A program made the translations under genes and the position numbers. Below, piece after piece: positions 1 to 64,000 of a stretch of DNA of 64,000 bases. The number at the start of each line of letters is the position of its first letter. The stretch's first letter is position 1. This stretch comes from Sphingomonas sp. GTDB lineage: Bacteria; Pseudomonadota; Alphaproteobacteria; Sphingomonadales; Sphingomonadaceae. The stretch is taken from contig JAFIGU010000088.1 in assembly GCA_017849555.1 (NCBI GenBank), positions 39,600 through 103,599 on the forward strand, written 5' to 3'. Below the pieces are notes generated by a model. It worked only from the letters and a program-made list of their open reading frames with translations. It was not told the DNA's origin and did no database searches.

Positions 1-1196
1 CCGGTATCCAGCTTTACCCGGTCGGCTTCCCGGCGGGCAATGTCTATACGGTCGGGGTCGACAGTGTCGGGCTGGATCGCACGATCGACGACCGGCTCGA
101 ACAATATGCGGGCTTTGCGGAAGGCACCTGGGACGCTACCGACAAACTCAGCCTGACCGCCGGCATCCGCTATTTCAACTACAAGAAGCGGACGACCTCG
201 ACCGTCCTCATCCCCAGCTATATCGCGGGCAACACGCGTCAGGCACCGCTGACCACCGGGGGCGATGAGAACGGCAAGCTGCTGAAGTTCAGCGCCAATT
301 ATAAGTTCAACCGTGACGTGATGTTCTACGTCTCGGCGACGCAGGGCTATCGCCCGGGCGGCGTGAACCAGACATTGGGCCTGCCGAGCTATGCCGCCGT
401 CTATAGCTCGGACTCGGTGTGGAACTACGAAGCCGGTCTCAAGACCTCTTGGTTCGATCGCAAGGTGGTGTTGAACGTTGATGCGTTCCGCATGGACTGG
501 ACCAACATGCAGGTCTCGGCGTCGTTCAACAATGCGTTCGGGTTCATCACCAACAGCTCGAGCCCGGCGCGGATCCAGGGCATCGAATTCGACACCGCCT
601 TCTACCCGGTCGACCGGCTGTCGCTGAAGGTGTCGGGCAGCTATATCGACGCCAAGCTGAAGGGCGACCAGTCGCTGCCGAGCGGTATCGCGCAATGCCC
701 GATTCCCTATGACGGCTCGCTCGGCTGCGCGGCGATCGCCGCGGGCAAGTCGGGGGATCCGATCCCCTATTCGCCGAAGTGGACGCTCCAGGCCAGCGCC
801 GACTATAGTACGCCGGTCGGCGACGATCTGGAGATCATCTATCACGGCGATCTCAGCTATCGCAGCAGCGCGCTGACCACCTACGATTTGCCGCGATATG
901 CCCGCAATTATCCGAATGGCCCGGGCGGCACGCCGGGCGGCGCGGCGCTCTATACCCTGCCGGGTTTCGCCACGGTCGGGTTGCGCGTCGGGCTGGAGAA
1001 GGATCAGGGCCGCTGGGGCGTCTATCTGTTCGCCAACAACCTGTTCAACACGATCGGCCTCGTCAACCTGACCAACGGCCAGGCCAGCGCGACCCAGCTT
1101 GGCTGGCGTTACAACGGCAATGTCGTCAAGCCGAACTTCGCGGTCACCACCGCGCCGCGCGTGGTAGGCCTGCAGGTCATGGCCAAGTTCAAGTGA
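1..1196 (+). CDS. TonB-dependent receptor, C-terminal part (cut by window start)
   Basis: The frame is open from base 3, so the gene starts before the window. What remains (about 397 residues) is the C-terminal beta-barrel of an outer-membrane active transporter. It shows the segments usual in sphingomonad receptors: TQGYRPGG near residue 106, followed by VWNYEAGLKTSWFDR and repeated aromatic-rich amphipathic strands. It ends in VVGLQVMAKFK with the penultimate aromatic residue typical of barrel insertion signals. The plug domain and TonB box lie outside the window, so the substrate cannot be judged. A hairpin follows the stop. The next gene has its own ribosome binding site, so the two are probably separate units. 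Confidence 0.93.
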   Translation, partial: GIQLYPVGFPAGNVYTVGVDSVGLDRTIDDRLEQYAGFAEGTWDATDKLSLTAGIRYFNYKKRTTSTVLIPSYIAGNTRQAPLTTGGDENGKLLKFSANYKFNRDVMFYVSATQGYRPGGVNQTLGLPSYAAVYSSDSVWNYEAGLKTSWFDRKVVLNVDAFRMDWTNMQVSASFNNAFGFITNSSSPARIQGIEFDTAFYPVDRLSLKVSGSYIDAKLKGDQSLPSGIAQCPIPYDGSLGCAAIAAGKSGDPIPYSPKWTLQASADYSTPVGDDLEIIYHGDLSYRSSALTTYDLPRYARNYPNGPGGTPGGAALYTLPGFATVGLRVGLEKDQGRWGVYLFANNLFNTIGLVNLTNGQASATQLGWRYNGNVVKPNFAVTTAPRVVGLQVMAKFK

Positions 1197-1207
1197 GGCC
1201 GGCGGTC

Positions 1208-1244
1208 GGCATCCCGATGTGGCCTGTGGCCGCATCGGGGTGCC
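1208..1244 (+). terminator. Hairpin after the first TonB receptor
   Basis: GGCATCCCGATG (1208-1219) pairs with CATCGGGGTGCC (1233-1244), 11 of 12 positions plus one G-U. It lies 12 bases after the stop at 1196. No clear T tract follows, so this is a probable rather than certain intrinsic terminator. Confidence 0.5.
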
Positions 1245-1338
1245 GGTCACGGCTTTGCCCACGCCATTAAATACCACGACAATACAGCAATATAGCGCCC
1301 GTCTCCTGAGAGACGGATGAATATCAAACGGGGAGCCG

Positions 1339-4300
1339 ATGATGAAGAAGAAGGTAGTTTTTGCGGCATATCTGCTAGCCGGTACGTCTCTCCTTCTATC
1401 GGCTCCGCTCGTTGCCAAGACCAAGCCCGCCAAACCCGCGGCCGAAAAGACCGCCGCCTCCCCGTTCGGCGGCATGGAATATCGCCAGCTCGGCCCGTTC
1501 CGCGGCGGGCGCGCCACCGGCGTTTCGGGGGTACCCGGCGATCCCACCACTTATTACGGCGGCATGGCCTCTGGCGGGGTGTGGAAGACGACCGACGCCG
1601 GGCGCACCTGGGTGCCGTTATGGGATAAATTCCCCGAGGCCGCGCCCGCGGTCGGCGCGCTGGTCGTCTCGCCCTCCAACCCCAATGTCATCTATGTCGG
1701 CACCGGCGAGGGCGGCGCGCCGCGCGGCAATGTGATCGGGGGCAACGGCGTCTACAAGTCGACCGACGCGGGCAAGACCTGGGCGTTCGCCGGGCTGCGC
1801 GGCTCCGAATTTATCGGCCGGATGGCGATCAGCAACACCGATCCCAACCTCGTCTTCGTCGCGGCGGGCGGCCCCTTGTTCCGCGACGGCGGCGAGCGCG
1901 GCCTCTATCGCACCCGCGACGGCGGCAAGACGTGGGAACGCGTGCTGTTCGTCGACGACAAGACCGGCGCGGTCGATGTGCAGATCGATCCGGGCAATCC
2001 CAATATCGTCTGGGCGGCGATGTGGCAGGTGCATCGCAAGCCGTGGATCATGGAAAGCGGCGGCCCCGGCAGCGGGCTCTATCGCTCGACCGACGGCGGC
2101 ACCACCTGGCAGAAGATGACCGGCAACGGGCTGCCCGAGGGCATCCTCGGCAAGATCGGGGTCGCGCCGACCGCCGACCCGAAGCGCGTCTATGCGCTGA
2201 TCGAGGCCGAAAAGGGCGGGCTCTATCGCACCGACGACGGCGGCGCATCGTGGCAGCTCATCAACAGCGACAATGAATATCGCCAGCGCGCCTGGTATTA
2301 CACCAACGTCTTCGCCGACCCGAAAGACCCCAACAAGGTGTTCGTGATGAACACCGGCGCGTATAAGTCGACCGACGGCGGCAAGACCTTCAAGTCGATG
2401 CCGACCTTCCACGGCGACAACCACCAATTGTGGATCAACCCGCTCGACACGCGGTATATGGTCAACAGCAACGACGGCGCGGTCAACGTCTCGGTCAACG
2501 GCGGCGAAAGCTGGACGCAGGGGGACAACCAGCCGACCGGGCAGATCTATCACATCGCGGTCGACAATCAGGTGCCGTACAATATCTACGGCGCGCAGCA
2601 GGACAATACGAGCGTCCGCATCGCCTCGGCGAGCGTGACCGGCGGGATCACGATGCGCGACTGGCGCCCGGTGGGCGGCGGCGAGAGCGGCTATATCATC
2701 CCCGATCCGAAGGACCCACATATCGTCATCGGCGGGAGCTATTGGGGCGAGGTATCGCGCTTCGACGACCGCACCGGGCAGGCGATCCCGATCAAGCCGT
2801 GGCCGCACGAGACGATGGGCTGGGCGCCGAAGGACGTGAAGCATCGCGGCCAGTGGACCGAACCGCTCCTCTTCTCGCCGCACGATCCCAAGGTGCTCTA
2901 TAACGCCAATGAAGTGGTGTATAAGACGACCAACGACGGCCAGTCGTGGGAGATCATCTCGCCCGATCTGACGCGCAACGACAAGTCGAAGCAGCTTTCC
3001 TCGGGCGGCCCGCTGACCAAGGACAATACCAGCGTCGAGCTGTACGGCACGGTCTTCTCGCTCGCCGAATCCCCGGCGCAGAAGGATCTGCTGTGGGCCG
3101 GCACCGACGACGGCCTCATTCAGATGACCAGCGACGGCGGCAAGGCGTGGTCCAACGTCACCCCGAAGGACATGCCCGAATGGGGCACGGTCGACATGGT
3201 CGAGCCGCATCCGCACAAGCCGGGTACGGCCTATATCGCGGTCGAGCGGCACAAGCTGGGCGATTACAAGCCCTATGCCTTCCGCACCGACGATTTCGGC
3301 AAATCCTGGACCTCGATCACCGACGGGTTGCCGGCGGACGCCTATGTCCATGTCGTCCGCGCCGATCCGGAGCGCGAGGGGCTGCTTTACGCCGGCACCG
3401 AGAACGGGATTTTCTTCTCGTTCGACGACGGCGCGCATTGGAAGCCGCTCCAGCTTAACCTGCCGCGGGTGCCGATCCACGATCTCGTCGTCCACGCCGG
3501 CGACATTGCGGTGGCGACGCACGGCCGCGCCTTCTGGGTGCTCGATGACGTGAGCCCGCTACGGCAATGGTCGGCGGCGGTCGAGCAGGCGCCGGTGCAT
3601 CTGTTCAAGCCGCGCCAGACGATCCGCATGGTCTTCACCGGGCGCGGGGATTCGAACACCAAATTCACCGGCGCCAATCCGCCGCAGGGGACGATCCTCT
3701 ATTACAACCTCAAGCAGGATGTTTCGCCCGAGGCGATCAAGCTCGAGATCCTCGACGCCTCGGACAAGGTGATCCGCACCTTCAAGCCGACCAGCAAGCC
3801 GGCGCATAAGGACAAGGATGAGGACGACGACGAGGAAGGCTGGGGCCCGCCGCCGCCGATCCCGCTCAGCACCACGGCGGGGCTGCATCGCTTCGCCTGG
3901 GATATGCGCGTCCAGGGGCCGGTGCATGTGCCCAAACTGGCGATGTGGCACGCCTCGACGCTCGGGCCGGTCGCCATTCCGGGGCAGTATAAGGCGCGGC
4001 TCACCGTCAACGGCAAGGCGCAGACCCAGCCGATCGAGATCGTCGCCAATCCCAACGTCAAGCTGACCCAGGCCCAGCTCAAGGAGCAGTTCGACCTCGC
4101 GATGGCGGTCAACCGCGAATTGAGCGAGGTGCAGAATGCGGTGCTGGAAATCCGCCAGCTCCACGAGAAGCTCGCCGAAGTCCGCAAGGAAGCGGGCGGC
4201 AAGGCCGAACTCGTCGCTGCGGCCGACGCGCTCGACGGCAAGGTCAATGCCATCGAAGACAAATTGACGCAGAAATTGTCGGTCGCGAATGAGGATCCGC

Positions 4301-4542
4301 TCAACTTCCCGATCCGGCTCAACAACCAGCTCGCCTCGCTCGCGCTGACCGTCGGCACCGGGGACAACCCGCCGACCCAGCAGGCGCGGCAGGAGTTCGA
4401 CGATCTCAAGCAGCAGGCGACCGCCTATCTCGCCGAATGGAACCAGCTGAAGTCGGGCGATCTCGCCAGCTTCAACACCCAGATCGGGCAGGCCAGGCTC
4501 AAGCCGATCACGATCACGCCGCACGTTTCGACGGGGATTTGA
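1339..4542 (+). CDS. Secreted VPS10/BNR-type beta-propeller protein (glycosyl hydrolase-like), 1067 aa
   Basis: This is a large exported protein. The N-terminus MMKKKVVFAAYLLAGTSLLL with SAPLVA is a signal peptide. From about residue 45 to 740 it carries many sialidase/BNR Asp-box repeats (for example STDAGKTW, STDGGTTW, TDDGGASW, TSDGGKAW), which build beta-propellers as in VPS10/sortilin and GH74-like proteins. Around residues 825-840 there is a Lys/Asp/Glu-rich, then Pro-rich linker. After it come a small beta domain and a helical, coiled-coil-like region (about 915-1040). A GGGGAG ribosome binding site precedes the ATG. The family is common in sphingomonads and Xanthomonas, often next to TonB receptors, but its activity is not established. 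No catalytic pair can be assigned from sequence alone. Confidence 0.85.
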   Translation: MMKKKVVFAAYLLAGTSLLLSAPLVAKTKPAKPAAEKTAASPFGGMEYRQLGPFRGGRATGVSGVPGDPTTYYGGMASGGVWKTTDAGRTWVPLWDKFPEAAPAVGALVVSPSNPNVIYVGTGEGGAPRGNVIGGNGVYKSTDAGKTWAFAGLRGSEFIGRMAISNTDPNLVFVAAGGPLFRDGGERGLYRTRDGGKTWERVLFVDDKTGAVDVQIDPGNPNIVWAAMWQVHRKPWIMESGGPGSGLYRSTDGGTTWQKMTGNGLPEGILGKIGVAPTADPKRVYALIEAEKGGLYRTDDGGASWQLINSDNEYRQRAWYYTNVFADPKDPNKVFVMNTGAYKSTDGGKTFKSMPTFHGDNHQLWINPLDTRYMVNSNDGAVNVSVNGGESWTQGDNQPTGQIYHIAVDNQVPYNIYGAQQDNTSVRIASASVTGGITMRDWRPVGGGESGYIIPDPKDPHIVIGGSYWGEVSRFDDRTGQAIPIKPWPHETMGWAPKDVKHRGQWTEPLLFSPHDPKVLYNANEVVYKTTNDGQSWEIISPDLTRNDKSKQLSSGGPLTKDNTSVELYGTVFSLAESPAQKDLLWAGTDDGLIQMTSDGGKAWSNVTPKDMPEWGTVDMVEPHPHKPGTAYIAVERHKLGDYKPYAFRTDDFGKSWTSITDGLPADAYVHVVRADPEREGLLYAGTENGIFFSFDDGAHWKPLQLNLPRVPIHDLVVHAGDIAVATHGRAFWVLDDVSPLRQWSAAVEQAPVHLFKPRQTIRMVFTGRGDSNTKFTGANPPQGTILYYNLKQDVSPEAIKLEILDASDKVIRTFKPTSKPAHKDKDEDDDEEGWGPPPPIPLSTTAGLHRFAWDMRVQGPVHVPKLAMWHASTLGPVAIPGQYKARLTVNGKAQTQPIEIVANPNVKLTQAQLKEQFDLAMAVNRELSEVQNAVLEIRQLHEKLAEVRKEAGGKAELVAAADALDGKVNAIEDKLTQKLSVANEDPLNFPIRLNNQLASLALTVGTGDNPPTQQARQEFDDLKQQATAYLAEWNQLKSGDLASFNTQIGQARLKPITITPHVSTGI

Positions 4543-4621
4543 TCGTTATGGGGAGGGGCGTCGCTTGCACCGGCGGCGCCTTTCCTCAATCATTCAGAAG
4601 TCGGTTCTCGACGTCCTATCC

Positions 4622-4703
4622 CCGTTCGGGCTGAGCCTGCCGAAGCCCTGCACTTTCTTCCGATGAAGAAGGACAGCCCTTCGACAAGCTCAGGGCGAAC
4701 GGG
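4622..4703. repeat. REP-type inverted repeat pair
   Basis: Two copies of a short REP-like sequence face each other. CCGTTCGGGCTGAGCCTG (from 4622) is close to the reverse complement of the second copy, CTTCGACAAGCTCAGGGCGA (within 4677-4703). The core TCGACAAGCTCAGGGCGAA occurs again at 12908-12926. The region 4543-4739 otherwise holds no gene. Confidence 0.7.
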
Positions 4704-4739
4704 GGATGGGTTCGAACGATCCGGGGAGGATCCAGTAAC

Positions 4740-5630
4740 ATGTCCGCAAACCACCCCTCGCTTTCCCGCCGAGACGCCGGCCGGCTCCTGCTCGCGGCCG
4801 GCGCCGCCGCGGCGCTGCCAGCGCGCGGCCTTGCCGCCGGGCCAGGAAATCGGGTGGTGTGCGTTTCCAAGCAGATCAACGAGTTCATCTTCGATATCGG
4901 CGCGCAATCGCATCTCGTCGCGCGCGATCTCACCTCGATCTATCCGCCGCAGATCACCAGATTGACCTCGGTCGGCTATCATCGCGCGCTGAGCGCGGAG
5001 GGCATCATCTCGATGCGCCCGAGCGTATTGCTCACTGACGGCAATGTCGGCCCCGATCCGGTGCTCGCGCAGGTCCGCTCGGTCGGCATTCCGATCGAGA
5101 CGATGGCGCCGGGCGAGACCTTGCAGACCGCGCAGCAGCTGATGCTCAGGCTCGGCCGCTATTTCGGGCGCGAGGCGGCGGCGAAGGCGATCGTCGCGCG
5201 CTGGCAGGCGGAAATGAAGACCGCGCTCGCCGCCGTGGCGCCCTATGCCAAGGCGCCCAAGCCGCGCGTGCTGATGATCCATTTCGGCCAGATCGGGAAC
5301 ACCTATCTCGGCCTCACGCGCGGCAGCGCCGCCGATCAGATCATCAATTGGGCGGGCGGGGTCAACGCGCTCGACCAGATGGGCGGGATGGCGCGGCTGA
5401 CCCCGGAGATCATCGCGCGCGCCGCGCCCGACATCATCATCGCCACCGATGTCGGCTTCGATCGCTATGGCTCTCCGGCGAAATTTCGCGACCTGCCCGG
5501 CGTCGGGCTGACCCCGGCGGCGAAGGCGCTGCGTATCCACCGCATCTTCGAAACCGAAATCATGTATTTCGGCCCGCGCACCCCGGCGGCGCTGCGCAAG
5601 ATCGCCGGCTGGCTGCATCCCGGGCGCTGA
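4740..5630 (+). CDS. hmuT: Haem (iron-complex) ABC transporter periplasmic binding protein, HmuT-like
   Basis: This is a periplasmic ligand-binding protein of the class III (FecB/BtuF) fold that would hand haem or another iron complex to the permease. A Tat-like N-terminus (SRRDAGRLLLAAGAAAALPA) leads to the mature part. The signature is that of HmuT proteins: SIYP near residue 63 and VGYHRALSAEGIISMRP at about 76-92, with paired helices and a C-terminal FRDLPGVGLTPAA. The length of 296 aa is normal. The permease starts one base after its stop, so the two are co-transcribed. HmuT is preferred over a cobalamin or siderophore binder because of the SIYP and RALSAEG motifs, but the ligand is inferred. 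Confidence 0.85.
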   Translation: MSANHPSLSRRDAGRLLLAAGAAAALPARGLAAGPGNRVVCVSKQINEFIFDIGAQSHLVARDLTSIYPPQITRLTSVGYHRALSAEGIISMRPSVLLTDGNVGPDPVLAQVRSVGIPIETMAPGETLQTAQQLMLRLGRYFGREAAAKAIVARWQAEMKTALAAVAPYAKAPKPRVLMIHFGQIGNTYLGLTRGSAADQIINWAGGVNALDQMGGMARLTPEIIARAAPDIIIATDVGFDRYGSPAKFRDLPGVGLTPAAKALRIHRIFETEIMYFGPRTPAALRKIAGWLHPGR

Positions 5631-5631
5631 C

Positions 5632-6684
5632 ATGGCGGCACGCCACCGATCCTGGGGACAGATCCATCTGCTGCTGGCCTGCGCGCTCGTTGCGGCGGTG
5701 CTGCTGTCGCTGTCGATCGGGTCCTTCTATTTCTCGCCGGCGCAGATCTTCCGCTTCGTCGGGCATTGGCTCGGCCTCGCGCCGATCGCGCCGGAAGAAG
5801 CGCTCGATCTCAATGTCTTCGCGACGCTGCGCGTGCCGCGCGTACTGCTGTGCGGGGTGACCGGCGCGACGCTCGGCGTGTCGGGGGCGCTGATGCAGGG
5901 ATTGTTCCGCAACCCGATCGTCGAGCCCGGCCTTGCCGGCACCTCTTCGGGCGCGGCGCTCGGCGCATCGACGGTGTTCGTGTTCGGCAACACCGCACTC
6001 GCCTTCACTTCGCCGCTCGGGACCGCCGCGGTGCCGGTGATGGCCTTTGTCGGCGGGTTCCTCGCGACGTTGCTCGTCTATCGCATCGCGACGCTGTTCG
6101 GGCATACCGACGTGCTCGCGCTGCTGCTCGCCGGGATCGCGGTCAATGCGATGTGCAATGCCGGAACGGGTTTCCTGTCGTACATCGCGCGCGACCCGCA
6201 GGCGCGCAACATCACCTTCTGGAACCTCGGCACCTTCACCACCGCCGACTGGCGCGGCACCTTGCTCGTCACCGCGATTTTCCTGCCCTGCCTGTGGTTC
6301 ATCCTGAGGCGCGGCAAGGATCTCAACGCATTGATGCTCGGGGAGGACGATGCCGCGTTCATCGGCTTCGATCCCGACAAGCTCGTCTTCCGCCTGCTGA
6401 TCCTCAACACGTTGATCGTCTCGGTGGCGACCGCGATGGTCGGGGTGATCGCCTTCGTCGGGCTGATCGTGCCGCATATGATGCGGCTGCTGCGCTCCTC
6501 CGACTATCGCTTCCTCCTCCCCGCCTCGGCCTTGTTCGGCGCATTGCTGATGGAGGCGATCGACGTCGTCGCGCGCATCGTCATCCGCCCCGCCGAATTG
6601 CCCGTCGGCATCATCACCGCGCTGATCGGCGCGCCGATCTTCCTGTGGATATTGCTCGCCTATCGGCGGCGGATCGCGACGTGA
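5632..6684 (+). CDS. hmuU: Haem/iron-complex ABC transporter permease (FecCD family), HmuU-like
   Basis: A polytopic inner-membrane permease of 350 aa with about ten hydrophobic segments. It carries FecCD family blocks: RVPRVLLCGVTGATLGVSGA with LMQGLFRNP near residues 68-95, and GLIVPHMMRLL near 280, which is the loop that contacts the ATPase. It starts one base after the hmuT stop, and its TGA overlaps the ATG of the ATPase gene. This gives a compact T-U-V operon in which it forms the transmembrane channel. Confidence 0.9.
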   Translation: MAARHRSWGQIHLLLACALVAAVLLSLSIGSFYFSPAQIFRFVGHWLGLAPIAPEEALDLNVFATLRVPRVLLCGVTGATLGVSGALMQGLFRNPIVEPGLAGTSSGAALGASTVFVFGNTALAFTSPLGTAAVPVMAFVGGFLATLLVYRIATLFGHTDVLALLLAGIAVNAMCNAGTGFLSYIARDPQARNITFWNLGTFTTADWRGTLLVTAIFLPCLWFILRRGKDLNALMLGEDDAAFIGFDPDKLVFRLLILNTLIVSVATAMVGVIAFVGLIVPHMMRLLRSSDYRFLLPASALFGALLMEAIDVVARIVIRPAELPVGIITALIGAPIFLWILLAYRRRIAT

Positions 6685-7472
6685 TGACGGGGATCGTCCT
6701 CGATCAGGCGAGCTGGTCGGCCGGCGGCACCCCGATCGTCGCGCCGACCAGCCTCGCTTTCGCCCCCGACAAGGTGAACGTGATCCTCGGCCCCAATGGC
6801 GCGGGCAAATCGACGCTGATGAAGATCGCGGCGGGCCGGCTCAGGCCGACCGGCGGCCGCGTGCTGCTCGACGACCGGGACATCTTCGCGATCGGCGCGA
6901 AGGAACTGGCGCTCCGGCGCGCCTTTCTGTCGCAGCATGTCGAGATCGATTTCGCGATCACCGTCGAGGAAGTCGTGCTGATGGGCCGCTATCCGCATTT
7001 CGCGCGCGCGCCCGGCCACGAAGACCGCCGCATCGTCGACGCCGCACTCGAACTGGTCGGGATGAGCGCCCGCCGCCGCCAGATCTATCCCACGCTCTCC
7101 GGCGGCGAACAGCAGCGCGTCCAGCTGGCCCGCGTGCTGGCGCAGGTGTGGGACGATACGGCGACCCCCGCCCCGCGCACGATCTTCCTCGACGAGCCGG
7201 TCGCCAGCCTCGACATCCACCACCAATTGCAGATCCTCGATCTTATCCGCACCCTGCCCGCACGGCGCTGCTCGATTGTCGTCACCCTGCACGATCTCAA
7301 CCTCGCATTCGATTATGGCGACAGGTTCGTCTTCCTGCGCGACGGCCAGGTGCAGGCGATCGCCGACGATTCGGTCGACATATCCCCCAATCTCATCCGG
7401 CAGGTGTTCGACGTGTCAGCCACCGGTCATAACGACCACGCCGGCAAGCGCGTCCTGCGTTTCCACTTATAG
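6684..7472 (+). CDS. hmuV: Haem/iron-complex ABC transporter ATPase, HmuV-like
   Basis: This is the nucleotide-binding subunit of the importer, 262 aa. The Walker A motif is GPNGAGKST (about residue 36), the signature is LSGGEQQRVQLARVL (about 139), Walker B is TIFLDEPVASLD, and the switch His is in VTLHDLN. The insert AQVWDDTATPAPRTIFLDEP between signature and Walker B is typical of HmuV, where haem-importer ATPases are longer than siderophore ones. I chose the ATG at 6684, which overlaps the permease stop by one base (TGATG). Confidence 0.9.
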   Translation: MTGIVLDQASWSAGGTPIVAPTSLAFAPDKVNVILGPNGAGKSTLMKIAAGRLRPTGGRVLLDDRDIFAIGAKELALRRAFLSQHVEIDFAITVEEVVLMGRYPHFARAPGHEDRRIVDAALELVGMSARRRQIYPTLSGGEQQRVQLARVLAQVWDDTATPAPRTIFLDEPVASLDIHHQLQILDLIRTLPARRCSIVVTLHDLNLAFDYGDRFVFLRDGQVQAIADDSVDISPNLIRQVFDVSATGHNDHAGKRVLRFHL

Positions 7473-7534
7473 ATAAAAGAAACAATAGGTTGCGGCGGCG
7501 CGCAGGCCGCCAGCAGGTCCATCGGGAGTATCGA

Positions 7535-9715
7535 ATGAAAATGCCTCTTATCCGTAGCGCCTCGCTGCTGGTACTCGCGGCCACGATCGGCAGCACGCCG
7601 GCGCTCGCTGCGGACGAGCCCGCCGATCAGACCGTCGTCGTCACCGCGCAGTCGACCACCCCGTTCGACGAGGCCGCAGCGCTTGGCAAGACCGGCACTG
7701 CATTGTTCGATCTTCCGCGCAGCATCCAGATCGTCCCGCGCGAACTGATCGACGAGCAAGGCGGCACCCAGCTCAAGGATACGCTGCGCAACGTCAGCGG
7801 GCTCGTCCAGGGCGGGCAATATTCGTTCGGTTTCTACGACCGCTTCGTCTCGCGCGGGCTCAACGTCACCTTCCTCAACGATGGCCTGCCCGACACGACC
7901 TCCGATCTTGGTGGCTATGTCCATTCGCTGACCGGCGTCGAGCGGGTCGAGGTGCTCAAGGGGCCGGGATCGGCGCTGTTCGGCACCAGCGCGCCCGGCG
8001 GCACGATCAATCTCGCCCATTACCGCCCGACCGACCGCGCCGCGGCGAGCGCCAGCCTGCAATATGGCTCGTTCGACACGGTCACCGCCAACGGATCGCT
8101 GGGCGGGGCGATCGGCGGCGGGATCAATGCGCGCGTCGACGGCCAGTTCCAGCGCTCGGACGGCTATCGCGGCACGCGCAACCGCAGCGGCGAGGTCTCT
8201 GGCGCGCTCGCCTTCCACCCCGCCGACCACGATATCCTCGCGCGGTTCGAATATCGCCGGATCGAAATGCGCCCCGATGCGATCGGTATCCCGTTCGCCC
8301 TGCCGGCCGCGGGGAGCACGCGAGTCGACCCGATCAAGGTCGATCTCGACAGCCGTTATTACACGCCGTTCGCCTTCGCCGATCAGTCGATCAAGCGCGC
8401 GTTCCTCAGCGACGCGTGGACGGTGAGCGACAGCCTCGTCGTCAATCTGCGCGCCGCTTACACCGATCGCAACATCGGTCTCGCTCGCAACGCAGGCGGC
8501 CGCCTCGCCGGCATCGCGCTCACCGGCCGGCAGCTTCGCCAGCAGCAGGACAATATCCACGATTTCGTCGTTCAGGCCGAGCCAACGTGGAAGTTCACCG
8601 CCGGCGCGATGCCGGTCACCCTGCTCACCGGGTTCGAATATCGCAACGTCAGCGCGACCACGCGGCGCAGCACCGCCGATCTGCCCAATATCCCCGACAT
8701 CTATCATCCGGTGACACCGGAAACGAACCTCGCCGCGCTCAACTTCCAGTGCGACCGGGCGCATAGCTGCAACGACGCCAAGGTCGACGGACGGTTCTAC
8801 GGCCTCTATGCGACCGCGCAGATCGATATCACCCCGCGGCTGAAACTACGTCTCGCGGGGCGCGAGGACTGGTTCGGGACCGCGGCCGAGGGCCGCTCGG
8901 TCATTCCGGCCAATCCCGGATCGGAGCATCCGTGCAATCCGCCGCAGCCGACGACGACCTGCGCGTTCATCCCCGGCCAGCCGGTGGTGCGCAACGACGA
9001 ACGCTTCGAATGGGATATCGGCGCGGTCTATCAGATCGCCGATTCCTTCGCTCTGTTCAGCGGCTATGCGAGCAACAGCTATCCGATCTTCAATACCGAG
9101 GAGCCGCAGAGCATCGGCCAAGTGCCCGAAACGGGGACGCAGGTCGAGGCGGGGCTGCGTTTCCGCCAGGGGAATTGGCTCTCGCTTTCCTCCTCGCTGT
9201 TCCACACGACGCGCAAGAACGTCTATGTCATCGTGCTCAACGAGTCCGAGGTCTATTCCTATCGCGTGAAGGGCTGGGAGACCGATCTCAGCCTGCGCCC
9301 GGTGCCGGCGTGGAACATCAACGCCAATTTCACGCTGCAGGATGCGGTGCTGACCGATTATCCGCAGAACCCGACCCAGATCGGCAAGCGCGTGCCGAGC
9401 GTGCCGAAGCGGATCGGCAATGTCTGGACCAGCTACGACATCGCGCTGCCCGAGAAGATCGGCACGCTCCAGCTCGCCGCGGGCCTGCGCTATCGCAGCG
9501 ACTATTTCGGCGACACCGCGCAGACGCGGCTTCTGCCCGGCGCGACGATGGTCGACGTGACCGCCGCTTTGCTCAACGGCCCGTGGACGATCCGCGGCGG
9601 GGTGCGCAACATCGGCGACGCGCGCAATTATGATTATGCCGCCGGCGTCGGCAGCGGCGCGATCCCGGGGCCGGGGCGGACCTTCTTCGTCAGCCTGGGC
9701 GTGAAGACGCTGTAA
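7535..9715 (+). CDS. TonB-dependent siderophore-type receptor
   Basis: An outer-membrane receptor of 726 aa that would bring an iron chelate or haem to the adjacent HmuTUV system. It has a signal peptide (MKMPLIRSASLLVLAATIGS then TPALA), a TonB box-like TVVVTAQ near residue 33, a plug domain with LFDLPRSIQIVPRELIDEQ and VEVLKGPGSALFG, and a 22-strand-type barrel ending in TFFVSLGVKTL. The PRSIQ and KGPGSALFG blocks are those of the FhuA/FecA siderophore-receptor subgroup. The ATG at 7535 is preferred over an in-frame TTG at 7490 because GGGAG lies 6 bases upstream and it begins the signal peptide. I saw no clear Fur box upstream. Confidence 0.92.
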   Translation: MKMPLIRSASLLVLAATIGSTPALAADEPADQTVVVTAQSTTPFDEAAALGKTGTALFDLPRSIQIVPRELIDEQGGTQLKDTLRNVSGLVQGGQYSFGFYDRFVSRGLNVTFLNDGLPDTTSDLGGYVHSLTGVERVEVLKGPGSALFGTSAPGGTINLAHYRPTDRAAASASLQYGSFDTVTANGSLGGAIGGGINARVDGQFQRSDGYRGTRNRSGEVSGALAFHPADHDILARFEYRRIEMRPDAIGIPFALPAAGSTRVDPIKVDLDSRYYTPFAFADQSIKRAFLSDAWTVSDSLVVNLRAAYTDRNIGLARNAGGRLAGIALTGRQLRQQQDNIHDFVVQAEPTWKFTAGAMPVTLLTGFEYRNVSATTRRSTADLPNIPDIYHPVTPETNLAALNFQCDRAHSCNDAKVDGRFYGLYATAQIDITPRLKLRLAGREDWFGTAAEGRSVIPANPGSEHPCNPPQPTTTCAFIPGQPVVRNDERFEWDIGAVYQIADSFALFSGYASNSYPIFNTEEPQSIGQVPETGTQVEAGLRFRQGNWLSLSSSLFHTTRKNVYVIVLNESEVYSYRVKGWETDLSLRPVPAWNINANFTLQDAVLTDYPQNPTQIGKRVPSVPKRIGNVWTSYDIALPEKIGTLQLAAGLRYRSDYFGDTAQTRLLPGATMVDVTAALLNGPWTIRGGVRNIGDARNYDYAAGVGSGAIPGPGRTFFVSLGVKTL

Positions 9716-9803
9716 GCCTGCGCTTTCTCCCCTCTCTTGGGCAAGGGAGGGAAGGTGCTCGGAACAACATGGCCCTTCCCGCGCCGAACCGCTAAGAAGC
9801 GGC

Positions 9804-9983
9804 ATGGCCGAACGCTTTGAACGACATCGCCAGCCGTGGCGCCCCGACGAGATCCAGAAGCTCCATACCCTCGCCAAGAAGGGAATGGCGCTGAAAGCGA
9901 TCGCCAAGGCGCTGACGCGCAGCGAGGAATCGGTCAAGGAACGCGCCAAGCTCGACGGCCTGTCGATCGCCAAATTGCACTGA
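9804..9983 (+). CDS. 59-aa hypothetical basic protein (possible small helical DNA-binding protein)
   Basis: A short intact reading frame, MAERFERHRQPWRPDEIQKL onwards, is followed after three bases by the GTG of the next gene, so the two are probably translated together. The middle part (KGMALKAIAKALTRSEESVK) reads like a helix-turn-helix or SANT/Myb-like unit: a W-x-P-D-E-I-x-K-L first helix, then two further helices. The protein is Lys/Arg rich and has no signal peptide. The function is not known. A DNA-binding role is only a guess from the helical pattern. Confidence 0.6.
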   Translation: MAERFERHRQPWRPDEIQKLHTLAKKGMALKAIAKALTRSEESVKERAKLDGLSIAKLH

Positions 9984-9986
9984 GCC

Positions 9987-11171
9987 GTGTCGGCCAAGGA
10001 TTATGACGCGATCGTGCTCGGCGCCGGCGCGGCCGGGCTGATGTGCGCCGCGGTCGCGGGGCAACGCGGCAAGCGCGTCCTGCTGATCGACCACGCCGAC
10101 CGGCCGGGCAAGAAGATCCTCATCTCGGGTGGCGGCCGGTGCAATTTCACCAATATCGGCACCGCACACGATCGCTTCCTTTCCGCCAACCCGCATTTCG
10201 CGCGATCGGCGCTGGCGCGCTATACGCCGGCCGATTTTCTCGATCTGGTCGCGCACCATCGCATCGCCTGGCATGAGAAGACGCTCGGCCAATTGTTCTG
10301 CGACGGCTCGGCGCGGCAGATCGTCGACATGCTGCTCGACGAGGGCGCGCGCGGCGGGGTCGAACTGGCGCTTGGTCACCCGATCGCGGCCATCGATCAT
10401 GCCGATGCGCGGTTCCGGGTGCGCTGGGGCAACCGCTCGGCCGAGGCGCCCGCGCTGGTCGTCGCGACCGGCGGTCCGTCGATCCCCAAGATGGGGGCGA
10501 CGGGCTTCGCTTATGACCTCGCCCGACAATTCCGGCTCAAGGTGGTCGAGCCGCGTCCCGCGCTAGTGCCGCTGACGCTCGGCAACGACGAGCAATTGTT
10601 CCGCACCCTCTCGGGCGTCTCGGCCAATGTCGCCGCGACCGCGGGCAAAGCCGCGTTCCGCGAGGCGGCTCTGTTCACGCACCGCGGGCTTTCCGGGCCG
10701 GCGATCCTGCAAATCTCATCCTACTGGCGCCACGGCGAGGCGGTGACGATCGACTTCCTGCCCGATCGCGCGCCGGGGTGGCTCAAACAGGCCAAACGCG
10801 CGACGCCGCGCGCGACGATGGCGCGCGCGCTCACCGGTGCATTGCCCGAGCGGCTGGTTACCGCGCTGGTCGAGCGCATCGGGCTGAGCGGCGAACTCGC
10901 CAACATTCCCGACGCGAAGCTCGCCGCCGCCGAACAGACGCTCGCCGCGTGGCATTTCACCCCCAATGGCACCGAGGGCTTCGCCAAGGCCGAAGTCACC
11001 GCCGGCGGGGTGAGCACCGCCGGCCTCTCGTCGCAGACGCTGGAGGCGCGCGAAGTGCCCGGCCTGTATTTCATCGGCGAGGCGGTCGACGTCACCGGCT
11101 GGCTCGGCGGCTATAATTTCCAATGGGCCTGGGCGAGCGCACAAGCGGCAGGCCAGGCGCTGGCGGGTTGA
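9987..11171 (+). CDS. NAD(P)/FAD-dependent oxidoreductase, BaiN/HI0933 family
   Basis: A flavoprotein of 394 aa. The dinucleotide-binding motif is AIVLGAGAAGLMCAAVAGQRGK (stated here only as residues about 8-29, core GAGAAG). It is followed by the HI0933 family hallmark KKILISGGGRCNFTN (about 47-61) and GLSGPAILQISSYW near residue 235. The C-terminal GLYFIGEAVDVTGWLGGYNF closes the FAD site. BaiN is a 3-dehydro-bile acid delta(4,6)-reductase, but most members of this family have no known substrate, so only the fold and cofactor are firm. Translation starts at GTG three bases after the 59-aa gene. Confidence 0.88.
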   Translation: MSAKDYDAIVLGAGAAGLMCAAVAGQRGKRVLLIDHADRPGKKILISGGGRCNFTNIGTAHDRFLSANPHFARSALARYTPADFLDLVAHHRIAWHEKTLGQLFCDGSARQIVDMLLDEGARGGVELALGHPIAAIDHADARFRVRWGNRSAEAPALVVATGGPSIPKMGATGFAYDLARQFRLKVVEPRPALVPLTLGNDEQLFRTLSGVSANVAATAGKAAFREAALFTHRGLSGPAILQISSYWRHGEAVTIDFLPDRAPGWLKQAKRATPRATMARALTGALPERLVTALVERIGLSGELANIPDAKLAAAEQTLAAWHFTPNGTEGFAKAEVTAGGVSTAGLSSQTLEAREVPGLYFIGEAVDVTGWLGGYNFQWAWASAQAAGQALAG

Positions 11172-11261
11172 TTACGGAACAATAACAACGCTCGATCGAT
11201 TGGACCTGCGCCTGCCCTGCGGCCGCCGACTGCGCGCGAAGCAGGCAAGGAGGGTCTGCCG

Positions 11262-12773
11262 ATGAGCGAGGAAACGCGGGTTCCCGATCTTGCCGGAGGC
11301 ATCCCCTCGACCGATCTTCCCGAGGGCGCGATGATCGCCGGCACCGTCGGTGACGAGGAGGTGCTGATCGCGCGGGTAGACGGCAGGTTGTTCGCCGTCG
11401 CCGCGCTCTGCACGCATTATCACGGCCCGCTCGTCGACGGGCTGCTGGTCGGCGAAACGGTGCGGTGCCCGTGGCATCATGCGCATTTCTGCCTGCGCAC
11501 CGGCGAGGCGCTCGCCGCGCCGGCGATCGATCCGCTCAAGCGCTGGGCGATCTCCGAAGCCGGTGGCGTGATCCGCGTCGGCGAAGCGCTCGACGAGACC
11601 CCCACCCCGCCGCGCCGCGCGTCGGCAGGCGAGCCGCGCCGGGTGGTGGTGATCGGCGGCGGCGCGGCCGGGTTCGCCGCGGTCGAGATGCTCCGCCGCA
11701 AGGGGTTCGACGGATCGGTGACGATGCTCAGCGCCGATGCCGATGCGCCTTATGACCGGCCGAATTGCTCGAAGGACTATCTCGCCGGCGACGCGCAACC
11801 CGAATGGATGCCGATGCGCGACGCGAGCTGGTACGCCGATCATAACATCGACCTGCGGCTCGGCACCGACGCGGCGGCGCTCGATCCCGTTGCAAAGAGC
11901 GTCACGCTTGGGAACGGGGAGAGCCTCGACTACGACGCACTGCTGATCGCAACCGGCGCGGAGCCGATCCGCCCCCCGATCGCGGGGTTCGACCGGCCGG
12001 ACGCCTACGTCCTGCGCAGCCTGCGCGACGCCGATGCGATCATCGCCGCCGCCGGGCAGGCCAAATGCGTCGCGGTGGTCGGCGCGAGCTTCATCGCACT
12101 CGAAACCGCCGCGGCGCTCCGTGCGCGGGGCCTCGAGGTGCATGTCGCCGCGCCCGAGGCGATCCCGCTGGCGCGGGTGATGGGCGACGACATCGGCCGT
12201 TGGGTGCGTGGACTACATGAGCAGGCGGGCGTCGTCTTCCATCTCGGGCACGGCGTCACCGGGTGGAGCGACGGGCGGCTGGCGCTGGACGACGGGACGG
12301 CGATCGACGCTGATTTCCTGGTGCTCGGCATGGGGGTGCGCCCGCGCGTCGCGCTGGCCGAGGCGGCCGGGCTGGCGGTCGATCGCGGCATCATGGTCGA
12401 CGCGCAGCTACGCGCCAGCGCGCCGGGCATCTATGCCGCCGGCGATGTCGCGCGCTTTCCCGATCCGCATAACGGCCAGCCGATCCGCATCGAACATTGG
12501 GTCCACGCCGAGCGCCAGGGGCAGCATGTCGCGCGGGCGATCCTTGGCGACGCGGCGCCGTTCACCGATCCGCCCTATTTCTGGAGCGTCCATCCCGGTG
12601 CGGAGATCCGCTATATCGGGCACGCCGAGGCGTTCGATCCGCCGCACGTCGGCGGGTCGCTCGCGCATCACGACGCCGAGGTCGCGTTCGCCAGCGGCGG
12701 CCGGCTGCTCGCGCTCGCCACGGTGGGGCGCGATCGGCGCTCGCTGAAGATCGGGGTTGAGCTGACCGTCTAG
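11262..12773 (+). CDS. Rieske [2Fe-2S] domain fused to FAD/NAD reductase (AIF-like / ferredoxin reductase family)
   Basis: A two-part redox protein of 503 aa. Residues about 10-105 form a Rieske domain with the cluster ligands CTH (about 50-52) and CPWHH (about 68-72). Residues 125-503 form a reductase with FAD motif VVVIGGGAAGFAAVEML, the family block YDRPNCSKDYLAG, an NAD motif VAVVGASFIALETAAAL and the second FAD motif IYAAGDVARFPD. This layout matches apoptosis-inducing factor-like proteins and reductases of ring-hydroxylating dioxygenases. No dioxygenase or ferredoxin partner gene is nearby, so the electron acceptor is unknown. Confidence 0.9.
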   Translation: MSEETRVPDLAGGIPSTDLPEGAMIAGTVGDEEVLIARVDGRLFAVAALCTHYHGPLVDGLLVGETVRCPWHHAHFCLRTGEALAAPAIDPLKRWAISEAGGVIRVGEALDETPTPPRRASAGEPRRVVVIGGGAAGFAAVEMLRRKGFDGSVTMLSADADAPYDRPNCSKDYLAGDAQPEWMPMRDASWYADHNIDLRLGTDAAALDPVAKSVTLGNGESLDYDALLIATGAEPIRPPIAGFDRPDAYVLRSLRDADAIIAAAGQAKCVAVVGASFIALETAAALRARGLEVHVAAPEAIPLARVMGDDIGRWVRGLHEQAGVVFHLGHGVTGWSDGRLALDDGTAIDADFLVLGMGVRPRVALAEAAGLAVDRGIMVDAQLRASAPGIYAAGDVARFPDPHNGQPIRIEHWVHAERQGQHVARAILGDAAPFTDPPYFWSVHPGAEIRYIGHAEAFDPPHVGGSLAHHDAEVAFASGGRLLALATVGRDRRSLKIGVELTV

Positions 12774-12889
12774 GACGGGGCACGCGCAAAGTTCACGAAG
12801 TTCACACGAGTAGCGCGTGCCGCGAGGGTGGCCGATTTTAGATAAATATATGCAAAATAATAGCTTATGCCGTATTTCGCAGACGAGCC

Positions 12890-12929
12890 GTTCGCCCCGG
12901 ACGCCCTTCGACAAGCTCAGGGCGAATGG
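12890..12929. repeat. REP-like repeat overlapping the end of the uracil-DNA glycosylase gene
   Basis: CCCTTCGACAAGCTCAGGGC (from 12904) is the same core as the repeat at 4677-4703, here preceded by TTCGCCC, which can pair with GGGCGAA. The stop codon of the minus-strand glycosylase gene (12917-12919) lies inside the repeat, so the last codons of that gene are made from repeat sequence. Confidence 0.7.
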
Positions 12930-13537
12930 CGGAGAGATGAGTCGGACTTTATCTGCGCCATAGCCCCAACCGTCGCGCGGATCGCCGGGATCAGTTCCGC
13001 CTCGAACCACGGATTCTTGACCAGCCACGGCTGGTTGCGCGGCGACGGATGCGGCAAGGGCAGCCAGCCCGACGCCAGATAATCGCGCCAGCTGCGCACC
13101 GTCTCGCCGAGCGTCGCCTTGCGCATACCGCCCAGATAATGCGCCTGCGCATAATGCCCGACCAATATCGTGAGCTCGATATGCGGCAGCGCGGCATTGA
13201 GCCGATCATGCCAGCGCGGCGCGCATTCGCGACGCGGCGGCATATCGCCCGACGCCGCCTTGCCGGGATAGCAGAAGCCCATCGGGATGATCGCGACCTT
13301 CGCGGGATCGTAGAATTGCGCCGGCGCCAGCCCCAGCCAGTCGCGCAGGCGAACCCCGGAGGCATCGTCCCACGGCACCCCGCTTTGATGCACCTTGCGC
13401 CCCGGCGCCTGCCCGACGATCCTGAGCCGCGCGGCAGGATCGGCCTGCACCACCGGACGCGGGCCGAGCGGGAGATCGTCCGCGCACCGCCGGCACGCGC
13501 GGATATCCGCCAGAAGCTGGACGAAGGGATCGGACAT
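12917..13537 (-). CDS. Uracil-DNA glycosylase family protein with probable [4Fe-4S] cluster
   Basis: A 206-aa base-excision repair enzyme of the UDG superfamily. Motif 1 is VGQAPG (residues 41-46), in the position of the GEAPG of family 4, and is followed by GVPWDDASGVRLRDWLG. The second active-site block is LPHPSPRNQPW near residue 177. Four cysteines at 15, 18, 89 and 105 give the spacing C-x2-C-x70-C-x15-C, matching the Fe-S binding pattern of family 4 and 5 enzymes. I chose the ATG at 13537 because the frame further upstream lies inside the MerR gene. It is the last gene of a three-gene minus-strand unit. Its C-terminus (about residues 201-206) is encoded by a REP-like repeat. Confidence 0.85.
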   Translation of the reverse strand: MSDPFVQLLADIRACRRCADDLPLGPRPVVQADPAARLRIVGQAPGRKVHQSGVPWDDASGVRLRDWLGLAPAQFYDPAKVAIIPMGFCYPGKAASGDMPPRRECAPRWHDRLNAALPHIELTILVGHYAQAHYLGGMRKATLGETVRSWRDYLASGWLPLPHPSPRNQPWLVKNPWFEAELIPAIRATVGAMAQIKSDSSLRHSP

Positions 13538-13575
13538 GCCGGGCAATGTCGGTGTCGCCGCGCGCAACGACAAGC

Positions 13576-13980
13576 TCAGCTGACCGGTTGTGCCGCCTGC
13601 CGCTCGGCGATCGCGGCGAGCGCCTGCCGCTCGATCGCCTCGAGCTCGACCAATGTCATCGTCAGCGCCTCGCGCTGCGCGACCAGCTCGTCGATCCGCC
13701 CGCGGCACCGTTCGGCAAGCGTCGCCAATTGCTCGATATGCTGCGGATCGGCGTCGTATAGATCGAGGAATTCCTTGATGTCGCGCAACGTGAAGCCGAG
13801 CCTTTTGCCGCGCAGGATCAGCTTCATCCGCGCGGTCTCGCGCCGGGTATAGATACGCGCATTGCCGACGCGGCACGGCGCGATCAGCCCGCGATCCTCG
13901 TACAGCCTCAGCGCGCGCGGCGTGATGCCGAGGCTGGTCGCGACATCCTGTATCCCGCGCAGATCGTCTTGCTGTTCCAC
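13576..13980 (-). CDS. MerR family regulator, LiuR-like
   Basis: A 134-aa DNA-binding protein. The N-terminal winged helix reads GITPRALRLYEDRGLIAP (about residues 18-35), followed by YTRRETARMKLILRGKRLGF and a C-terminal coiled coil (residues about 75-125) for dimerisation. The block RMKLILRGKRLGFTLRDIKEF is that of LiuR-type regulators, which control branched-chain amino acid and acyl-CoA breakdown. It lacks the metal-binding cysteines of metal-sensing MerR members (its few Cys are not in the C-terminal loop). The GTG start overlaps the ligase stop by one base, so regulator and ligase are co-transcribed. Confidence 0.88.
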   Translation of the reverse strand: MEQQDDLRGIQDVATSLGITPRALRLYEDRGLIAPCRVGNARIYTRRETARMKLILRGKRLGFTLRDIKEFLDLYDADPQHIEQLATLAERCRGRIDELVAQREALTMTLVELEAIERQALAAIAERQAAQPVS

Positions 13981-15659
13981 TATTGTCCGCCCCCTCCCCC
14001 GAGCGCCGCCCCGCGGCCTTTGCTTTCTTCGACCAGCTCCTTCTTCGAAAGCTTGCCGATCAGTGTCTTGGGCAGAGCATCGCGAATTTCGATGTCATGG
14101 GGAAGCTCGATCTTGCTCACCTTGTCGGCAAGGAAGGCACGCAATTCCCCCGGCGTCGCGCTCGCCCCGGGCTTGAGCGTGACGAAGCCCTTGGGCGATT
14201 GGCCGCGATATTGATCGTCGACCCCGATCACCACCGCCTCGGCCACCGCGGGATGCTCGTACAGCGCATCCTCGATCACCCGCGGATAGACGTTATAGCC
14301 GCTGCTGATGATCACATCCTTGATGCGATCGACGATGAACAGATAGCCGTCGGGATCGAGATAGCCCACGTCCCCGGTGCGCAGCGCGCCGTCGACGAAC
14401 ACCTTGCGGGTTTCGTCGTCGCGCCCCCAATAGCCCTTCATCACCTGCGGCCCGCGCGCGCAGATCTCGCCGCGCTCGCCCTCGGGGCAGAGCCGGGCGG
14501 GATCGGCAAGATCGCGGATTTCGATCGTCGTGCCGGGAAACGGCACCCCGGCCGATCCCGCGCGCGCCGGGCCGTCGATCGGGTTGCAGGTGATGATCGG
14601 CGAGGCTTCGGACAGGCCGTAGCCCTCGACCAGCCGCGCGCCGGTGGTGCGGGTGAAGGCGTCATGCACCTCGGCCGGCAGCGGCGCGCCACCCGAAATA
14701 CACGCGCGGATATTTGAGAGGTCGATCGACCGCGTCGCCGCGACGCCGGCGATCGCGCCAAAGATCGTCGGCACCGCGGGGAAGAAGGTGGGGCGCGTCC
14801 GCGCGATCGTCTTGAGCGCATCCTCCAGCCGGAACCGCGGCATCAGGATCATCTGCGCGCCGACCCGGATCGAGAAGCTGAGCACCGTTGTCAGCGCAAA
14901 GACGTGGAACAGCGGCAGCACGCCGAGCACGCGATCCTGCGTCGCGCTTTCGCCGCCGACATGGACGACCATCGCATCGGCATTGGCGACGAGATTGGCG
15001 TGGGTCAGCATCGCCGCCTTGGGCAGCCCGGTGGTCCCGCCGGTATATTGCAGCACCGCCACCCCATCGGGCGACACCGCCACGGGCGTCGGCTCCCCGC
15101 GCCTCGCCACCATATCGTGATAGGTGATATGCTGCGGCCCGTGCCGGGCGGGCGCGATGTCCTTCCGCCGGAACAGGCGATAGGCGATGCGCTGGAGCGT
15201 CGGCAGCCCCTCCGCGATCGCGCAGGTAATGACGTGCTGGACGCCGAGCTCGGCCGCGACCGCCGAGACGCGCGCGTGGACATCGGTAAGATCGCAGGTC
15301 GCGATCACCTGCGCCCCCGAATCCTCGAGCAGATGGTGAAGCTCACGCTCGACATAGAGCGGGTTCACATTGACGACGACCCCGCCGAGCCGCAGCGTCG
15401 CGAGGAACAGGATCGGATAATGCGGCATGTTGGGCATGCACAGCGCGACCCGCGTGCCCGCTCCGACGCCGAGGTCCTGCAATCCCGCCGCCGCGTGCCG
15501 GACGGCTTCGGCAAGCTCGGCATAGCTCGTCACCCGCCCCATGAAGTCGATCGCGGCCCATTCAGGGTGTTTCAGCACGGTGGCGTCGAACAGGTCGGTA
15601 AGCGGGCGCGGCGTCGAATCGAGTCGGGCACCTGTCGCAATTGCCTGTTTCGTCACCAT
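13980..15659 (-). CDS. Long-chain fatty acid-CoA ligase (AMP-binding, FadD-like)
   Basis: An acyl-activating enzyme of 559 aa that joins a carboxylic acid to CoA using ATP through an acyl-adenylate. The P-loop-like A3 motif is YTGGTTGLPKAAMLTH (about residue 198), A5 is LVEGYGLSEASP, and A8 is TGDVGYLDPDGYLFIVDRIK followed by the hinge and a catalytic Lys in LIGKLSKKEL near the end. I chose the ATG at 15659, with GGGAGA just upstream. The frame continues upstream to 16241 but that part runs over an intergenic region and the opposite gene. A FadL-type porin lies 0.6 kb away on the other strand, supporting a role in uptake and activation of hydrophobic acids. Confidence 0.93.
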   Translation of the reverse strand: MVTKQAIATGARLDSTPRPLTDLFDATVLKHPEWAAIDFMGRVTSYAELAEAVRHAAAGLQDLGVGAGTRVALCMPNMPHYPILFLATLRLGGVVVNVNPLYVERELHHLLEDSGAQVIATCDLTDVHARVSAVAAELGVQHVITCAIAEGLPTLQRIAYRLFRRKDIAPARHGPQHITYHDMVARRGEPTPVAVSPDGVAVLQYTGGTTGLPKAAMLTHANLVANADAMVVHVGGESATQDRVLGVLPLFHVFALTTVLSFSIRVGAQMILMPRFRLEDALKTIARTRPTFFPAVPTIFGAIAGVAATRSIDLSNIRACISGGAPLPAEVHDAFTRTTGARLVEGYGLSEASPIITCNPIDGPARAGSAGVPFPGTTIEIRDLADPARLCPEGERGEICARGPQVMKGYWGRDDETRKVFVDGALRTGDVGYLDPDGYLFIVDRIKDVIISSGYNVYPRVIEDALYEHPAVAEAVVIGVDDQYRGQSPKGFVTLKPGASATPGELRAFLADKVSKIELPHDIEIRDALPKTLIGKLSKKELVEESKGRGAALGGGGGQ

Positions 15660-15818
15660 TTTCTCTCCCGTGCTCGACGCAATTCGCCACCGTTTGCCGC
15701 AGCTCGTCACAAATCGGTTGTCGACCGATCGGCTCTTGCCTATGCGACCTGACCTATAGGGAAGATAGAATACCAATAGGTCACCCGCAATCACGTCGTT
15801 CGAGGAAGGGAGAGGAAA

Positions 15819-16226
15819 ATGATCGCGACGACTCTGCTGGCACTGGCGGCGGCGGGCAGCGCCACCCCCGATGCGGTGATCGGCCGCTGGCGCACCGAAA
15901 CCAAGAACGGCATCGTCGAAATCCAGCGCTGCGGCGCATCGATTTGCGGCCGGCTGGTCACCTCGGACAAATTGCGCACCGATCCCGCGCTCAAGGATCT
16001 CAACAACCGCGACGAAAGCCTGCGCAACCGGCCGCTCAAGGGGCTGATGATCCTCAGCGGCTTTACCCAATCCGCCGACGGCTGGAGCGGCGGCAAGATC
16101 TACAACGCCGACGACGGGCGCACCTATAGCGCCAAGGTCACGCCGCTCGGCGCCGACAGGCTCAGCGTGCGCGGCTGCGTCTTCGTGCCCTTGTGCAAGA
16201 CGCAGACTTGGGTCCGTGTCAATTGA
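15819..16226 (+). CDS. DUF2147 family secreted protein
   Basis: A 135-aa protein with a short signal-like N-terminus (MIATTLLALAAAGSATP). It has the DUF2147 pattern: VIGRWRTE near residue 20, IVEIQRCGASICGRLV around 32-47, NPLKG-like NRPLKGLMILSGF at about 69-81, DGWSGGKIYNADDGRTYSAK at 87-106, and a C-terminal TWVRV. Members are small beta-barrel, lipocalin-like periplasmic proteins of unknown function. Two Cys pairs (C38/C43 and C118/C124, approximate) could form disulfides. It is divergent from the acyl-CoA ligase and upstream of the FadL-type porin gene. Confidence 0.85.
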   Translation: MIATTLLALAAAGSATPDAVIGRWRTETKNGIVEIQRCGASICGRLVTSDKLRTDPALKDLNNRDESLRNRPLKGLMILSGFTQSADGWSGGKIYNADDGRTYSAKVTPLGADRLSVRGCVFVPLCKTQTWVRVN

Positions 16227-16276
16227 GCCAATCTCTCCCAAAAGTTCGAGTGAAGCGTAAGCGTAAAGGAGTAAGC

Positions 16277-17578
16277 ATGTCCCCCTCCCTCAAAGTTTCC
16301 ATTGCCGCCGGCGCGTTCGCCTCAATGTTCGCCTTGGTCGGGCAGGCCAATGCCCAGGCCTTCTATCTGCAGGAGCAATCCGCGCGCGGCGCCGGCCGCG
16401 CCTTTTCGGGCGAGGTCGCCGATACCGGCGCGGCGTCCTTGTGGTGGAACCCGGCGGCGATCGCCGACGCCGAGGGGATCGAGGGGACGTTGAGCGCCTC
16501 CGCGATCCTGCCGCGCGGCCAGGTGGTCGATCGCGGAACGGTGATCGTGCGCCCCGCGCAAGGCCCAGCGCCAGTCGGCGGCGACGCGGTGTCGCGCAAC
16601 CCGATCAACAACGGGGTGCTGCCGTCGGGCGCGTTCGTCGCGCCGCTCGCGCGCGGCGTGGTCTTCGGCCTCGCGGTGACCTCGCCGTACAGCTTCACCA
16701 CCGATTACAGCAGCTCGAGCTGGGCGCGCTATTCCGCCGATCGCACCCGGCTGCGCACGGTCGATATCCAGCCGTCGCTGGCGGTCGCGCTGACCGACTG
16801 GCTGCGCGTCGGCGGCGCGGTCAACGTCGAATATACCGACGCCTCGCTCAGCAATAAGTTGCCCAACCTGTCCGCCGCGCTGCCCGACGGCGAGCAGAAG
16901 CTGTCGGGCGACGGCTGGGATGTCGGCTGGACCGCCGGGCTGCAGATGCACAATGATTTCGCGACCGTCGGCATCGCCTATAAGTCAGCGATCAAGCACA
17001 ATCTGAAGGGCGATCTCACTGTCTCGGGGCTGCTCGGGCCGCTGGCGGGATCGAACATGTCGCTCTCGGGCGTCCGCGCGAGCTTCTACACCCCGGCGCA
17101 GATCATCGTCGGCGGGCGTTTCCGCGCGACCAAGGCGCTGACGCTCAACGCGCAGGCGGTGCGCTATACCTGGAGCAAGTTCGACGCGATCGGGCTCGGC
17201 GCGCCGCTCAACACCGCGATCCCGGAAAATTACCGCGATAGCTGGAGCCTCGCCGGTGGCATCGATTATGCGGTCTCCCCCGCGCTCACGCTGCGCGCCG
17301 GCGTCCAGCGCGCGCTCACCCCGACGCAGGACGGCGAACGCGACGCGCGCGTCCCCGATGCCAATCGCTGGAATTACGGCGTCGGCGCGAGCTATGCGGT
17401 CAACCGTCATTTCACCGTCGATGCGGCGGCGAATTATGTCGATTTCACCGATTCCTCGATCGACCGCATCACCGCGGCCTATGTCGGGACCCCGGCGCAG
17501 ACGCCGATCCTGACCAACGGCGAGCTGCAGAAGGCCCACGCCTTCGTCTTGTCGCTCGGCGCGCGGATGGCACTCTGA
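16277..17578 (+). CDS. FadL/OMPP1-type outer-membrane porin
   Basis: A 14-strand-type outer-membrane channel of 433 aa for hydrophobic molecules such as fatty acids. The signal peptide (MSPSLKVSIAAGAFASMFAL to NAQA) leads straight into AFYLQEQSARGAGRAFSGEV, the N-terminal hatch of FadL with its NPA-like segment SLWWNPAAIADAEG at about residues 53-66. ATG at 16277 has AAAGGAG just upstream. The acyl-CoA ligase on the other strand would activate what it lets in. It is convergent with the MFS gene behind a strong shared hairpin. Confidence 0.93.
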   Translation: MSPSLKVSIAAGAFASMFALVGQANAQAFYLQEQSARGAGRAFSGEVADTGAASLWWNPAAIADAEGIEGTLSASAILPRGQVVDRGTVIVRPAQGPAPVGGDAVSRNPINNGVLPSGAFVAPLARGVVFGLAVTSPYSFTTDYSSSSWARYSADRTRLRTVDIQPSLAVALTDWLRVGGAVNVEYTDASLSNKLPNLSAALPDGEQKLSGDGWDVGWTAGLQMHNDFATVGIAYKSAIKHNLKGDLTVSGLLGPLAGSNMSLSGVRASFYTPAQIIVGGRFRATKALTLNAQAVRYTWSKFDAIGLGAPLNTAIPENYRDSWSLAGGIDYAVSPALTLRAGVQRALTPTQDGERDARVPDANRWNYGVGASYAVNRHFTVDAAANYVDFTDSSIDRITAAYVGTPAQTPILTNGELQKAHAFVLSLGARMAL

Positions 17579-17583
17579 CGGCA

Positions 17584-17628
17584 CGGCCGCGCGGCGTGGG
17601 CTGACCGTCAGTCCGCGCCGCGCGGCCG
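17584..17628. terminator. Bidirectional terminator hairpin between porin and MFS genes
   Basis: CGGCCGCGCGGCG (17584-17596) and CGCCGCGCGGCCG (17616-17628) form a perfect 13-bp stem with a 19-base loop. It lies between two convergent genes and its right arm is inside the last codons of the minus-strand MFS gene. Confidence 0.7.
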
Positions 17629-18864
17629 CGTCTCGGGAAGCGCAAGCAACACCGGGAGCACCCCCAGCGCGACCAGCGCGATCATCATCCCCGGTGCGGC
17701 GGGCGCGCCGCTTCGCTGGGTGAGAATCTGCGCCAGCCACGGGGTCAATCCGCCGAACAGCGCGGTCGCACTGGTCGCGCCGAGCGCAAGCCCGCTCAGC
17801 CGGCCCTCGACCGGCACCTGCTCGGCGGTCGCCACCGCGCCGACAGCGCTGACTCCGCCTGCCAGGATCGCGAGCAGCACCGCCCCCGCGATCGCCGGCC
17901 CGGTCTCGGCGCCGGCAAGCAGCCGGAACAGCGGGTAAGGCAGCAAAGCCGACAGCAAGGCGAGCCCGACCAGGACCGGCCGCCGCCCGAACCGATCGGC
18001 CAGCACGCCGACCAGCGGGGTCACCACGATCACCGCAACCCCGGCGATCGTCGCAAGCTGCAACGCCTTGGCCTCGGTCAACCCACCGGTCGACACCAGA
18101 TAGATCGGCACATAGGTGATGCCGACATAATAAGTGATCGATCCCAACGCGGAGATCGCGAAACCGCGCAGCACGCCGGGGCGGTGTCGGGCGAGCGCAT
18201 GGCCGAGCGGGTGGCGCACCAGCGTCCCGGCGGCGCGCTGGATTTCGAACTCGGGGGATTCGCGCATCGCCGCCCGCGCGACAAGGATCGCGCCGGCGAG
18301 GGCTGCGCCGATCAGGAACGGCACGCGCCATCCCCAGGCGTCGAGCGCCGGGGTCGGCAGCAAATTCACCGTCAGCGCCGCCACCCCCGCCGCGAGCAAT
18401 CCGCCGATCTCGCTCGTCGCTGCCGCAAGCGAGGTGACGAGCCCGCGCCGGTGCGGCAGCGCTCCCTCGAGCAGATAGGCGACCACCCCGGTATATTCGC
18501 CGCCGACCGCGAACCCCATCACGCAACGCAGCAGCAGCAACAACATCCCCGCGGCAGGGCCGATCTGCGCCACCGTCGGCAAGAGCGCGGTGAGCCCCAT
18601 CGCCACGGTCATCAGCGTCATCGAGGCGAGCAGCGTCGCGCGGCGGCCGTGACGGTCGCCGAAATGCCCGAAGACGATCGCGCCGATCGGGCGCAACAGA
18701 TAAGCGACCGCAAACCCCGCCAATGTCGTCAGCACCGCATTCTCGCCGACGAAGAACAACCGTGAGAGGACGGTCGTGAGATAGAGGAAGAGGGTGAAGT
18801 CGTACCATTCGACGACGGTCGAAATGGTCGCCAGGGCGAGGGATCGGCGGTCGAGCGGCTGCAA
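17608..18864 (-). CDS. MFS transporter of the metabolite:H+ symporter (ProP/KgtP-like) group
   Basis: A 12-helix transporter of 418 aa. The N-terminus STVVEWYDFTLFLYL is the hallmark of the MHS group, which moves organic acids, betaines and similar solutes with protons. The inter-helix motif GHFGDRHGRRATL (about residues 66-78) and a second FADRFGRRP-like loop (LADRFGRRPVLVG) in the C-half support the assignment. Translation begins at TTG (18862-18864), so the exact start is uncertain. The substrate cannot be read from sequence. It is a single gene convergent with the porin. Confidence 0.88.
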   Translation of the reverse strand: MQPLDRRSLALATISTVVEWYDFTLFLYLTTVLSRLFFVGENAVLTTLAGFAVAYLLRPIGAIVFGHFGDRHGRRATLLASMTLMTVAMGLTALLPTVAQIGPAAGMLLLLLRCVMGFAVGGEYTGVVAYLLEGALPHRRGLVTSLAAATSEIGGLLAAGVAALTVNLLPTPALDAWGWRVPFLIGAALAGAILVARAAMRESPEFEIQRAAGTLVRHPLGHALARHRPGVLRGFAISALGSITYYVGITYVPIYLVSTGGLTEAKALQLATIAGVAVIVVTPLVGVLADRFGRRPVLVGLALLSALLPYPLFRLLAGAETGPAIAGAVLLAILAGGVSAVGAVATAEQVPVEGRLSGLALGATSATALFGGLTPWLAQILTQRSGAPAAPGMMIALVALGVLPVLLALPETRPRGAD

Positions 18865-18989
18865 GATCAGGAGCTTAGGGGCCGGAACTGGTTACGGCAA
18901 CCCGTCTTCCATCCCTTTGAAAACACGCAATAATCTGCTACAAGGGCCGCCGAGATCGCCAAAAGTGCGATTCCAACTTTTGGGGAGTC

Positions 18990-19709
18990 TGCGAACGCTT
19001 ATATCGAGAGCCACAGAGACGGGTGGCGAGCCATCAAGCATCATAAGCATTGGTGGGCGTCGGTCGAAAACCACGCGACCAATCTGCTGGACATGCCCAT
19101 CGATGCGATCACAACCGATGACGTGCTGGCCGCGGTGCAGCCGATCTGGCTGACCATATCGCCGACCGCCGGGATTTTGCGCGGGCGCATCGAAAACCAT
19201 CCTCGATGCGGCCTGGGCGACAAAGCTCATCGTCGGCCCGTGGGAGAGCCCGGCCCGATGGCGAGGCGACTTCCTCCACCTGCTGCCAAGGCAGAAGCGT
19301 AAATATGCGGTCAGGCATCATCCTGCCGTCCCCTACCAGGATCTGCCGAAGTTCTATGAGCGTCTGGCGGCACGCTCCGCTATCTCGGCGCGGGCGCTGC
19401 AGATGATCATCCTATGCGCGACCAGGACGGCGGAGACGCGGCTTGCCACCTGGCGTAAGTTCAACCTCATCGATCGGGTCTGGACGATCCCGGGCAATCG
19501 CATCAAATCTGGCCGGGGAACATCGCATTCCCCTTACCGATAGCTGCATGGAAATCCTCCGGGAACAGGCAGCCATGACGAAGCCCCGGCCCGATGGTTA
19601 TGTGTTTCCGTGGTGTACGCCGGGGAAGCCATTCCATCAGATGCTGCGTTTGCTCGGTGAGAGCGTCCGCATGTCGGAATCGTCGGCAGAAAAGGCCCCT
19701 GGTCAATGA
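18990..19709 (+). pseudogene. Decayed P4-type tyrosine integrase
   Basis: Pieces of a phage P4-like integrase appear in order but in changing frames. SHRDGWRAIKHHKHWWASVE and DMPIDAITTDDVLAAVQPIW come first. After a shift near 19190 come ILDAAWATKLI, ARWRGDFLHLLPRQKRKYAV and HHPAVPYQDLPKFYERLA, then the box I region ALQMIILCATRTAETRLATW with its catalytic Arg. After another shift near 19505 come EHRIPLTDSCMEILREQ and PRPDGYVFP. The N-terminal arm-binding domain and the C-terminal HxxR/Tyr part are missing. It cannot make an active enzyme. No tRNA gene was seen beside it. 19710-19834 holds no gene I can support. Confidence 0.85.
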
Positions 19710-19834
19710 TCGCTTCCCACCCACCTCATGCCCTTTCGTTGGCAGGGAGTCTGCCGCTGGCACCGGACGGACCGATGCGCCCCAATTCCTGCCGTTGAGC
19801 GGCCAGCAGCGCCTTTCCAAGACCGGCCCCTGTC

Positions 19835-20584
19835 TTATGTCGCAATCCCGACGACCAGACCATCGGCAAGCCATTGGCCCAGCATCCCGCCAGCGCGCGC
19901 GATCCCAATCTCCTGGCCAAACGCCTCGACCATCAGGTCGCACAATTTCGCGAAGGACATGCCGGCGCGCACCGAGAGCAGCGCCTGATGCTCATATTGA
20001 TCGATGGCGCGAAATTGCGCGACATCGCCATGTCGCCAGACGAGGATAGCACCGGGCTCGGGCAAGAACTCGACCGCGGGCGGCACCTCGCCGGTCGCGA
20101 GCGCCGACCAGATCGCGGGAGCGTTCGTCGTCAGGCTGCCGAGATCGAGCGTCGGCGTGATCCGCAGCGTGGCACGGTCCCAATCGACGTCACCGAGTTC
20201 GCCGGCTGAAACCGCGTCGGCATCCGCCGCGACGAATGCCTCCCCGAGCGCCATTTCGAGCCAGCCAAGCTCGGCTACCTCGGGGTCGGCGAGATAAAGG
20301 ATTTCCAGCGTCGCGGGAAAATCGCGCGCATAAGCGTCGAGGGTCCAACTGCTTGGCGCCAGGCGATCGACATGCGCGACCACCGCCCGATGAAAAGCCT
20401 CGCCGCCGATCCAGTCGCGCGTGTGCTCGAAGCTCTCTTCCAGGCAAGCCGCGAGCTGTGCCCGATAATTGTTCTGATAGACGCGCAGGCCCGGCGCGGC
20501 CGCTTCGCCGAAACGCGCAGCGGCGACTGCGTCCTCTGAGGTCAGCCACGCGCGCATATCGCGCTGAAGCTCGATCAGGCTCAT
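19835..20584 (-). CDS. bufC: BufC-like protein (DUF2063), partner of the bufferin-modifying enzyme
   Basis: A 249-aa protein with the N-terminal DUF2063 domain (LIELQRDMRAWLTSED, then GLRVYQNNYRAQLAACLEES and FEHTRDWIGGEAFHRAV). DUF2063 proteins accompany DUF692 enzymes and are thought to present the precursor peptide to them. The ATG overlaps the BufB stop by four bases (ATGA), showing translational coupling. It is the last gene of the bufA-bufB-bufC unit. Annotation as a DNA-binding protein is a family label I do not follow here, since the neighbours fit peptide modification. Confidence 0.88.
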   Translation of the reverse strand: MSLIELQRDMRAWLTSEDAVAAARFGEAAAPGLRVYQNNYRAQLAACLEESFEHTRDWIGGEAFHRAVVAHVDRLAPSSWTLDAYARDFPATLEILYLADPEVAELGWLEMALGEAFVAADADAVSAGELGDVDWDRATLRITPTLDLGSLTTNAPAIWSALATGEVPPAVEFLPEPGAILVWRHGDVAQFRAIDQYEHQALLSVRAGMSFAKLCDLMVEAFGQEIGIARAGGMLGQWLADGLVVGIAT

Positions 20585-21414
20585 GCCGCTTCTCGCAGCG
20601 CGCCACGCGCGATCGTCCGCGCGGTGCCGAGTTCGGCGAGCAACTCGGCGAGCGGAGGAATATCGTCGTCGCGTTCGATCATCACCGCGACCGGCCCGAG
20701 CTTCGGCATGACGTAAGCATAGAGGTTCCAGACCGAAGCGGGCACCGGCCGATCATGCGTATCGATCAGCATCTCGGCTCCCCGGCTGTGCCCGGCAAGG
20801 TGGATCTGCCGCACGCGATCATGCGGCACGCCATCGAGATAGGCGATCGGATCGAAGCCGTGGTTGGTCGCGCTGACGAACACATTGTTGACGTCAAGCA
20901 GCAGTCCGCAGCCCGTGCGGGCACACATGGCATCGAGAAACTGCCATTCGGTCATGTCGGCGGAGGCGAAATCGATATAGGTTGACGGGTTCTCGATCAG
21001 CATTTCGCGGCCCAGCGCGTCCTGCGCCCGCGCAATGTTCGCGCAGACGAGGTCGAGCGCTTCCTCCGTATAGGGGAGAGGCAGCAGATCGTGCGAGTTG
21101 AAGCCTTCGATCCGCGACCAGCTCAGATGATCGGAGACGAACAGCGGGTCGATCTCGTCGACCAGCGCGCGCAGGCGCGCGAGATAGGCGCCATCGACGC
21201 CGTCGGCCGATCCGACCGACATCGACACGCCATGCAAGGCGACCGGATAGCGCGCCCTGACATCGCGCAGGATGTGGCGCGGCCGGCCACCGTCAACCAT
21301 GAAATTCTCCGAGATTACCTCGACGAAATCGACCGCGATGGGGGTGTCCAGAAACTCGGCATAATGCGGCTTGCGTAGCCCGAGCCCGAAGCCGGAAAAG
21401 GGAGCAATGGTCAT
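20581..21414 (-). CDS. bufB: BufB-like DUF692 multinuclear non-haem iron enzyme
   Basis: A 277-aa TIM-barrel enzyme of the DUF692/MbnB family. These enzymes use two or three iron ions to modify cysteines of a ribosomal peptide. Ligand-bearing segments are all present: ALHGVSMSVGS, FVSDHLSW, MLIENPSTY, LLLDVNNVFVSATNHGFD, IHLAGHSRG and DTHDRPV. FGLGLRKPHYAEFL at the N-terminus is the usual opening. I chose the ATG at 21414 rather than one 33 bases upstream because it matches the family start. It lies between a Cys-rich precursor gene and bufC, the standard bufferin order. Confidence 0.92.
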   Translation of the reverse strand: MTIAPFSGFGLGLRKPHYAEFLDTPIAVDFVEVISENFMVDGGRPRHILRDVRARYPVALHGVSMSVGSADGVDGAYLARLRALVDEIDPLFVSDHLSWSRIEGFNSHDLLPLPYTEEALDLVCANIARAQDALGREMLIENPSTYIDFASADMTEWQFLDAMCARTGCGLLLDVNNVFVSATNHGFDPIAYLDGVPHDRVRQIHLAGHSRGAEMLIDTHDRPVPASVWNLYAYVMPKLGPVAVMIERDDDIPPLAELLAELGTARTIARGALREAA

Positions 21415-21471
21415 TGCTTCGCTCCTGCAGGGGAGCCGGCCCGACACGAGCGCGCCGGGCCGGTAGGAGGA

Positions 21472-21735
21472 TCAGTTCGGCGCGGTCTCGCTGCCGCCCG
21501 CCGCCGCACAGGCCTTGGCGGTCAGTTCCTTGAAGCCCTGGCCCTTGCACGAATTCTGGCCCTTGCAGTCGTTCTTCGCGGTCTTGCAGTCCGACTGGCC
21601 CTTGCAGGTATTGACGCCGTAGCAATGGACCTTTGCCGCCGCCCCTTTGGCGATCGCGGCGGTCGGCGCGGCAGCGGAAATGGCGACGACTGCGGCGGCG
21701 GCGGCGATGCTGGCGGTAGTGCGGATAACGGTCAT
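21472..21735 (-). CDS. bufA: Bufferin-type precursor peptide, six-Cys (BufA2-like)
   Basis: An 87-aa exported peptide: signal sequence ([20 protein letters not shown] to AIA), then a mature part with six cysteines. The core is [23 protein letters not shown] and SCKGQGF, with the CKGQ unit three times, and a last Cys in ELTAKAC. Bufferins are copper-sequestering periplasmic peptides whose cysteines are oxidised by BufB. The gene is directly upstream of bufB and has its own SigF-type promoter at 21779-21805. It is unlike the second precursor at 23231 except for the CYGV start of the core. Confidence 0.88.
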
Positions 21736-21778
21736 AAATAGCTCCGTGAGAAGGGTTCTGCCTGGTTGGCCACCCTAG

Positions 21779-21805
21779 TTCGCTGCCGTCGCCCGCCCGG
21801 TTACA
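21779..21805 (-). promoter_or_regulatory. SigF-type promoter of the bufA-bufB-bufC unit
   Basis: Read on the minus strand: TGTAACC (21805-21799), 16 bases, CGAA (21782-21779), 44 bases before the ATG of bufA. The same two boxes with the same 16-base spacing precede sigF and the DUF2282 gene. Confidence 0.85.
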
Positions 21806-21839
21806 TCGCTCGAGAAAAAAGCGCGTACGCCACGAAAAA

Positions 21840-22481
21840 TTACCAGCGCAGCAGCCGGGGTCCGAGCAAGGCCCCGAGCGAAGCGGCGAGCAGGATGCCG
21901 AGCGAATACCAGGTCAGCACGAAGATCGCCGAGACCTCCGGGCAATGCACGCAATACACCGTGGCGGCAAAGGCGCCGGCCGAGAGGCCCGCTGCAGCAC
22001 CGGCGGCGCGCAGCCTTGTCGGCGCCAATCGTCGGAACGACCAGAGCAGGCCGATGAAGATCGGCATGGCGAGGCCGAGCACGATCCACGGGCAGACCAT
22101 CCAGCTATGCCCGAGCCACATGGCGAGCCACTTAGCAGGGGGCGTTCGAACCAGCTCGATGACGCCGGCACCGGCAAGGAGCGTAACCGGAACGGCAAGC
22201 AGCCAGACCCAGCGCACGCTGCCGCTGTCGGGCCGTGCAAGTTGCGCGGTTACGGCCAGCGCCACGGCCGACAGCGAGATCGTGTAGGTCCATTTTATCC
22301 AGAAGGCGAAGCCGCGCATCGCGACATGAAGGTCGGGCCGGATGCCGAGCATCGATACGACCGCTGCGCTTGCGACCAATGCACCCAGCAACAGGCCGAT
22401 TGCGAGCCGCCAGCCGACGGCATGACGACGCACTTTCGGCACGTCGGCGGAGAGTTTGGTGATCAGGTCCTCGGTGTTCAT
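21840..22481 (-). CDS. nrsF: NrsF-type anti-sigma-F factor (DUF1109)
   Basis: A 213-aa inner-membrane protein with six hydrophobic segments. It matches NrsF of Caulobacter type: a short cytoplasmic N-terminus (MNTEDLITKLSADVPKVRRH), paired helices, and cysteine residues in the membrane part (VCPW near residue 130 and CVHCPE near 173) that could act in sensing. NrsF holds SigF at the membrane until metal or oxidative stress releases it. The ATG overlaps the sigF stop by four bases (22478-22481), so the pair is coupled. Confidence 0.9.
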   Translation of the reverse strand: MNTEDLITKLSADVPKVRRHAVGWRLAIGLLLGALVASAAVVSMLGIRPDLHVAMRGFAFWIKWTYTISLSAVALAVTAQLARPDSGSVRWVWLLAVPVTLLAGAGVIELVRTPPAKWLAMWLGHSWMVCPWIVLGLAMPIFIGLLWSFRRLAPTRLRAAGAAAGLSAGAFAATVYCVHCPEVSAIFVLTWYSLGILLAASLGALLGPRLLRW

Positions 22482-23017
22482 CGACCGCCTCCCTGAAAGC
22501 GCGCCATCAAGGTCTTGAGGCCGCGATGGACCGAGATCTTCACATCGGATTCGCCAATCCCGTCAGCGGTGGCGGCTTCGGCGACGCTCATTCCCTCGAT
22601 CCGCGTCGCGCGGATCATCCGCGCCTGTTTGACCGGCAGGGTCTCGAGCAGATCATCAACATCGAGCCGGGCGCCGGATGCGTCCTCGAACCCTTCGACG
22701 ATCAGGATTTCCTCCAGTCCCTCGATCGGCTGGAGGCGGCGATTACGGCGGAGATGGTCGATCATCTTGTAACGTGCGACCGCAAACAGCCAGGCGGTGA
22801 ATAGCCGATCGCGGTCATAGCTCGCCCGGCGGGTATGCACGGCGATGAGCGTTTCCTGCACCAGATCTTCGATGTCGTCCTCCGAACCGTTCGCCCGGCG
22901 TCGATAAAAGCCGCGCAGCAAGGGGACCAGGTGGCGCAACAGCGCTGCATGGTCGGCAGCATTGCCGTCGAGGCCACTGATCATCAGTTGGCGCAACTCG
23001 TCCTCGTTCGCCTTCAT
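22478..23017 (-). CDS. sigF: ECF sigma factor SigF
   Basis: A 179-aa extracytoplasmic-function sigma factor. Region 2 covers about residues 25-95 with DLVQETLIAVHTRRASYD and FTAWLFAVARYKMIDHLRR. Region 4 covers about 115-170 with LDDLLETLPVKQARMIRATR-like and ADGIGESDVKISVHRGLKTL (HTH). GAGGAG precedes the ATG. The matching promoter at 23038-23064 shows positive autoregulation. Sister promoters drive the two bufferin genes, so this sigma controls the whole 21.5-24.0 kb region. Confidence 0.93.
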   Translation of the reverse strand: MKANEDELRQLMISGLDGNAADHAALLRHLVPLLRGFYRRRANGSEDDIEDLVQETLIAVHTRRASYDRDRLFTAWLFAVARYKMIDHLRRNRRLQPIEGLEEILIVEGFEDASGARLDVDDLLETLPVKQARMIRATRIEGMSVAEAATADGIGESDVKISVHRGLKTLMARFQGGGR

Positions 23018-23037
23018 TCGCGCTCCTCACGGGAGAG

Positions 23038-23064
23038 TTCGGCGTAGCCGGCCGAAAGGTTACA
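23038..23064 (-). promoter_or_regulatory. SigF-type promoter of sigF-nrsF (autoregulation)
   Basis: On the minus strand: TGTAACC (23064-23058), 16 bases, CGAA (23041-23038), 21 bases before the sigF ATG. It stands back to back with the promoter at 23095-23121, leaving 30 bases between the two -35 boxes. Confidence 0.85.
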
Positions 23065-23094
23065 GCCGGTGACGAAATTTATTTGAGGTCGATG

Positions 23095-23121
23095 TGTAAC
23101 CGTTGCTCGGCGCCGGCCGAA
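23095..23121 (+). promoter_or_regulatory. SigF-type promoter of the DUF2282 bufferin and DoxX genes
   Basis: TGTAACC (23095-23101), 16 bases, CGAA (23118-23121), about 110 bases before the ATG of the DUF2282 gene. Both boxes and the spacing are identical to the other two SigF sites in this region. Confidence 0.85.
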
Positions 23122-23230
23122 TTGCCGTCGTGATCCGGTGCAACCGCCTCCTACCCGGGTCACCGCGCGGCCCTGGCATCCCACGGATCCGGGCCGCGCG
23201 CCAGAGGCCCAGACACGAAGGACCACTCCG

Positions 23231-23515
23231 ATGCACAAGACTCACGCGACGATCGCGGCCACCCTCGCGATGGCGGTTGCCGGCACCGCGCTTGCCGCTG
23301 CGGCTTCCGCCTCCGCGCAGACCAAGCCCGCCATGGAAAAATGCTACGGCGTCGCCAAAGCGGGCAAGAACGACTGCAAGGCGGGCGCGGGGACGAGCTG
23401 CGCCGGCACCTCGAAGGTCGACTATCAGGGCAATGCCTGGAAGCTGGTCAAGGCCGGCACCTGCACCACGATCAAGACCCCCAAAGGCCCCGGCTCGCTG
23501 AGCCCCAAGGCCTGA
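23231..23515 (+). CDS. bufA: Bufferin-type precursor, DUF2282 (BufA1-like)
   Basis: A 94-aa exported peptide with signal sequence ([20 protein letters not shown] to SASAQ). The DUF2282 core has four cysteines: [24 protein letters not shown] and VKAGTC, with VDYQGNAWK between the third and fourth. DUF2282 peptides are modified by DUF692 enzymes and bind copper. Here the gene is not followed by its own bufB and bufC but by a DoxX gene. The only modifying enzymes in the window are on the opposite strand 1.8 kb away. The ATG at 23231 is chosen because it starts the signal peptide. A hairpin (CAGCCGG at 23526-23532 with CCGGCTG at 23546-23552) separates it from doxX. Confidence 0.9.
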
Positions 23516-23572
23516 CAATCGCGCGCAGCCGGGGCTGTCAAGGCGCCGGCTGGCCGTTCACGGAGACTTCCG

Positions 23573-24043
23573 ATGGAACAGCTCATCGCCCTTTACGACC
23601 GCGTGATCAGCCGCGCGTCGGCGTTGGTGCCCGATGCCCTTCTATTGCTCGTTGCGCGGCTCGGCATCGCGGGCGTTTTCTTCATGTCGGGTCGCACCAA
23701 GGTCGACGGTATCATCCATATCACCGACAGCACCTACGAGCTGTTCCGCACCGAATATGCGCTGCCGCTGGTGCCGCCGACCATTGCGGCAGTCGCCGCG
23801 ACCTGGTCCGAACATGTCTTTTCGATCCTGCTCGTACTCGGCGTCGCCACTCGCCTTTCGGCGCTGGCGCTGTTCATGATGACGCTGACGATCGAGATCT
23901 TCGTCTATCCCGATGCATGGCCGACTCATCTCAGCTGGGCCGCAGTCCTCCTGCCATTAATCTTCCGGGGTGGCGGCGCCTGGTCATTGGATCGGGGTAT
24001 CGCCCGGCTGCTGCATCCAGCGGTACGATTCGCTCACGCCTGA
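23573..24043 (+). CDS. DoxX family membrane protein
   Basis: A 156-aa membrane protein with four hydrophobic helices. The DoxX signature is [20 protein letters not shown] at about residues 25-44, with [20 protein letters not shown] and a final [20 protein letters not shown]. DoxX genes regularly follow DUF2282 bufferin genes (for example gigD in the gig operon of Legionella), where the protein is thought to help redox or metal handling at the inner membrane. It shares the SigF promoter at 23095 with the precursor gene. Confidence 0.9.
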
Positions 24044-24092
24044 AACTGCGGTCGGAGCCGCGGGCCGCTTCGATCGGGTTTCCGCTGGCATC

Positions 24093-24242
24093 CTATCTTG
24101 CGACTTGTCTCGTGACGCAGAGCTGGCTTTCGTGCGCCTTCGAACGATTGGGTACGATCTCGACGTCGGTGCGGATCGAGAGCGTCCGGATCTGGCCCTT
24201 GAAGTCGCCGTTGTTGCGGGTGACATAACCGATGACAGGCAT
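24093..24242 (-). pseudogene. Truncated DUF736 gene (conjugative-element remnant)
   Basis: The first half of a DUF736 protein: MPVIGYVTRNNGDFKGQIRT then LSIRTDVEIVPNRSKAHES, after which the frame runs into unrelated residues and stops at 49 aa. Complete DUF736 proteins have about 100 aa and continue with an APDFRVF-like block that is missing here. These genes belong to integrative conjugative elements and plasmids of Proteobacteria. Its presence 4.4 kb from the dead integrase suggests both are leftovers of one element. 24243-24361 shows no other gene. Confidence 0.65.
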
Positions 24243-24361
24243 TGCTCGTCTCCTTTGATGCGCGCTCGAACCGTTCGGGCGACAGCGCGAGCGAAGGACC
24301 GGAGCGGCGAAGCTATTTGGAGCGAAACTACTCCCCTTGCCGATTATCTCATCCAGCAACC

Positions 24362-25702
24362 TCACGGGACCATATCCACCCGCACAGTGCGTTTCGCGGT
24401 CCAGAACAGCGCGAATGTTCCGAGCGCTAACAGGCTCGACGCGATCAATGCCCACCGCACGCCTTCGGCGTCACCCAGACCGAACGATGTTGCCAGGAGA
24501 TCGCTGAGAAGGCCCACGCTTAGCGGCCCAAGGCCCAAGCCAATCGCATTGAGGATGAACAGCAGGATGGCTGACGAGGTCGCCCGCATCGTCGGCGGGA
24601 CAACGCTCTGACCGACCGTGTAGACCGGCCCGAACCAGAAAGAACCCAGGATGATCGGTATGATCATCAATGCCATTGCCACCGGCGCGCTCGGTACCAG
24701 ATAGACAGCGATCGTGAAGGGAAGCGCCGCCAGACTCGCAATAGCAGGAATCGCGCAATAGGCGCGTGCGTCGGTGCGGCCGAACCGGTCGCCAAGCTGG
24801 CCGCCGAGCCATATGCCGACCATCCCCCCAAACCCACTGATAATTCCGAGTGAGATCCCTAGGAATCCGTGTGCACCGAGCCCAAACCGAGAGGCGAGTG
24901 CTTCAAGCTGTTCGCCGTGGACGCGAAAAAAGAAGGCGGCGGTAAAGGGAACTTGCGCGTAACTGACAAAAGCTTTCAGCGCGGCGCCGAAGGAAATGAA
25001 CCAATAGCTTCTCTTGCTCGCGAGATAGCGAAGCGTGTCCGGAAAGCTTGGATGTTCAATCGCCGGCCGCTCCGCCGGCGGAATTGCATGGCGCGGTTCC
25101 TTCAGCGTGAGCAAAGCCAACAGGGCGATGGCCACACCTGGAATTCCGGCAATGAGAAAAGCGTGTCGCCATCCATAGAGATCGACGATCACACCGCCCA
25201 TGCCCAGCCCGAGCAACGTACCGAGCGGTACGCCGAGATGGAAAAAGGCGAGCGCCGAAGCGCGCTTTTCGCGCGGCGTATAGTCACTTATCAGGGAATG
25301 GGCGGGCGGGATGCCTCCGGCCTCGCCAGCGCCAACGCCGATGCGTGCGAGAAGAAGGTGCACGAAATTTCCCGCGAATCCGCATAGAATTGTGAAAAAG
25401 CTCCAAGCCCCGAGCGCGCAGGTAATGATCAAGGGTCGGCTTTTCCGCTCGGCCAGTCGGGCGATCGGAATGCCAAAGGTCGTGTAGAAAATGGCGAAGG
25501 CAAAGCCGGTCATCAGACCGATCTGCCAATCGGCCAGCCCCAATTCCTGTTTGATCGGTTCGGCAAGGATGTTGATTATCTGGCGATCGAGGAAGCTGAG
25601 CAACATGGTCAGCATCAAGAATGAGACCGCATAGCGGCGATAGGCCGGCGAAACCGGCTCAATCTCGACCCTATGCACCCCGTCCGTCATGTCGCTCAGC
25701 AT
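24362..25702 (-). CDS. MFS transporter (spinster-like group)
   Basis: A 446-aa, 12-helix carrier. RYAVSFLMLTMLLSFLDRQI followed by INILAEPIKQELGLADWQIG is the usual opening of the spinster-type MFS proteins found beside TonB receptors in sphingomonads. GIPIARLAERKSRPLII (about residue 77) is the inter-helix motif A, and GVGAGEAGGIPPAHSLISDY is the motif C region. GAGGTAA lies just before the ATG. It is 17 bases downstream of the TonB receptor stop, so both are probably one unit that moves the same compound across outer and inner membranes. The substrate is unknown. Confidence 0.88.
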   Translation of the reverse strand: MLSDMTDGVHRVEIEPVSPAYRRYAVSFLMLTMLLSFLDRQIINILAEPIKQELGLADWQIGLMTGFAFAIFYTTFGIPIARLAERKSRPLIITCALGAWSFFTILCGFAGNFVHLLLARIGVGAGEAGGIPPAHSLISDYTPREKRASALAFFHLGVPLGTLLGLGMGGVIVDLYGWRHAFLIAGIPGVAIALLALLTLKEPRHAIPPAERPAIEHPSFPDTLRYLASKRSYWFISFGAALKAFVSYAQVPFTAAFFFRVHGEQLEALASRFGLGAHGFLGISLGIISGFGGMVGIWLGGQLGDRFGRTDARAYCAIPAIASLAALPFTIAVYLVPSAPVAMALMIIPIILGSFWFGPVYTVGQSVVPPTMRATSSAILLFILNAIGLGLGPLSVGLLSDLLATSFGLGDAEGVRWALIASSLLALGTFALFWTAKRTVRVDMVP

Positions 25703-25719
25703 GGGTTTACCTCGTCAAA

Positions 25720-28700
25720 TCAGAATTTTGTCCGGACGCCGACGTAGAAGCGGCGACCGAGAACATCGTAGGTTGAGGGGTCCGTGAAGCCGGTGGGCAG
25801 TGCAAGAAGCGGCGGCGCCTTGTCCGTCAGATTGTTGACGCCCAAGCGAAATTCGAAGCGCTCCTCGGGACGCAAGCGCAATTCGAGATCGAAATAGCTA
25901 ATGGCGGGCGCGGACGGATCGGTATTCGCTGGATTGACGACTCTATCAGAGTCTGTCTGCCGGCCGATATAGCGCCAGCGTAGCGTCGTCGATACCGCCC
26001 CATTGGTATAGGATAGCGCAGTCGCAACTTTCCATTTTGGATGCGAAGATGCACCGATGCTGCTGTTGCCGACCGTTCCGGCGTAGTCGAAGGTAGCTTG
26101 GCCCTCGCGCCCGGTTATCTGAAAATCGATGAGCCGGTTGGCGACGACATTGAGGCCGAGGCTACCAGTATCGCCCCCAAGTCCGGCGTCGGCGAGATTG
26201 ACGGTCCAGTCGAACTGCGCATCGATACCCCTCGTTGAGAATCTCGAGAGATTTTCAGCGCGGGTCACGATCTGGGTGATCGAACCATTGGGTGCCCGCC
26301 GGAAATTCTGGCAGAATGGGCTGGTTGCGGCGTAGGTCGGGTTCGATCCGTCAAGGTTATAGCAGGCCCGTACCAGGTCGGTCGGAGCCAGCGTTCCGAT
26401 CGCGTCCCGAATCTTGATTTGATAATAGTCGACCGATAGCGACAACCGCGAAAAGACCGGGCTCGCGAACTTGGGTTGGACAACGCCGCCCACAGTGAAG
26501 GTGTCGGCGGTCTCTTCCTTTAGGTCGGGGTTGCCGACCCCGACGGTCTGGACGAACTGCGGGGTCGACGCGCCGGCGGCCGGCACACCCTGGGCCGCGC
26601 AGAGCGAACGGATTTGCGCATTGCCCGCCGCGCTGGTCGCACCGGTAGCTGCCGCGTTGCACGGGTCGCGATTGGCGCCCGACCCAAGGCTCACCAGTTG
26701 CTGGGTACTCGCGAAGAGAACGTCGAGCGAGGGCGCGCGGTTGGCGCGCTGATATCCGGCCCGGAAGCGCAAGCCGTCGAACGGCTCCCAATCGCCTTCG
26801 ACCTTGTAGGAGTGGACGCCGCCGATCGAGCTATAATCCGAATAGCGGTAGCCAAGCCCGAGATCGAGCCGCCGAAAACCCGGTATGTCTTTCAGAATCG
26901 GTACCAGAAGTTCGCCGAATATCTCCTTTGCATTGTAAGAGCCTTTTGCCGAGGTCACGACCGCGGGAACCAATGCGTCCGGTAGGCCAGCCCCGTTGGG
27001 GGCCGGCGCTGGCTCGACATTGTAGATCGACGATGCCACGCGTTCGAACGACATGTCGCGATAATCGGCGCCCGCCGCGAAACGCACCTCACCATATGGA
27101 AGTTCGAATAGTCCGCCCTGAATAGTGCCTTCAACGACGCCGAGATCGTTGGTCAGCGTGTAGCCGCCGGTGCGATTGACATAAGCCCGGCAAGCTTCGG
27201 AGAGCGGATTGATCCCGAACGGATTATAGCCGCCCGCGCACAGGCTTACCCCGCCATCGGGCGCCCGCAACAAGGTATCGAGCGCACGACGGCTGGAATA
27301 GCCCGTTCCCGTCGTCGTCTGGTCGCTCTTTCCATAACTGCCGTAGACTTCCCAAGTCCAGCCCCGGACACCGAGCTTGCCCTTCGCGCCGAGCGTCACC
27401 TGAAAGGTATCGATACGATTTCTTTCGGTGCGCGGAAAATCGAACAGGCGCTTCGCGATCTCGAAATCCGCGGTCGGATCGGGCCGCGAAGCGAGCAGCG
27501 TAGCGAGATCGGTGGGGATGAAGGGGTTAGTGACTGGCACGACCAGTGCCGCTGTCGATCCGCCGGCGGGAATAGGGCCAAGTTGCGTTTTGCTCTCAAG
27601 CCGGGAAAAGCTGGCCTGCCCATAGAAGGTCAACGTATCGGAGACGTCGTAGTTCGCAGCGCCGAAAGCCGAGTAGCGGGTTAGTGGAATCGAAATATAT
27701 TCCTGCGGCGCCCCGTTGAAATAGACGCCGGGCAATCCACCGACCGTGGCGTTGACCAGGCTGTATCCGGTCGTCGGCCCCGCGTTCCCGCGATAATTGA
27801 CCGCGCCGCTCTGGTCCGCGACCGCAAACAAGCTTCCGTCGGCGTTGAAACCAAGACCACCGAAAGTGGTGGTCGCGAGATTTTGCAACGTCACGGTTCC
27901 AGGTGAAACGCCGTAACGACCAAACAGCGCATTCAGCGCTGCCTGGCTCGGTGCGTTCGCGGCCGACCCGAATTGAATGCCATAAGATCCTTGAGGAACC
28001 TGTGGCTGCAAACGGGGGCTGATCAGCGAATATTCACGCGCATCGCCGAAGAGTCCCGCACGATCCGCATATCCGAGCGATAACACGGCATTCCCTCGCC
28101 GGTCCGCAAAATTACCGCCGAAGGTTGCGTTCAGCGACTTTGTCTGAAGATCGCCCTCGCCCGAAATACCGTATTGGCCATCGACCTCGACGCCGCTGAA
28201 ATTTCGCTTGAGGCGGAAGTTCACCACGCCGGCGATCGCATCCGAACCGTAAACCGCAGACGCACCGCCAGTGATCACTTCGACATTCTCGATGAGCGAC
28301 GGCGGGACGATATTCACGTCAACTGTGCCATCGAAGTTCGAAGGCACGAGGCGCCGTCCATCGAGCAGCACAAGCGTTCGCGTTGGCCCAAGGCCGCGCA
28401 GGTCTACCGTCGAGCGACCCTGATTGGAGGGCAGGTTGGTCGTGGAGGTGGCACCAGCGGCGACCTGCGGCAGTTGATTGAGAGCAGCGTCAACTGAGAT
28501 CGCGCCGGTCTGACCGATAGCACCTTCCCCCATCGTCACGATTGGGCTGGTCGACCCGAAATCGCGTCGCGCAATGCGTGAACCTGTCACGACAACCTCG
28601 GTTCCCTGCGTTTCCGCATCTCCGCCGTGGGCGGGCACATTCGCCTTTTCCGTATCGGTTTGCGCAAAGGCAGGCGGGGCAAAGGCGGCCAGTCCGCAAA

Positions 28701-28740
28701 CGACGGCGATTGTCGATACGCCCGACATGCTGATCTTCAT
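25720..28740 (-). CDS. TonB-dependent receptor (about 1000-aa class)
   Basis: An outer-membrane active transporter of 1006 aa. It has a signal peptide (MKISMSGVSTIAVVCGLAAF to AFA), TonB box-like TEVVVTGSRIARRDF at about residue 51, and a plug with NQLPQ, LVLLDGRRLVPS, SLIENVEVITGGASAVYGSD and AIAGVVNFRLKRNFSGV. The barrel ends in GRRFYVGVRTKF. It belongs to the same subfamily as the receptor at 56590, sharing these blocks almost exactly. I chose ATG 28740, preceded by GGGGAGAG. The frame upstream of it has no signal peptide. Base use is visibly less GC-rich than in the first 20 kb. Confidence 0.93.
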   Translation of the reverse strand: MKISMSGVSTIAVVCGLAAFAPPAFAQTDTEKANVPAHGGDAETQGTEVVVTGSRIARRDFGSTSPIVTMGEGAIGQTGAISVDAALNQLPQVAAGATSTTNLPSNQGRSTVDLRGLGPTRTLVLLDGRRLVPSNFDGTVDVNIVPPSLIENVEVITGGASAVYGSDAIAGVVNFRLKRNFSGVEVDGQYGISGEGDLQTKSLNATFGGNFADRRGNAVLSLGYADRAGLFGDAREYSLISPRLQPQVPQGSYGIQFGSAANAPSQAALNALFGRYGVSPGTVTLQNLATTTFGGLGFNADGSLFAVADQSGAVNYRGNAGPTTGYSLVNATVGGLPGVYFNGAPQEYISIPLTRYSAFGAANYDVSDTLTFYGQASFSRLESKTQLGPIPAGGSTAALVVPVTNPFIPTDLATLLASRPDPTADFEIAKRLFDFPRTERNRIDTFQVTLGAKGKLGVRGWTWEVYGSYGKSDQTTTGTGYSSRRALDTLLRAPDGGVSLCAGGYNPFGINPLSEACRAYVNRTGGYTLTNDLGVVEGTIQGGLFELPYGEVRFAAGADYRDMSFERVASSIYNVEPAPAPNGAGLPDALVPAVVTSAKGSYNAKEIFGELLVPILKDIPGFRRLDLGLGYRYSDYSSIGGVHSYKVEGDWEPFDGLRFRAGYQRANRAPSLDVLFASTQQLVSLGSGANRDPCNAAATGATSAAGNAQIRSLCAAQGVPAAGASTPQFVQTVGVGNPDLKEETADTFTVGGVVQPKFASPVFSRLSLSVDYYQIKIRDAIGTLAPTDLVRACYNLDGSNPTYAATSPFCQNFRRAPNGSITQIVTRAENLSRFSTRGIDAQFDWTVNLADAGLGGDTGSLGLNVVANRLIDFQITGREGQATFDYAGTVGNSSIGASSHPKWKVATALSYTNGAVSTTLRWRYIGRQTDSDRVVNPANTDPSAPAISYFDLELRLRPEERFEFRLGVNNLTDKAPPLLALPTGFTDPSTYDVLGRRFYVGVRTKF

Positions 28741-28759
28741 CTCATCTCTCCCCTCGTCG

Positions 28760-28778
28760 TGTGCCGTATCGCGGCACA
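28760..28778. promoter_or_regulatory. Operator-like inverted repeat, copy 1 (IclR candidate)
   Basis: TGTGCCG, TATCG, CGGCACA: a perfect 7-5-7 inverted repeat 20 bases upstream of the TonB receptor start. A second, reversed copy of the same motif lies at 28855-28871. Confidence 0.6.
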
Positions 28779-28854
28779 TCATTCCGATTCGTGAACTTTT
28801 GTGACGCCTATCGGCACTGCGGTCAATAAAAATAGACCGTGACACGAACTATCA

Positions 28855-28871
28855 TGCCGTGATACGGAACA
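28855..28871. promoter_or_regulatory. Operator-like motif, copy 2 (IclR candidate)
   Basis: TGCCGTGATACGGAACA; its reverse complement TGTTCCGTATCACGGCA matches the first 17 bases of the copy at 28760 at 15 positions. It sits 21 bases before the crotonase-family ATG, so one copy is next to each of the two divergent genes. Confidence 0.55.
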
Positions 28872-28892
28872 ATGGACTATTTGGGAGGCACC

Positions 28893-29660
28893 ATGGCGGG
28901 CACGGTTCACATGAGTAGGCGGGGCAGCGGAATCGCGCTGCTGGAGATCGAGAATCCGCCGGCAAACGCGATGAATGCGGCGATGCTGGCGCGCATGACC
29001 GAAGCGCTCGCCGGTGTTCAAAGCGACGATTCGGTTCGCGCGGTCGTGCTGACCGGACGCGGGAAAGCCTTCTGTAGCGGCGCAGATCTCAAAGAAGCAG
29101 CGCGCGAAGCCACAAAAGGCAGTGGCGAGGATCTCTCGGCGTTCGCCAGAATGCTTGAATTAGTCGCCACATCGCGTGTGCCCACCATCGCAGCGATCAA
29201 CGGCGCCTGCGTCGGAGGCGGCTTCGAGCTGGCGCTATGCTGCGATATACGCCTGGCGTCGGACGACGCGACCTTCATATGTGCCGGCGTCAATGTTGGA
29301 TTGATGGCGTCAACCTATCGCTTGCCGCGCCTGATCGGCCTGTCGCGAGCCAAGGCCATGCTGTTGTCCGGCCTCCCCTTTACGGCTGCGAAGGTCGAAC
29401 AATGGGGGCTGGTTACCGAGCTTCACGCCGCGAGTGATCTGTTAGACGGGGCGCTGCGGATAGCCCGACGGATCGCCACGCGCGCGCCGCTCTCGATCGA
29501 AGCGACGAAGCGAACGACCGACCTCTCTTTCGACATGTCACCGGAGGAAGCTCGCGCTGCCGCTGCGGCCGAACTCGCGATCCTGCAAGCAAGCACAGAT
29601 CATCGCGAGGCCATCACCGCCTTCGTTGAAAAGCGCGAACCTAAATTCGAACGGCGCTGA
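28893..29660 (+). CDS. Enoyl-CoA hydratase/isomerase (crotonase) family protein
   Basis: A 255-aa crotonase-fold enzyme acting on acyl-CoA thioesters. The oxyanion-hole block is GRGKAFCSGADLK (about residue 52) and GACVGGGFELALCCDIRLA (about 104). The first catalytic Glu (FELA) is present. The segment that carries the second Glu in hydratases (QPEI-like) reads ICAGVNVGL here, so that Glu is absent and the reaction may not be simple hydration. I chose the ATG at 28893, with GGGAGG 5 bases upstream; an earlier in-frame ATG at 28872 abuts an operator-like motif. The CoA-transferase gene follows after 38 bases. Confidence 0.88.
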   Translation: MAGTVHMSRRGSGIALLEIENPPANAMNAAMLARMTEALAGVQSDDSVRAVVLTGRGKAFCSGADLKEAAREATKGSGEDLSAFARMLELVATSRVPTIAAINGACVGGGFELALCCDIRLASDDATFICAGVNVGLMASTYRLPRLIGLSRAKAMLLSGLPFTAAKVEQWGLVTELHAASDLLDGALRIARRIATRAPLSIEATKRTTDLSFDMSPEEARAAAAAELAILQASTDHREAITAFVEKREPKFERR

Positions 29661-29698
29661 CCAGGCACGCACCATTCGTTTTCCCAGCAGGAAATATC

Positions 29699-30895
29699 AT
29701 GACCGACACCTCACTTGGAAATCTTCGCGTCATCGACTGCACCCATGTCATCGCGGGAGCTTATTGCTCGATGCTCCTTGCCGATCTCGGCGCCGACGTC
29801 ATCAAGATCGAGCCAATCGGTGGCGAAGCCAATCGCGGCGCCAGCACGCTTCCCTTCAAACCGTTCGACTTCATGAACCGGAACAAGCGCGCCATCAGCC
29901 TTGATCTCCATCAACCCGCGGCGGTCGAAGTGATCCGCAAGCTTACAGCGACTGCCGATGTCTTTGTCGAAAATTTCCGTCCTGGCGCGTTCGACCGGCT
30001 TGGGCTCGGCTACGATGACCTCAAGGCGATCAATCCCCAGCTTATTTATTGCTCGATATCGGGGTTTGGTCACAGCGGTCCTTACCGTGAGCGAGGTGGC
30101 TTCGACCTCATTGCGCAGGCGATGAGCGGGATCATGAGTTTTACGGGTGAAGCGGTCGCTCCGGATCGCGACACCCGCCCGGTGGCAGCCGGCGTTCCGC
30201 TGTCCGATCTCAATGCCGGCGCATTCGGTGCGCTCGGAATATTGGCGGCGCTTAATCATCGCCACCAGACAGGCATCGGCCAGAAAGTCGAAGCGACGCT
30301 TCTGGAATCAGCCCTAGGCTATGCCGTCTGGGAAACCGGACTCTACACGACGACGGGAGAAATTGCGGTGCCGCGCGGATCGCGCCACCGGCTGGCAGCA
30401 CCTTATGAGGCGCTCAAGACCGCTGACGGCTATCTCGTCGTTGGCGTTACCAACGCAAACCTGTGGGACAAGTTCTGCAAGGCAATCGATGCGCCTGAAC
30501 TGCACGACGATCCACGTTTTGCGCTTCCGGCTGATCGTGTGACCCACCGTGACGCGCTCCAGCAAGCGATCGAAGCGAAACTGGCGACCAATGCGACCGG
30601 CGTGTGGATAGACAAGCTGCTTGCGCAGGGAGTGCCTTGCGGTCCGATCAACAATATCGGCCAGGCCGTCGAGGACCCGCAGGTCAGGGCGCGCGGCCTC
30701 ATTGCCGAAGTCGGCGGTCGGCGTTTCATTCGAGCGCCCGTCAGCATGTCGGAGACTCCGGTCGTCGTCCGTCGCGGCCCAGCCCGCATCGGGGAACATA
30801 CGGCCGAGGTGCTTCGCGAAGCCGGATACAGCCCGTCGGAAATTGCCGAGATGAATCAGGCTGGCGCTATCGCGGTCGAAACCTCGCAAGCATAA
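29699..30895 (+). CDS. CoA-transferase family III (CaiB/BaiF)
   Basis: A 398-aa enzyme moving CoA between carboxylic acids. It opens with NLRVIDCTHVIAGAYCSMLL and ADLGADVIKIEP, the family start. It carries VENFRPGAFDRLGLGYDDL, the SGFGHSGPYRERGGFDLIAQ block and AGVPLSDLNAGAFGALGILA, in which the Asp of PLSD is the expected nucleophile. GVPCGPINNIGQAVEDPQV lies in the C-part. With the crotonase gene upstream it would activate an imported acid for breakdown as a CoA thioester. The acid itself is not known. Confidence 0.92.
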   Translation: MTDTSLGNLRVIDCTHVIAGAYCSMLLADLGADVIKIEPIGGEANRGASTLPFKPFDFMNRNKRAISLDLHQPAAVEVIRKLTATADVFVENFRPGAFDRLGLGYDDLKAINPQLIYCSISGFGHSGPYRERGGFDLIAQAMSGIMSFTGEAVAPDRDTRPVAAGVPLSDLNAGAFGALGILAALNHRHQTGIGQKVEATLLESALGYAVWETGLYTTTGEIAVPRGSRHRLAAPYEALKTADGYLVVGVTNANLWDKFCKAIDAPELHDDPRFALPADRVTHRDALQQAIEAKLATNATGVWIDKLLAQGVPCGPINNIGQAVEDPQVRARGLIAEVGGRRFIRAPVSMSETPVVVRRGPARIGEHTAEVLREAGYSPSEIAEMNQAGAIAVETSQA

Positions 30896-30896
30896 G

Positions 30897-30934
30897 GTCA
30901 GCCGCGTCGCCCGATCAGTGAAAGTGCGGCTGAC
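30897..30934. terminator. Bidirectional hairpin between CoA-transferase and IclR genes
   Basis: GTCAGCCGC (30897-30905) and GCGGCTGAC (30926-30934) make a perfect 9-bp stem with a 20-base loop between convergent genes. The right arm overlaps the end of the IclR gene. Confidence 0.6.
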
Positions 30935-31673
30935 TTGTTACACCGAGCGTAACGCGGCGAGCGGCATCGGCTACCAGCGGACCATAACGTTCAGCTAGAC
31001 TTGCATCGAGGCGTTCTGCCGGCGCCGAAATCGAAATGGCGGCAAAGGGCTGAGCGTGACGATCGACGATCGCAGCGCCCACGGCATGGACGTCGGAGCG
31101 ATTGCCCCCGAATGTCACGGCATATCCACGCTCGCGCGCCTCCGCCAATTCGCTGCGGACGATTTCAGGATCGACGACCGTGAGCGACGTGACGGCGTCC
31201 AAAGGTTGGGAAAGATAGGCGTCGAGTTCGTCCTGCGGCATCATCGACAGGATCGCACGCCCCGACGATGTCGCGTGCAAGGGTGAGACTGCCCCATAGG
31301 GAAAGAAGTAGCGCACCGGCTTGATCCCGTCGAGCCGCTCAAGCAGCACGAGCGACCGCTCGAATCGATAGGTAAGATGGACAGTTTCCTCGCTTTCGCG
31401 ACGCAGCTCTTCCATGACGGGAATGGCAATCCCGCGCAGGACAGAATGCTCGTAGTTAGCGCGACCGCTGGCAACGAGTGCGCGCATTGAAAGGCTCCAG
31501 ACCGGACGGTCCGCGTCGGCGAGTTCAATCCAACCAGTCTTGTGGAGCGCCATCAGCGATCGCTGGACCGTCGATTTGGGAATGCCCGCCAGTCTCGCGA
31601 GCTCGCTCACGCCGACTGGCTGGTGCAAACTCAGCAGCTCGATCAACTGGAACGCCAATTCGACCGGTCTCAC
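30915..31673 (-). CDS. IclR family transcriptional regulator
   Basis: A 252-aa regulator. The N-terminal winged helix (ELAFQLIELLSLHQPVGVSE then LARLAGIPKSTVQRSLMAL) occupies about residues 4-45. The C-terminal effector domain (about 75-250) has GRAILSMMPQDELDAYL, REERGYAVTFGGNRSDVHAV-like ARERGYAVTFGGNRSDVHAV and the closing AAIVDRHAQPFAAISISAPA. The GTG start has GGAGG five bases upstream. It is convergent with the crotonase/CoA-transferase pair and is the natural candidate for the two motif copies at 28760 and 28855. Confidence 0.93.
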   Translation of the reverse strand: MRPVELAFQLIELLSLHQPVGVSELARLAGIPKSTVQRSLMALHKTGWIELADADRPVWSLSMRALVASGRANYEHSVLRGIAIPVMEELRRESEETVHLTYRFERSLVLLERLDGIKPVRYFFPYGAVSPLHATSSGRAILSMMPQDELDAYLSQPLDAVTSLTVVDPEIVRSELAEARERGYAVTFGGNRSDVHAVGAAIVDRHAQPFAAISISAPAERLDASLAERYGPLVADAARRVTLGVTSQPHFH

Positions 31674-31839
31674 ACATCCTCCGTCGTTCCGCCTTATGGG
31701 ACGACCCTATCCGTAGCGGCACAGCGAGTCACGAGGTTTGCTGATTGGTTTTGCTTTCCGATAGGGGCGATGATCGTCGCACCCGCATTTCGGGAGTTGC
31801 CAATTGTGATCGGCTCCCACCGAGTGGTCCGGGTTGATT

Positions 31840-32170
31840 GTAGTGCATCGTAACCTCCGTCGCCAGTGCTGGCCGCAGGTGGAGCGAAGCGGAACCGGAG
31901 GGCGGCACTGGCGACGGAACGGCTCCGGCGCGGGCGGGCGATAGCCAACGAGCTATGCGGGCGGACCGTGCTGTAATGTCGCCGCCAGGCTTCGATCAGC
32001 ACCCGCGCTTCGGCGCGGGTGTAGAAGATCTCGCCATTGAGCAGCTCGTCAAGCAGCGATCCGTTGAAGCTCTCGTTGTATCCATTTTCCCACGGGCTGC
32101 CCGGCGCGATATAGAGCGTGGTCACGCCGATCTGCGCGAGCCATGCCTGCACCGCCTTGGCTCCGGGGAC
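31840..32170 (-). mobile_element. IS3-family (IS407-like) transposase fragment
   Basis: The C-terminal part of the integrase-type OrfB transposase: [60 protein letters not shown] and [12 protein letters not shown]. The catalytic Glu in the [10 protein letters not shown] block is present, but the two upstream Asp residues and OrfA are missing. The copy breaks off near 32165. Directly after HSSL a one-base deletion shifts the frame; the other frame continues with the expected GYRPPAPE. The bases to about 31840 (TGTAGTGCATCGTAACCTCC) look like the element end. It is inactive. 31674-31839 has no other gene. Confidence 0.85.
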
Positions 32171-32195
32171 AATGCATGCGATGCGGTAACGCGGA

Positions 32196-32227
32196 GTTCC
32201 GGATGCGGTTCAATCCGCGTCCGGAAC
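32196..32227. terminator. Strong hairpin between the transposase fragment and the TonB receptor
   Basis: GTTCCGGATGCGG (32196-32208) pairs with CCGCGTCCGGAAC (32215-32227), 12 of 13 positions plus one G-U, loop of six bases. It lies 65 bases past the stop of the minus-strand receptor gene, so it may end that transcript, though no T tract follows on that strand. Confidence 0.5.
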
Positions 32228-32291
32228 CCCGTCGACCGGGCAAGGCGTTTTTTTGGACCGGTCGGACAGATGAGGGCTGCCTCGCGGTCGA

Positions 32292-34604
32292 TCAGAAAGC
32301 GTAACCGACCGAGAAGCGATATGACCGGCCGAAGATCGGCCGCACATCGGGGATCGCCACGCCGGGCCCGGCGAGGAAGCGCGGATTGCCTTCGGTCAGG
32401 CCATGCGAGTTGGCGAGATTGTCGCCCGAAATCTGCAGCGTGAAGCCGTCGACCTTCGCCTTGATGCCCGCGCTGAGCGTCTGGTAGGCCGGCAGCTCCT
32501 GCAGGTTCTTGAGGTCGCTGTAGCGCTTCCCGATCGCCTCGAACGTGCCGTAAAGCGTCACGTCCGACGTATCCGAGGCGGTGACGGTGAAGGTCGGCGT
32601 GACGCGCACCTGATAGGAGGGAATGCGCTGCGCGCGCTTGCCGTCGAAATCGGGAATGTTCGGAGTGTGGGTCTTGGCATCCTCCAGCACCGCGTTGCCG
32701 GTGATGCCGAAGCCGCTGGCATGCTGCCACGAGGCATCGAACTCGATGCCTTTGGTCCGTGAACCGGCGATCTGCGGCGGGACGCCGATGTCATTGTACA
32801 CCGCACCTTCGACCTCATCGTAGAAGCCGGTCAGCGCGAGCTGGAGCCCGCGGTCGTGATATTTCACGCCGCCTTCGTAGGAGCGCACGCTCCAGTTGAG
32901 GTCGAGCCGCGGGCCGGTGTTGCCGAGCTGCGAGCGTACATCGTCGAACGACGGGGAATGATAGCCCTGCGACACGCGCGCGTAGACGTCGAACGTCCGG
33001 GTCGCGCGATAATTGAGGCCGACCGTCCACGGCGTCGCCTCGCGGGTGATATGCGCATAATCGGGCAGGCCATTGCCCTGGATGTTGAACTTGATGTTGG
33101 TCCACTGGTGCCGCACCCCCGCATCGAGGCGCAGCGCGTCGGTGATGTTGAACGAGTCCGACGCGTAGATGGCATGGACGTCGGCGCGCCCGTAATCGGC
33201 GATCGCGAACGCGCCGAGCGTGCCGTTGTCCAGATCGACGAGATCGCGCGACCCGCCCACCTGCATCCAGCGGTTGGCGCCAAGGCTCCATGCGTCGCGC
33301 GACGAGAAGTGCGAGAAATAATAGCCGAGGTTGAGCGTGTTGGCGCCGGTCTTGAAGGTCAGTACCGCCTCGTTCGAGATGCTGCGGAGTTCCTTTTCTA
33401 CCACCCATGCGCCGAATTGCTGGACGTAATCGGTCGGCGCCAGCGTCGCGCCGGTGTTGATCCCGTGGACCGCGATCTGGCCCGGCGTACCGTTCCCGGC
33501 GGCGAGCGCATCAGCCACGGTGATCGCCCCTGCGCCGGCCGGCACGAGCCCGGTCGTCCGCAGCGTGCCGCTCGTGTACCCGAAGCGATCGGCGAAGGAG
33601 ATGCCGCCGCCGAAATCATAATTGAGGTTCGCGCCGGTGACGATGCCCTTCCAGCCGCGGCCCTTGTTGAGGTCGACCGTCTCGGTCGCGCCGCTGCCCG
33701 CGCTGCCGGGTGTGATGATCGTGGCGTAGCGCGAATATTTGCTGAGCTGGTTGTAGGTGCCGAGATCGAGCCCCGGCACGGCGGTCGCGAACGGCAGGAA
33801 CCATTCGCCGTGATCGTCGGTGTAGCGCGCGAACACGTTGATGCTGCCGTTGGTGAACTTGTGGGTGAGATTGGCGGTGATCTGACCGCCCTTTTCGGTG
33901 TCGAACCCGGCGCGGCGCACCGTATCGCCGCGCGAGATATAGCCGCCGACCATATAATAAGTATCGGGCGCAAGCTTGCCGCTCAAATAGCCGTCGACGC
34001 GCCACGCGCTATAGTCGGTGACCGAGGCGGTCAGGCTGCCGTGCATTTCTTCGCCGCCCTCGCGGAGCCGCAGGTTGGTGGTCAGACCCGGCTGACCGTC
34101 CGAAAACAGCGATGCAGGGCCGCCGTTGACGCCCTCGATCCCCATCACCGTATCGTCGATGCGGGTCATGCCGGTCTGATCCATGAACGAGAGGCTGCTG
34201 GCGCCATAGACCGGGATGCCGTTGAACTGCATCGTCACGAACGGCGCGTCGCCGGTGCTGGGAATGCCGCGCACGAACACGTTCGAGGTGCCGACGCCGC
34301 CCGAGCTTTCCACCCACACGCCGGGGATCGATTTGAGCACGTCGCCCGCGCTCTTCGGCGCCTGCAGCTTGATGTCTTCGGCGGACATGGTGGTGATCGA
34401 ATAGCCCGCTTCGAGCTTGTTGATCCCGCTGCCCGCCGGGCGGCCGGTGACGACGATATCGGACATTTCGGGGGCGGTATCGGCGGGTTGCGCCGCCGCG
34501 GCCGGCTGCGCCGATGTATCCTGCGCCAAGGCCGGATTGGCCAGAGCAACCGACATTGCCAGGCCAGAAACGGCGATGAAAGTGCGATTGCGGGACAACA
34601 TCAT
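32292..34604 (-). CDS. TonB-dependent receptor of the disaccharide locus
   Basis: A 770-aa outer-membrane receptor. It has a signal peptide (MMLSRNRTFIAVSGLAMSVA to PALAQ), TonB box-like SDIVVTGRPAG near residue 48, and a plug domain with PKSAGDVLKSIPGVWVESSG, VFVRGIPSTGDAPFVTMQFN and GIPVYGASSLSFMDQTG. The barrel ends in YRFSVGYAF. AGGAGAGG precedes the ATG. The neighbouring LacI regulator, beta-phosphoglucomutase, GH65 phosphorylase and MFS genes suggest that it imports an alpha-linked glucose disaccharide or oligosaccharide. An operator-like motif at 34668-34681 matches the one in front of the GH65 gene. Confidence 0.92.
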   Translation of the reverse strand: MMLSRNRTFIAVSGLAMSVALANPALAQDTSAQPAAAAQPADTAPEMSDIVVTGRPAGSGINKLEAGYSITTMSAEDIKLQAPKSAGDVLKSIPGVWVESSGGVGTSNVFVRGIPSTGDAPFVTMQFNGIPVYGASSLSFMDQTGMTRIDDTVMGIEGVNGGPASLFSDGQPGLTTNLRLREGGEEMHGSLTASVTDYSAWRVDGYLSGKLAPDTYYMVGGYISRGDTVRRAGFDTEKGGQITANLTHKFTNGSINVFARYTDDHGEWFLPFATAVPGLDLGTYNQLSKYSRYATIITPGSAGSGATETVDLNKGRGWKGIVTGANLNYDFGGGISFADRFGYTSGTLRTTGLVPAGAGAITVADALAAGNGTPGQIAVHGINTGATLAPTDYVQQFGAWVVEKELRSISNEAVLTFKTGANTLNLGYYFSHFSSRDAWSLGANRWMQVGGSRDLVDLDNGTLGAFAIADYGRADVHAIYASDSFNITDALRLDAGVRHQWTNIKFNIQGNGLPDYAHITREATPWTVGLNYRATRTFDVYARVSQGYHSPSFDDVRSQLGNTGPRLDLNWSVRSYEGGVKYHDRGLQLALTGFYDEVEGAVYNDIGVPPQIAGSRTKGIEFDASWQHASGFGITGNAVLEDAKTHTPNIPDFDGKRAQRIPSYQVRVTPTFTVTASDTSDVTLYGTFEAIGKRYSDLKNLQELPAYQTLSAGIKAKVDGFTLQISGDNLANSHGLTEGNPRFLAGPGVAIPDVRPIFGRSYRFSVGYAF

Positions 34605-34667
34605 ATTCCTCTCCTGCGATCGACGCATGCTCTCAAGCGCGTCTTCGCGACGAACGTTATACCGCCC

Positions 34668-34681
34668 TGAATTGCATTTCA
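34668..34681. promoter_or_regulatory. LacI-type operator candidate upstream of the TonB receptor
   Basis: TGAATTGCATTTCA, a 14-base palindrome with 12 of 14 positions symmetric, 64 bases before the receptor ATG. It differs from the motif at 38866-38879 (TGATATGCATTTCA) at only two central-left positions. Confidence 0.65.
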
Positions 34682-34768
34682 ATAAAATGTTACATCCAGC
34701 ACCTTCGAATAAAAGTTATATTTATCAGTGGTTTAGATCGGCACATCGATGCGATCGCGTGGCAGTAA

Positions 34769-34944
34769 TGCAACAGTTGGTGCAAAAGAGATCATGAGTG
34801 CCCTCCTCCCCATCCGGGCACGGATCCCCACCCTGGTACACAAGCTGGTTGTTGCGCCGGCGCTTTGCCCGCGCTTATCTCTTGCCGGAAGATCACAGAC
34901 GGCCATGATGGCGGCGATCGCCGCAGCGATTGCAACCGTTTCAA
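34769..34944. promoter_or_regulatory. Two further palindromes upstream of the LacI gene
   Basis: TGCAACAGTTGGTGCA (34769-34784) and TTGCAACCGTTTCAA (34930-34944) are both imperfect palindromes sharing TGCAAC-GTT. The second ends 18 bases before the TTG start of the LacI gene, where an autoregulatory operator would lie. The 358-base gap 34605-34962 holds no gene. Confidence 0.45.
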
Positions 34945-34962
34945 TGTTGGGGAGTGAGGATA

Positions 34963-35976
34963 TTGGCGCGTCGCCGCGGCATGGATGTGAATATGGGGGA
35001 TATCGCCCGGCTGGCGAACGTCTCGAAGCCGACGGTGTCGCGCGTCCTCAACAACAGCCCGCTGGTCAATGACGAGACGCGCGAGCGCGTGCTGCGGGTC
35101 GCGCGGGAAAATGGCTATGCGATCAATCGCAATGCGCAAAAGCTCAGGCAGACGCGCAACGATACGATCGCGGTGGTGCTCGATCTCGCCTCGCATCGCG
35201 CCGGGCGCGTCGCCGACCCGTTCATCTTCGAATTGCTCGCGGGGGTGTCCGAAGCGCTGTCGGTGCGCAATCAGGATCTGCTGCTTTCCCCGCCAAACCT
35301 GTCCGACGCGCAAAGCCATGTCGATCTCATCAGCTCGCGCGTGGCCGACGGGTTCATCTTCCTCGGCCAGGGCGTGCGCGGCCGGATGCTGCGCGACCTT
35401 GCCCGCGCCGGCGCGCCGTTCGTGGTGTGGGGCGGGGTCGACCCGGCCGATCCTTATTGCGCCGTCGGCAGCGACAACCACCTCGGCGGGCGGCTCGCGG
35501 GGGAGCTGTTCGTCCGGCGCGGCGCGAAACGCTGGCTGTTCGTCGGCAATATCGCGCATAGCGAGATCAACATGCGCTTCGAGGGACTGCGCGAGATCGC
35601 CGCAAAACACCGCGAGGTGAGCGTCGAGCATCTCGCGGCGGAGCAAATGGCCTATGCGCCGATCTTCCAAAGCGCGGCGCAGTGGCTGCGTGGCAACCAT
35701 CAGCCGCCCGACGCGGTGTTCGCCTTTTCGGATACCGCCGCAATGGCGATCATCGCCGCCTTCCGCGAGGCGGGGCTGGAGGCGCCGCGCGATTATTCGT
35801 TGTGTGGCTACAACAACATCCCGCCCGCCGCGCATTTCACCCCGGCGATCACGACGATCGAGCAGGAGACACATCTCGCTGGCGCGCTGCTGGTGGAGAA
35901 GCTGATGCAGATGCTGGAGGGCGGGAAACCCAAATCGAGCATCTTGCCGACGCGGCTGATCGTCCGTCAGACCTGA
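34963..35976 (+). CDS. LacI family transcriptional regulator
   Basis: A 337-aa repressor. The N-terminal HTH and hinge read MGDIARLANVSKPTVSRVLN then NSPLVNDETRERVLRVAREN. The periplasmic-binding-protein-like sensor fold (about residues 70-335) has DPFIFELLAGVSEAL, VADGFIFLGQG, VGSDNHLGGRLAGELFVRRG, PDAVFAFSDTAAMAIIAAFR and LCGYNNIPPAAHFTPAITTI. The TTG at 34963 has GGAG eight bases upstream; an ATG at 34981 is the alternative start. It stands between the receptor and the sugar phosphorylase genes, with matching palindromes before both, and is the likely repressor of the whole locus. Confidence 0.92.
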   Translation: MARRRGMDVNMGDIARLANVSKPTVSRVLNNSPLVNDETRERVLRVARENGYAINRNAQKLRQTRNDTIAVVLDLASHRAGRVADPFIFELLAGVSEALSVRNQDLLLSPPNLSDAQSHVDLISSRVADGFIFLGQGVRGRMLRDLARAGAPFVVWGGVDPADPYCAVGSDNHLGGRLAGELFVRRGAKRWLFVGNIAHSEINMRFEGLREIAAKHREVSVEHLAAEQMAYAPIFQSAAQWLRGNHQPPDAVFAFSDTAAMAIIAAFREAGLEAPRDYSLCGYNNIPPAAHFTPAITTIEQETHLAGALLVEKLMQMLEGGKPKSSILPTRLIVRQT

Positions 35977-36008
35977 GCGGCGAGCAGCGCGAACGGGGAC
36001 ATTCCCGC

Positions 36009-36662
36009 TTAGCGCGCCAGCCGCAGCACCGACGCCAGCTCGACCGCGGCAGTCGTGGCGAACACCCGGTCCGCCGCGCCCAACACCAGCGGGTCGCCGA
36101 TCCCGATCGCGGTCATCCCCGCCGCCTTGATCGCAGCGATGCCGGCGGCAGCGTCCTCGAAACCAACGCAGGCTTCGGGTGCGATCCCCAGCGCCTCGGC
36201 GCAGGCAAGGAAAATATCCGGCGCAGGCTTCGACCGCGCGATCTTTCCGGCGTCGGCAACGAAATCGAAAGCATCGAGCAGCTGCGCGCGCGCGAGGACC
36301 GTCGTTGCATTGCGACTGGCAGAGGCAACCGCCAGCGCCAGCCCCGCATCCCGCGCGGCGCCCAGCAACGCGGTCGCGCCGGGCAGCACTGCGCTGGCGT
36401 CCATCGTTTCCAGCGCCTCGAGATAATAGCCGTTCTTGCGCGTGGCGAGTTCGTCCTTTTCGGTCGGCGTCCGCGCCAGCGCACCGAGCGCCAGGATATG
36501 CTCGAGCGAGCCCAAGCGATCGACGCCCTTCAGCGCTTCATTGTCCTTTTCGGTGAAATGCACGCCGAGTTCCTCGGCGATCTTTTTCCACGCCACGAAA
36601 TGCAGCCGGGCGCTGTCGACGAGCACGCCGTCAAGATCGAAGATCGCCGCGCGGAACGCCAT
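36009..36662 (-). CDS. pgmB: Beta-phosphoglucomutase
   Basis: A 217-aa HAD-superfamily mutase converting beta-glucose 1-phosphate into glucose 6-phosphate. The catalytic block AAIFDLDGVLVDSARLHF holds the two Asp residues (FDLDG, about 8 and 10). FTEKDNEALKGVDRLGSLEH is the cap-domain substrate loop typical of this enzyme. VASASRNATTVL, GKIARSKPAPDIFL and GFEDAAAGIAAIKAAGM complete the HAD motifs. The ATG at 36662 lies two bases after the GH65 stop, so the product of the phosphorylase passes to it directly. Confidence 0.94.
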   Translation of the reverse strand: MAFRAAIFDLDGVLVDSARLHFVAWKKIAEELGVHFTEKDNEALKGVDRLGSLEHILALGALARTPTEKDELATRKNGYYLEALETMDASAVLPGATALLGAARDAGLALAVASASRNATTVLARAQLLDAFDFVADAGKIARSKPAPDIFLACAEALGIAPEACVGFEDAAAGIAAIKAAGMTAIGIGDPLVLGAADRVFATTAAVELASVLRLAR

Positions 36663-36664
36663 CG

Positions 36665-38821
36665 TCACTTCGCCTCCGCCCCGCCGCATCGCACGACGAC
36701 ATTATCGCCGCCGTCAACCGTGGCGCGCGCCTCCCGGCCCGACACCGCTACCTCGACCCGCGCGCCGCGAAACGTGACGGTGAAAGTGTAGTTCGCGAGC
36801 CCCGGAATCTCGACCGGATCGAACGACAATATGTCACCCTCCACCCGCATCCCGGCAAAGCCCATCACGAGTGCGGTCCAGCTCCCCGCCAGCGCCGCCA
36901 TGTGGAGCCCGTGGTCGGCATTGCCGAACAGGTCGGCGAGGTCGGTCAGGGCCGCGACGCGCCAGTAATGCGCCGCGCGCGCGCCGTCGCCGACCCGCGC
37001 GGCGGCGGTAGCGAAGGCGCTGGCCGACAGCGTCGAATCATGCACTGTCGTCGCTTCATAGGTATCGAGCATCCGCCGCCCGGCGTCGCCGAACGCTTCC
37101 GGCATCAGCGCCAGCGCGAGCACCGCATCGGCCTGTTTCGACACGCGGTGGCGATAGATGGTCAGCGGGTGGAAATGAAGCAGCAACGGATAGGCGTCGG
37201 CCGGTGTCTGCCCGAACGGCCAGGGCTCGAGCGCGAAGAACGCCTCGTCCTGCGCGGGGATCTGCCGCTCGGCGTCGAACGGCAGGAACATCATCTCGGC
37301 CGCGCGCGTCATCCGCGCTGCTTCGACCGCGTCGATCAGCCCGGCGGCGACGCCCTCGCGCGCCGCGAAGCGCAAATGCCGCGCCGCCATCATGTTGGTA
37401 TAGAGGTTATTGTTGACGATCGCCGAATATTCGTCGGGCCCGGTCACGCGATTGATGACGAAGGCGTCGCCGCGCGCCGCGTCATGGTAGCCGATCTGGA
37501 GCCAGATGCGTGCGGTCTCGACCAGCAGCGCCGCACCGCCTTCGGCGAGGATCGCGCGATCCCCGGTCGCCGCGAGATAGGTTTCCAGCGCGAAGGCAAT
37601 ATCGGCGTTGATATGATATTGCGCCGATCCCGCCGGAAAATAGGCCGAGCATTCGTGCCCGCCGATGGTGCGCCACGGATAGAGCGCGCCCGCCTGCTGT
37701 CCCATCGCGCGCGCATTGTCGCGCGCGGCATCGAGCCCCGAAATCCGCCACATCAGCATCGCCCGAGCGATCTCGGGTCGGGTGAAGGCGAACACCGGCA
37801 GCACATAGAGATCCGCGTCCCAAAAGACGTGGCCTTCATAGCCTTCGCCGGTCTGCCCCTTGGCGCCGATCGAGGTCTTGCCGTCGCGCCCCACTGCCAT
37901 CGCCAGTTCGGCGAGCGCGAAGCGGATCGCGAGCGCGGCGCGGGGATCGGCGGGGACGTCGACGTTGCTAGCGGCCCAGAAATCCGCGAACCAGCCGGTC
38001 TGTTCAGCGAGCAGCGCGTCATAGCCATGGCTGCCGGCGTGCCGCATCGCCTCCATCGCTTCATGGCTGGGATCGCCGTCACGCGTCGCGCGATAAACGG
38101 AGACAAGGTCGATCTCGGCCGTGCCGTCGACCGACCGCCGACCGATGAGCTGCATCCCCGCCGCGACCGCAAAGCCGCTGCGCGCCAGCCGGTCGATGCG
38201 CAGCGCGTGGTTCGGCTCGGCGCGCACCGCTTGTTCGATCCACGGGCTGTCGGCCATCGTCGGCGCGATCCGCGGATCATAGACCGCATCCGCATCCGCC
38301 GCCGCCGCCGGCTCGCCCGCGCCCGGCGGCGCGGTGACATAAGGCAGAACGGTCACGTCCTGCCCCGCCGGAAAGCGGACGCGGGTCAGCACCAGCCCCT
38401 GACGCGTCATCGGGACGAACTGCTCGACCGTCACTGCCACCTCGTCGATCGCGAGCGTTTCGGTGCGCACGCCACGAGCGAGATCGAGCTCGACCGCCGC
38501 CGTCGCGCCGGGCAGCCGCCCCGCGACCATGATCGCGGGGCGCGTCGCATCGGCCACCGCCAGCCGCAAGTCGCTTTCCCGCGCGAAGCCGTGTGCCGCC
38601 TCGTGATAGGCGATCGGCACGCGCTCATAGACTCCGTTGAGATAGACCCGCGGGGCGCCGACGGGGTCGCCCGGCCCGCGCGTGCCGACGAAGCCATTGC
38701 CGATCGAAAACAGCGCCGCGACATGGCCGGATTGCGCATCCGTTCCCGCCGCCGAGAGGTGCCAGCCGTCGCGCGCGAACCGGAGCGACGAAAAGCTTGC
38801 TTCCGGTAATGATCGCCCCAC
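36665..38821 (-). CDS. GH65 disaccharide phosphorylase/hydrolase (maltose, kojibiose or trehalose type)
   Basis: A 718-aa inverting glycoside phosphorylase. The (alpha/alpha)6 barrel has GYEGHVFWDADLYVLPVF and VTGPDEYSAIVNNNLYTNM, where the Glu of TGPDEY (about residue 464) is the general acid. LLLHFHPLTIYRHRVSKQAD and TTVHDSTLSASAFA follow. Common family members have FWDTE where this one has FWDAD, so the specificity may differ. The upstream frame is open to 38956 but an operator palindrome covers 38863-38882 and no ribosome site precedes those ATGs. GTG at 38821 has GGAG nine bases upstream, so I prefer it; an ATG at 38875 is the alternative. Beta-phosphoglucomutase next door supports phosphorolysis releasing beta-glucose 1-phosphate. 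Confidence 0.88.
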   Translation of the reverse strand: MGRSLPEASFSSLRFARDGWHLSAAGTDAQSGHVAALFSIGNGFVGTRGPGDPVGAPRVYLNGVYERVPIAYHEAAHGFARESDLRLAVADATRPAIMVAGRLPGATAAVELDLARGVRTETLAIDEVAVTVEQFVPMTRQGLVLTRVRFPAGQDVTVLPYVTAPPGAGEPAAAADADAVYDPRIAPTMADSPWIEQAVRAEPNHALRIDRLARSGFAVAAGMQLIGRRSVDGTAEIDLVSVYRATRDGDPSHEAMEAMRHAGSHGYDALLAEQTGWFADFWAASNVDVPADPRAALAIRFALAELAMAVGRDGKTSIGAKGQTGEGYEGHVFWDADLYVLPVFAFTRPEIARAMLMWRISGLDAARDNARAMGQQAGALYPWRTIGGHECSAYFPAGSAQYHINADIAFALETYLAATGDRAILAEGGAALLVETARIWLQIGYHDAARGDAFVINRVTGPDEYSAIVNNNLYTNMMAARHLRFAAREGVAAGLIDAVEAARMTRAAEMMFLPFDAERQIPAQDEAFFALEPWPFGQTPADAYPLLLHFHPLTIYRHRVSKQADAVLALALMPEAFGDAGRRMLDTYEATTVHDSTLSASAFATAAARVGDGARAAHYWRVAALTDLADLFGNADHGLHMAALAGSWTALVMGFAGMRVEGDILSFDPVEIPGLANYTFTVTFRGARVEVAVSGREARATVDGGDNVVVRCGGAEAK

Positions 38822-38862
38822 TGCATTGCTCTCCGAGGATGACGATCGCTCGCCCGATTTGC

Positions 38863-38882
38863 TTATGATATGCATTTCATAA
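38863..38882. promoter_or_regulatory. LacI-type operator between GH65 and MFS genes
   Basis: TTATGATATGCATTTCATAA, an almost perfect 20-base palindrome (18 of 20 positions). It lies in the divergent gap, 42 bases before the GTG of GH65 and 51 bases before the ATG of the MFS gene. Its core matches the palindrome upstream of the TonB receptor. Confidence 0.75.
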
Positions 38883-38933
38883 TAGGAAGCGGTCAAGACC
38901 ATAAACCGGATTGCGAGTGAGGTTGGGGGGAGG

Positions 38934-40163
38934 ATGATGAACAAGACCCGGATCACGATCGCGTTGGCGCTTAGCTACGCCATATTCGCGGTGCTGCTGA
39001 ACAGCGTGGGGACGGTGATCCTCCAGTCGATCGAATCGTTCCGTGTCACCAAGGGGGCGGCGAGCTCGCTCGAGGGGTTCAAGGACCTGTCGATCGCGGC
39101 GACCAGCTTCCTTTTGGCGGCGCAATTGCCGCGCTTCGGGTTGCGCCGTGCGCTGATCGTCGCGCTGAGCGGGGTCGGTTTCGCCTGCCTTGCGATGCCG
39201 CTCGTGCCCGGCTTCTGGACGACGCGGCTGATGTTCCTCGCGGTCGGCATCGGTTTCGGCGTCGCCAAGGTGTCGGTCTACAGCTTCGTCGGGCTGCTGA
39301 CGCAGGGTAGCGCGCGGCATGCCTCGCTGCTCAACCTGATCGAGGGCGTGTTCATGCTCGGCGTGCTCAGCGGCTATTGGATCTTCGCCGCCTTCATCGA
39401 TCCGGTCGCACCAGGGAACCTCCAGTGGCTCGACGTCTATTATGTGCTGGCGGCACTATGTCTCGGGGTGGCAGCGCTGTTCGTCGTGACGCCGTTCGAC
39501 GAGGGCGCGATCGGCAGGGCTGCCGCGTCGGGCGCGCCCGAGAGACGCTTTGCCGATATGATCCGGCTGGCGTGGCGCCCGCTGACGCTCGCGTTCATTG
39601 CGGCGATCTTCTGCTATGTGCTGGTCGAACAGGGCATCGGCTCGTGGTTGCCGACCTTCAACCGCGAATTGCTCGGGCTGTCCGCGCCGATGAGCGTGCA
39701 GGCGGCATCGATTTTCGCGGTCAGTCTTGCCGTCGGACGGCTCGGCGCCGGGGTGATCGTTCGCCGCACCGGGTGGTTTCCGCTGGTCTGCGGCTGCCTT
39801 GTGATGATGGCAATCCTGATCGTCGCGGTGTTGCCGCTCGCCGAAGCGCATCGCGGCGAGGTGACGTCATGGGCCGGCGCGCCACTCGCTGCCTTCCTCT
39901 TTCCGCTGATCGGGCTGGCGATGGCGCCGATCTATCCCGCACTCAATTCGGCGATCCTTTCGGCGATGCCGCCCGAGAAGCAGCCCGCGATGGTCGGGCT
40001 GATCGTGGTCTTCTCGGCGTTGGGCGGCACGACCGGCTCGTTCATCGTCGGCCATGTGTTCGCCGCTTTCCACGGCACGCTCGCTTTTTACACATTGCTT
40101 GCCCCGATCGCGGCGCTCGCCGTGGCGACAGTGTTGATCCGCCGGCGATCCGTGGCGGCATAA
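38934..40163 (+). CDS. MFS sugar transporter
   Basis: A 409-aa carrier with twelve hydrophobic helices. LALSYAIFAVLLNSVGTVIL opens it, GFKDLSIAATSFLLAAQLPR and RRALIVALSGVGFACLAMPL follow, and LPTFNRELLGLSAPMSVQAA and MPPEKQPAMVGLIVVFSALG lie in the second half, similar to fucose/glucose-type MFS members. A strong GGGGGGAGG site precedes the ATG. It is divergent from GH65 and shares the operator at 38863, so it is the likely inner-membrane entry route for the disaccharide taken up by the TonB receptor. Confidence 0.88.
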   Translation: MMNKTRITIALALSYAIFAVLLNSVGTVILQSIESFRVTKGAASSLEGFKDLSIAATSFLLAAQLPRFGLRRALIVALSGVGFACLAMPLVPGFWTTRLMFLAVGIGFGVAKVSVYSFVGLLTQGSARHASLLNLIEGVFMLGVLSGYWIFAAFIDPVAPGNLQWLDVYYVLAALCLGVAALFVVTPFDEGAIGRAAASGAPERRFADMIRLAWRPLTLAFIAAIFCYVLVEQGIGSWLPTFNRELLGLSAPMSVQAASIFAVSLAVGRLGAGVIVRRTGWFPLVCGCLVMMAILIVAVLPLAEAHRGEVTSWAGAPLAAFLFPLIGLAMAPIYPALNSAILSAMPPEKQPAMVGLIVVFSALGGTTGSFIVGHVFAAFHGTLAFYTLLAPIAALAVATVLIRRRSVAA

Positions 40164-40508
40164 CTGATGCTCCGGAGGTTGAAGAAATGCGGCCGACCGA
40201 GCGCTGGTGCGGCGACGTTCGGAGCCCCGATCGACACCGTTCTCCTTACGAACGGCCGTTTTGCCGAGAGCCGGCTGAACACCGAACGCACAGCGACTTG
40301 AACCGGGTCGGACGTTGCCACTTCCATCGAATGCGATCACCCGCAGGCATAGCGTTCGATCTACACTAAAACCGCTATGCAGGTATCCACCCACCTCAAG
40401 CTCTTCGGCCGGGTAAATACGTCAGCCGGCACCGCCGGCCGCTGCCGCCCCATTTACTGCCGTTCAGCCAGTTGCTAGAGTTTTCAGAACCGGAGGGAGC
40501 GGCAAGCT
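40164..40508. other. 345-base gap without a supported gene
   Basis: A 60-codon frame at 40187-40369 (+) has a good ribosome site (GGAGG) but shows no recognisable protein features and is rich in Arg, His and Cys as random frames of GC-rich DNA are. I do not call it. No RNA gene or strong hairpin was recognised. Confidence 0.5.
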
Positions 40509-41021
40509 ATGCCGGCAACGCATTGCGATCGACCCGAACTCGTCTCGAGCCGCCTCCGATTTGATCGATGGAACCGTAACGACTTCGCACTTTTATATGA
40601 GTTGCATGCCGATCAGCGTATCCAGCGCGGCTACCCTTGGGGACCTGATGCGTGGACGGTCGAGAAAGTACAAGAGAAGCTTGAGGCGTTCATCTTTGAG
40701 CAGGAAGCGTCGGGCTTTTGTAAGTGGAAGCTGTCGTTAGAAGACGGCACCTTCGTTGGTCGCGCTGGCTGGTCCCGTTGGAGCAATGAAGAATTAGAAA
40801 TCGGATATGCGATAAAGCCCGACTTCCAAGGGCGCGGCTACGCTCTGGAGGCGTCGAGAACCCTGATCGGTTGGGCGAATCAAAATAGAGCCGAACGACT
40901 AATCGGTTTTGCGCTCCTAAGCAACGCGGCATCTCGCCGCATATTAGAACGATCCGGAATGAGTTACGACTACGACGAGGAAGTGCACGGGGCGGTTCAC
41001 GCTTTCTATTCTGTCCGTTAG
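40509..41021 (+). CDS. GNAT family N-acetyltransferase (RimJ/RimL-like)
   Basis: A 170-aa acetyltransferase moving acetyl from acetyl-CoA to an amine. It starts with ELVSSRLRFDRWNRNDFALL, the opening of the RimJ/RimL group. LEIGYAIKPDFQGRGYALEA (about residues 97-116) is the acetyl-CoA binding motif A with Q-G-R-G-Y-A, and IGFALLSNAASRRILERSGM is motif B. The codon use is clearly less GC-rich than in the neighbours (many A/T third bases), and it is flanked by long gaps without genes, which suggests recent transfer. The acceptor is unknown; small-molecule or ribosomal-protein acetylation are both possible. Confidence 0.9.
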   Translation: MPATHCDRPELVSSRLRFDRWNRNDFALLYELHADQRIQRGYPWGPDAWTVEKVQEKLEAFIFEQEASGFCKWKLSLEDGTFVGRAGWSRWSNEELEIGYAIKPDFQGRGYALEASRTLIGWANQNRAERLIGFALLSNAASRRILERSGMSYDYDEEVHGAVHAFYSVR

Positions 41022-41362
41022 AGAACGGCTGCTATCACGGCATTCGAAACTTAAATTTCCATTCTTCTTCCCACCCACAATCGGTCGCACCGCCTGGATA
41101 CTGTCACGATTAATGGTGGTCGCTCTTCCCCGTTCTTTGCAGCCCGTTCCGGCAAGCTTCGCGCGACGCCGAATTATAGCCTCCGGCGATTTACCGGTTT
41201 CGCTGTCGCCCTCGCAGCCGATCGTCGCTCGCGGATGAAGGCAATTATCGCTGCCGTGTCGATACGATCTGCACTCGCACTCGCGCGCGATGGAGGGCGT
41301 GCGGCATTCGCTGTGCTCGCAAGAGCGTTGTCGTGAGCGTTTCCGACGCTTATGCCCGCGTC
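41022..41362. other. Gap of about 340 bases before the two-component system
   Basis: I see no gene, RNA or clear palindrome. It must contain the promoter of the response regulator gene. Its first 100 bases share the lower GC content of the acetyltransferase gene. Confidence 0.5.
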
Positions 41363-42040
41363 ATGCCCCGCATCCTGGTGATCGAGGACGACATAGGCAC
41401 CGCGCGCGAGATCGCCGCGGAACTGGCCGGGCATGGCCATGACGTGACGATCGCTCGCGACGGGGCGACCGGACTCGACCGCGCGACCCGCGAAGGGTTC
41501 GACGCGATCACGCTCGACCGCATGCTCCCCGCGGTCGACGGGCTCGAGGTGGTGCGCATCCTGCGCGAGCGCCGCATCACCACCCCCGTCCTGATGATCA
41601 GCGCGCTGAGCGACGTCGACGAGCGGATCGCCGGGCTTCGCGCCGGGGGCGACGATTATCTCATCAAACCCTTCGCCCCCAATGAGATGGCGATGCGTGT
41701 CGAGGTGCTGATCCGGCGTCATCACGATCGCGCGGATACGATGCTGCTGCGCGCCGGCGATATCGAGCTCGATCTGGTGCGGCGCACCGTGCATGTCGCG
41801 GGCGAGGCCGTCCGGCTGCTCCATATGGAATTTCGCCTGCTCGAATTCCTGATGCGCAACCGGGGCGAGGTGGTCAGCCGGCGGATCATCTTCGAGCAGG
41901 TGTGGGGCTATTATTTCGATCCCGGCGCCAATCTGATCAACGTCCATATCGCGCGGCTGCGCAAGAAGCTCGATCGCCCCGGCGCGCCTTCGGCGATCCA
42001 GACGATCAAAGGCGAAGGCTATCGGCTCGATGCTGGCTGA
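41363..42040 (+). CDS. OmpR-family response regulator
   Basis: A 225-aa DNA-binding response regulator. The receiver domain opens with MPRILVIEDDIGTAREIAAE. The phosphorylated Asp is D52 in ITLDRMLP, Thr/Ser and Lys follow in VLMISALS and YLIKPF. The C-terminal winged helix (about 130-225) has LLHMEFRLLEFLMRNRGEVV, VWGYYFDPGANLINVHIARL and IQTIKGEGYRL. An in-frame GTG at 41333 is an alternative start; the ATG at 41363 fits the family start. It overlaps the kinase gene by 11 bases. The RND pump downstream is the likely target. Confidence 0.93.
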   Translation: MPRILVIEDDIGTAREIAAELAGHGHDVTIARDGATGLDRATREGFDAITLDRMLPAVDGLEVVRILRERRITTPVLMISALSDVDERIAGLRAGGDDYLIKPFAPNEMAMRVEVLIRRHHDRADTMLLRAGDIELDLVRRTVHVAGEAVRLLHMEFRLLEFLMRNRGEVVSRRIIFEQVWGYYFDPGANLINVHIARLRKKLDRPGAPSAIQTIKGEGYRLDAG

Positions 42041-43379
42041 GCCGCTGCGCTTCGCGGATATCCGCCGCACCAGCGCCTTTCGCCTCACCGCTATGCTCGG
42101 CGCGACCTTCGCCGCGGGCATCGTGCTGCTCACCGGCACGATCTACCTCCTCACCGCCCGCGAACTGACCGACCGCAGCGACCGTATCCTCGCCGATCTT
42201 GCGGGGCGGATGCTCGCGGTCGCGCCGCAGGCACTCCCCGCGCGCGTCCAGCTCGAAACCGAACGCGCAGGGTCGGGGCTCAATTATTACGGTCTGCTCG
42301 GCAGCGACGGCGAACCGGTCGCGGGCATGCTCAGGATGCCGTCCTCGCTGCGTTACGACCAGCCGGCGGATATCGAGGACGCGGGCCACGGCATCGGCCC
42401 GATCCGGCTGCTCGCCAAACGCACCGACCGCGGCGAAACCCTGCTCGTCGGGCGCGACATCACCCAGATCCGCGATCTGCGCGTGCGGATGCTCGGGATA
42501 TTGGTGTGGAGCGGCGTGGCAATAGCGATCGGGGTCGGGGCCACCGCGATCGGGCTCAGCCTCGGGCCGCTGCGCCGCGTGCGCGATCTGCAGGCGGCGA
42601 GCCGCGCGATTGCCGAAGGGCATCTCGAACGCCGCATGCCGCTCGCCGGGCGGAACGACGAACTCGATCAGTTCGCCGATACCGTCAACGCGATGGTCGA
42701 GGATGTCGGGCGCACGATCGCGCAGGTGAAGGGCGTGACCGATGCGATCGCACACGATCTGCGCACCCCGCTTACCCGCGTGCGCGCCAATCTCCACCGG
42801 ATTGCGCAGGACGATGCGCTGGCGCCCGATCACCGCGCGCGGCTGACCCAGGCGGTCGACGATCTCGATACCGTGCTCGAGCGCTTCGCCGCATTGCTGC
42901 GCATTTCCGAACTCGAGGCGGGAAGCCGGCGTGCGGGGTTCGCGGCGGTCGATCTCGGCGCGATCGCGGCGAGCGTCGCCGACTTGTACGAGCCGCTCGC
43001 CGAGGACAGCGGCATCACGCTGTCGCTCGATTGCGATCCGCTGCCGCTTCACGGCGACGAGAAATTGCTGTTCGAAGCGGTCAGCAACCTCGTCGACAAT
43101 GCGATCAAATTCGGCCGCGCGGGCGGGCATGTCCGCATCACCACCGGCGGCGATGCGGCGCGCTGGCACCTCGACGTGGCGGACGACGGACCGGGCATCG
43201 CCGCCGACGAGCGCGAGGCGGTGTTGCGCCGCTTCCACCGCGGCAGCAACGCCGCCAGCGCGCCGGGCTCCGGGCTGGGGCTCAGCGTGGTGTCCGCGAT
43301 CCTCGGTGCGCACGGGCTGCGGCTCGATCTGCGCGACGCGCAACCGGGGCTGATCGCGCGCATCACCCCGGCCGAGTGA
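42030..43379 (+). CDS. Sensor histidine kinase
   Basis: A 449-aa membrane kinase. Two transmembrane helices (about residues 18-42 and 155-178) enclose a periplasmic sensor of about 110 residues. A HAMP linker (LGPLRRVRDLQAASRAIAEG) leads to the dimerisation helix with the phosphorylated His in AIAHDLRTPLTRVRANL (H242). The ATP domain has N box LVDNAIKFG, G1 VADDGPGIA and G2 GSGLGLSVV. It would phosphorylate the response regulator it overlaps. The sensor part has no feature that reveals the signal. Confidence 0.93.
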   Translation: MLAEPLRFADIRRTSAFRLTAMLGATFAAGIVLLTGTIYLLTARELTDRSDRILADLAGRMLAVAPQALPARVQLETERAGSGLNYYGLLGSDGEPVAGMLRMPSSLRYDQPADIEDAGHGIGPIRLLAKRTDRGETLLVGRDITQIRDLRVRMLGILVWSGVAIAIGVGATAIGLSLGPLRRVRDLQAASRAIAEGHLERRMPLAGRNDELDQFADTVNAMVEDVGRTIAQVKGVTDAIAHDLRTPLTRVRANLHRIAQDDALAPDHRARLTQAVDDLDTVLERFAALLRISELEAGSRRAGFAAVDLGAIAASVADLYEPLAEDSGITLSLDCDPLPLHGDEKLLFEAVSNLVDNAIKFGRAGGHVRITTGGDAARWHLDVADDGPGIAADEREAVLRRFHRGSNAASAPGSGLGLSVVSAILGAHGLRLDLRDAQPGLIARITPAE

Positions 43380-43500
43380 AATTCATTTCACTCGCCAAAC
43401 CGCCGATTGAGGAGGATTAGGCCGCCCCGTCGGTGACGCCCGCTGGCACCCCCCTCGTCATGGCGTCACCGGCAACCTTTTCAGGTGAACGGGACGTTTC

Positions 43501-46500
43501 ATGCTCCGGCTCGTCAAGATCGCGCTCAGCAAGCCCTATACCTTCGTCGTGCTGGCGATCCTGATCGTCCTGTTCGGCGGCGCGGCGGCGTTCCGTACCC
43601 CGACCGACATCTTTCCCGACATCAAGATCCCGGTGATCGCCGCGGTGTGGACCTATCGCGGCCTCCCGCCCGAGGACATGGCCGGGCGGGTCGTATATTA
43701 TTACGAACGTTCGCTTTCTTCTTCGGTCAACGACATCGATCATATCGAGAGCCAGTCGCTCGCCGGGATCGCGGTGGTGAAGATCTTTTTCCGCCCGGGG
43801 GTCGATATCCGCACCGCGACCGCGCAGGTCACCGCCTTGTCGCAGACCGTGCTCAAGCAGATGCCGCCGGGCATCACCCCGCCGACGATCCTCAATTACA
43901 ATGCCTCGACAGTGCCGATCCTGCAGCTCGCATTATCCGGCAAGGGATTGTCCGAGCAAAAGATTTTCGATCTTGGGCAGAATTTCATCCGTCCCGCTCT
44001 GGCCTCGGTGCAGGGCGCCGCGATCCCTTCGCCTTATGGCGGCAAGGAGCGGCAAATCCAGGTCGATCTCGATCCGGCGCAGCTCGCCGCGCATCGCCTG
44101 TCGGCGACCGACGTTGCGGCCGCGCTCGCCGCGCAGAACCAGATCGTCCCCGCCGGCACCGCCAAGATCGGGCAATATGAATATAACCTCAAGCTCAACA
44201 ATAGCCCCTCGGCGATCGACGATCTCAACCGGCTGCCGATCAGAACAGTCGACGGCGCGACGGTGACGATCGGCGATGTCGCGCACGTTCGAGACGGATC
44301 GCCGCCGCAGCGCAATGCGGTGCGCGTCGACGGGGGCCGCGCGGTGCTGATGACGGTGCTCAAGAGCGGCTCGGCCTCGACGATCGCGATCGTCGATCAG
44401 GTGAAGGCGGTGCTGCCCAAATTGCGCGAAACCCTGCCGCCGACGCTCAAGATCGACCTGCTCGCCGATCAGTCGCTGTTCGTGAAGGCGGCGGTCTCCG
44501 GGGTGGTGCGCGAGGGCGCGATCGCCGCCGCGCTGACCAGCCTGATGATCCTGATGTTCCTTGGTTCGTGGCGCTCGACGGTGATCATCGCCGCGTCGAT
44601 CCCGCTCGCCGTGCTCGCCGCGGTCGCCGGGCTCGCCGCGGCGGGGCAGACGCTCAACATCATGACCTTGGGCGGGCTCGCACTCGCGGTCGGCATCCTC
44701 GTCGACGATGCGACGGTGACGATCGAGAATATCAACTGGCATCTCGAACGAGGCAAATCCGTGCGCCAGGCGATCCTCGACGGCGCCGAGCAGATCGTCG
44801 GCCCGGCGTTCGTCTCCTTGCTGTGCATCTGCATCGCCTTCCTGCCGATGTTCTTCCTGCCGGGGGTCGCGGGTTTCCTGTTCGCGCCGATGGCGATGGC
44901 GGTGGTGTTCGCGATGATCGCCTCGTTCGTCCTGTCGCGCACGCTCGTCCCGACGATGGGCAATTACCTGCTGCGCGATCACGCCACCGCCCACACCGCC
45001 GAGGTGATGCTGAGCCACGACGCGCAGGCCGGGCGCCCGCAAACCCGCAATCCGTTCCGTCGTTTCCAGCACGCTTTCGAGACCCGCTTCGAGCATGTGC
45101 GCGGCTATTATGTCGAGGTGCTGGCCTTCGCACTGGCGCGCCGCAAGCCGTTCGTGATCGGCTTCATGGCGGTGGTGTTGCTGTCGTTCGCGCTCGCGCC
45201 GATGCTCGGGCGGACCTTCTTCCCGACGGTCGATTCGGGCCAGATCAACCTCCACGTCCGCGCGCCGGTCGGCACCCGGCTGGAGGAGACCGCGGCGCTG
45301 TTCGATCATATCGAGGATCGCATCCGCCAGATCGTCCCTCCCGATCAACTCGACGCGATCGTCGACAATATCGGCCTGCCGGTCAGCGGCATCAACCGCG
45401 CTTATTCGAACACCGGCGGGGTCGGCCCGCAGGACGGCGACATCATGATCACGCTGAAGGAAGGCCATGCGCCGACCGCCGGCTTCACCCGCACCTTGCG
45501 CCGCGCGCTGCCCGCCGCCTTCCCCGGCTCGACCTTCTCCTTCCTGCCCGCCGATATCGTCAGCCAGATTCTCAATTTCGGCGCCCCCGCCCCGATCGAC
45601 GTGCAGATCGCCGGGCCGGACGTGAAGGGTGGCGCGGCCTATGCGCGGATGCTCGCCGCGCGGCTCGCGCGCGTCCCCGGCATCGCCGACGTCCGCGTGC
45701 AACAGGCGGACAATTATCCCGAGCTCGGCTTCGACGTCGATCGCGCGCAGGCCGATCGGCTGGGGATCACCGAGAATGACGTGACGCGCAACCTGTCGGT
45801 CGATCTCGCCGGCAGCTTCCAGATCGCGCCGACCTTCTGGCTCAACCCCAAGAACGGCGTTTCCTATCCGATCGTGGTGCAGGCGCCGCAATATCGCACC
45901 GAGAGCATGGCGCAGCTCACCAACCTGCCGGTCTCGGGCGCCAAGCCGGGGACGTTCCAGGTGCTCGGCGCACTCGGCACGCTGCATCGCGAGATCAGCC
46001 CGGCGGTGGTGTCGCATTATGCGGTGCAGCCGGTGTTCGACATCTATGCGACGACGCAGGGTCGCGATCTCGGCGCGGTGGCGGGGGACATCCAGAAGGT
46101 GCTCGATGCCACCCACGGCGCCCTGCCCAAGGGCGCGAAGGTCGCACTGCGCGGGCAGGTCGAGACGATGAACACCGCCTTCACCGGGCTGTTCATCGGG
46201 CTCGCCGGGGCGATCGTGCTGATCTACCTGCTCATCGTCGTCAATTTCCAGAGCTGGCTCGATCCGTTCGTGATCGTGACCGCGCTGCCCGCCGCGCTCG
46301 CCGGGATCGTATGGATGCTGTTCGCCACCCATACCCCGCTATCGGTACCGGCGCTGACCGGCGCGATCATGTGCATGGGCGTCGCCACCGCCAATTCGGT
46401 GCTGGTGGTGAGTTTCGCCCGTGAACGGCTCGCCGCCAGCGGCAATGCCTCGCGCGCCGCCGCCGAGGCCGGCGCGACCCGCTTCCGCCCGGTGCTGATG

Positions 46501-46719
46501 ACCGCACTCGCGATGATCATCGGGATGGCGCCGATGGCACTCGGCCTCGGCGAGGGCGGGGAGCAGAATGCCCCGCTCGGCCGCGCGGTGATCGGTGGGC
46601 TGATCTGCGCGACGATCGCAACGCTCGTCTTCGTCCCCGTCGTCTTTGCGATGGTCCACGGCCGCAAGGAGCACGCGGCCGCCACGCCCGAACCTGTCGG
46701 AGAACCGATCCATGCATGA
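43501..46719 (+). CDS. RND efflux pump inner-membrane transporter (HAE1-type)
   Basis: A 1072-aa proton-driven pump. Twelve helices in two repeats with large periplasmic loops after the first and seventh. The start FRTPTDIFPDIKIPVIAAVW is the family opening. GILVDDATVTIENINWHLER in the fourth helix holds the Asp pair for proton transfer. GRTFFPTVDSGQINLHVRAP begins the second half, and GAIMCMGVATANSVLVVSFA and ALAMIIGMAPMALGLGEGGE close it. The overlap with the adaptor gene (8 bases) shows coupling. The order pump-adaptor-outer channel differs from the more common adaptor-first order. Confidence 0.94.
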   Translation: MLRLVKIALSKPYTFVVLAILIVLFGGAAAFRTPTDIFPDIKIPVIAAVWTYRGLPPEDMAGRVVYYYERSLSSSVNDIDHIESQSLAGIAVVKIFFRPGVDIRTATAQVTALSQTVLKQMPPGITPPTILNYNASTVPILQLALSGKGLSEQKIFDLGQNFIRPALASVQGAAIPSPYGGKERQIQVDLDPAQLAAHRLSATDVAAALAAQNQIVPAGTAKIGQYEYNLKLNNSPSAIDDLNRLPIRTVDGATVTIGDVAHVRDGSPPQRNAVRVDGGRAVLMTVLKSGSASTIAIVDQVKAVLPKLRETLPPTLKIDLLADQSLFVKAAVSGVVREGAIAAALTSLMILMFLGSWRSTVIIAASIPLAVLAAVAGLAAAGQTLNIMTLGGLALAVGILVDDATVTIENINWHLERGKSVRQAILDGAEQIVGPAFVSLLCICIAFLPMFFLPGVAGFLFAPMAMAVVFAMIASFVLSRTLVPTMGNYLLRDHATAHTAEVMLSHDAQAGRPQTRNPFRRFQHAFETRFEHVRGYYVEVLAFALARRKPFVIGFMAVVLLSFALAPMLGRTFFPTVDSGQINLHVRAPVGTRLEETAALFDHIEDRIRQIVPPDQLDAIVDNIGLPVSGINRAYSNTGGVGPQDGDIMITLKEGHAPTAGFTRTLRRALPAAFPGSTFSFLPADIVSQILNFGAPAPIDVQIAGPDVKGGAAYARMLAARLARVPGIADVRVQQADNYPELGFDVDRAQADRLGITENDVTRNLSVDLAGSFQIAPTFWLNPKNGVSYPIVVQAPQYRTESMAQLTNLPVSGAKPGTFQVLGALGTLHREISPAVVSHYAVQPVFDIYATTQGRDLGAVAGDIQKVLDATHGALPKGAKVALRGQVETMNTAFTGLFIGLAGAIVLIYLLIVVNFQSWLDPFVIVTALPAALAGIVWMLFATHTPLSVPALTGAIMCMGVATANSVLVVSFARERLAASGNASRAAAEAGATRFRPVLMTALAMIIGMAPMALGLGEGGEQNAPLGRAVIGGLICATIATLVFVPVVFAMVHGRKEHAAATPEPVGEPIHA

Positions 46720-47869
46720 TGTGACCATTCCGGCGGCGGCCCCGCGCGGGCTGAAGCGGGCGGGGATCGTCGCTGCACTGATCGCGGCCGGGGTGGTCGC
46801 TGCGGGGGTGGTGGCGCGCGGCCACGATGTCGACACCGCGACGCATGTCTCCGATGTGCAGTCGATCCCCACCGTCCATCTGATCACGGTGAAGGGCGAC
46901 ACCGCCGCCGATACGCTCGACCTTCCCGGCACGATGCAGGCGTGGAATGCGGCCAAGCTCTATGCGCGGGTTTCGGGCTATGTCCGTGGCTGGGCGAAGG
47001 ATATCGGCGCCGAAGTAGCGGCGGGCACCCCGCTCGGCACGATCGACACCCCCGAGCTCGATCAGCAGATCAACGAGGCGCGCGCCGCCGTTGCCAGCGC
47101 GCGGGCGCATGCCGGGCTGGCGCGGAGCACCGCATTGCGCTGGAACGACCTGCTCACCACCGCATCGGTCTCCAAGCAGGAGGCCGACGAAAAGAACGGC
47201 GATCTTGCGGTCCGCCTCGCCGCGGTAAAGGAGGCGGAGGCCGCGCTCGGCCGGTTGCAGGCGATGAAGTCCTTCGCGGTGGTCCGCGCGCCCTTCGCCG
47301 GGGTGGTGACAGCGCGCAACGCCGATATCGGCGATCTCGTCGGCCCCGGCAGCGGCGGCACCCAACAGCCGATGTTCGCAGTCGCCGATACACGGCGGAT
47401 CCGCGTCTATGTCAGCGTGCCGCAGGCCGATTCCGCCGCGATCCACCCCGGCATGGCAGCGACGCTGACCGTCCCCGCCTTCCCCGGCCGCAATTTCCCC
47501 GCGCATGTCACCGGCGCATCGGGCGCGGTCGATGCACAGAGCGGCGCCTTCCAGGTCGAGCTGCAGGCCGACAATCCCGGCAATCTCCTCAAGCCTGGCG
47601 GCTTTGCGCGCGTGGTATTCGACCTGCCGGGACAGGCCGGCGGGGTCGAGGTGCCGTCGGGCGTGCTCCTGTTCCGCGCCGGGGGCAGCGAGGTCGCGAC
47701 GGTCGATGCGGGCGGGCATATCCGGCTGCGGCATGTCCAGATCGGGCTCGATCGCGGGCAGACGGTACAGATCCGCGCCGGGCTCTCCGCCGGAGAGAGG
47801 ATCGTCGATAATCCGCCGGACTCGCTCGCCGAAGGCGAATTGGTCCGCGTCGGAGGTGCGCGTGGCTAA
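46712..47869 (+). CDS. RND efflux periplasmic adaptor (membrane fusion protein)
   Basis: A 385-aa adaptor linking pump and outer-membrane channel. One N-terminal helix (LKRAGIVAALIAAGVVAAGV) anchors it. The lipoyl halves are TLDLPGTMQAWNAAKLYARV with SGYVRGWAKDIGAEVAAGTP and KSFAVVRAPFAGVVTARNAD, enclosing a coiled-coil hairpin (about residues 110-180). The beta-barrel domain has RRIRVYVSVPQADSAAIHPG. The C-terminus ends the membrane-proximal domain. I chose ATG 46712, inside the end of the pump gene. It overlaps the channel gene by 8 bases. Confidence 0.93.
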   Translation: MHDVTIPAAAPRGLKRAGIVAALIAAGVVAAGVVARGHDVDTATHVSDVQSIPTVHLITVKGDTAADTLDLPGTMQAWNAAKLYARVSGYVRGWAKDIGAEVAAGTPLGTIDTPELDQQINEARAAVASARAHAGLARSTALRWNDLLTTASVSKQEADEKNGDLAVRLAAVKEAEAALGRLQAMKSFAVVRAPFAGVVTARNADIGDLVGPGSGGTQQPMFAVADTRRIRVYVSVPQADSAAIHPGMAATLTVPAFPGRNFPAHVTGASGAVDAQSGAFQVELQADNPGNLLKPGGFARVVFDLPGQAGGVEVPSGVLLFRAGGSEVATVDAGGHIRLRHVQIGLDRGQTVQIRAGLSAGERIVDNPPDSLAEGELVRVGGARG

Positions 47870-49283
47870 ACGCAGGTTGACCGCGATCGTCGCCGCCTGC
47901 GCGATCGGCGGGTGCTCGATGGCGCCCGCCTACCACCCGCCCGTCATCGCGGCGCCGGCGCATTTCAAGGAAGATGCGACGTGGAAGCCGGCCGATCAGG
48001 CCGCGGCGCTCCCGACGCAATGGTGGCGCCTGCTCGGCGACGCCGAGCTCAATATGCTCGAACAACGCATCGACACCGCCAACCCCACGCTGGCGATCGC
48101 GCTGGCGCGTTACGATCGCGCACGCGCCGATCTGCGCGAGGCGCGCGCCGCCGGGCTACCGCATATCGGCGTCGGCGCCAATCTGACCAGCAACCGCCAG
48201 TCGGACAACCGCCCGTTGCGGGGTGCGCATCAGCCCGATCTCTATGGTGCTGAGACGATCGGCGGATCGATCGACTTCGACCCCGATCTGTGGGGCCGGG
48301 TGCGCAATTCGGTCGCCGCAGGCAAGGCCGAGGCGGAGGCGAGCCGCGATCTGATGGCCGATGTCCGGCTCAGCCTGCAGACCCAGCTCGCGCTGACCTA
48401 TATCCGGCTGCGCGGGCAGGATCGCGAGCTGGCGCTGCTCCGCCAGACGGTCGCGGCCTATAACCAGGCGGATCAGCTGGTGCAGCGCCGCTTCACCGGC
48501 GGGATCGCCTCCGGGGTCGATACCGCGCGCGCCGGATCATTGCTGGAAGAGGCGCGCGCGCAGACCGAAGACGTCCGCGCCGCTCGCGCGCTCACCGAAC
48601 ATGCCATCGCCAGCCTGACCGGCAATCCCGCCTCGGCTTTCTCGCTGCCCGAAGCGGCGACGATATTCGCCCTGCCCGCGGTGCCGATCGGCCTGCCCTC
48701 CACCCTGCTCCAGCGCCGCCCGGATGTCGCCGCCGCCGAGCGCGAGATGGCGGCGGCCAATGCGCGGATCGGGGTGGCGAAGGCGGCCTTCTTCCCCGCG
48801 ATCACCCTGGGTGGATCGGGAGGCTTCCAGAATACCGCGCTCGCCGGGCTGATCGCCGCGCCCAATCTCTTCTGGTCGATCGGGCCCAGCATCGCGCTCA
48901 GCCTGTTCGACGGCGGGAAACGCCATGCCCAGCTTGCGGCGGCACGTGCGGAATGGGCCGAGACGACCGCGCGCTATCGCGCGATATCGCTGGGTGCGTT
49001 CCAGGATGTCGAGGATCAGCTCGCCTTGCTCAACCACCTCGGCACCGAGCAGGCGGCGGAGGAAAGGGCAGCGGCCGACGCCGAACAGGCGCAGGCGATC
49101 GCGCTCAACCGCTATGTGAAGGGCGCGGCGACCTATCTCGACGTGGTGACGGCGCAGACGGCCGCGCTCAGGATGCGCGAAACCGCTTTGTCACTCGAAA
49201 CGCGGCGGGTGCAGGCCGCGGTCGGGTTGATCCGCGCCACCGGCGGGGGGTGGTCCAGGCCGGCGACCGACCGACATAGCTGA
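47862..49283 (+). CDS. Outer-membrane efflux lipoprotein (NodT/OprM family)
   Basis: A 473-aa TolC-like channel. The N-terminus MAKRRLTAIVAACAIGGC (GTG start) ends in a lipobox (IGGC), so the protein is lipid-anchored. PTQWWRLLGDAELNMLEQRI, GGSIDFDPDLWGRVRNSVAA, DVRLSLQTQLALTYIRLRGQ and the second-repeat PSTLLQRRPDVAAAEREMAA and LFDGGKRHAQLAAARAEW are family blocks of the two alpha-barrel repeats. GGAGG precedes the GTG at 47862. It completes the tripartite pump. Confidence 0.93.
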   Translation: MAKRRLTAIVAACAIGGCSMAPAYHPPVIAAPAHFKEDATWKPADQAAALPTQWWRLLGDAELNMLEQRIDTANPTLAIALARYDRARADLREARAAGLPHIGVGANLTSNRQSDNRPLRGAHQPDLYGAETIGGSIDFDPDLWGRVRNSVAAGKAEAEASRDLMADVRLSLQTQLALTYIRLRGQDRELALLRQTVAAYNQADQLVQRRFTGGIASGVDTARAGSLLEEARAQTEDVRAARALTEHAIASLTGNPASAFSLPEAATIFALPAVPIGLPSTLLQRRPDVAAAEREMAAANARIGVAKAAFFPAITLGGSGGFQNTALAGLIAAPNLFWSIGPSIALSLFDGGKRHAQLAAARAEWAETTARYRAISLGAFQDVEDQLALLNHLGTEQAAEERAAADAEQAQAIALNRYVKGAATYLDVVTAQTAALRMRETALSLETRRVQAAVGLIRATGGGWSRPATDRHS

Positions 49284-49571
49284 TCGGCCGCACGGCTCGC
49301 GGCCGTCAGACAACTCTACCCTGATTCCCGTCTGAAAGCGGCCTGGTCGTAGTCCACGTACAAGCCGTATTTCGGCGCAGAACCAGCCGCCCGCGCAGAA
49401 CTGTAACGCCAGAAACGAACGCTCGCCCCTATCCGGAACGTGCCGTCCCCTAGTCCGCCGCTGATTGACTGACCCTGGTCGGGAACCGTGGCAATGAAAC
49501 ATGAGCATCACTGATAGCGCAATGCCTTCGGCATCAAGATTAGCCCCTTCGCCGCAGGGCCATCGTTTCTA
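49284..49571. other. Gap with a hairpin after the efflux operon
   Basis: CGGCCGC (49285-49291) and GCGGCCG (49299-49305) form a perfect 7-bp stem right after the channel stop, a likely end of the efflux transcript. The rest to the convergent XdhC gene shows no gene. Confidence 0.5.
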
Positions 49572-50492
49572 TCAACTCTGTCCATTGAATCGCGCGACGA
49601 TCGCGGCTGCGATGGAAAGCGCGATCTCTGCCGGCCCGATCGCACCGATATCCAACCCCACCGGTGCATCGATACGGTCAAGCATAAGCGAAGATACCCC
49701 CGTTGCCGCCAGTCGCTCGCGCCGCGCCACGTGGCTGCGGCGGCTGCCGAGCGCGCCGACATAACCCGCGCCGGCAGCGAGCGCCGCGATCAGTGCCGGA
49801 TCGTCGATCTTGGGATCGTGGCTCAGCGCGACGACGGCCGTCGCCGGGCCCGGGTGATAAGCGGCGACGGCATCATCCGGCCAGCGATCGTCGAGCGTCG
49901 TCTCGGGAAAACGTTCCTCGGTGAGAAACCTGCCGCGCGGATCGATCACCACCGTCGCGATGCCGAGCGACCGCGCCAGCGCGACCAGCGATTGCGCAAT
50001 CTGCACCGCGCCGACGATCAGCAGCCGACGGGGTGCGTCATAACGATTGACGAACGCTTCGCCGGCCACAGGCTCGACGCTGCTTGTTCCGCTCGCAAGG
50101 TCGGTAAATATGTCCAGCGGACGCCCTTCGGCGCGCGCCGCGCCGATCTGCTCGAACAGGTCGGGCGGAAAGCCTTGCGCCGTTACCGGCTGCACCAGAA
50201 CCGAGATCTGGCCGCCGCACGGCAGACCGACCTCCCACGCATTCGCGTCCGCCACCCCATAATGTTTTAGTTGGAACGGGGCGCCCGCGATCACCCGTGC
50301 GGCGGTATCGAGGATATCGCCCTCCACGCATCCGCCGGAAACCGATCCCTCGAACCGGCCATCGGCATGGACGAGCATATGGCTGCCGCGCGGGCGCGGG
50401 GCGGAGCCCCAGGTGGAGATAACCGTCGCCAGCGCCATCGGCGCGTCCTTCCATGCCCGGGCGGCGGCAAGAACAGCATCATTGTCGGCCAT
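49572..50492 (-). CDS. XdhC-family molybdenum cofactor chaperone (PaoD-like)
   Basis: A 306-aa protein that loads sulfurated molybdenum cofactor into the oxidoreductase encoded just upstream. The XdhC N-domain has ALATVISTWGSAPRPRGSHM and GSVSGGCVEGDILDTAARVI (about residues 19-69). The C-terminal NAD-like fold has LLIVGAVQIAQSLVALARSL and VVALSHDPKIDDPALIAALA then GYVGALGSRRSHVARRERLA. The ATG overlaps the stop of the large subunit gene by one base. The gene order FeS, FAD, Mo subunit, chaperone equals that of E. coli paoABCD. Confidence 0.92.
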   Translation of the reverse strand: MADNDAVLAAARAWKDAPMALATVISTWGSAPRPRGSHMLVHADGRFEGSVSGGCVEGDILDTAARVIAGAPFQLKHYGVADANAWEVGLPCGGQISVLVQPVTAQGFPPDLFEQIGAARAEGRPLDIFTDLASGTSSVEPVAGEAFVNRYDAPRRLLIVGAVQIAQSLVALARSLGIATVVIDPRGRFLTEERFPETTLDDRWPDDAVAAYHPGPATAVVALSHDPKIDDPALIAALAAGAGYVGALGSRRSHVARRERLAATGVSSLMLDRIDAPVGLDIGAIGPAEIALSIAAAIVARFNGQS

Positions 50493-52690
50493 CAGATCGG
50501 CGGTAGCCCCTTGAGAAGTTTGTCCGGCGTGATCGGCATGTCGCGCACGCGCACGCCGCACGCATCGAAGACGGCATTGGCGACCGCGGCGCCCGCACCG
50601 GAAATGCCGAGCTCCCCGATCCCTTTCGCGCCGACCGGATTGGCGTGCCGGTCGACCTCCTCGACGAACCACGCCTCGATCTGCGGCACGTCGGCATTGG
50701 TGGGGATGTGATATTCGCCGAAATCGCGGTTGGCGATCGCGCCGGTGCGCGGGTCGATATGGAGCTCCTCATGCAAGGCGTAGCCGAGGCCCCAGATCAT
50801 CCCGCCGATCGCCTGGCTGCGCGCCGTCTTGTGATTGAGGATACGCCCGCAATCGAACACGCCGAGCATCCGCTTCACGCGCACCTCGCCCGTCACCGCA
50901 TTGACCCATGCCTCGCAGAATTGCGCGCCATGCGCAGCCTGGCTGAAGCGGCGGTTGTTCGCGCCGGGATGGATCGTGCCGATCGCGACAATTGGCGTAT
51001 CGCCGACCAAGTCGCCCAGCGGCACGCGGCGATTGCCCGCGATGACGTGGCCGTCCTTGAGCGTCATTTCCTCCGGCGTCGCGCCCATCGCGGCGGCGAG
51101 CGAGCGCACGATATCGTCGCAGGCGAGCGCCACCGACGAGGCGGACGAGGCTGCGCCAAACGAGCCGCCCGATCCGGCGCCGGTCGGGAAATCGCTGTCG
51201 CCCAGCCGCACGTCGACCGATTCGACCGGCAGCCCCAGCGCCTCGCCCGCAACTTGCGCAAGGATCGTATAAGTTCCGGTGCCGAGATCGGTCATGTCGC
51301 TTTCGACTATCGCGCGGCCCTCGCCGGTCAGCGTCACGCGCGCGCTCGAATCCGCCAGAAAATTGACGCGCGCGGCGGTGGCGACACCGTGGCCGACGAG
51401 CCACTCGCCTTCGCGGCGCCGCTCGCGCCTGTCCCAGCCGAACCGGCGCGCGCCCTCGTCGAAACATTCGATCAGCCGGCGCGACGAGAAAGGGCGGCCG
51501 GTCGTCGGATCGCGCTCCGGCTCGTTGCGCCGGCGCAATTCGATCGGATCGAGCCCCAGTTCGCGCGCCAGCTCGTCCATCGCGCATTCCAGCGCGATCA
51601 TGCCGACGGCCTCGCCCGGCGCACGGACCGGGCCATGCGCGACGAGATTCACCGGGGCCACGCGCGTCGTGAAACTGCGATGCTCGCCGCGATAGAGCGC
51701 GATCGCGCCGAGCGGCACCGGCTCGAACGAATTGGCGCCGACCTTCTGGCTGACAAGGCTATCCTGCCCATAGCCAATCAGCCGCCCTTGCGCGTCCGCC
51801 GCCAGCCGGATGCGCTGATAGGTGTCCGACCGGCCATAACAGGCGTGGAAGATCTGCGCCCGCGCAAGCGCGACCTTCACCGGCCGCCCCAGTCGTTTGG
51901 CCGCCACCGCCGCCAGCAGCGCATCCGCGCTGACATTCTTGCCGCCGAAACCCCCGCCGATGAACGGCGAGATCAGCCTGATATCCTCCGGCGCGATACC
52001 CAGCGAATTGGCAAGCACCGGCCGCGCCTGACGGAATATCTGCATCGAACAGCGCAACGTCAGCTTGTCGCCATGCCATTCGGCGATCGTGCCATGCGGT
52101 TCCATCGCGGCATGAACCTGACGCGGGGTGGAATAATCGACGTCCAGCGCCACCGCCGCCTCGGCCATCGCGCGATCGAGATCGCCCTTGACGATATTGG
52201 GGAGCAGCGCGCCTTCCGGCGGCCCGAAGGCATCGCCTTCGCCGTCGCGGGTCGCGAACACGCCGTCCTCCGTCGTACAGGTGACGATCACCGCGCGCGC
52301 CGCGGCACGCGCCGCCTCGAAGCTTTCCGCGATCGCGACGCCGACAATCTCGCCCCAGCTGTCGATCGTCCCGTCATAGGGCTGCACGCGATCCTGCCCG
52401 AATACCGGCGTCTGGCGGGGAAGCGCCTCATCCCCGGCATAGATTGCGAGCACGCCGGGCATGGCCTCGGCATTGGCGGTATCGAACGCCACGACACGCC
52501 CCTTGCCGACCGGTGCGGTGATCGCCACGCCCCACACCAGATGCTCGAGCCGATGCTCCAGCGCATAGCGGGCAGCGCCCGTCACCTTGGCGGGGCCGTC
52601 GATCCGGTCGAGCGGACGACCGAGGATGCCCTGCACCCCGCGATCGAGCGCGAGGCCGGCGTGCGCCTCGTCCATGCGATATTCGGTCAT
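50492..52690 (-). CDS. Molybdopterin-binding large subunit, PaoC-like aldehyde oxidoreductase
   Basis: A 732-aa subunit of the xanthine oxidase family carrying the Mo site. It has [20 protein letters not shown] at the N-terminus, [20 protein letters not shown] and [20 protein letters not shown] for cofactor binding, and [40 protein letters not shown] follows. The C-terminal [20 protein letters not shown] carries the active-site Glu (GELG). The ATG at 52690 overlaps the FAD-subunit stop. It oxidises probably aldehydes, given the paoABCD-like gene order, but purine or aromatic substrates cannot be excluded. Confidence 0.92.
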
Positions 52691-53655
52691 TGTGTCAAAT
52701 CCCGAAGCGCGGCGATCAGCAGACGGCGCGCGAGCGGCATCTTGAAATCGTTGTGGCCGGATCCTCGCGCCTCGCCGAGCAATATGTCCGCCGCAGCGGC
52801 AAAGACTTCGACGCTCGGTTCCCGGCCGATCAGCGCGGCTTCCACTGCCGGATCGCGCCACGGTCGCGGCGCGAGGCCGCCGAAGGCCAGCGCCGCATGA
52901 GCGATCCGCCCGTCGGTCACCTTCACCAGCGCCGCGAGCGAGACCAGCGCAAAGGCATAAGAGGCGCGGTCGCGTACCTTGCGATAGAGGTGTCGCGCAC
53001 CGGCGACCGGTGGCGGCAATTCGACATGGGTAATGAGTTCGCCGGGCTCGAGGACGGTTTCGATTTGCGGCGTGCTTCCCGGCAGGCGGTAGAAATCCGC
53101 GATCGGCAACCGCCGGCACACTCCGCCGGGCATGAGCGTGACGATAACCGCATTCAGCGCCTGCATCGCGACCGGCATGTCGCCGGGATGCGTGGCGATA
53201 CAATCGTCGCTGGTCCCCAGCACGGCGTGGATACGGTTGAAGCCGCCGCGCGCGTCGCACCCAGCGCCCGGCGAACGCTTGTTGCAGCACGCGGCGGTGT
53301 CATAGAAATAATAGCAGCGGGTGCGCTGGAGCAGATTGCCGCCGGTCGTCGCCTTGTTGCGGAGCTGCCCGGAAGCACCAGCGAGCAGCGCGCGGCTCAG
53401 CACCTCGTAACGCTCGATCACGCGGCGGTCGGCGGCGAGATCGCTGTTCGGCACCAATGCGCCGATCGTCAGCCCGCCATCGGCGCGGTCCTCGATCCGC
53501 GCGAGATCGAGCCGGCTGATGTCGATCAGCCGCTCGGGGGTCTCCACCTCCAACCGCATCAGATCGATGAGATTGGTGCCACCGGCGATGAAGCGCCCGC
53601 CAGCCGCGACCGCTGCTTGCGGGCTATCCGCACGCGTGAAGTCGAACGCTCTCAC
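52687..53655 (-). CDS. FAD-binding medium subunit with extra [4Fe-4S] site, PaoB-like
   Basis: A 322-aa flavoprotein passing electrons from the Fe-S subunits. [20 protein letters not shown] (about 17-36) and [20 protein letters not shown] (about 103-122) bind FAD. Cys 114, 123, 124, 133 and 152 ([28 protein letters not shown]) match the insertion that carries a [4Fe-4S] cluster in E. coli PaoB and is absent in most xanthine dehydrogenases. This is the main reason for calling the complex PaoABC-like. It overlaps both neighbours by four bases. Confidence 0.92.
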
Positions 53656-54167
53656 GCCGCCTGCTCCGACTCGATCGACGCAGCGTGAGCCTCGCGGATC
53701 GCGTCGACGATATTGGGATAGGCCGAACAGCGGCAGAGATTGCCGCTCATCCGCTCGGAAATCTCGTCGTCATCGAATATCGGGCGCGCAAGATCGGCGG
53801 ATGCGTGGCTCGGCCAGCCGCGCGCCACCTCGTCCAGCATCCCGACCGCGGAGCATATCTGGCCCGGTGTGCAATAGCCGCATTGATAGCCGTCGTGCCG
53901 GACGAACGCCGCCTGCATCGGATGGAGATCGTCGATCGTCCCGAGGCCCTCGATCGTCACGATCTCATCGTCCTGGTGCATCACCGCCAGCGTGAGACAG
54001 GCATTGATCCGCCGCCCGTTGACGAGAATGGTGCACGCCCCGCACTGGCCGTGATCGCACCCCTTCTTGCTTCCGGCGAGGCCGAGATGCTCGCGCAGCA
54101 GATCGAGCAACGATGTGCGGACGTCGATATCCGCATCATATTGCATCCCGTTGATCGTAAAGTGCAT
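53652..54167 (-). CDS. [2Fe-2S] small subunit, PaoA-like
   Basis: A 171-aa subunit with two [2Fe-2S] clusters. The plant-type ferredoxin site is [16 protein letters not shown] with a later Cys in INACL; the second site is [14 protein letters not shown] and [17 protein letters not shown] chose the ATG at 54167 because GGAGGG lies just upstream. Unlike E. coli PaoA there is no long twin-arginine leader, even using the upstream in-frame ATGs at 54191 or 54218, so this complex is probably cytoplasmic. First gene of a four-gene operon. Confidence 0.92.
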
Positions 54168-54331
54168 CGCGCCCTCCGTCCGCGACAGCATAACGCCGCT
54201 CGGCGGGTTGGTGTCCACATCTTATCTCTGCATCCGTCGGAGAATGCACTCGTCTCCGTCTCGAGGCGACTTTGTGAACGGAGCCCTGGCACACTGCCGT
54301 CGGACCGGATCAAGATGCGAGTCGCTGATAG

Positions 54332-54589
54332 CTGCCAGCAACCGAAATGGCGCAGCTGCTAGCTCGCGTGGAACGCGACAGCCTCGTCCAGCGCAAGCCG
54401 GATCCGGCCGATCGGCGGAGCAGTCTGGTATCACTGGCAGAAACGGCACAGGCCAAGTTGCCGAAAGGGCGGGCAATTCTTCAACAGGCTAACAGCGAGA
54501 TGATGTCGGGCTTCACCAAGGCGGAAGTCGCCATGCTGATCAATCTCTTGCAGCGGGTGACGGCGAATGTCGAAGCCATGGAGCGATAG
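54332..54589 (+). pseudogene. MarR-family regulator, C-terminal remnant
   Basis: LPATEMAQLLARVERDSLVQ then RKPDPADRRSSLVSLAETAQ is the recognition helix and wing of a MarR protein, followed by a normal C-terminal dimerisation helix to MER. The N-terminal half is missing: an in-frame stop lies at 54329-54331 and upstream bases give no MarR-like sequence in any frame. An internal ATG at 54347 could still start an 80-aa product, but this would lack half the DNA-binding unit. It faces the oxidoreductase operon, which it may once have controlled. Confidence 0.75.
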
Positions 54590-54737
54590 GCGCCGATTCT
54601 GGTTTTCAACAGCTGTTGCGAAAGTCGGGGGTAGTGAATTCAGGGCCCAAGTCGCCTAGAACCGCCGCACGCTAACCACAACAACTGAGGCTTCGCGACC
54701 CGCGAGACCAGTATTTTTCGAGGCCGCCTAGCTGACC

Positions 54738-55045
54738 TCAGCTCTGGCTATGACCACGCGCCATGTCGATCAGAGCCCTGAATGCGGCCGAGGAATTCCG
54801 TCTGTTCGGATAATAGAGACATAGAGGTGCCAGTGGCGGCGTCCATTCTTCCAGAACCCGAACGAGACGGCCTGCCTCGATGGCTTCGCGCACATCGGAC
54901 TCCATGAAGGAGCCGATGCCGATGTGATCGAGCACCGCGATGCGGGAGAGGCTGGCTTCGTCCAGCGTGATCGGGCCTTGAACGTCGATTTGGACGGGCT
55001 GACCATCCTTCTCGAATTGCCAGGGCCTCGGATCGTGCTGCAGCC
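54738..55045 (-). pseudogene. LysR-family regulator, C-terminal remnant
   Basis: [40 protein letters not shown] and [20 protein letters not shown] then [15 protein letters not shown] are the end of the effector domain of a LysR regulator. The frame has no plausible start, the HTH and most of the sensor domain are gone, and upstream of 55045 the homology ends. The rest up to the stop of the next minus-strand gene at 55296 holds nothing I can support. Confidence 0.78.
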
Positions 55046-55295
55046 ATCCACGGCTCCGAGTTCGTTATTGACGGTGGCACTGTTCCGACCGTCTGAAGCC
55101 CTGCCCCGACGTTCGCCCTTCGTGGCGAACGTGCGGAAGTAGCTCCAGGATTAGGCGTCGCAAATAGCAGCTTAGCCACCATTGAAGGCGAGCAATGTCC
55201 GCCGTCTGGACCCTAGCCTAGAGCGAGGTGAGCGAGGGCGGTTTCGGGATCGCGTCGAACAGGGTTGAACGACCGAGGTTGAGCGCGTCGCGGTC

Positions 55296-56501
55296 TCAAG
55301 TAACCTGATCCGGAAGTCGCCCGGTGTAGATTGACGCCGGCCGGATCGCCTCACCGGTGCGATATTGTTCGATCGAATGAGCAATCCAGCCGACGCACCG
55401 CCCCAGCACAAACATCGAATCCCGCTTATCTTCCATGAACTGACGTCCGGCAAACTCCGACACCAGCGCATAATCCGGATAAAGGCCCCGCGCATCCTCG
55501 ACGATGGCGATAGCGCGCTTGAGACGTTTCAGGCCGATCGCGTCCCCCATCACGACATCGAGCTGATCGAGCAACGCCCGGGCACGCGGGTCACGGTGGC
55601 GGTAGGCGTCGTAGCCGAAGCCGGGTACCTGATCATCCCCCTTTAGCCGGGCGAGCATCACTTCGTCAGGATCGCCTTCACAGATATCGGTCAGCAACCG
55701 CGTGATGACATCGAACCGGCCAAGTTGCGTGCGCCGCCCCCCGACCAGCAACAGGCCGGCGGCAACCGACCTGTAGGGTGACACGCCAATGCCTGCAACG
55801 CTGCGGACGGCGTAGGTGCTGGGCTCGAAACCGTGATCCGCTGACAGAACGAGCATCCGCCGCACGAAATCCTGCCAGGCGGACGACAGGCCGAGGTGAG
55901 CGCCGACCTGCTCATGGATCGGTGCGGCAGATGGCGCGGGGACGCCGAGCTTGAGCGCGGTGAGGCTCCGCAACACATCGGCGCCGCTCGAGGCCATGCC
56001 GGCGGGCGAGAAATCGAACGACCGAGGGTTCGCGTCCTCGATCAACGGCAATGCAGCGGCAGCGCGCGCGGTGCCGCTTGACGTGCGCAACGTCGCCGCG
56101 ACCTGCCGCATCGTCTCTGGAAATATGGGCAGACGATCGGTGAAAACCGCCGCCTCCGGCTGGTCCCACAATAGAGCCGCGACCTGTTCGAGGCTGTGGT
56201 GCTCGGCCAGTGCGACTGCGTCCATGCCGCGATAATAAAGCGCATCCGGCCCAATCAGCGAAATCGCCGATTCCGGCGGCGGCGCATTCTCGCGGCGCAC
56301 GGGCGGTCTTCCTCGCGCCGTCTTCGCACGCTCGATGTCGGTGCGCCAATATAGCCGCTCCCGGCTGCCGGGAACCGCAACCGACCGAATACCGCGCCGG
56401 CTGACATAGGCATAGAGGGTCGTACGCGAGACGCCTAGGGCGTCTGCCGCTTCCTGCGCCGAAAGGTACATCTGGCCGTCCTCATCATGTACGGAAATCA
56501 T
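55296..56501 (-). CDS. HTH-citrate synthase fold protein, probable ligand-sensing regulator (pseudo-enzyme)
   Basis: A 401-aa protein. Residues 11-62 are an excisionase/MerR-like helix-turn-helix (MYLSAQEAADALGVSRTTLY and ERLYWRTDIERAK). Residues about 75-400 have the citrate synthase fold: GPDALYYRGMDAVALAEH, SADHGFEPSTYAVRSVAGIG, VPGFGYDAYRHRDPRARALL and GRCVGWIAHSIEQY. His223 of ADHG, a substrate-binding position, is kept. The three catalytic positions of citrate synthase appear changed: the LHGG segment reads GRRTQ (about 255-259), GFGH reads GFGY (Tyr297), and the Asp of PNVD reads Ala (PDYA, about 345). So synthesis of citrate is unlikely. It is divergent from a transport-catabolism operon and palindromes lie between them. 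ATG 56501 has AAGGA ten bases upstream; 56522 is an alternative. Confidence 0.85.
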   Translation of the reverse strand: MISVHDEDGQMYLSAQEAADALGVSRTTLYAYVSRRGIRSVAVPGSRERLYWRTDIERAKTARGRPPVRRENAPPPESAISLIGPDALYYRGMDAVALAEHHSLEQVAALLWDQPEAAVFTDRLPIFPETMRQVAATLRTSSGTARAAAALPLIEDANPRSFDFSPAGMASSGADVLRSLTALKLGVPAPSAAPIHEQVGAHLGLSSAWQDFVRRMLVLSADHGFEPSTYAVRSVAGIGVSPYRSVAAGLLLVGGRRTQLGRFDVITRLLTDICEGDPDEVMLARLKGDDQVPGFGYDAYRHRDPRARALLDQLDVVMGDAIGLKRLKRAIAIVEDARGLYPDYALVSEFAGRQFMEDKRDSMFVLGRCVGWIAHSIEQYRTGEAIRPASIYTGRLPDQVT

Positions 56502-56524
56502 CAAGATTGATTCCTTACCCATCC

Positions 56525-56571
56525 TATCGACAATATCGACGATAGCAGACGAATTGACGGAAATCGTCAAC
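56525..56571. promoter_or_regulatory. Two inverted repeats in the divergent promoter of the pseudo-citrate synthase locus
   Basis: CTATCG-N10-CGATAG (56525-56546) and TTGACG-N5-CGTCAA (56555-56571), both with perfect 6-bp arms, in the gap between the HTH-citrate synthase gene and the TonB receptor gene. A partial second copy of the core ACGGAAATC-TCAA lies at 56489-56504, over the regulator's own start codon. Confidence 0.6.
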
Positions 56572-56589
56572 ATGTGAGGGGAGGAGTAA

Positions 56590-59535
56590 ATGCTGGTCAG
56601 CCGGAGTGCGTTGGCGATCGCCATTGTTTCGGGGACGTGGAGCGGCGTTGCGCGCGCTCAGGACACCGCACCGGCTCCTGCGGCAACCGCGCGAGCCGAT
56701 ACGCAGCCCGATATCGTCGTCACCGGCTCCCGCATTGCTCGGCGCGATACGACATCGCAGACTCCGATCGTCACCATCGGGCAGGAGGCGATCGCCTCTC
56801 GCGGGTCACCAACACTGGAGACGACGCTCAACCAGCTTCCGCAGTTCGCGCCGTCCGCGGGATCGGCATCGAGCTTCAACGCGCGCGGCGGGCAGGCTAA
56901 TCTCAACCTGCGTGCACTGGGAAGCCAGCGGACGCTCGTGCTAGTCGATGGCCGCAGGCTCCAGCCGGCCAATCCGGACGGCTCGGCCGACCTCAACGTC
57001 CTACCCTCCGCGCTGATCGAGAGCGTGGAGACGATCACCGGCGGCGCTTCCGCAGTCTATGGTTCGGACGCGATCTCCGGCGTCGTCAATATCAAGCTCC
57101 GTCGACGTTTCGAGGGTGTCGAACTGGGCGGCCAGACGTCGATCACCGACAAGGGCGATGCGGCGACGCGTGAGCTTTCGATCACGGCGGGTACGAGTTT
57201 CGCCGGTGGGCGCGGCAACGTCACGCTGGCGGCCGTCTATTCGGCGCGCGACAGCCTGGGCTTCCGCGCACGTCCCTATCTCGACGATCAGGCGCTTTCG
57301 ACCAACACGCCCAACGGCATCCTGCTGGTCAACGCCGCGAACCTGCCGAGCCAGGCAGCAGTCAACGCAATCTTCGCACGCTACGGCGCAGCGACGGGCA
57401 GCGTCTCCCGATCGACTGCCCTTAGCTTCAACGCGGACGGCACGATCTTCCGCGCGCAGAACAGCCTGCTTGGCTATAATGGCCCGACGACGGGTATCTA
57501 CACCACCTACAACAACAGCCTTTATGCCGACACGGGTTATTTCAATTACGCGCAGGTGCCCCTTGAACGCTACACCGGCTACGGCCGCGCGGAATATGAG
57601 TTGGGCTCGTCGACCAAGATGTTCGTGCAGGGGCTCTACACCCGCTACGACGCCACGACTGCCGGGCCACCGCCCAATTCAAGCTCCACTTCCTCCATCC
57701 TGACGGTTCCCGTCACCAACCCCTTCATTCCGGCGGATCTTCAGGCATTGCTCGCCTCCCGCGCAAATCCGACGGCACCCTTCACGATCCAGAAGAGGTT
57801 CGACGTGCTGGGCGCGCGAACCGAGCATGACCGCTACGACGTCTATCAGATCACCGCCGGTGCCGATGGGAAGCTCGGTCTCGGCGATGTCGCGTGGAGC
57901 GCCTATGCGACGCTCGGCCGCACGCTCTACACCGCGCACGAGATCAATTATCCCAGCATAAGCGCAGTACAGAATCTGCTGAACGCGGCGGACGGCGGCA
58001 ATGAATTGTGCTCGGGGGGCTTCAACCCGTTTGGCCCACAGCCGATCTCTGACGCGTGCCGCGCCTATATCGCGCGCAACGCCGAGAGCACGACCAGCCT
58101 GCGCCAGTTCGTCGTGGAGGGTACGTTGACCGGTAGCCTGTTCGCCCTGCCCGCGGGGAAGGTACGCTTCGCCGCCGGCGCAGATTATCGGCGCACCTCC
58201 TATGCCTTCACGCCGGACGCCGTGATCGCCTCGGGCGACCTCGCCAATTTCCTGCCGACCTCGTCATCGGGCGGGCATGACGCCGTGAAGGAGATCTATG
58301 GCGAGTTGCTGATTCCGGTGCTGGCCGATGTACCGATGTTCCGATCGCTCAACGTAGACCTCGGATATCGTTATTCCGACTATCGGATTTCGGGCGGCGC
58401 GAGCACCTACAAGGCCGATCTGGACTGGAAACCGATCGACGCGGTAATGGTCCGCGGCGGCTATGCTCGCGCGATCCGCGCACCGAGCGTCGGCGACATG
58501 TTCAGCGCGACGACGCTGGACTCAGCGTCGCTCGGTACGCTCGGGCCGATCCCCGGCGGCGACCCGTGCGATATCCGCAGCGGCTATCGCGCGGGGGGCT
58601 ATGCCGGCGCAACGCAGGTGCGCAGCCTGTGCCTCGCGCAGGGCGTGCCCGCCAATCTGATCGACAGCTATATCAACGGCGCGACCCGCGCGCGGACGAT
58701 CACAGCGGGCAATCTGGCGTTGAAACCGGAGACGGCGGACACCTTCTCGATCGGCATGGTGTTCGCGCCCGTCCATGCGAGCGGGCTGTTCCGACGATTC
58801 ACACTGTCGGTCGATTATTACAACATCAAGATCAAGGACGCGCTCGGCAACATCAGCGGCCCGCTCGCTGTCCAGAGGTGCTTCAACGCCGACGGCAGCA
58901 ATCCGACCTATGACCCGAACAACCAGTTCTGCCAGCTCATCAGCCGCGAATCCGCGACCGGGCAGATCGGCGGCATTTCGAACCCGCGCCTCAATCTCGG
59001 CGGCTACAGGACAGCGGGGATCGATATTGCCGCGAGCTGGCCGATCCCGCTGTCGGAATTGGGGCTGAAGAGCGGTACCGTCACGCTGGGCACGGACCTA
59101 AGCTATCTCGACAAATTCGAGATCCAGACGCTGCCGGGCGCAGCGTTCCTCGATTATGCGGGCACGATCCAGAACACGCAGATCGACCTGTTCTCTTCCG
59201 CCCGGCCACGCTGGAAAGCCACATCCTCGTTGCGTTATTCGGGCGAGGCTTTCGATCTCGGCTTACGCTGGCGCTACATCGGGCCGATGAACAATTCGGG
59301 CAATGTCGGCGTGGCCAAGCCGGCGCTGCCCCACACAGCCTCGGTTAGCTATTTCGACCTCGACTTCGGCGTAAAGGTAGCCGGCAATTTCGAGCTGCGC
59401 GGTGGCGTAACCAACCTGTTCGATCGCACGCCACCGATTTCGGTGCTGTCGCCGGTCGGCGCCTATACGATCGATCTCAACACCTATGACATCGTGGGAC
59501 GGCGGATGTTCATCGGGTTCAAGGCGAAGTTCTGA
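56590..59535 (+). CDS. TonB-dependent receptor of the pseudo-citrate synthase locus
   Basis: A 981-aa outer-membrane transporter. Signal peptide (MLVSRSALAIAIVSGTWSGV to ARAQ), TonB box-like PDIVVTGSRIARRDT near residue 40, and a plug with NQLPQFAPSAGSASSFNARG, QRTLVLVDGRRLQPANPDGS, LIESVETITGGASAVYGSDA and ISGVVNIKLRRRFEGVELGG. The barrel ends in GRRMFIGFKAKF. It is a paralogue of the receptor at 25720. GGGGAGGAG precedes the ATG. Its stop overlaps the start of the transporter gene by one base, so receptor and carrier are coupled. Confidence 0.93.
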   Translation: MLVSRSALAIAIVSGTWSGVARAQDTAPAPAATARADTQPDIVVTGSRIARRDTTSQTPIVTIGQEAIASRGSPTLETTLNQLPQFAPSAGSASSFNARGGQANLNLRALGSQRTLVLVDGRRLQPANPDGSADLNVLPSALIESVETITGGASAVYGSDAISGVVNIKLRRRFEGVELGGQTSITDKGDAATRELSITAGTSFAGGRGNVTLAAVYSARDSLGFRARPYLDDQALSTNTPNGILLVNAANLPSQAAVNAIFARYGAATGSVSRSTALSFNADGTIFRAQNSLLGYNGPTTGIYTTYNNSLYADTGYFNYAQVPLERYTGYGRAEYELGSSTKMFVQGLYTRYDATTAGPPPNSSSTSSILTVPVTNPFIPADLQALLASRANPTAPFTIQKRFDVLGARTEHDRYDVYQITAGADGKLGLGDVAWSAYATLGRTLYTAHEINYPSISAVQNLLNAADGGNELCSGGFNPFGPQPISDACRAYIARNAESTTSLRQFVVEGTLTGSLFALPAGKVRFAAGADYRRTSYAFTPDAVIASGDLANFLPTSSSGGHDAVKEIYGELLIPVLADVPMFRSLNVDLGYRYSDYRISGGASTYKADLDWKPIDAVMVRGGYARAIRAPSVGDMFSATTLDSASLGTLGPIPGGDPCDIRSGYRAGGYAGATQVRSLCLAQGVPANLIDSYINGATRARTITAGNLALKPETADTFSIGMVFAPVHASGLFRRFTLSVDYYNIKIKDALGNISGPLAVQRCFNADGSNPTYDPNNQFCQLISRESATGQIGGISNPRLNLGGYRTAGIDIAASWPIPLSELGLKSGTVTLGTDLSYLDKFEIQTLPGAAFLDYAGTIQNTQIDLFSSARPRWKATSSLRYSGEAFDLGLRWRYIGPMNNSGNVGVAKPALPHTASVSYFDLDFGVKVAGNFELRGGVTNLFDRTPPISVLSPVGAYTIDLNTYDIVGRRMFIGFKAKF

Positions 59536-61010
59536 TGGCCGACGCCGCCCCCTCCACCACCATGCCGCGCGTCGGCAACGGCACACTGACGCTCTATTCG
59601 CTGGGCGCGGTGTCGTCGGGGATCAAGCTCAAGATCCTCGAGACCTTCCTGCTGATCTTCTACAATCAGGCGATCGGGCTGCCGCCGGCTGCGGTGTCCT
59701 CGGTAATCCTGATCGCCACGGTGTTCGATACCGTCACCGATCCGGTAGTCGGCTGGTACTCGGATCGCCTGCGCACCCCGCTGGGGCGGCGCCATCCGCT
59801 GATGTATGGTGCGGCGCTGCCGCTGGCGATCGCGTTCTTCCTGCTGTGGAACCCGCCGACATCGTTCGGGCACACCGCCACTTACGTGTGGATGATCGCC
59901 AGCTATCTGGTCGTCCGTTTCGGCTATTCGCTCTATGAGAACAGTTCCAAGGCGCTCGCCCCCGAGCTTGTGACCGATTATGACCGTCGCACCACGCTGG
60001 TGTCGCTGCGCATCTTCTTCCGCACGCTGGCGGGACTTGGGGCCACCGTGCTCGCCTATCAATATTTCCTGAAGGTGGCGCCGGATGGTACCGGCGGCGT
60101 AACGGATCGAAACGGCTATTTCGCCTTCGCCCTGTTCTGCTCGGTGGTGATCCTGGTGGTGATCCTGATTTCCGCACGGGCAACGCAGTGGATCGTCCCC
60201 TGGTTGTCGAAGCCCGCCCGTGACGGTGGCGGGCCGTGGCGCGCCTTCGGCGAGATGTTCGGCATGTTACGTAACCGTTCCGCCCTCGCGATTCTTTCGG
60301 TCGGGATGCTGGTGTCGATATCGAGCGGCGTGCGCAATGGGCTGGAACTTTATTTCGGCCTCTATTTCTGGGGTCTGAGCCAACATCAGCTTTCTGGGAT
60401 CGCGACGATGACTGCGATCGCCACCTTTGCCGGCGCGGCGCTGGTGCCGGTGGTGGCGCGAAACATGGGCAAGCGCGAGGCGGCGCTCGCGGCTTTTACG
60501 CTCGCGGTGCTCTTCGCGGGCCTGCCGATCTTGCTGCGGCTGATCGGCCTGATGCCCGCCAACGGAACGATGGCGCTCTACGCCATTCTGATGGCCGATA
60601 TCTTCGTCTCGAGCGTGCTCTACGTGATGACCGCCGTGCTGCTGAACTCGATGTTGGCGGATGTAACCGATGAACTGGCGGTCGCCACCGGCCGTCGTTC
60701 CGAAGGCTTGCTGTTCGCCGCGGATGGCTTCTTCACCAAGGCAGTATCGGGTTTCGGTGTGATGATCTCGGGCGGCCTGCTGGCGTTCATCGCTTTCCCG
60801 GCGCACGCGCACGCAGCGACGGTCCCGGCTGCAACCCTTTGGTGGCTCGGCGCTCTCTATCTACCGATCGTGATATTGGTGAACGCCGCCGCCATCGCGA
60901 TGGTCTGGATGTTCCGCATCGATCGCCACCGGCACGAGGAAAACCTCCGCACCCTGGCCGAGGATGCTGCGAAACGGACCGCCGAGCCCGCTCCCTCCGC
61001 GCTTACCTGA
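59535..61010 (+). CDS. MFS transporter, GPH (glycoside-pentoside-hexuronide) family
   Basis: A 491-aa carrier with twelve helices. ATVFDTVTDPVVGWYSDRLR and TPLGRRHPLMYGAALPLAIA (about residues 56-95) are the GPH signature, in which the Asp residues bind the coupling cation. SYLVVRFGYSLYENSSKALA, PELVTDYDRRTTLVSLRIFF and ELYFGLYFWGLS follow. Many GPH members move sugars, but this branch is also found in clusters for terpenoid or aromatic compounds. The substrate is presumably that of the coupled TonB receptor. Confidence 0.9.
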   Translation: MADAAPSTTMPRVGNGTLTLYSLGAVSSGIKLKILETFLLIFYNQAIGLPPAAVSSVILIATVFDTVTDPVVGWYSDRLRTPLGRRHPLMYGAALPLAIAFFLLWNPPTSFGHTATYVWMIASYLVVRFGYSLYENSSKALAPELVTDYDRRTTLVSLRIFFRTLAGLGATVLAYQYFLKVAPDGTGGVTDRNGYFAFALFCSVVILVVILISARATQWIVPWLSKPARDGGGPWRAFGEMFGMLRNRSALAILSVGMLVSISSGVRNGLELYFGLYFWGLSQHQLSGIATMTAIATFAGAALVPVVARNMGKREAALAAFTLAVLFAGLPILLRLIGLMPANGTMALYAILMADIFVSSVLYVMTAVLLNSMLADVTDELAVATGRRSEGLLFAADGFFTKAVSGFGVMISGGLLAFIAFPAHAHAATVPAATLWWLGALYLPIVILVNAAAIAMVWMFRIDRHRHEENLRTLAEDAAKRTAEPAPSALT

Positions 61011-61023
61011 GGACTGACATGCC

Positions 61024-61845
61024 ATGCCCGCCTCTTCCGACCCCCGCCTTAGATTCCCGAAAGCGCAGATCGCCTACGCGGCAGACCCGCGCTTCTCTTA
61101 TTGCCTCCATCTACCGACAGCGCTGCTGGAAGATCCCAAGGGGTTCCGCCTGCTGATCGCCGTCCACGGCTCCGCGCGCGGCTGCATGGCCTATCGCGAC
61201 GCGCTCGCGCCATTCGCCGATCGCAACCGTTATGTCGTGCTTGCGCCCCTGTTCCCGGTCGGCGCGCTGGGGGACGGCAATCCTGACGGGTATAAATATA
61301 TCGCGGAGGGCAGCATCCGCTATGATCGCATCCTGCTCGGCATGATTGCGGAGGTGGAAGCGTTGCTCGGCATTGCCTTCCCTCGTTTCGACCTGTTCGG
61401 CTTCTCCGGCGGCGGGCATTTTGCGCACCGCTTCTACTATCTGCATCCCGATCGGCTCGCATCCGTATCGGTCGGTGCGCCGGGAGGAGTCACGCTGATC
61501 GACGACAGCCGGGACTTTTGGATCGGCACGCGCGATTTCGCGCAGCGCTTTGGCGCGCCGCTCGATCTGGAGGCGATGCGCAAGGTGCCCTCGCAACTAA
61601 TTATCGGCGAACTCGATACCGAGGAGTTCGTCTATCCGTCGGGCTTCGCCGCCCATTCGGCCGACATGGCATCGCTCGGGCGCAACCGGTTGGAGCGTAA
61701 CGCCACCCTGCTCCGCAACTGGCTTGAGCACAGCATGCCCGCGGCGCAGACAATCGTCCCCGGCATCGCCCACGCCGGCCTGAGCGCAACCCCTGCGGTC
61801 GAACGCTTCCTCGAAAATCTTGTGAACCTGCAGGCACCAGCATGA
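61024..61845 (+). CDS. Alpha/beta hydrolase
   Basis: A 273-aa hydrolase without a signal peptide. The nucleophile elbow is FDLFGFSGGGHFAHRF with Ser128 in GFSGG. The oxyanion region is LLIAVHGSARGCMAYRDALA (about 43-62). The acid is probably the Asp in IIGELDTEEFVYPSG and the His is in VPGIAHAGLSATPAVERFL. The fold resembles PHB-depolymerase or esterase-like proteins. It probably cleaves an ester or lactone in the imported compound. Its stop overlaps the next gene by four bases. Confidence 0.85.
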   Translation: MPASSDPRLRFPKAQIAYAADPRFSYCLHLPTALLEDPKGFRLLIAVHGSARGCMAYRDALAPFADRNRYVVLAPLFPVGALGDGNPDGYKYIAEGSIRYDRILLGMIAEVEALLGIAFPRFDLFGFSGGGHFAHRFYYLHPDRLASVSVGAPGGVTLIDDSRDFWIGTRDFAQRFGAPLDLEAMRKVPSQLIIGELDTEEFVYPSGFAAHSADMASLGRNRLERNATLLRNWLEHSMPAAQTIVPGIAHAGLSATPAVERFLENLVNLQAPA

Positions 61846-63236
61846 CCCGACTGACCAACACAGTGAACGTGATCGTGCCCGTGGGGGCGCTGGGCACCGG
61901 CGTACGCGCATCGAACCTGGAGGAGGGGCTGGCGCTTGGCGCAGACGCGATCGCATGTGACGCGGGTTCGACCGATAGCGGCCCCGCATATCTCGCCACC
62001 GCACAATCCAAATATTCGCGCGACGCGGTGAAGGCTGATCTGCGCCTGCTTATGCTCGCGCAGGCAAAAGCCCGGATACCGTTGCTGATCGGATCGTGCG
62101 GGACGAGCGGTGCCGACGCCGCGCTCGACTGGACCCGCGACATCGCGATCGAGATCGCCCGGGAGGAGGGTCTCTCGCCACGGATCGCCCTGCTCTATTC
62201 GGAGCAGCGGCCCGCCGACATGGCGGCTGCTGCCGCCGCCGGTGCGATCACGCCGCTCGCGCCAATGACGACGGTCGATCCGGCGATGTTCGCGGCGTGC
62301 GACCATATCGTCGCGCTGATGGGACCGGAGCCATATGTCGCCGCGATCGAGGCGGGTGCGGACATCGTGCTCGGCGGACGCACCACCGACACTGCTGTGC
62401 TCGCCGCGATCCCATTGATGAAGGGTGCGGATGTGGGCTCGGCCTGGCATGCAGCGAAGATCGCCGAGTGCGGCGGCTTGTGCACTCGCAACCCGCGCGA
62501 GGGCGGCGTGCTGATCCGCATCGGCACGGAAGCGTTCGAGATCGAGCCGCTCGACGCCGCCAACGTCTGCGATCCCTATTCGGCGTCGTCGCACATGCTC
62601 TACGAGAACAGCGACCCCTTCCATCTGGTCGAGCCCGGCGGAATCCTCGACGTGACGGAAGCACGCTATCGCGCCGTCGACGATCGCGTGGTGCAGGTGC
62701 GGGGCTCGCGCTTCGATCCGCGTCCTTATACGATGAAGCTGGAGGGCGCTGCGGGCGGCCCGTTCCAGACGATCATGCTGGTCGGTATCCAGGACCCGAA
62801 GGTCCTGGGCGAAATCGACCGCTTTCTCGCACAGATGCAGGAAATGATGACGGCCCGCATCTACGCCGTGCTCGGCAAGGCGATCGGCGATTTCAACATC
62901 TCGCTGCGCGCCTATGGCTGGAATGCGGTATCCGGCACGACGGTGGCCCCGCCCGCCACGCCACCGCGCGAGGTCGGGCTGCTGTTCGTCGCCACCGCGC
63001 GGACGCAGGACTTGGCCACGCTGATCGCCAAGACCTGCAATCCGCTGTTCTTCCACATGCCGCTCGATCGCGAGATGGAATTGCCGAGCTACGGCTTCCC
63101 CTTCTCCCCCGCCGAGATCGGGCGCGGGCGCGTGTTCGAGTTCAAGCTGAACCACGTCATCCGGGTCGATGATCCGATGGCGCTGGTACGCACCGTCATG
63201 ATCGAAAGCGCGGAGTTCGCCGATGCCCAGGGTTAA
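61842..63236 (+). CDS. AtuA-like (DUF1446) acyclic terpene utilisation family protein
   Basis: A 464-aa cytoplasmic protein. It opens with VPVGALGTGVRASNLEEGLA then IACDAGSTDSGPAYL, a block typical of the AtuA family. LLIGSCGTSGADAALDWTRD and AGADIVLGGRTTDTAVLAAI follow, and GPFQTIMLVGIQDPKVLGEI lies in the C-half. AtuA itself belongs to the citronellol/geraniol pathway of Pseudomonas, where its exact step is unclear. Proteins of this size that pair with DUF4387 are found in many gene clusters of unknown substrate. It overlaps both neighbours, so all three proteins are made together. Confidence 0.88.
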   Translation: MTRLTNTVNVIVPVGALGTGVRASNLEEGLALGADAIACDAGSTDSGPAYLATAQSKYSRDAVKADLRLLMLAQAKARIPLLIGSCGTSGADAALDWTRDIAIEIAREEGLSPRIALLYSEQRPADMAAAAAAGAITPLAPMTTVDPAMFAACDHIVALMGPEPYVAAIEAGADIVLGGRTTDTAVLAAIPLMKGADVGSAWHAAKIAECGGLCTRNPREGGVLIRIGTEAFEIEPLDAANVCDPYSASSHMLYENSDPFHLVEPGGILDVTEARYRAVDDRVVQVRGSRFDPRPYTMKLEGAAGGPFQTIMLVGIQDPKVLGEIDRFLAQMQEMMTARIYAVLGKAIGDFNISLRAYGWNAVSGTTVAPPATPPREVGLLFVATARTQDLATLIAKTCNPLFFHMPLDREMELPSYGFPFSPAEIGRGRVFEFKLNHVIRVDDPMALVRTVMIESAEFADAQG

Positions 63237-63528
63237 TGAGATCTGCCGATACATACGCTCGAAGAACGCCGGCCCGTTCTGGATTACGGTGGATCTGTTC
63301 TTCAAGGATCGGAGCTCGTTCGATCTTTATGCGCGGTCCGAGGCTCTTTCTGCCGGGCGGTTAGCCGGGATTTTCGGGGTACCGGAAGATTCGGTGAAAT
63401 GGTTCGCTGTCCCCGATCTCAATGTCGTCAAATTCTCTTACCCGCGAACCGCGCCTCAGGGCGGCATGATCGAACGCGATATGCATGGCGGACAGCAATT
63501 CGCGCGCTTGCTGGAGATCGTGGCATAG
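63223..63528 (+). CDS. DUF4387 family protein
   Basis: A 101-aa protein with the DUF4387 pattern: EICRYIRSKNAGPFWITVDL, FFKDRSSFDLYARSEALSAG and VKWFAVPDLNVVKFSYPRTA then RDMHGGQQFARLLEI. It overlaps the AtuA-like gene by 14 bases. In other genomes the two occur side by side or fused, so DUF4387 is probably a subunit of the AtuA-like enzyme. Function unknown. Last gene of the operon that starts at 56590. Confidence 0.9.
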   Translation: MPRVNEICRYIRSKNAGPFWITVDLFFKDRSSFDLYARSEALSAGRLAGIFGVPEDSVKWFAVPDLNVVKFSYPRTAPQGGMIERDMHGGQQFARLLEIVA

Positions 63529-63714
63529 CCACGAGTGTCGACGAAGCGCCCGTTGGCCCGGCCGCTTCTGGAAATCGGGTGAGGGTGATCGAACGACTGC
63601 TTTGAGGCGCATAGCGGCAACGCCGCCTCAGCTAGCCGCAGCGGCCGTTTTCGACTCATAGAAAGCCGCTCAATCAGCGTGCCGCACGCTGGGAACGAAC
63701 GCGCCTTTCACCGC

Positions 63715-64000
63715 TCAGTCGCCAAAAGTCCGAAGCTTTTCGAGGCGAGCCTTTTGAACCGTCATCGCCATCTCAATCCGCACGCGTTCCACCGGATCGG
63801 TCTTGCCGAGATAATCCTCCAGCGCGCCGACATTCGCCTCGATCGCCGCCTCCAGTTCCAGGAAGAGCCCTTTACGATCCTCGGGCGTCAGGATCGCCCA
63901 GATGCCGGCCCGCAACCGGAAGGGATCGACGCCGATGCTCGTCGCCAGCACCGGATCGCACGCCCAGTCCCTGAGCGCCTGTCGCCCTACCGCCGTGAGC
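63715..64000 (-). CDS. PadR-like regulator, C-terminal part (cut by window end)
   Basis: The frame is open to the window edge, so the gene starts beyond 64000. The 94 residues seen begin LTAVGRQALRDWACDP, as in the end of the PadR winged helix (LT-x2-G-x3-L-x2-W). A helical C-terminal domain follows with VDPFRLRAGIWAILTPEDRK and LELEAAIEANVGALEDYLGK, like the Vir_act_alpha_C region of PadR proteins. With the HTH outside the window this remains a family guess. It is convergent with the DUF4387 gene; 63529-63714 holds no gene. Confidence 0.6.
   Translation of the reverse strand, partial: LTAVGRQALRDWACDPVLATSIGVDPFRLRAGIWAILTPEDRKGLFLELEAAIEANVGALEDYLGKTDPVERVRIEMAMTVQKARLEKLRTFGD

Follow-up and report, generated by a model that had tools for sequence, protein, structure and literature searches.

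A citrate synthase fold probably reused as a transcription regulator beside an AtuA-DUF4387 operon in Sphingomonas

The use of enzyme folds as the sensors of repressors is a known principle. In the ROK-family repressors NagC and Mlc, an HTH sits on an enzyme fold that has lost catalysis and kept ligand binding. These repressors differ from the protein described here in their sugar-kinase fold, an unrelated domain, and in their operator. AtuR, the repressor of the atu cluster, belongs to the TetR family and is likewise unrelated to citrate synthase. Its gene lies beside that of AtuA, and it is reported to bind inverted repeats located between atuA and atuR (PMC4847356). While the principle is established, no description of a citrate-synthase-derived transcription regulator was found in the literature searched, judged from listings and abstracts, and a wider search on transcription factors derived from enzymes yielded nothing relevant.

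The protein considered here is encoded in a stretch of 64,000 nucleotides of Sphingomonas sp. DNA, hereafter the window. Its predicted structure resembles that of the 2-methylcitrate synthase PrpC (3o8j) with a TM-score of 0.68-0.70 (query length), but with an rmsd of 5.7 Å or more, and it has the pocket arginines in common with PrpC and the citrate synthases, from which it differs in its replaced catalytic triad and its N-terminal HTH. The same architecture of HTH and citrate synthase (CS) domain, including the TLYAYVSR helix and the operator, is found in proteins annotated in RefSeq as 'citrate synthase family protein'. Unlike the window protein, these triad-bearing HTH-citrate synthases keep the catalytic residues and are accompanied by a partner citrate synthase in 40 of 41 loci; a function for them was not found in the literature searched. 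We consider it likely that the window protein is a one-component regulator made from a citrate-synthase fold, probably a repressor, which senses a citrate-like tricarboxylate and controls a catabolic cluster.

Domain architecture and predicted fold

The HTH-pseudo-citrate-synthase gene occupies positions 55296-56501 on the minus strand and encodes 401 amino acids when read from the ATG at 56501. Translation may instead begin at residue 11, where an in-frame ATG (56471) is preceded by GAGGA at a distance of seven bases; this start would place the predicted operator outside the gene. That an HTH is fused N-terminally to a citrate synthase domain, as originally predicted, was borne out by Pfam: HTH_17 covers residues 12-59 with the TLYAYVSR helix (56325-56468, minus strand; 31 bits, cut-off 27), and Citrate_synt (PF00285) covers residues 77-389 (55335-56273, minus strand; 119.7 bits, cut-off 27). 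The HTH also matches the excisionase-type model TIGR01764 (29.3 bits against a cut-off of 28.8), while its score with MerR_1, the HTH model of the MerR family, stays below the curated cut-off (17.8 against 21.6 bits).

Structure prediction, which had been proposed as a check, returned a complete citrate-synthase fold, with a mean pLDDT of 89.2 for the AlphaFold model and 2-methylcitrate/citrate synthases as its best Foldseek matches (E 3e-13). The curated full-length citrate synthase enzyme models were not reached, the best being NCBIfam NF009005 (87.1 bits, cut-off 332). The same genome encodes a separate canonical citrate synthase; in that comparison PF00285 gives the canonical enzyme 456 bits and the HTH-CS protein 118. 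A locus whose protein is 99% identical was found in Sphingomonas lycopersici (L078).

Active-site residues, relatives and selection

HTH-CS proteins are widespread but patchy across the genomes searched. With the window protein as query (E ≤ 1e-20) they were detected in 6/249 genomes of the family; a three-row profile (E ≤ 1e-30) recovered them from 9/151 genomes of the genus, 33/337 of the class and 48/398 of the phylum, the own genome included; among those nine genus genomes, the degenerate type that lacks the catalytic residues occurs only in the own genome and in G295. A scan of contigs gave at least 514 stretches encoding a relative, the best 80 of which were kept, and 153 HTH-CS and 96 other CS ORFs were classified from the collected loci. 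The duplicates L002, L019 and L022 and the broken frame of L117 were left out before counting. A profile of the degenerate clade then split the HTH-CS ORFs into 42 above 400 bits and 110 below, with a wide gap between the two groups (439.8 versus 339.0 bits). The 42 clade ORFs include apparent same-genome duplicates (L050/L090 and L051/L100) and the near-identical L003/L078, and 30 of them remain below 90% identity.

The catalytic positions were mapped by alignment to the genome's own canonical citrate synthase, the two histidines (HGG and GFGH) and the aspartate (PNVD) being what we take to be the catalytic residues of citrate synthase. All three had been predicted to be replaced. For the histidines the alignment agrees: Thr258 (55728-55730, minus strand) stands in place of the HGG His, which is lost in 42/42 clade ORFs, and Tyr297 (55611-55613, minus strand) in place of the GFGH His, which is lost in 36/42. 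The ADH histidine, expected to be retained, is present as His223 (55833-55835, minus strand), with His in 36 clade ORFs and Gln in 6. Three arginines of the carboxylate pocket, Arg306 of DPR (55584-55586), Arg368 of GR..GW (55398-55400) and Arg387 of IRP (55341-55343; all minus strand), are each kept in 42/42 clade ORFs; their positions are presumably those that hold the carboxylates of oxaloacetate or citrate in citrate synthase structures. In the triad-bearing HTH-CS proteins (n = 110), the HGG His was found in 110, the GFGH His in 106, the Asp in 110 and all three arginines in 110.

Replacement of the aspartate is the weakest of the three assignments, as the aligners disagree. MAFFT places Ala345 (55467-55469, minus strand) at its position and finds the Asp absent in 42/42 clade ORFs, whereas profile-profile alignment with hhalign places Asp343 there, two residues earlier. 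In the AlphaFold model of the window protein the bridge residue is at Pro342 and the helix runs from Tyr344, and in that of the triad-bearing relative L116 the bridge residue is at Pro345 and the helix runs from Ile347. Because the Pro bridge and the start of the helix coincide in the two models, Asp348 of L116 would correspond to Ala345, and the helix register of the two models favours replacement of the Asp in the window protein. The alternative of a retained Asp343, whose spacing to GW equals that of real citrate synthases, was provisionally rejected on this register.

Within the clade, the substitute for the GFGH His differs by lineage (Ala, Tyr, Ser, Pro or Phe), and the HGG loop often carries a GRR..GR-like motif. 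In a Pseudomonas/Alloalcanivorax subgroup (L093, L094, L105, L089, L099, L091) the sequence reads GFNH, with a His aligned at the GFGH position; the HGG His is gone in this subgroup, as is the Asp by MAFFT.

The absence of catalytic residues would also suit a regulator without small-acid sensing, in which the CS domain serves as a mere dimerisation platform or as a binder of a partner protein, and citrate synthases are in general dimers or higher oligomers. Such a domain would need neither the invariant arginines nor the mostly kept ADH His, although the argument from the arginines is tempered by the fact that the last pocket arginine crosses the dimer interface in known citrate synthases. We regard this explanation as unlikely.

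In a quick tree of 82 rows, from which the catalytic columns had been removed, the 26 degenerate rows form one side of a branch with an SH-aLRT of 100, and a second tree again gave 100 for the branch of the degenerate clade. The exact branching point of the clade among the other HTH-CS proteins was not settled by the first tree, which was computed without bootstrap, drew a long-branch warning for L033 and contains L045, a truncated HTH-CS labelled as CS. The clade is under purifying selection, with dN/dS values of 0.03-0.20 in 11 pairs, two of which have very few changes, and the ORFs of the clade other than L117, from many genera, are full-length open frames. Both observations stand against a decaying, non-functional citrate synthase gene, an explanation to which the missing catalytic residues and the broken frame of one relative, L117, would lend themselves but which is almost certainly wrong. 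In L117 (9956-11161; Nitrospirillum viridazoti) the HTH-CS frame is broken in two, unlike in the related L085 and L086.

Neighbouring genes and the predicted operator

The original prediction had placed the gene divergent from a catabolic operon, and this arrangement was recovered at 56590-63528 on the plus strand. The first gene of this probable target operon encodes a TonB-dependent receptor (56590-59535; Pfam). It is followed by an MFS_2 transporter (59535-61010; Pfam), a protein without a Pfam match that appears alpha/beta-hydrolase-like by eye (61024-61845), an AtuA family protein (61842-63236; PF07287, 74.3 bits) and a DUF4387 protein (63223-63528; PF14330), all on the plus strand.

Neighbours were counted in those fetched loci that span 9 kb or more, 37 degenerate and 41 triad-bearing. 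AtuA is nearby in 35/37 degenerate versus 0/41 triad-bearing loci and DUF4387 in 34/37 versus 0/41, while a partner citrate synthase is nearby in 0/37 versus 40/41. The Fisher p of 4e-20 for AtuA is overstated, because the loci are related, Bradyrhizobium supplying many of the 41. AtuA is missing from the fetched stretch of two degenerate loci of Bradyrhizobium. Clustering of the neighbours in 38 loci gave 24 for CitMHS, 26 for 2-hydroxyacid dehydrogenase, 23 for MmgE/PrpD and 13 for aconitase, counts that are rough since the clusters contain shadow ORFs and Pfam was run on one or a few of the ORFs in each cluster. The four families deal with acids of the citrate, methylcitrate or aconitate type. 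Neither CitMHS nor PrpD nor aconitase was among the ten window proteins scanned with Pfam, and the ligand is therefore deduced from the relatives.

A position inside a catabolic cluster would also fit a bifunctional protein that regulates and still catalyses another aldol- or lyase-type reaction in the AtuA pathway, for which PutA, a bifunctional enzyme and regulator, provides a precedent. Strong purifying selection and the kept pocket arginines and ADH His are in line with this. However, by alignment the fold has lost its acid-base residues, and the lineage-variable substitute at GFGH is unlike a new conserved active site, though the GRR..GR-like motif of the HGG loop is common; we hold bifunctionality to be unlikely.

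The short citrate synthase encoded beside triad-bearing HTH-CS genes (L038, L024, L008 and other loci) has a Glu at the catalytic Asp position. Of the 90 CS ORFs without an HTH that were examined, mostly partners and with the canonical one among them, 85 have Glu there. The triad-bearing HTH-CS proteins keep the Asp and have mostly lost the Arg after GFGH, and they may work together with the partner citrate synthase as a pair.

The predicted operator lies at 56491-56511 on the minus strand, 79-99 bp before the TonB gene. Its core, the 12-bp inverted repeat ATCAATCTTGAT at 56500-56511, shares two bases with the upstream one of the two candidate start codons. The motif (A/G)TCAAT(C/A)TTGAT is common to the upstream regions of degenerate and triad-bearing HTH-CS genes: AATCTTGA occurs in 13/26 degenerate upstreams (shuffled mean 0.2; top 8-mer count in 50 shuffles 5) and ATCAATAT in 29/40 triad-bearing upstreams (shuffled maximum 6). 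The fitted sites read GTCAAT(C/A)TTGATT in the triad-bearing group, where 39/40 score over 15. For the degenerate group they read GT(A/C)AATCTTGAT, and 24/26 exceed a score of 16; each fit was trained on the very sequences that it scored.

When a matrix was trained solely on the triad-bearing group, its top match in the whole window was 56491-56511 with 12.2 bits, the next match reaching 3.7. The locus-best match of this matrix lay within 220 bp upstream in 18 of 38 degenerate ORFs (the near-copy L078 counted; L003, L013, L050 and L051 left out) and elsewhere in the locus, partly at linked genes, in the remaining ones; in the triad-bearing loci, which overlap with the training set, it lay in the 220 bp upstream in 41/41. 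Across 27 degenerate loci, the triad-bearing matrix found 19 sites of at least 12 bits versus 0 in reversed loci, and the clade's own, partly self-trained matrix found 62 versus 0 at 12 bits or more and 82 versus 6 at 8. Sites no more than 420 bp from the starts of linked genes, some of which were named by homology and not scanned, were seen for CitMHS (L087, L090, L097, L100), DUF1302 (L090, L097, L101), AtuA (L100), cyclase (L109, L112, L113), 2-hydroxyacid dehydrogenase (L085), TonB (L084) and lipase-like genes (L089, L091), and for aconitase in L094, where a divergent AbrB-type gene also starts. An exact match to RTCAATMTTGAY is found a single time in the 4.87-Mb genome, at the HTH-CS gene, and a reversed control pattern also occurs once; the evidence from the exact pattern is its location at the gene and not its genome count. 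A search of the window for the operator with one mismatch showed no enrichment, with 3 matches and as many in 17/100 shuffles.

The palindromes that had been noted in the intergenic region held up in part. The 12-bp inverted repeat is the conserved operator, and a 17-bp direct repeat was found in addition, with 15/17 positions alike in copies 66 bp apart, which was reached in 0/200 shuffles. The stretch that most resembles a palindrome, the 22-bp quasi-palindrome at 56524-56545 (9/11), on the other hand, was discarded, being equalled or exceeded in 31/200 shuffles. The second copy of the direct repeat, a near-copy of 56491-56507 located at 56557-56573 (plus strand) and 16 bases before the TonB gene, is a possible second operator; it is absent from the six best matches of the matrix in the stretch.

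Also beside the HTH-CS gene, at 49572-54179 on the minus strand, are genes for XdhC and a three-part xanthine-dehydrogenase-like molybdenum hydroxylase, which are not common neighbours of the clade and have no good operator match near them. They were rejected as targets, since of the eight best matches of the matrix in the window the one closest to them, at 49562, has 1.6 bits. Between these genes and the HTH-CS gene lie two short ORFs, 54347-54589 (plus strand) and 54738-54935 (minus strand), which by eye resemble C-terminal fragments of a MarR and a LysR regulator and are possible regulator remnants.

Residue 34 of the HTH (YVSRK/YVGRK) varies with operator position 10: Gly34 goes with T in 6/6 cases and Ser34 with G in 55/58. 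This pair is the strongest of the 49 x 12 pairs looked at, and with three independent changes, in which the operator is concordant in 2.7 on average (sign test p 0.25), the covariation is suggestive only. A Cupriavidus oxalaticus plasmid (L009) carries two degenerate HTH-CS paralogues about 5 kb apart (588-1802 and 6968-8209), which differ in residue 34 and in their operators, GTCAATCTCGAC and GTAAATCTGTAC.

Binding of the HTH-CS protein to the motif is a prediction, and an AT-rich motif near promoters could be part of a promoter only or be read by another regulator. The motif nevertheless tracks the HTH-CS gene across two groups with different neighbours and, as weaker evidence, varies with HTH residue 34; we consider it very unlikely that the HTH-CS protein is not its binder.

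Proposed mechanism and evolutionary origin

Clade-wide loss of the catalytic residues under purifying selection, the kept pocket arginines and an operator conserved before the gene and close to linked catabolic genes lend good computational support to the central idea of the original prediction, that a transcription factor has been made from a citrate-synthase fold. For this regulator we infer DNA binding, a repressor sign, a dimer geometry, a ligand and a domain movement as follows. Its HTH, probably in a dimer, would recognise (A/G)TCAAT(C/A)TTGAT operators in the intergenic region that separates the regulator gene from the TonB-MFS-AtuA-DUF4387 operon. Two HTH heads on the inverted repeat ATCAA-TC-TTGAT fit the dimeric body of a citrate synthase. 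The regulator would probably repress both its own gene and the operon; an operator at or adjoining its own start, together with the near-copy before the TonB gene, is a layout that suits a repressor of both sides. The former active site would no longer catalyse, and its three arginines would bind a citrate-like tricarboxylate or a breakdown intermediate of it. Citrate synthases adopt a closed state around bound oxaloacetate or citrate, which provides a ready ligand-driven movement: binding of the ligand would shift the open/closed state of the CS domain, the DNA would be released, and the genes for uptake and breakdown would be turned on.

As to the ligand, for which the original prediction had named an oxoacid or an acyl-CoA, CitMHS, MmgE/PrpD, aconitase, 2-hydroxyacid dehydrogenase and AtuA among the relatives' neighbours point to a citrate-like tricarboxylate. 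The three kept arginines would also suit an oxoacid, while the remodelled HGG loop would speak against an acyl-CoA.

The protein had been proposed to have evolved from a metabolic enzyme, which holds for the reused citrate-synthase fold but not for a direct origin, as the HTH fusion is common to the triad-bearing family. Since a wide family with catalytic residues shares the fusion, the order of events is most simply that fusion came first and that catalysis was lost later, once. In a broader reading, for which the chances are about even, both HTH-CS groups form an undescribed class of regulators with a citrate-synthase sensor. The triad-bearing group would sense the reaction state of its divergent, Glu-bearing partner, and the clade of the window protein would have lost partner and catalysis once, have been taken over by AtuA-type catabolic clusters and now use the former active site to sense a citrate-like tricarboxylate.

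The predicted operator is defined well enough for direct testing, and the linked genes outline an AtuA-DUF4387 catabolic route whose substrate is probably citrate-like. Annotations as 'citrate synthase' call for caution in proteins of the HTH-CS kind, which may have no enzymatic role in the TCA cycle. If the regulator reading is true, this family would show clearly how an enzyme of central metabolism became a gene switch, and its living relatives would still display the likely stages: first a fused HTH together with the catalytic residues, then a clade in which partner and catalytic residues are gone and the ligand arginines are kept.
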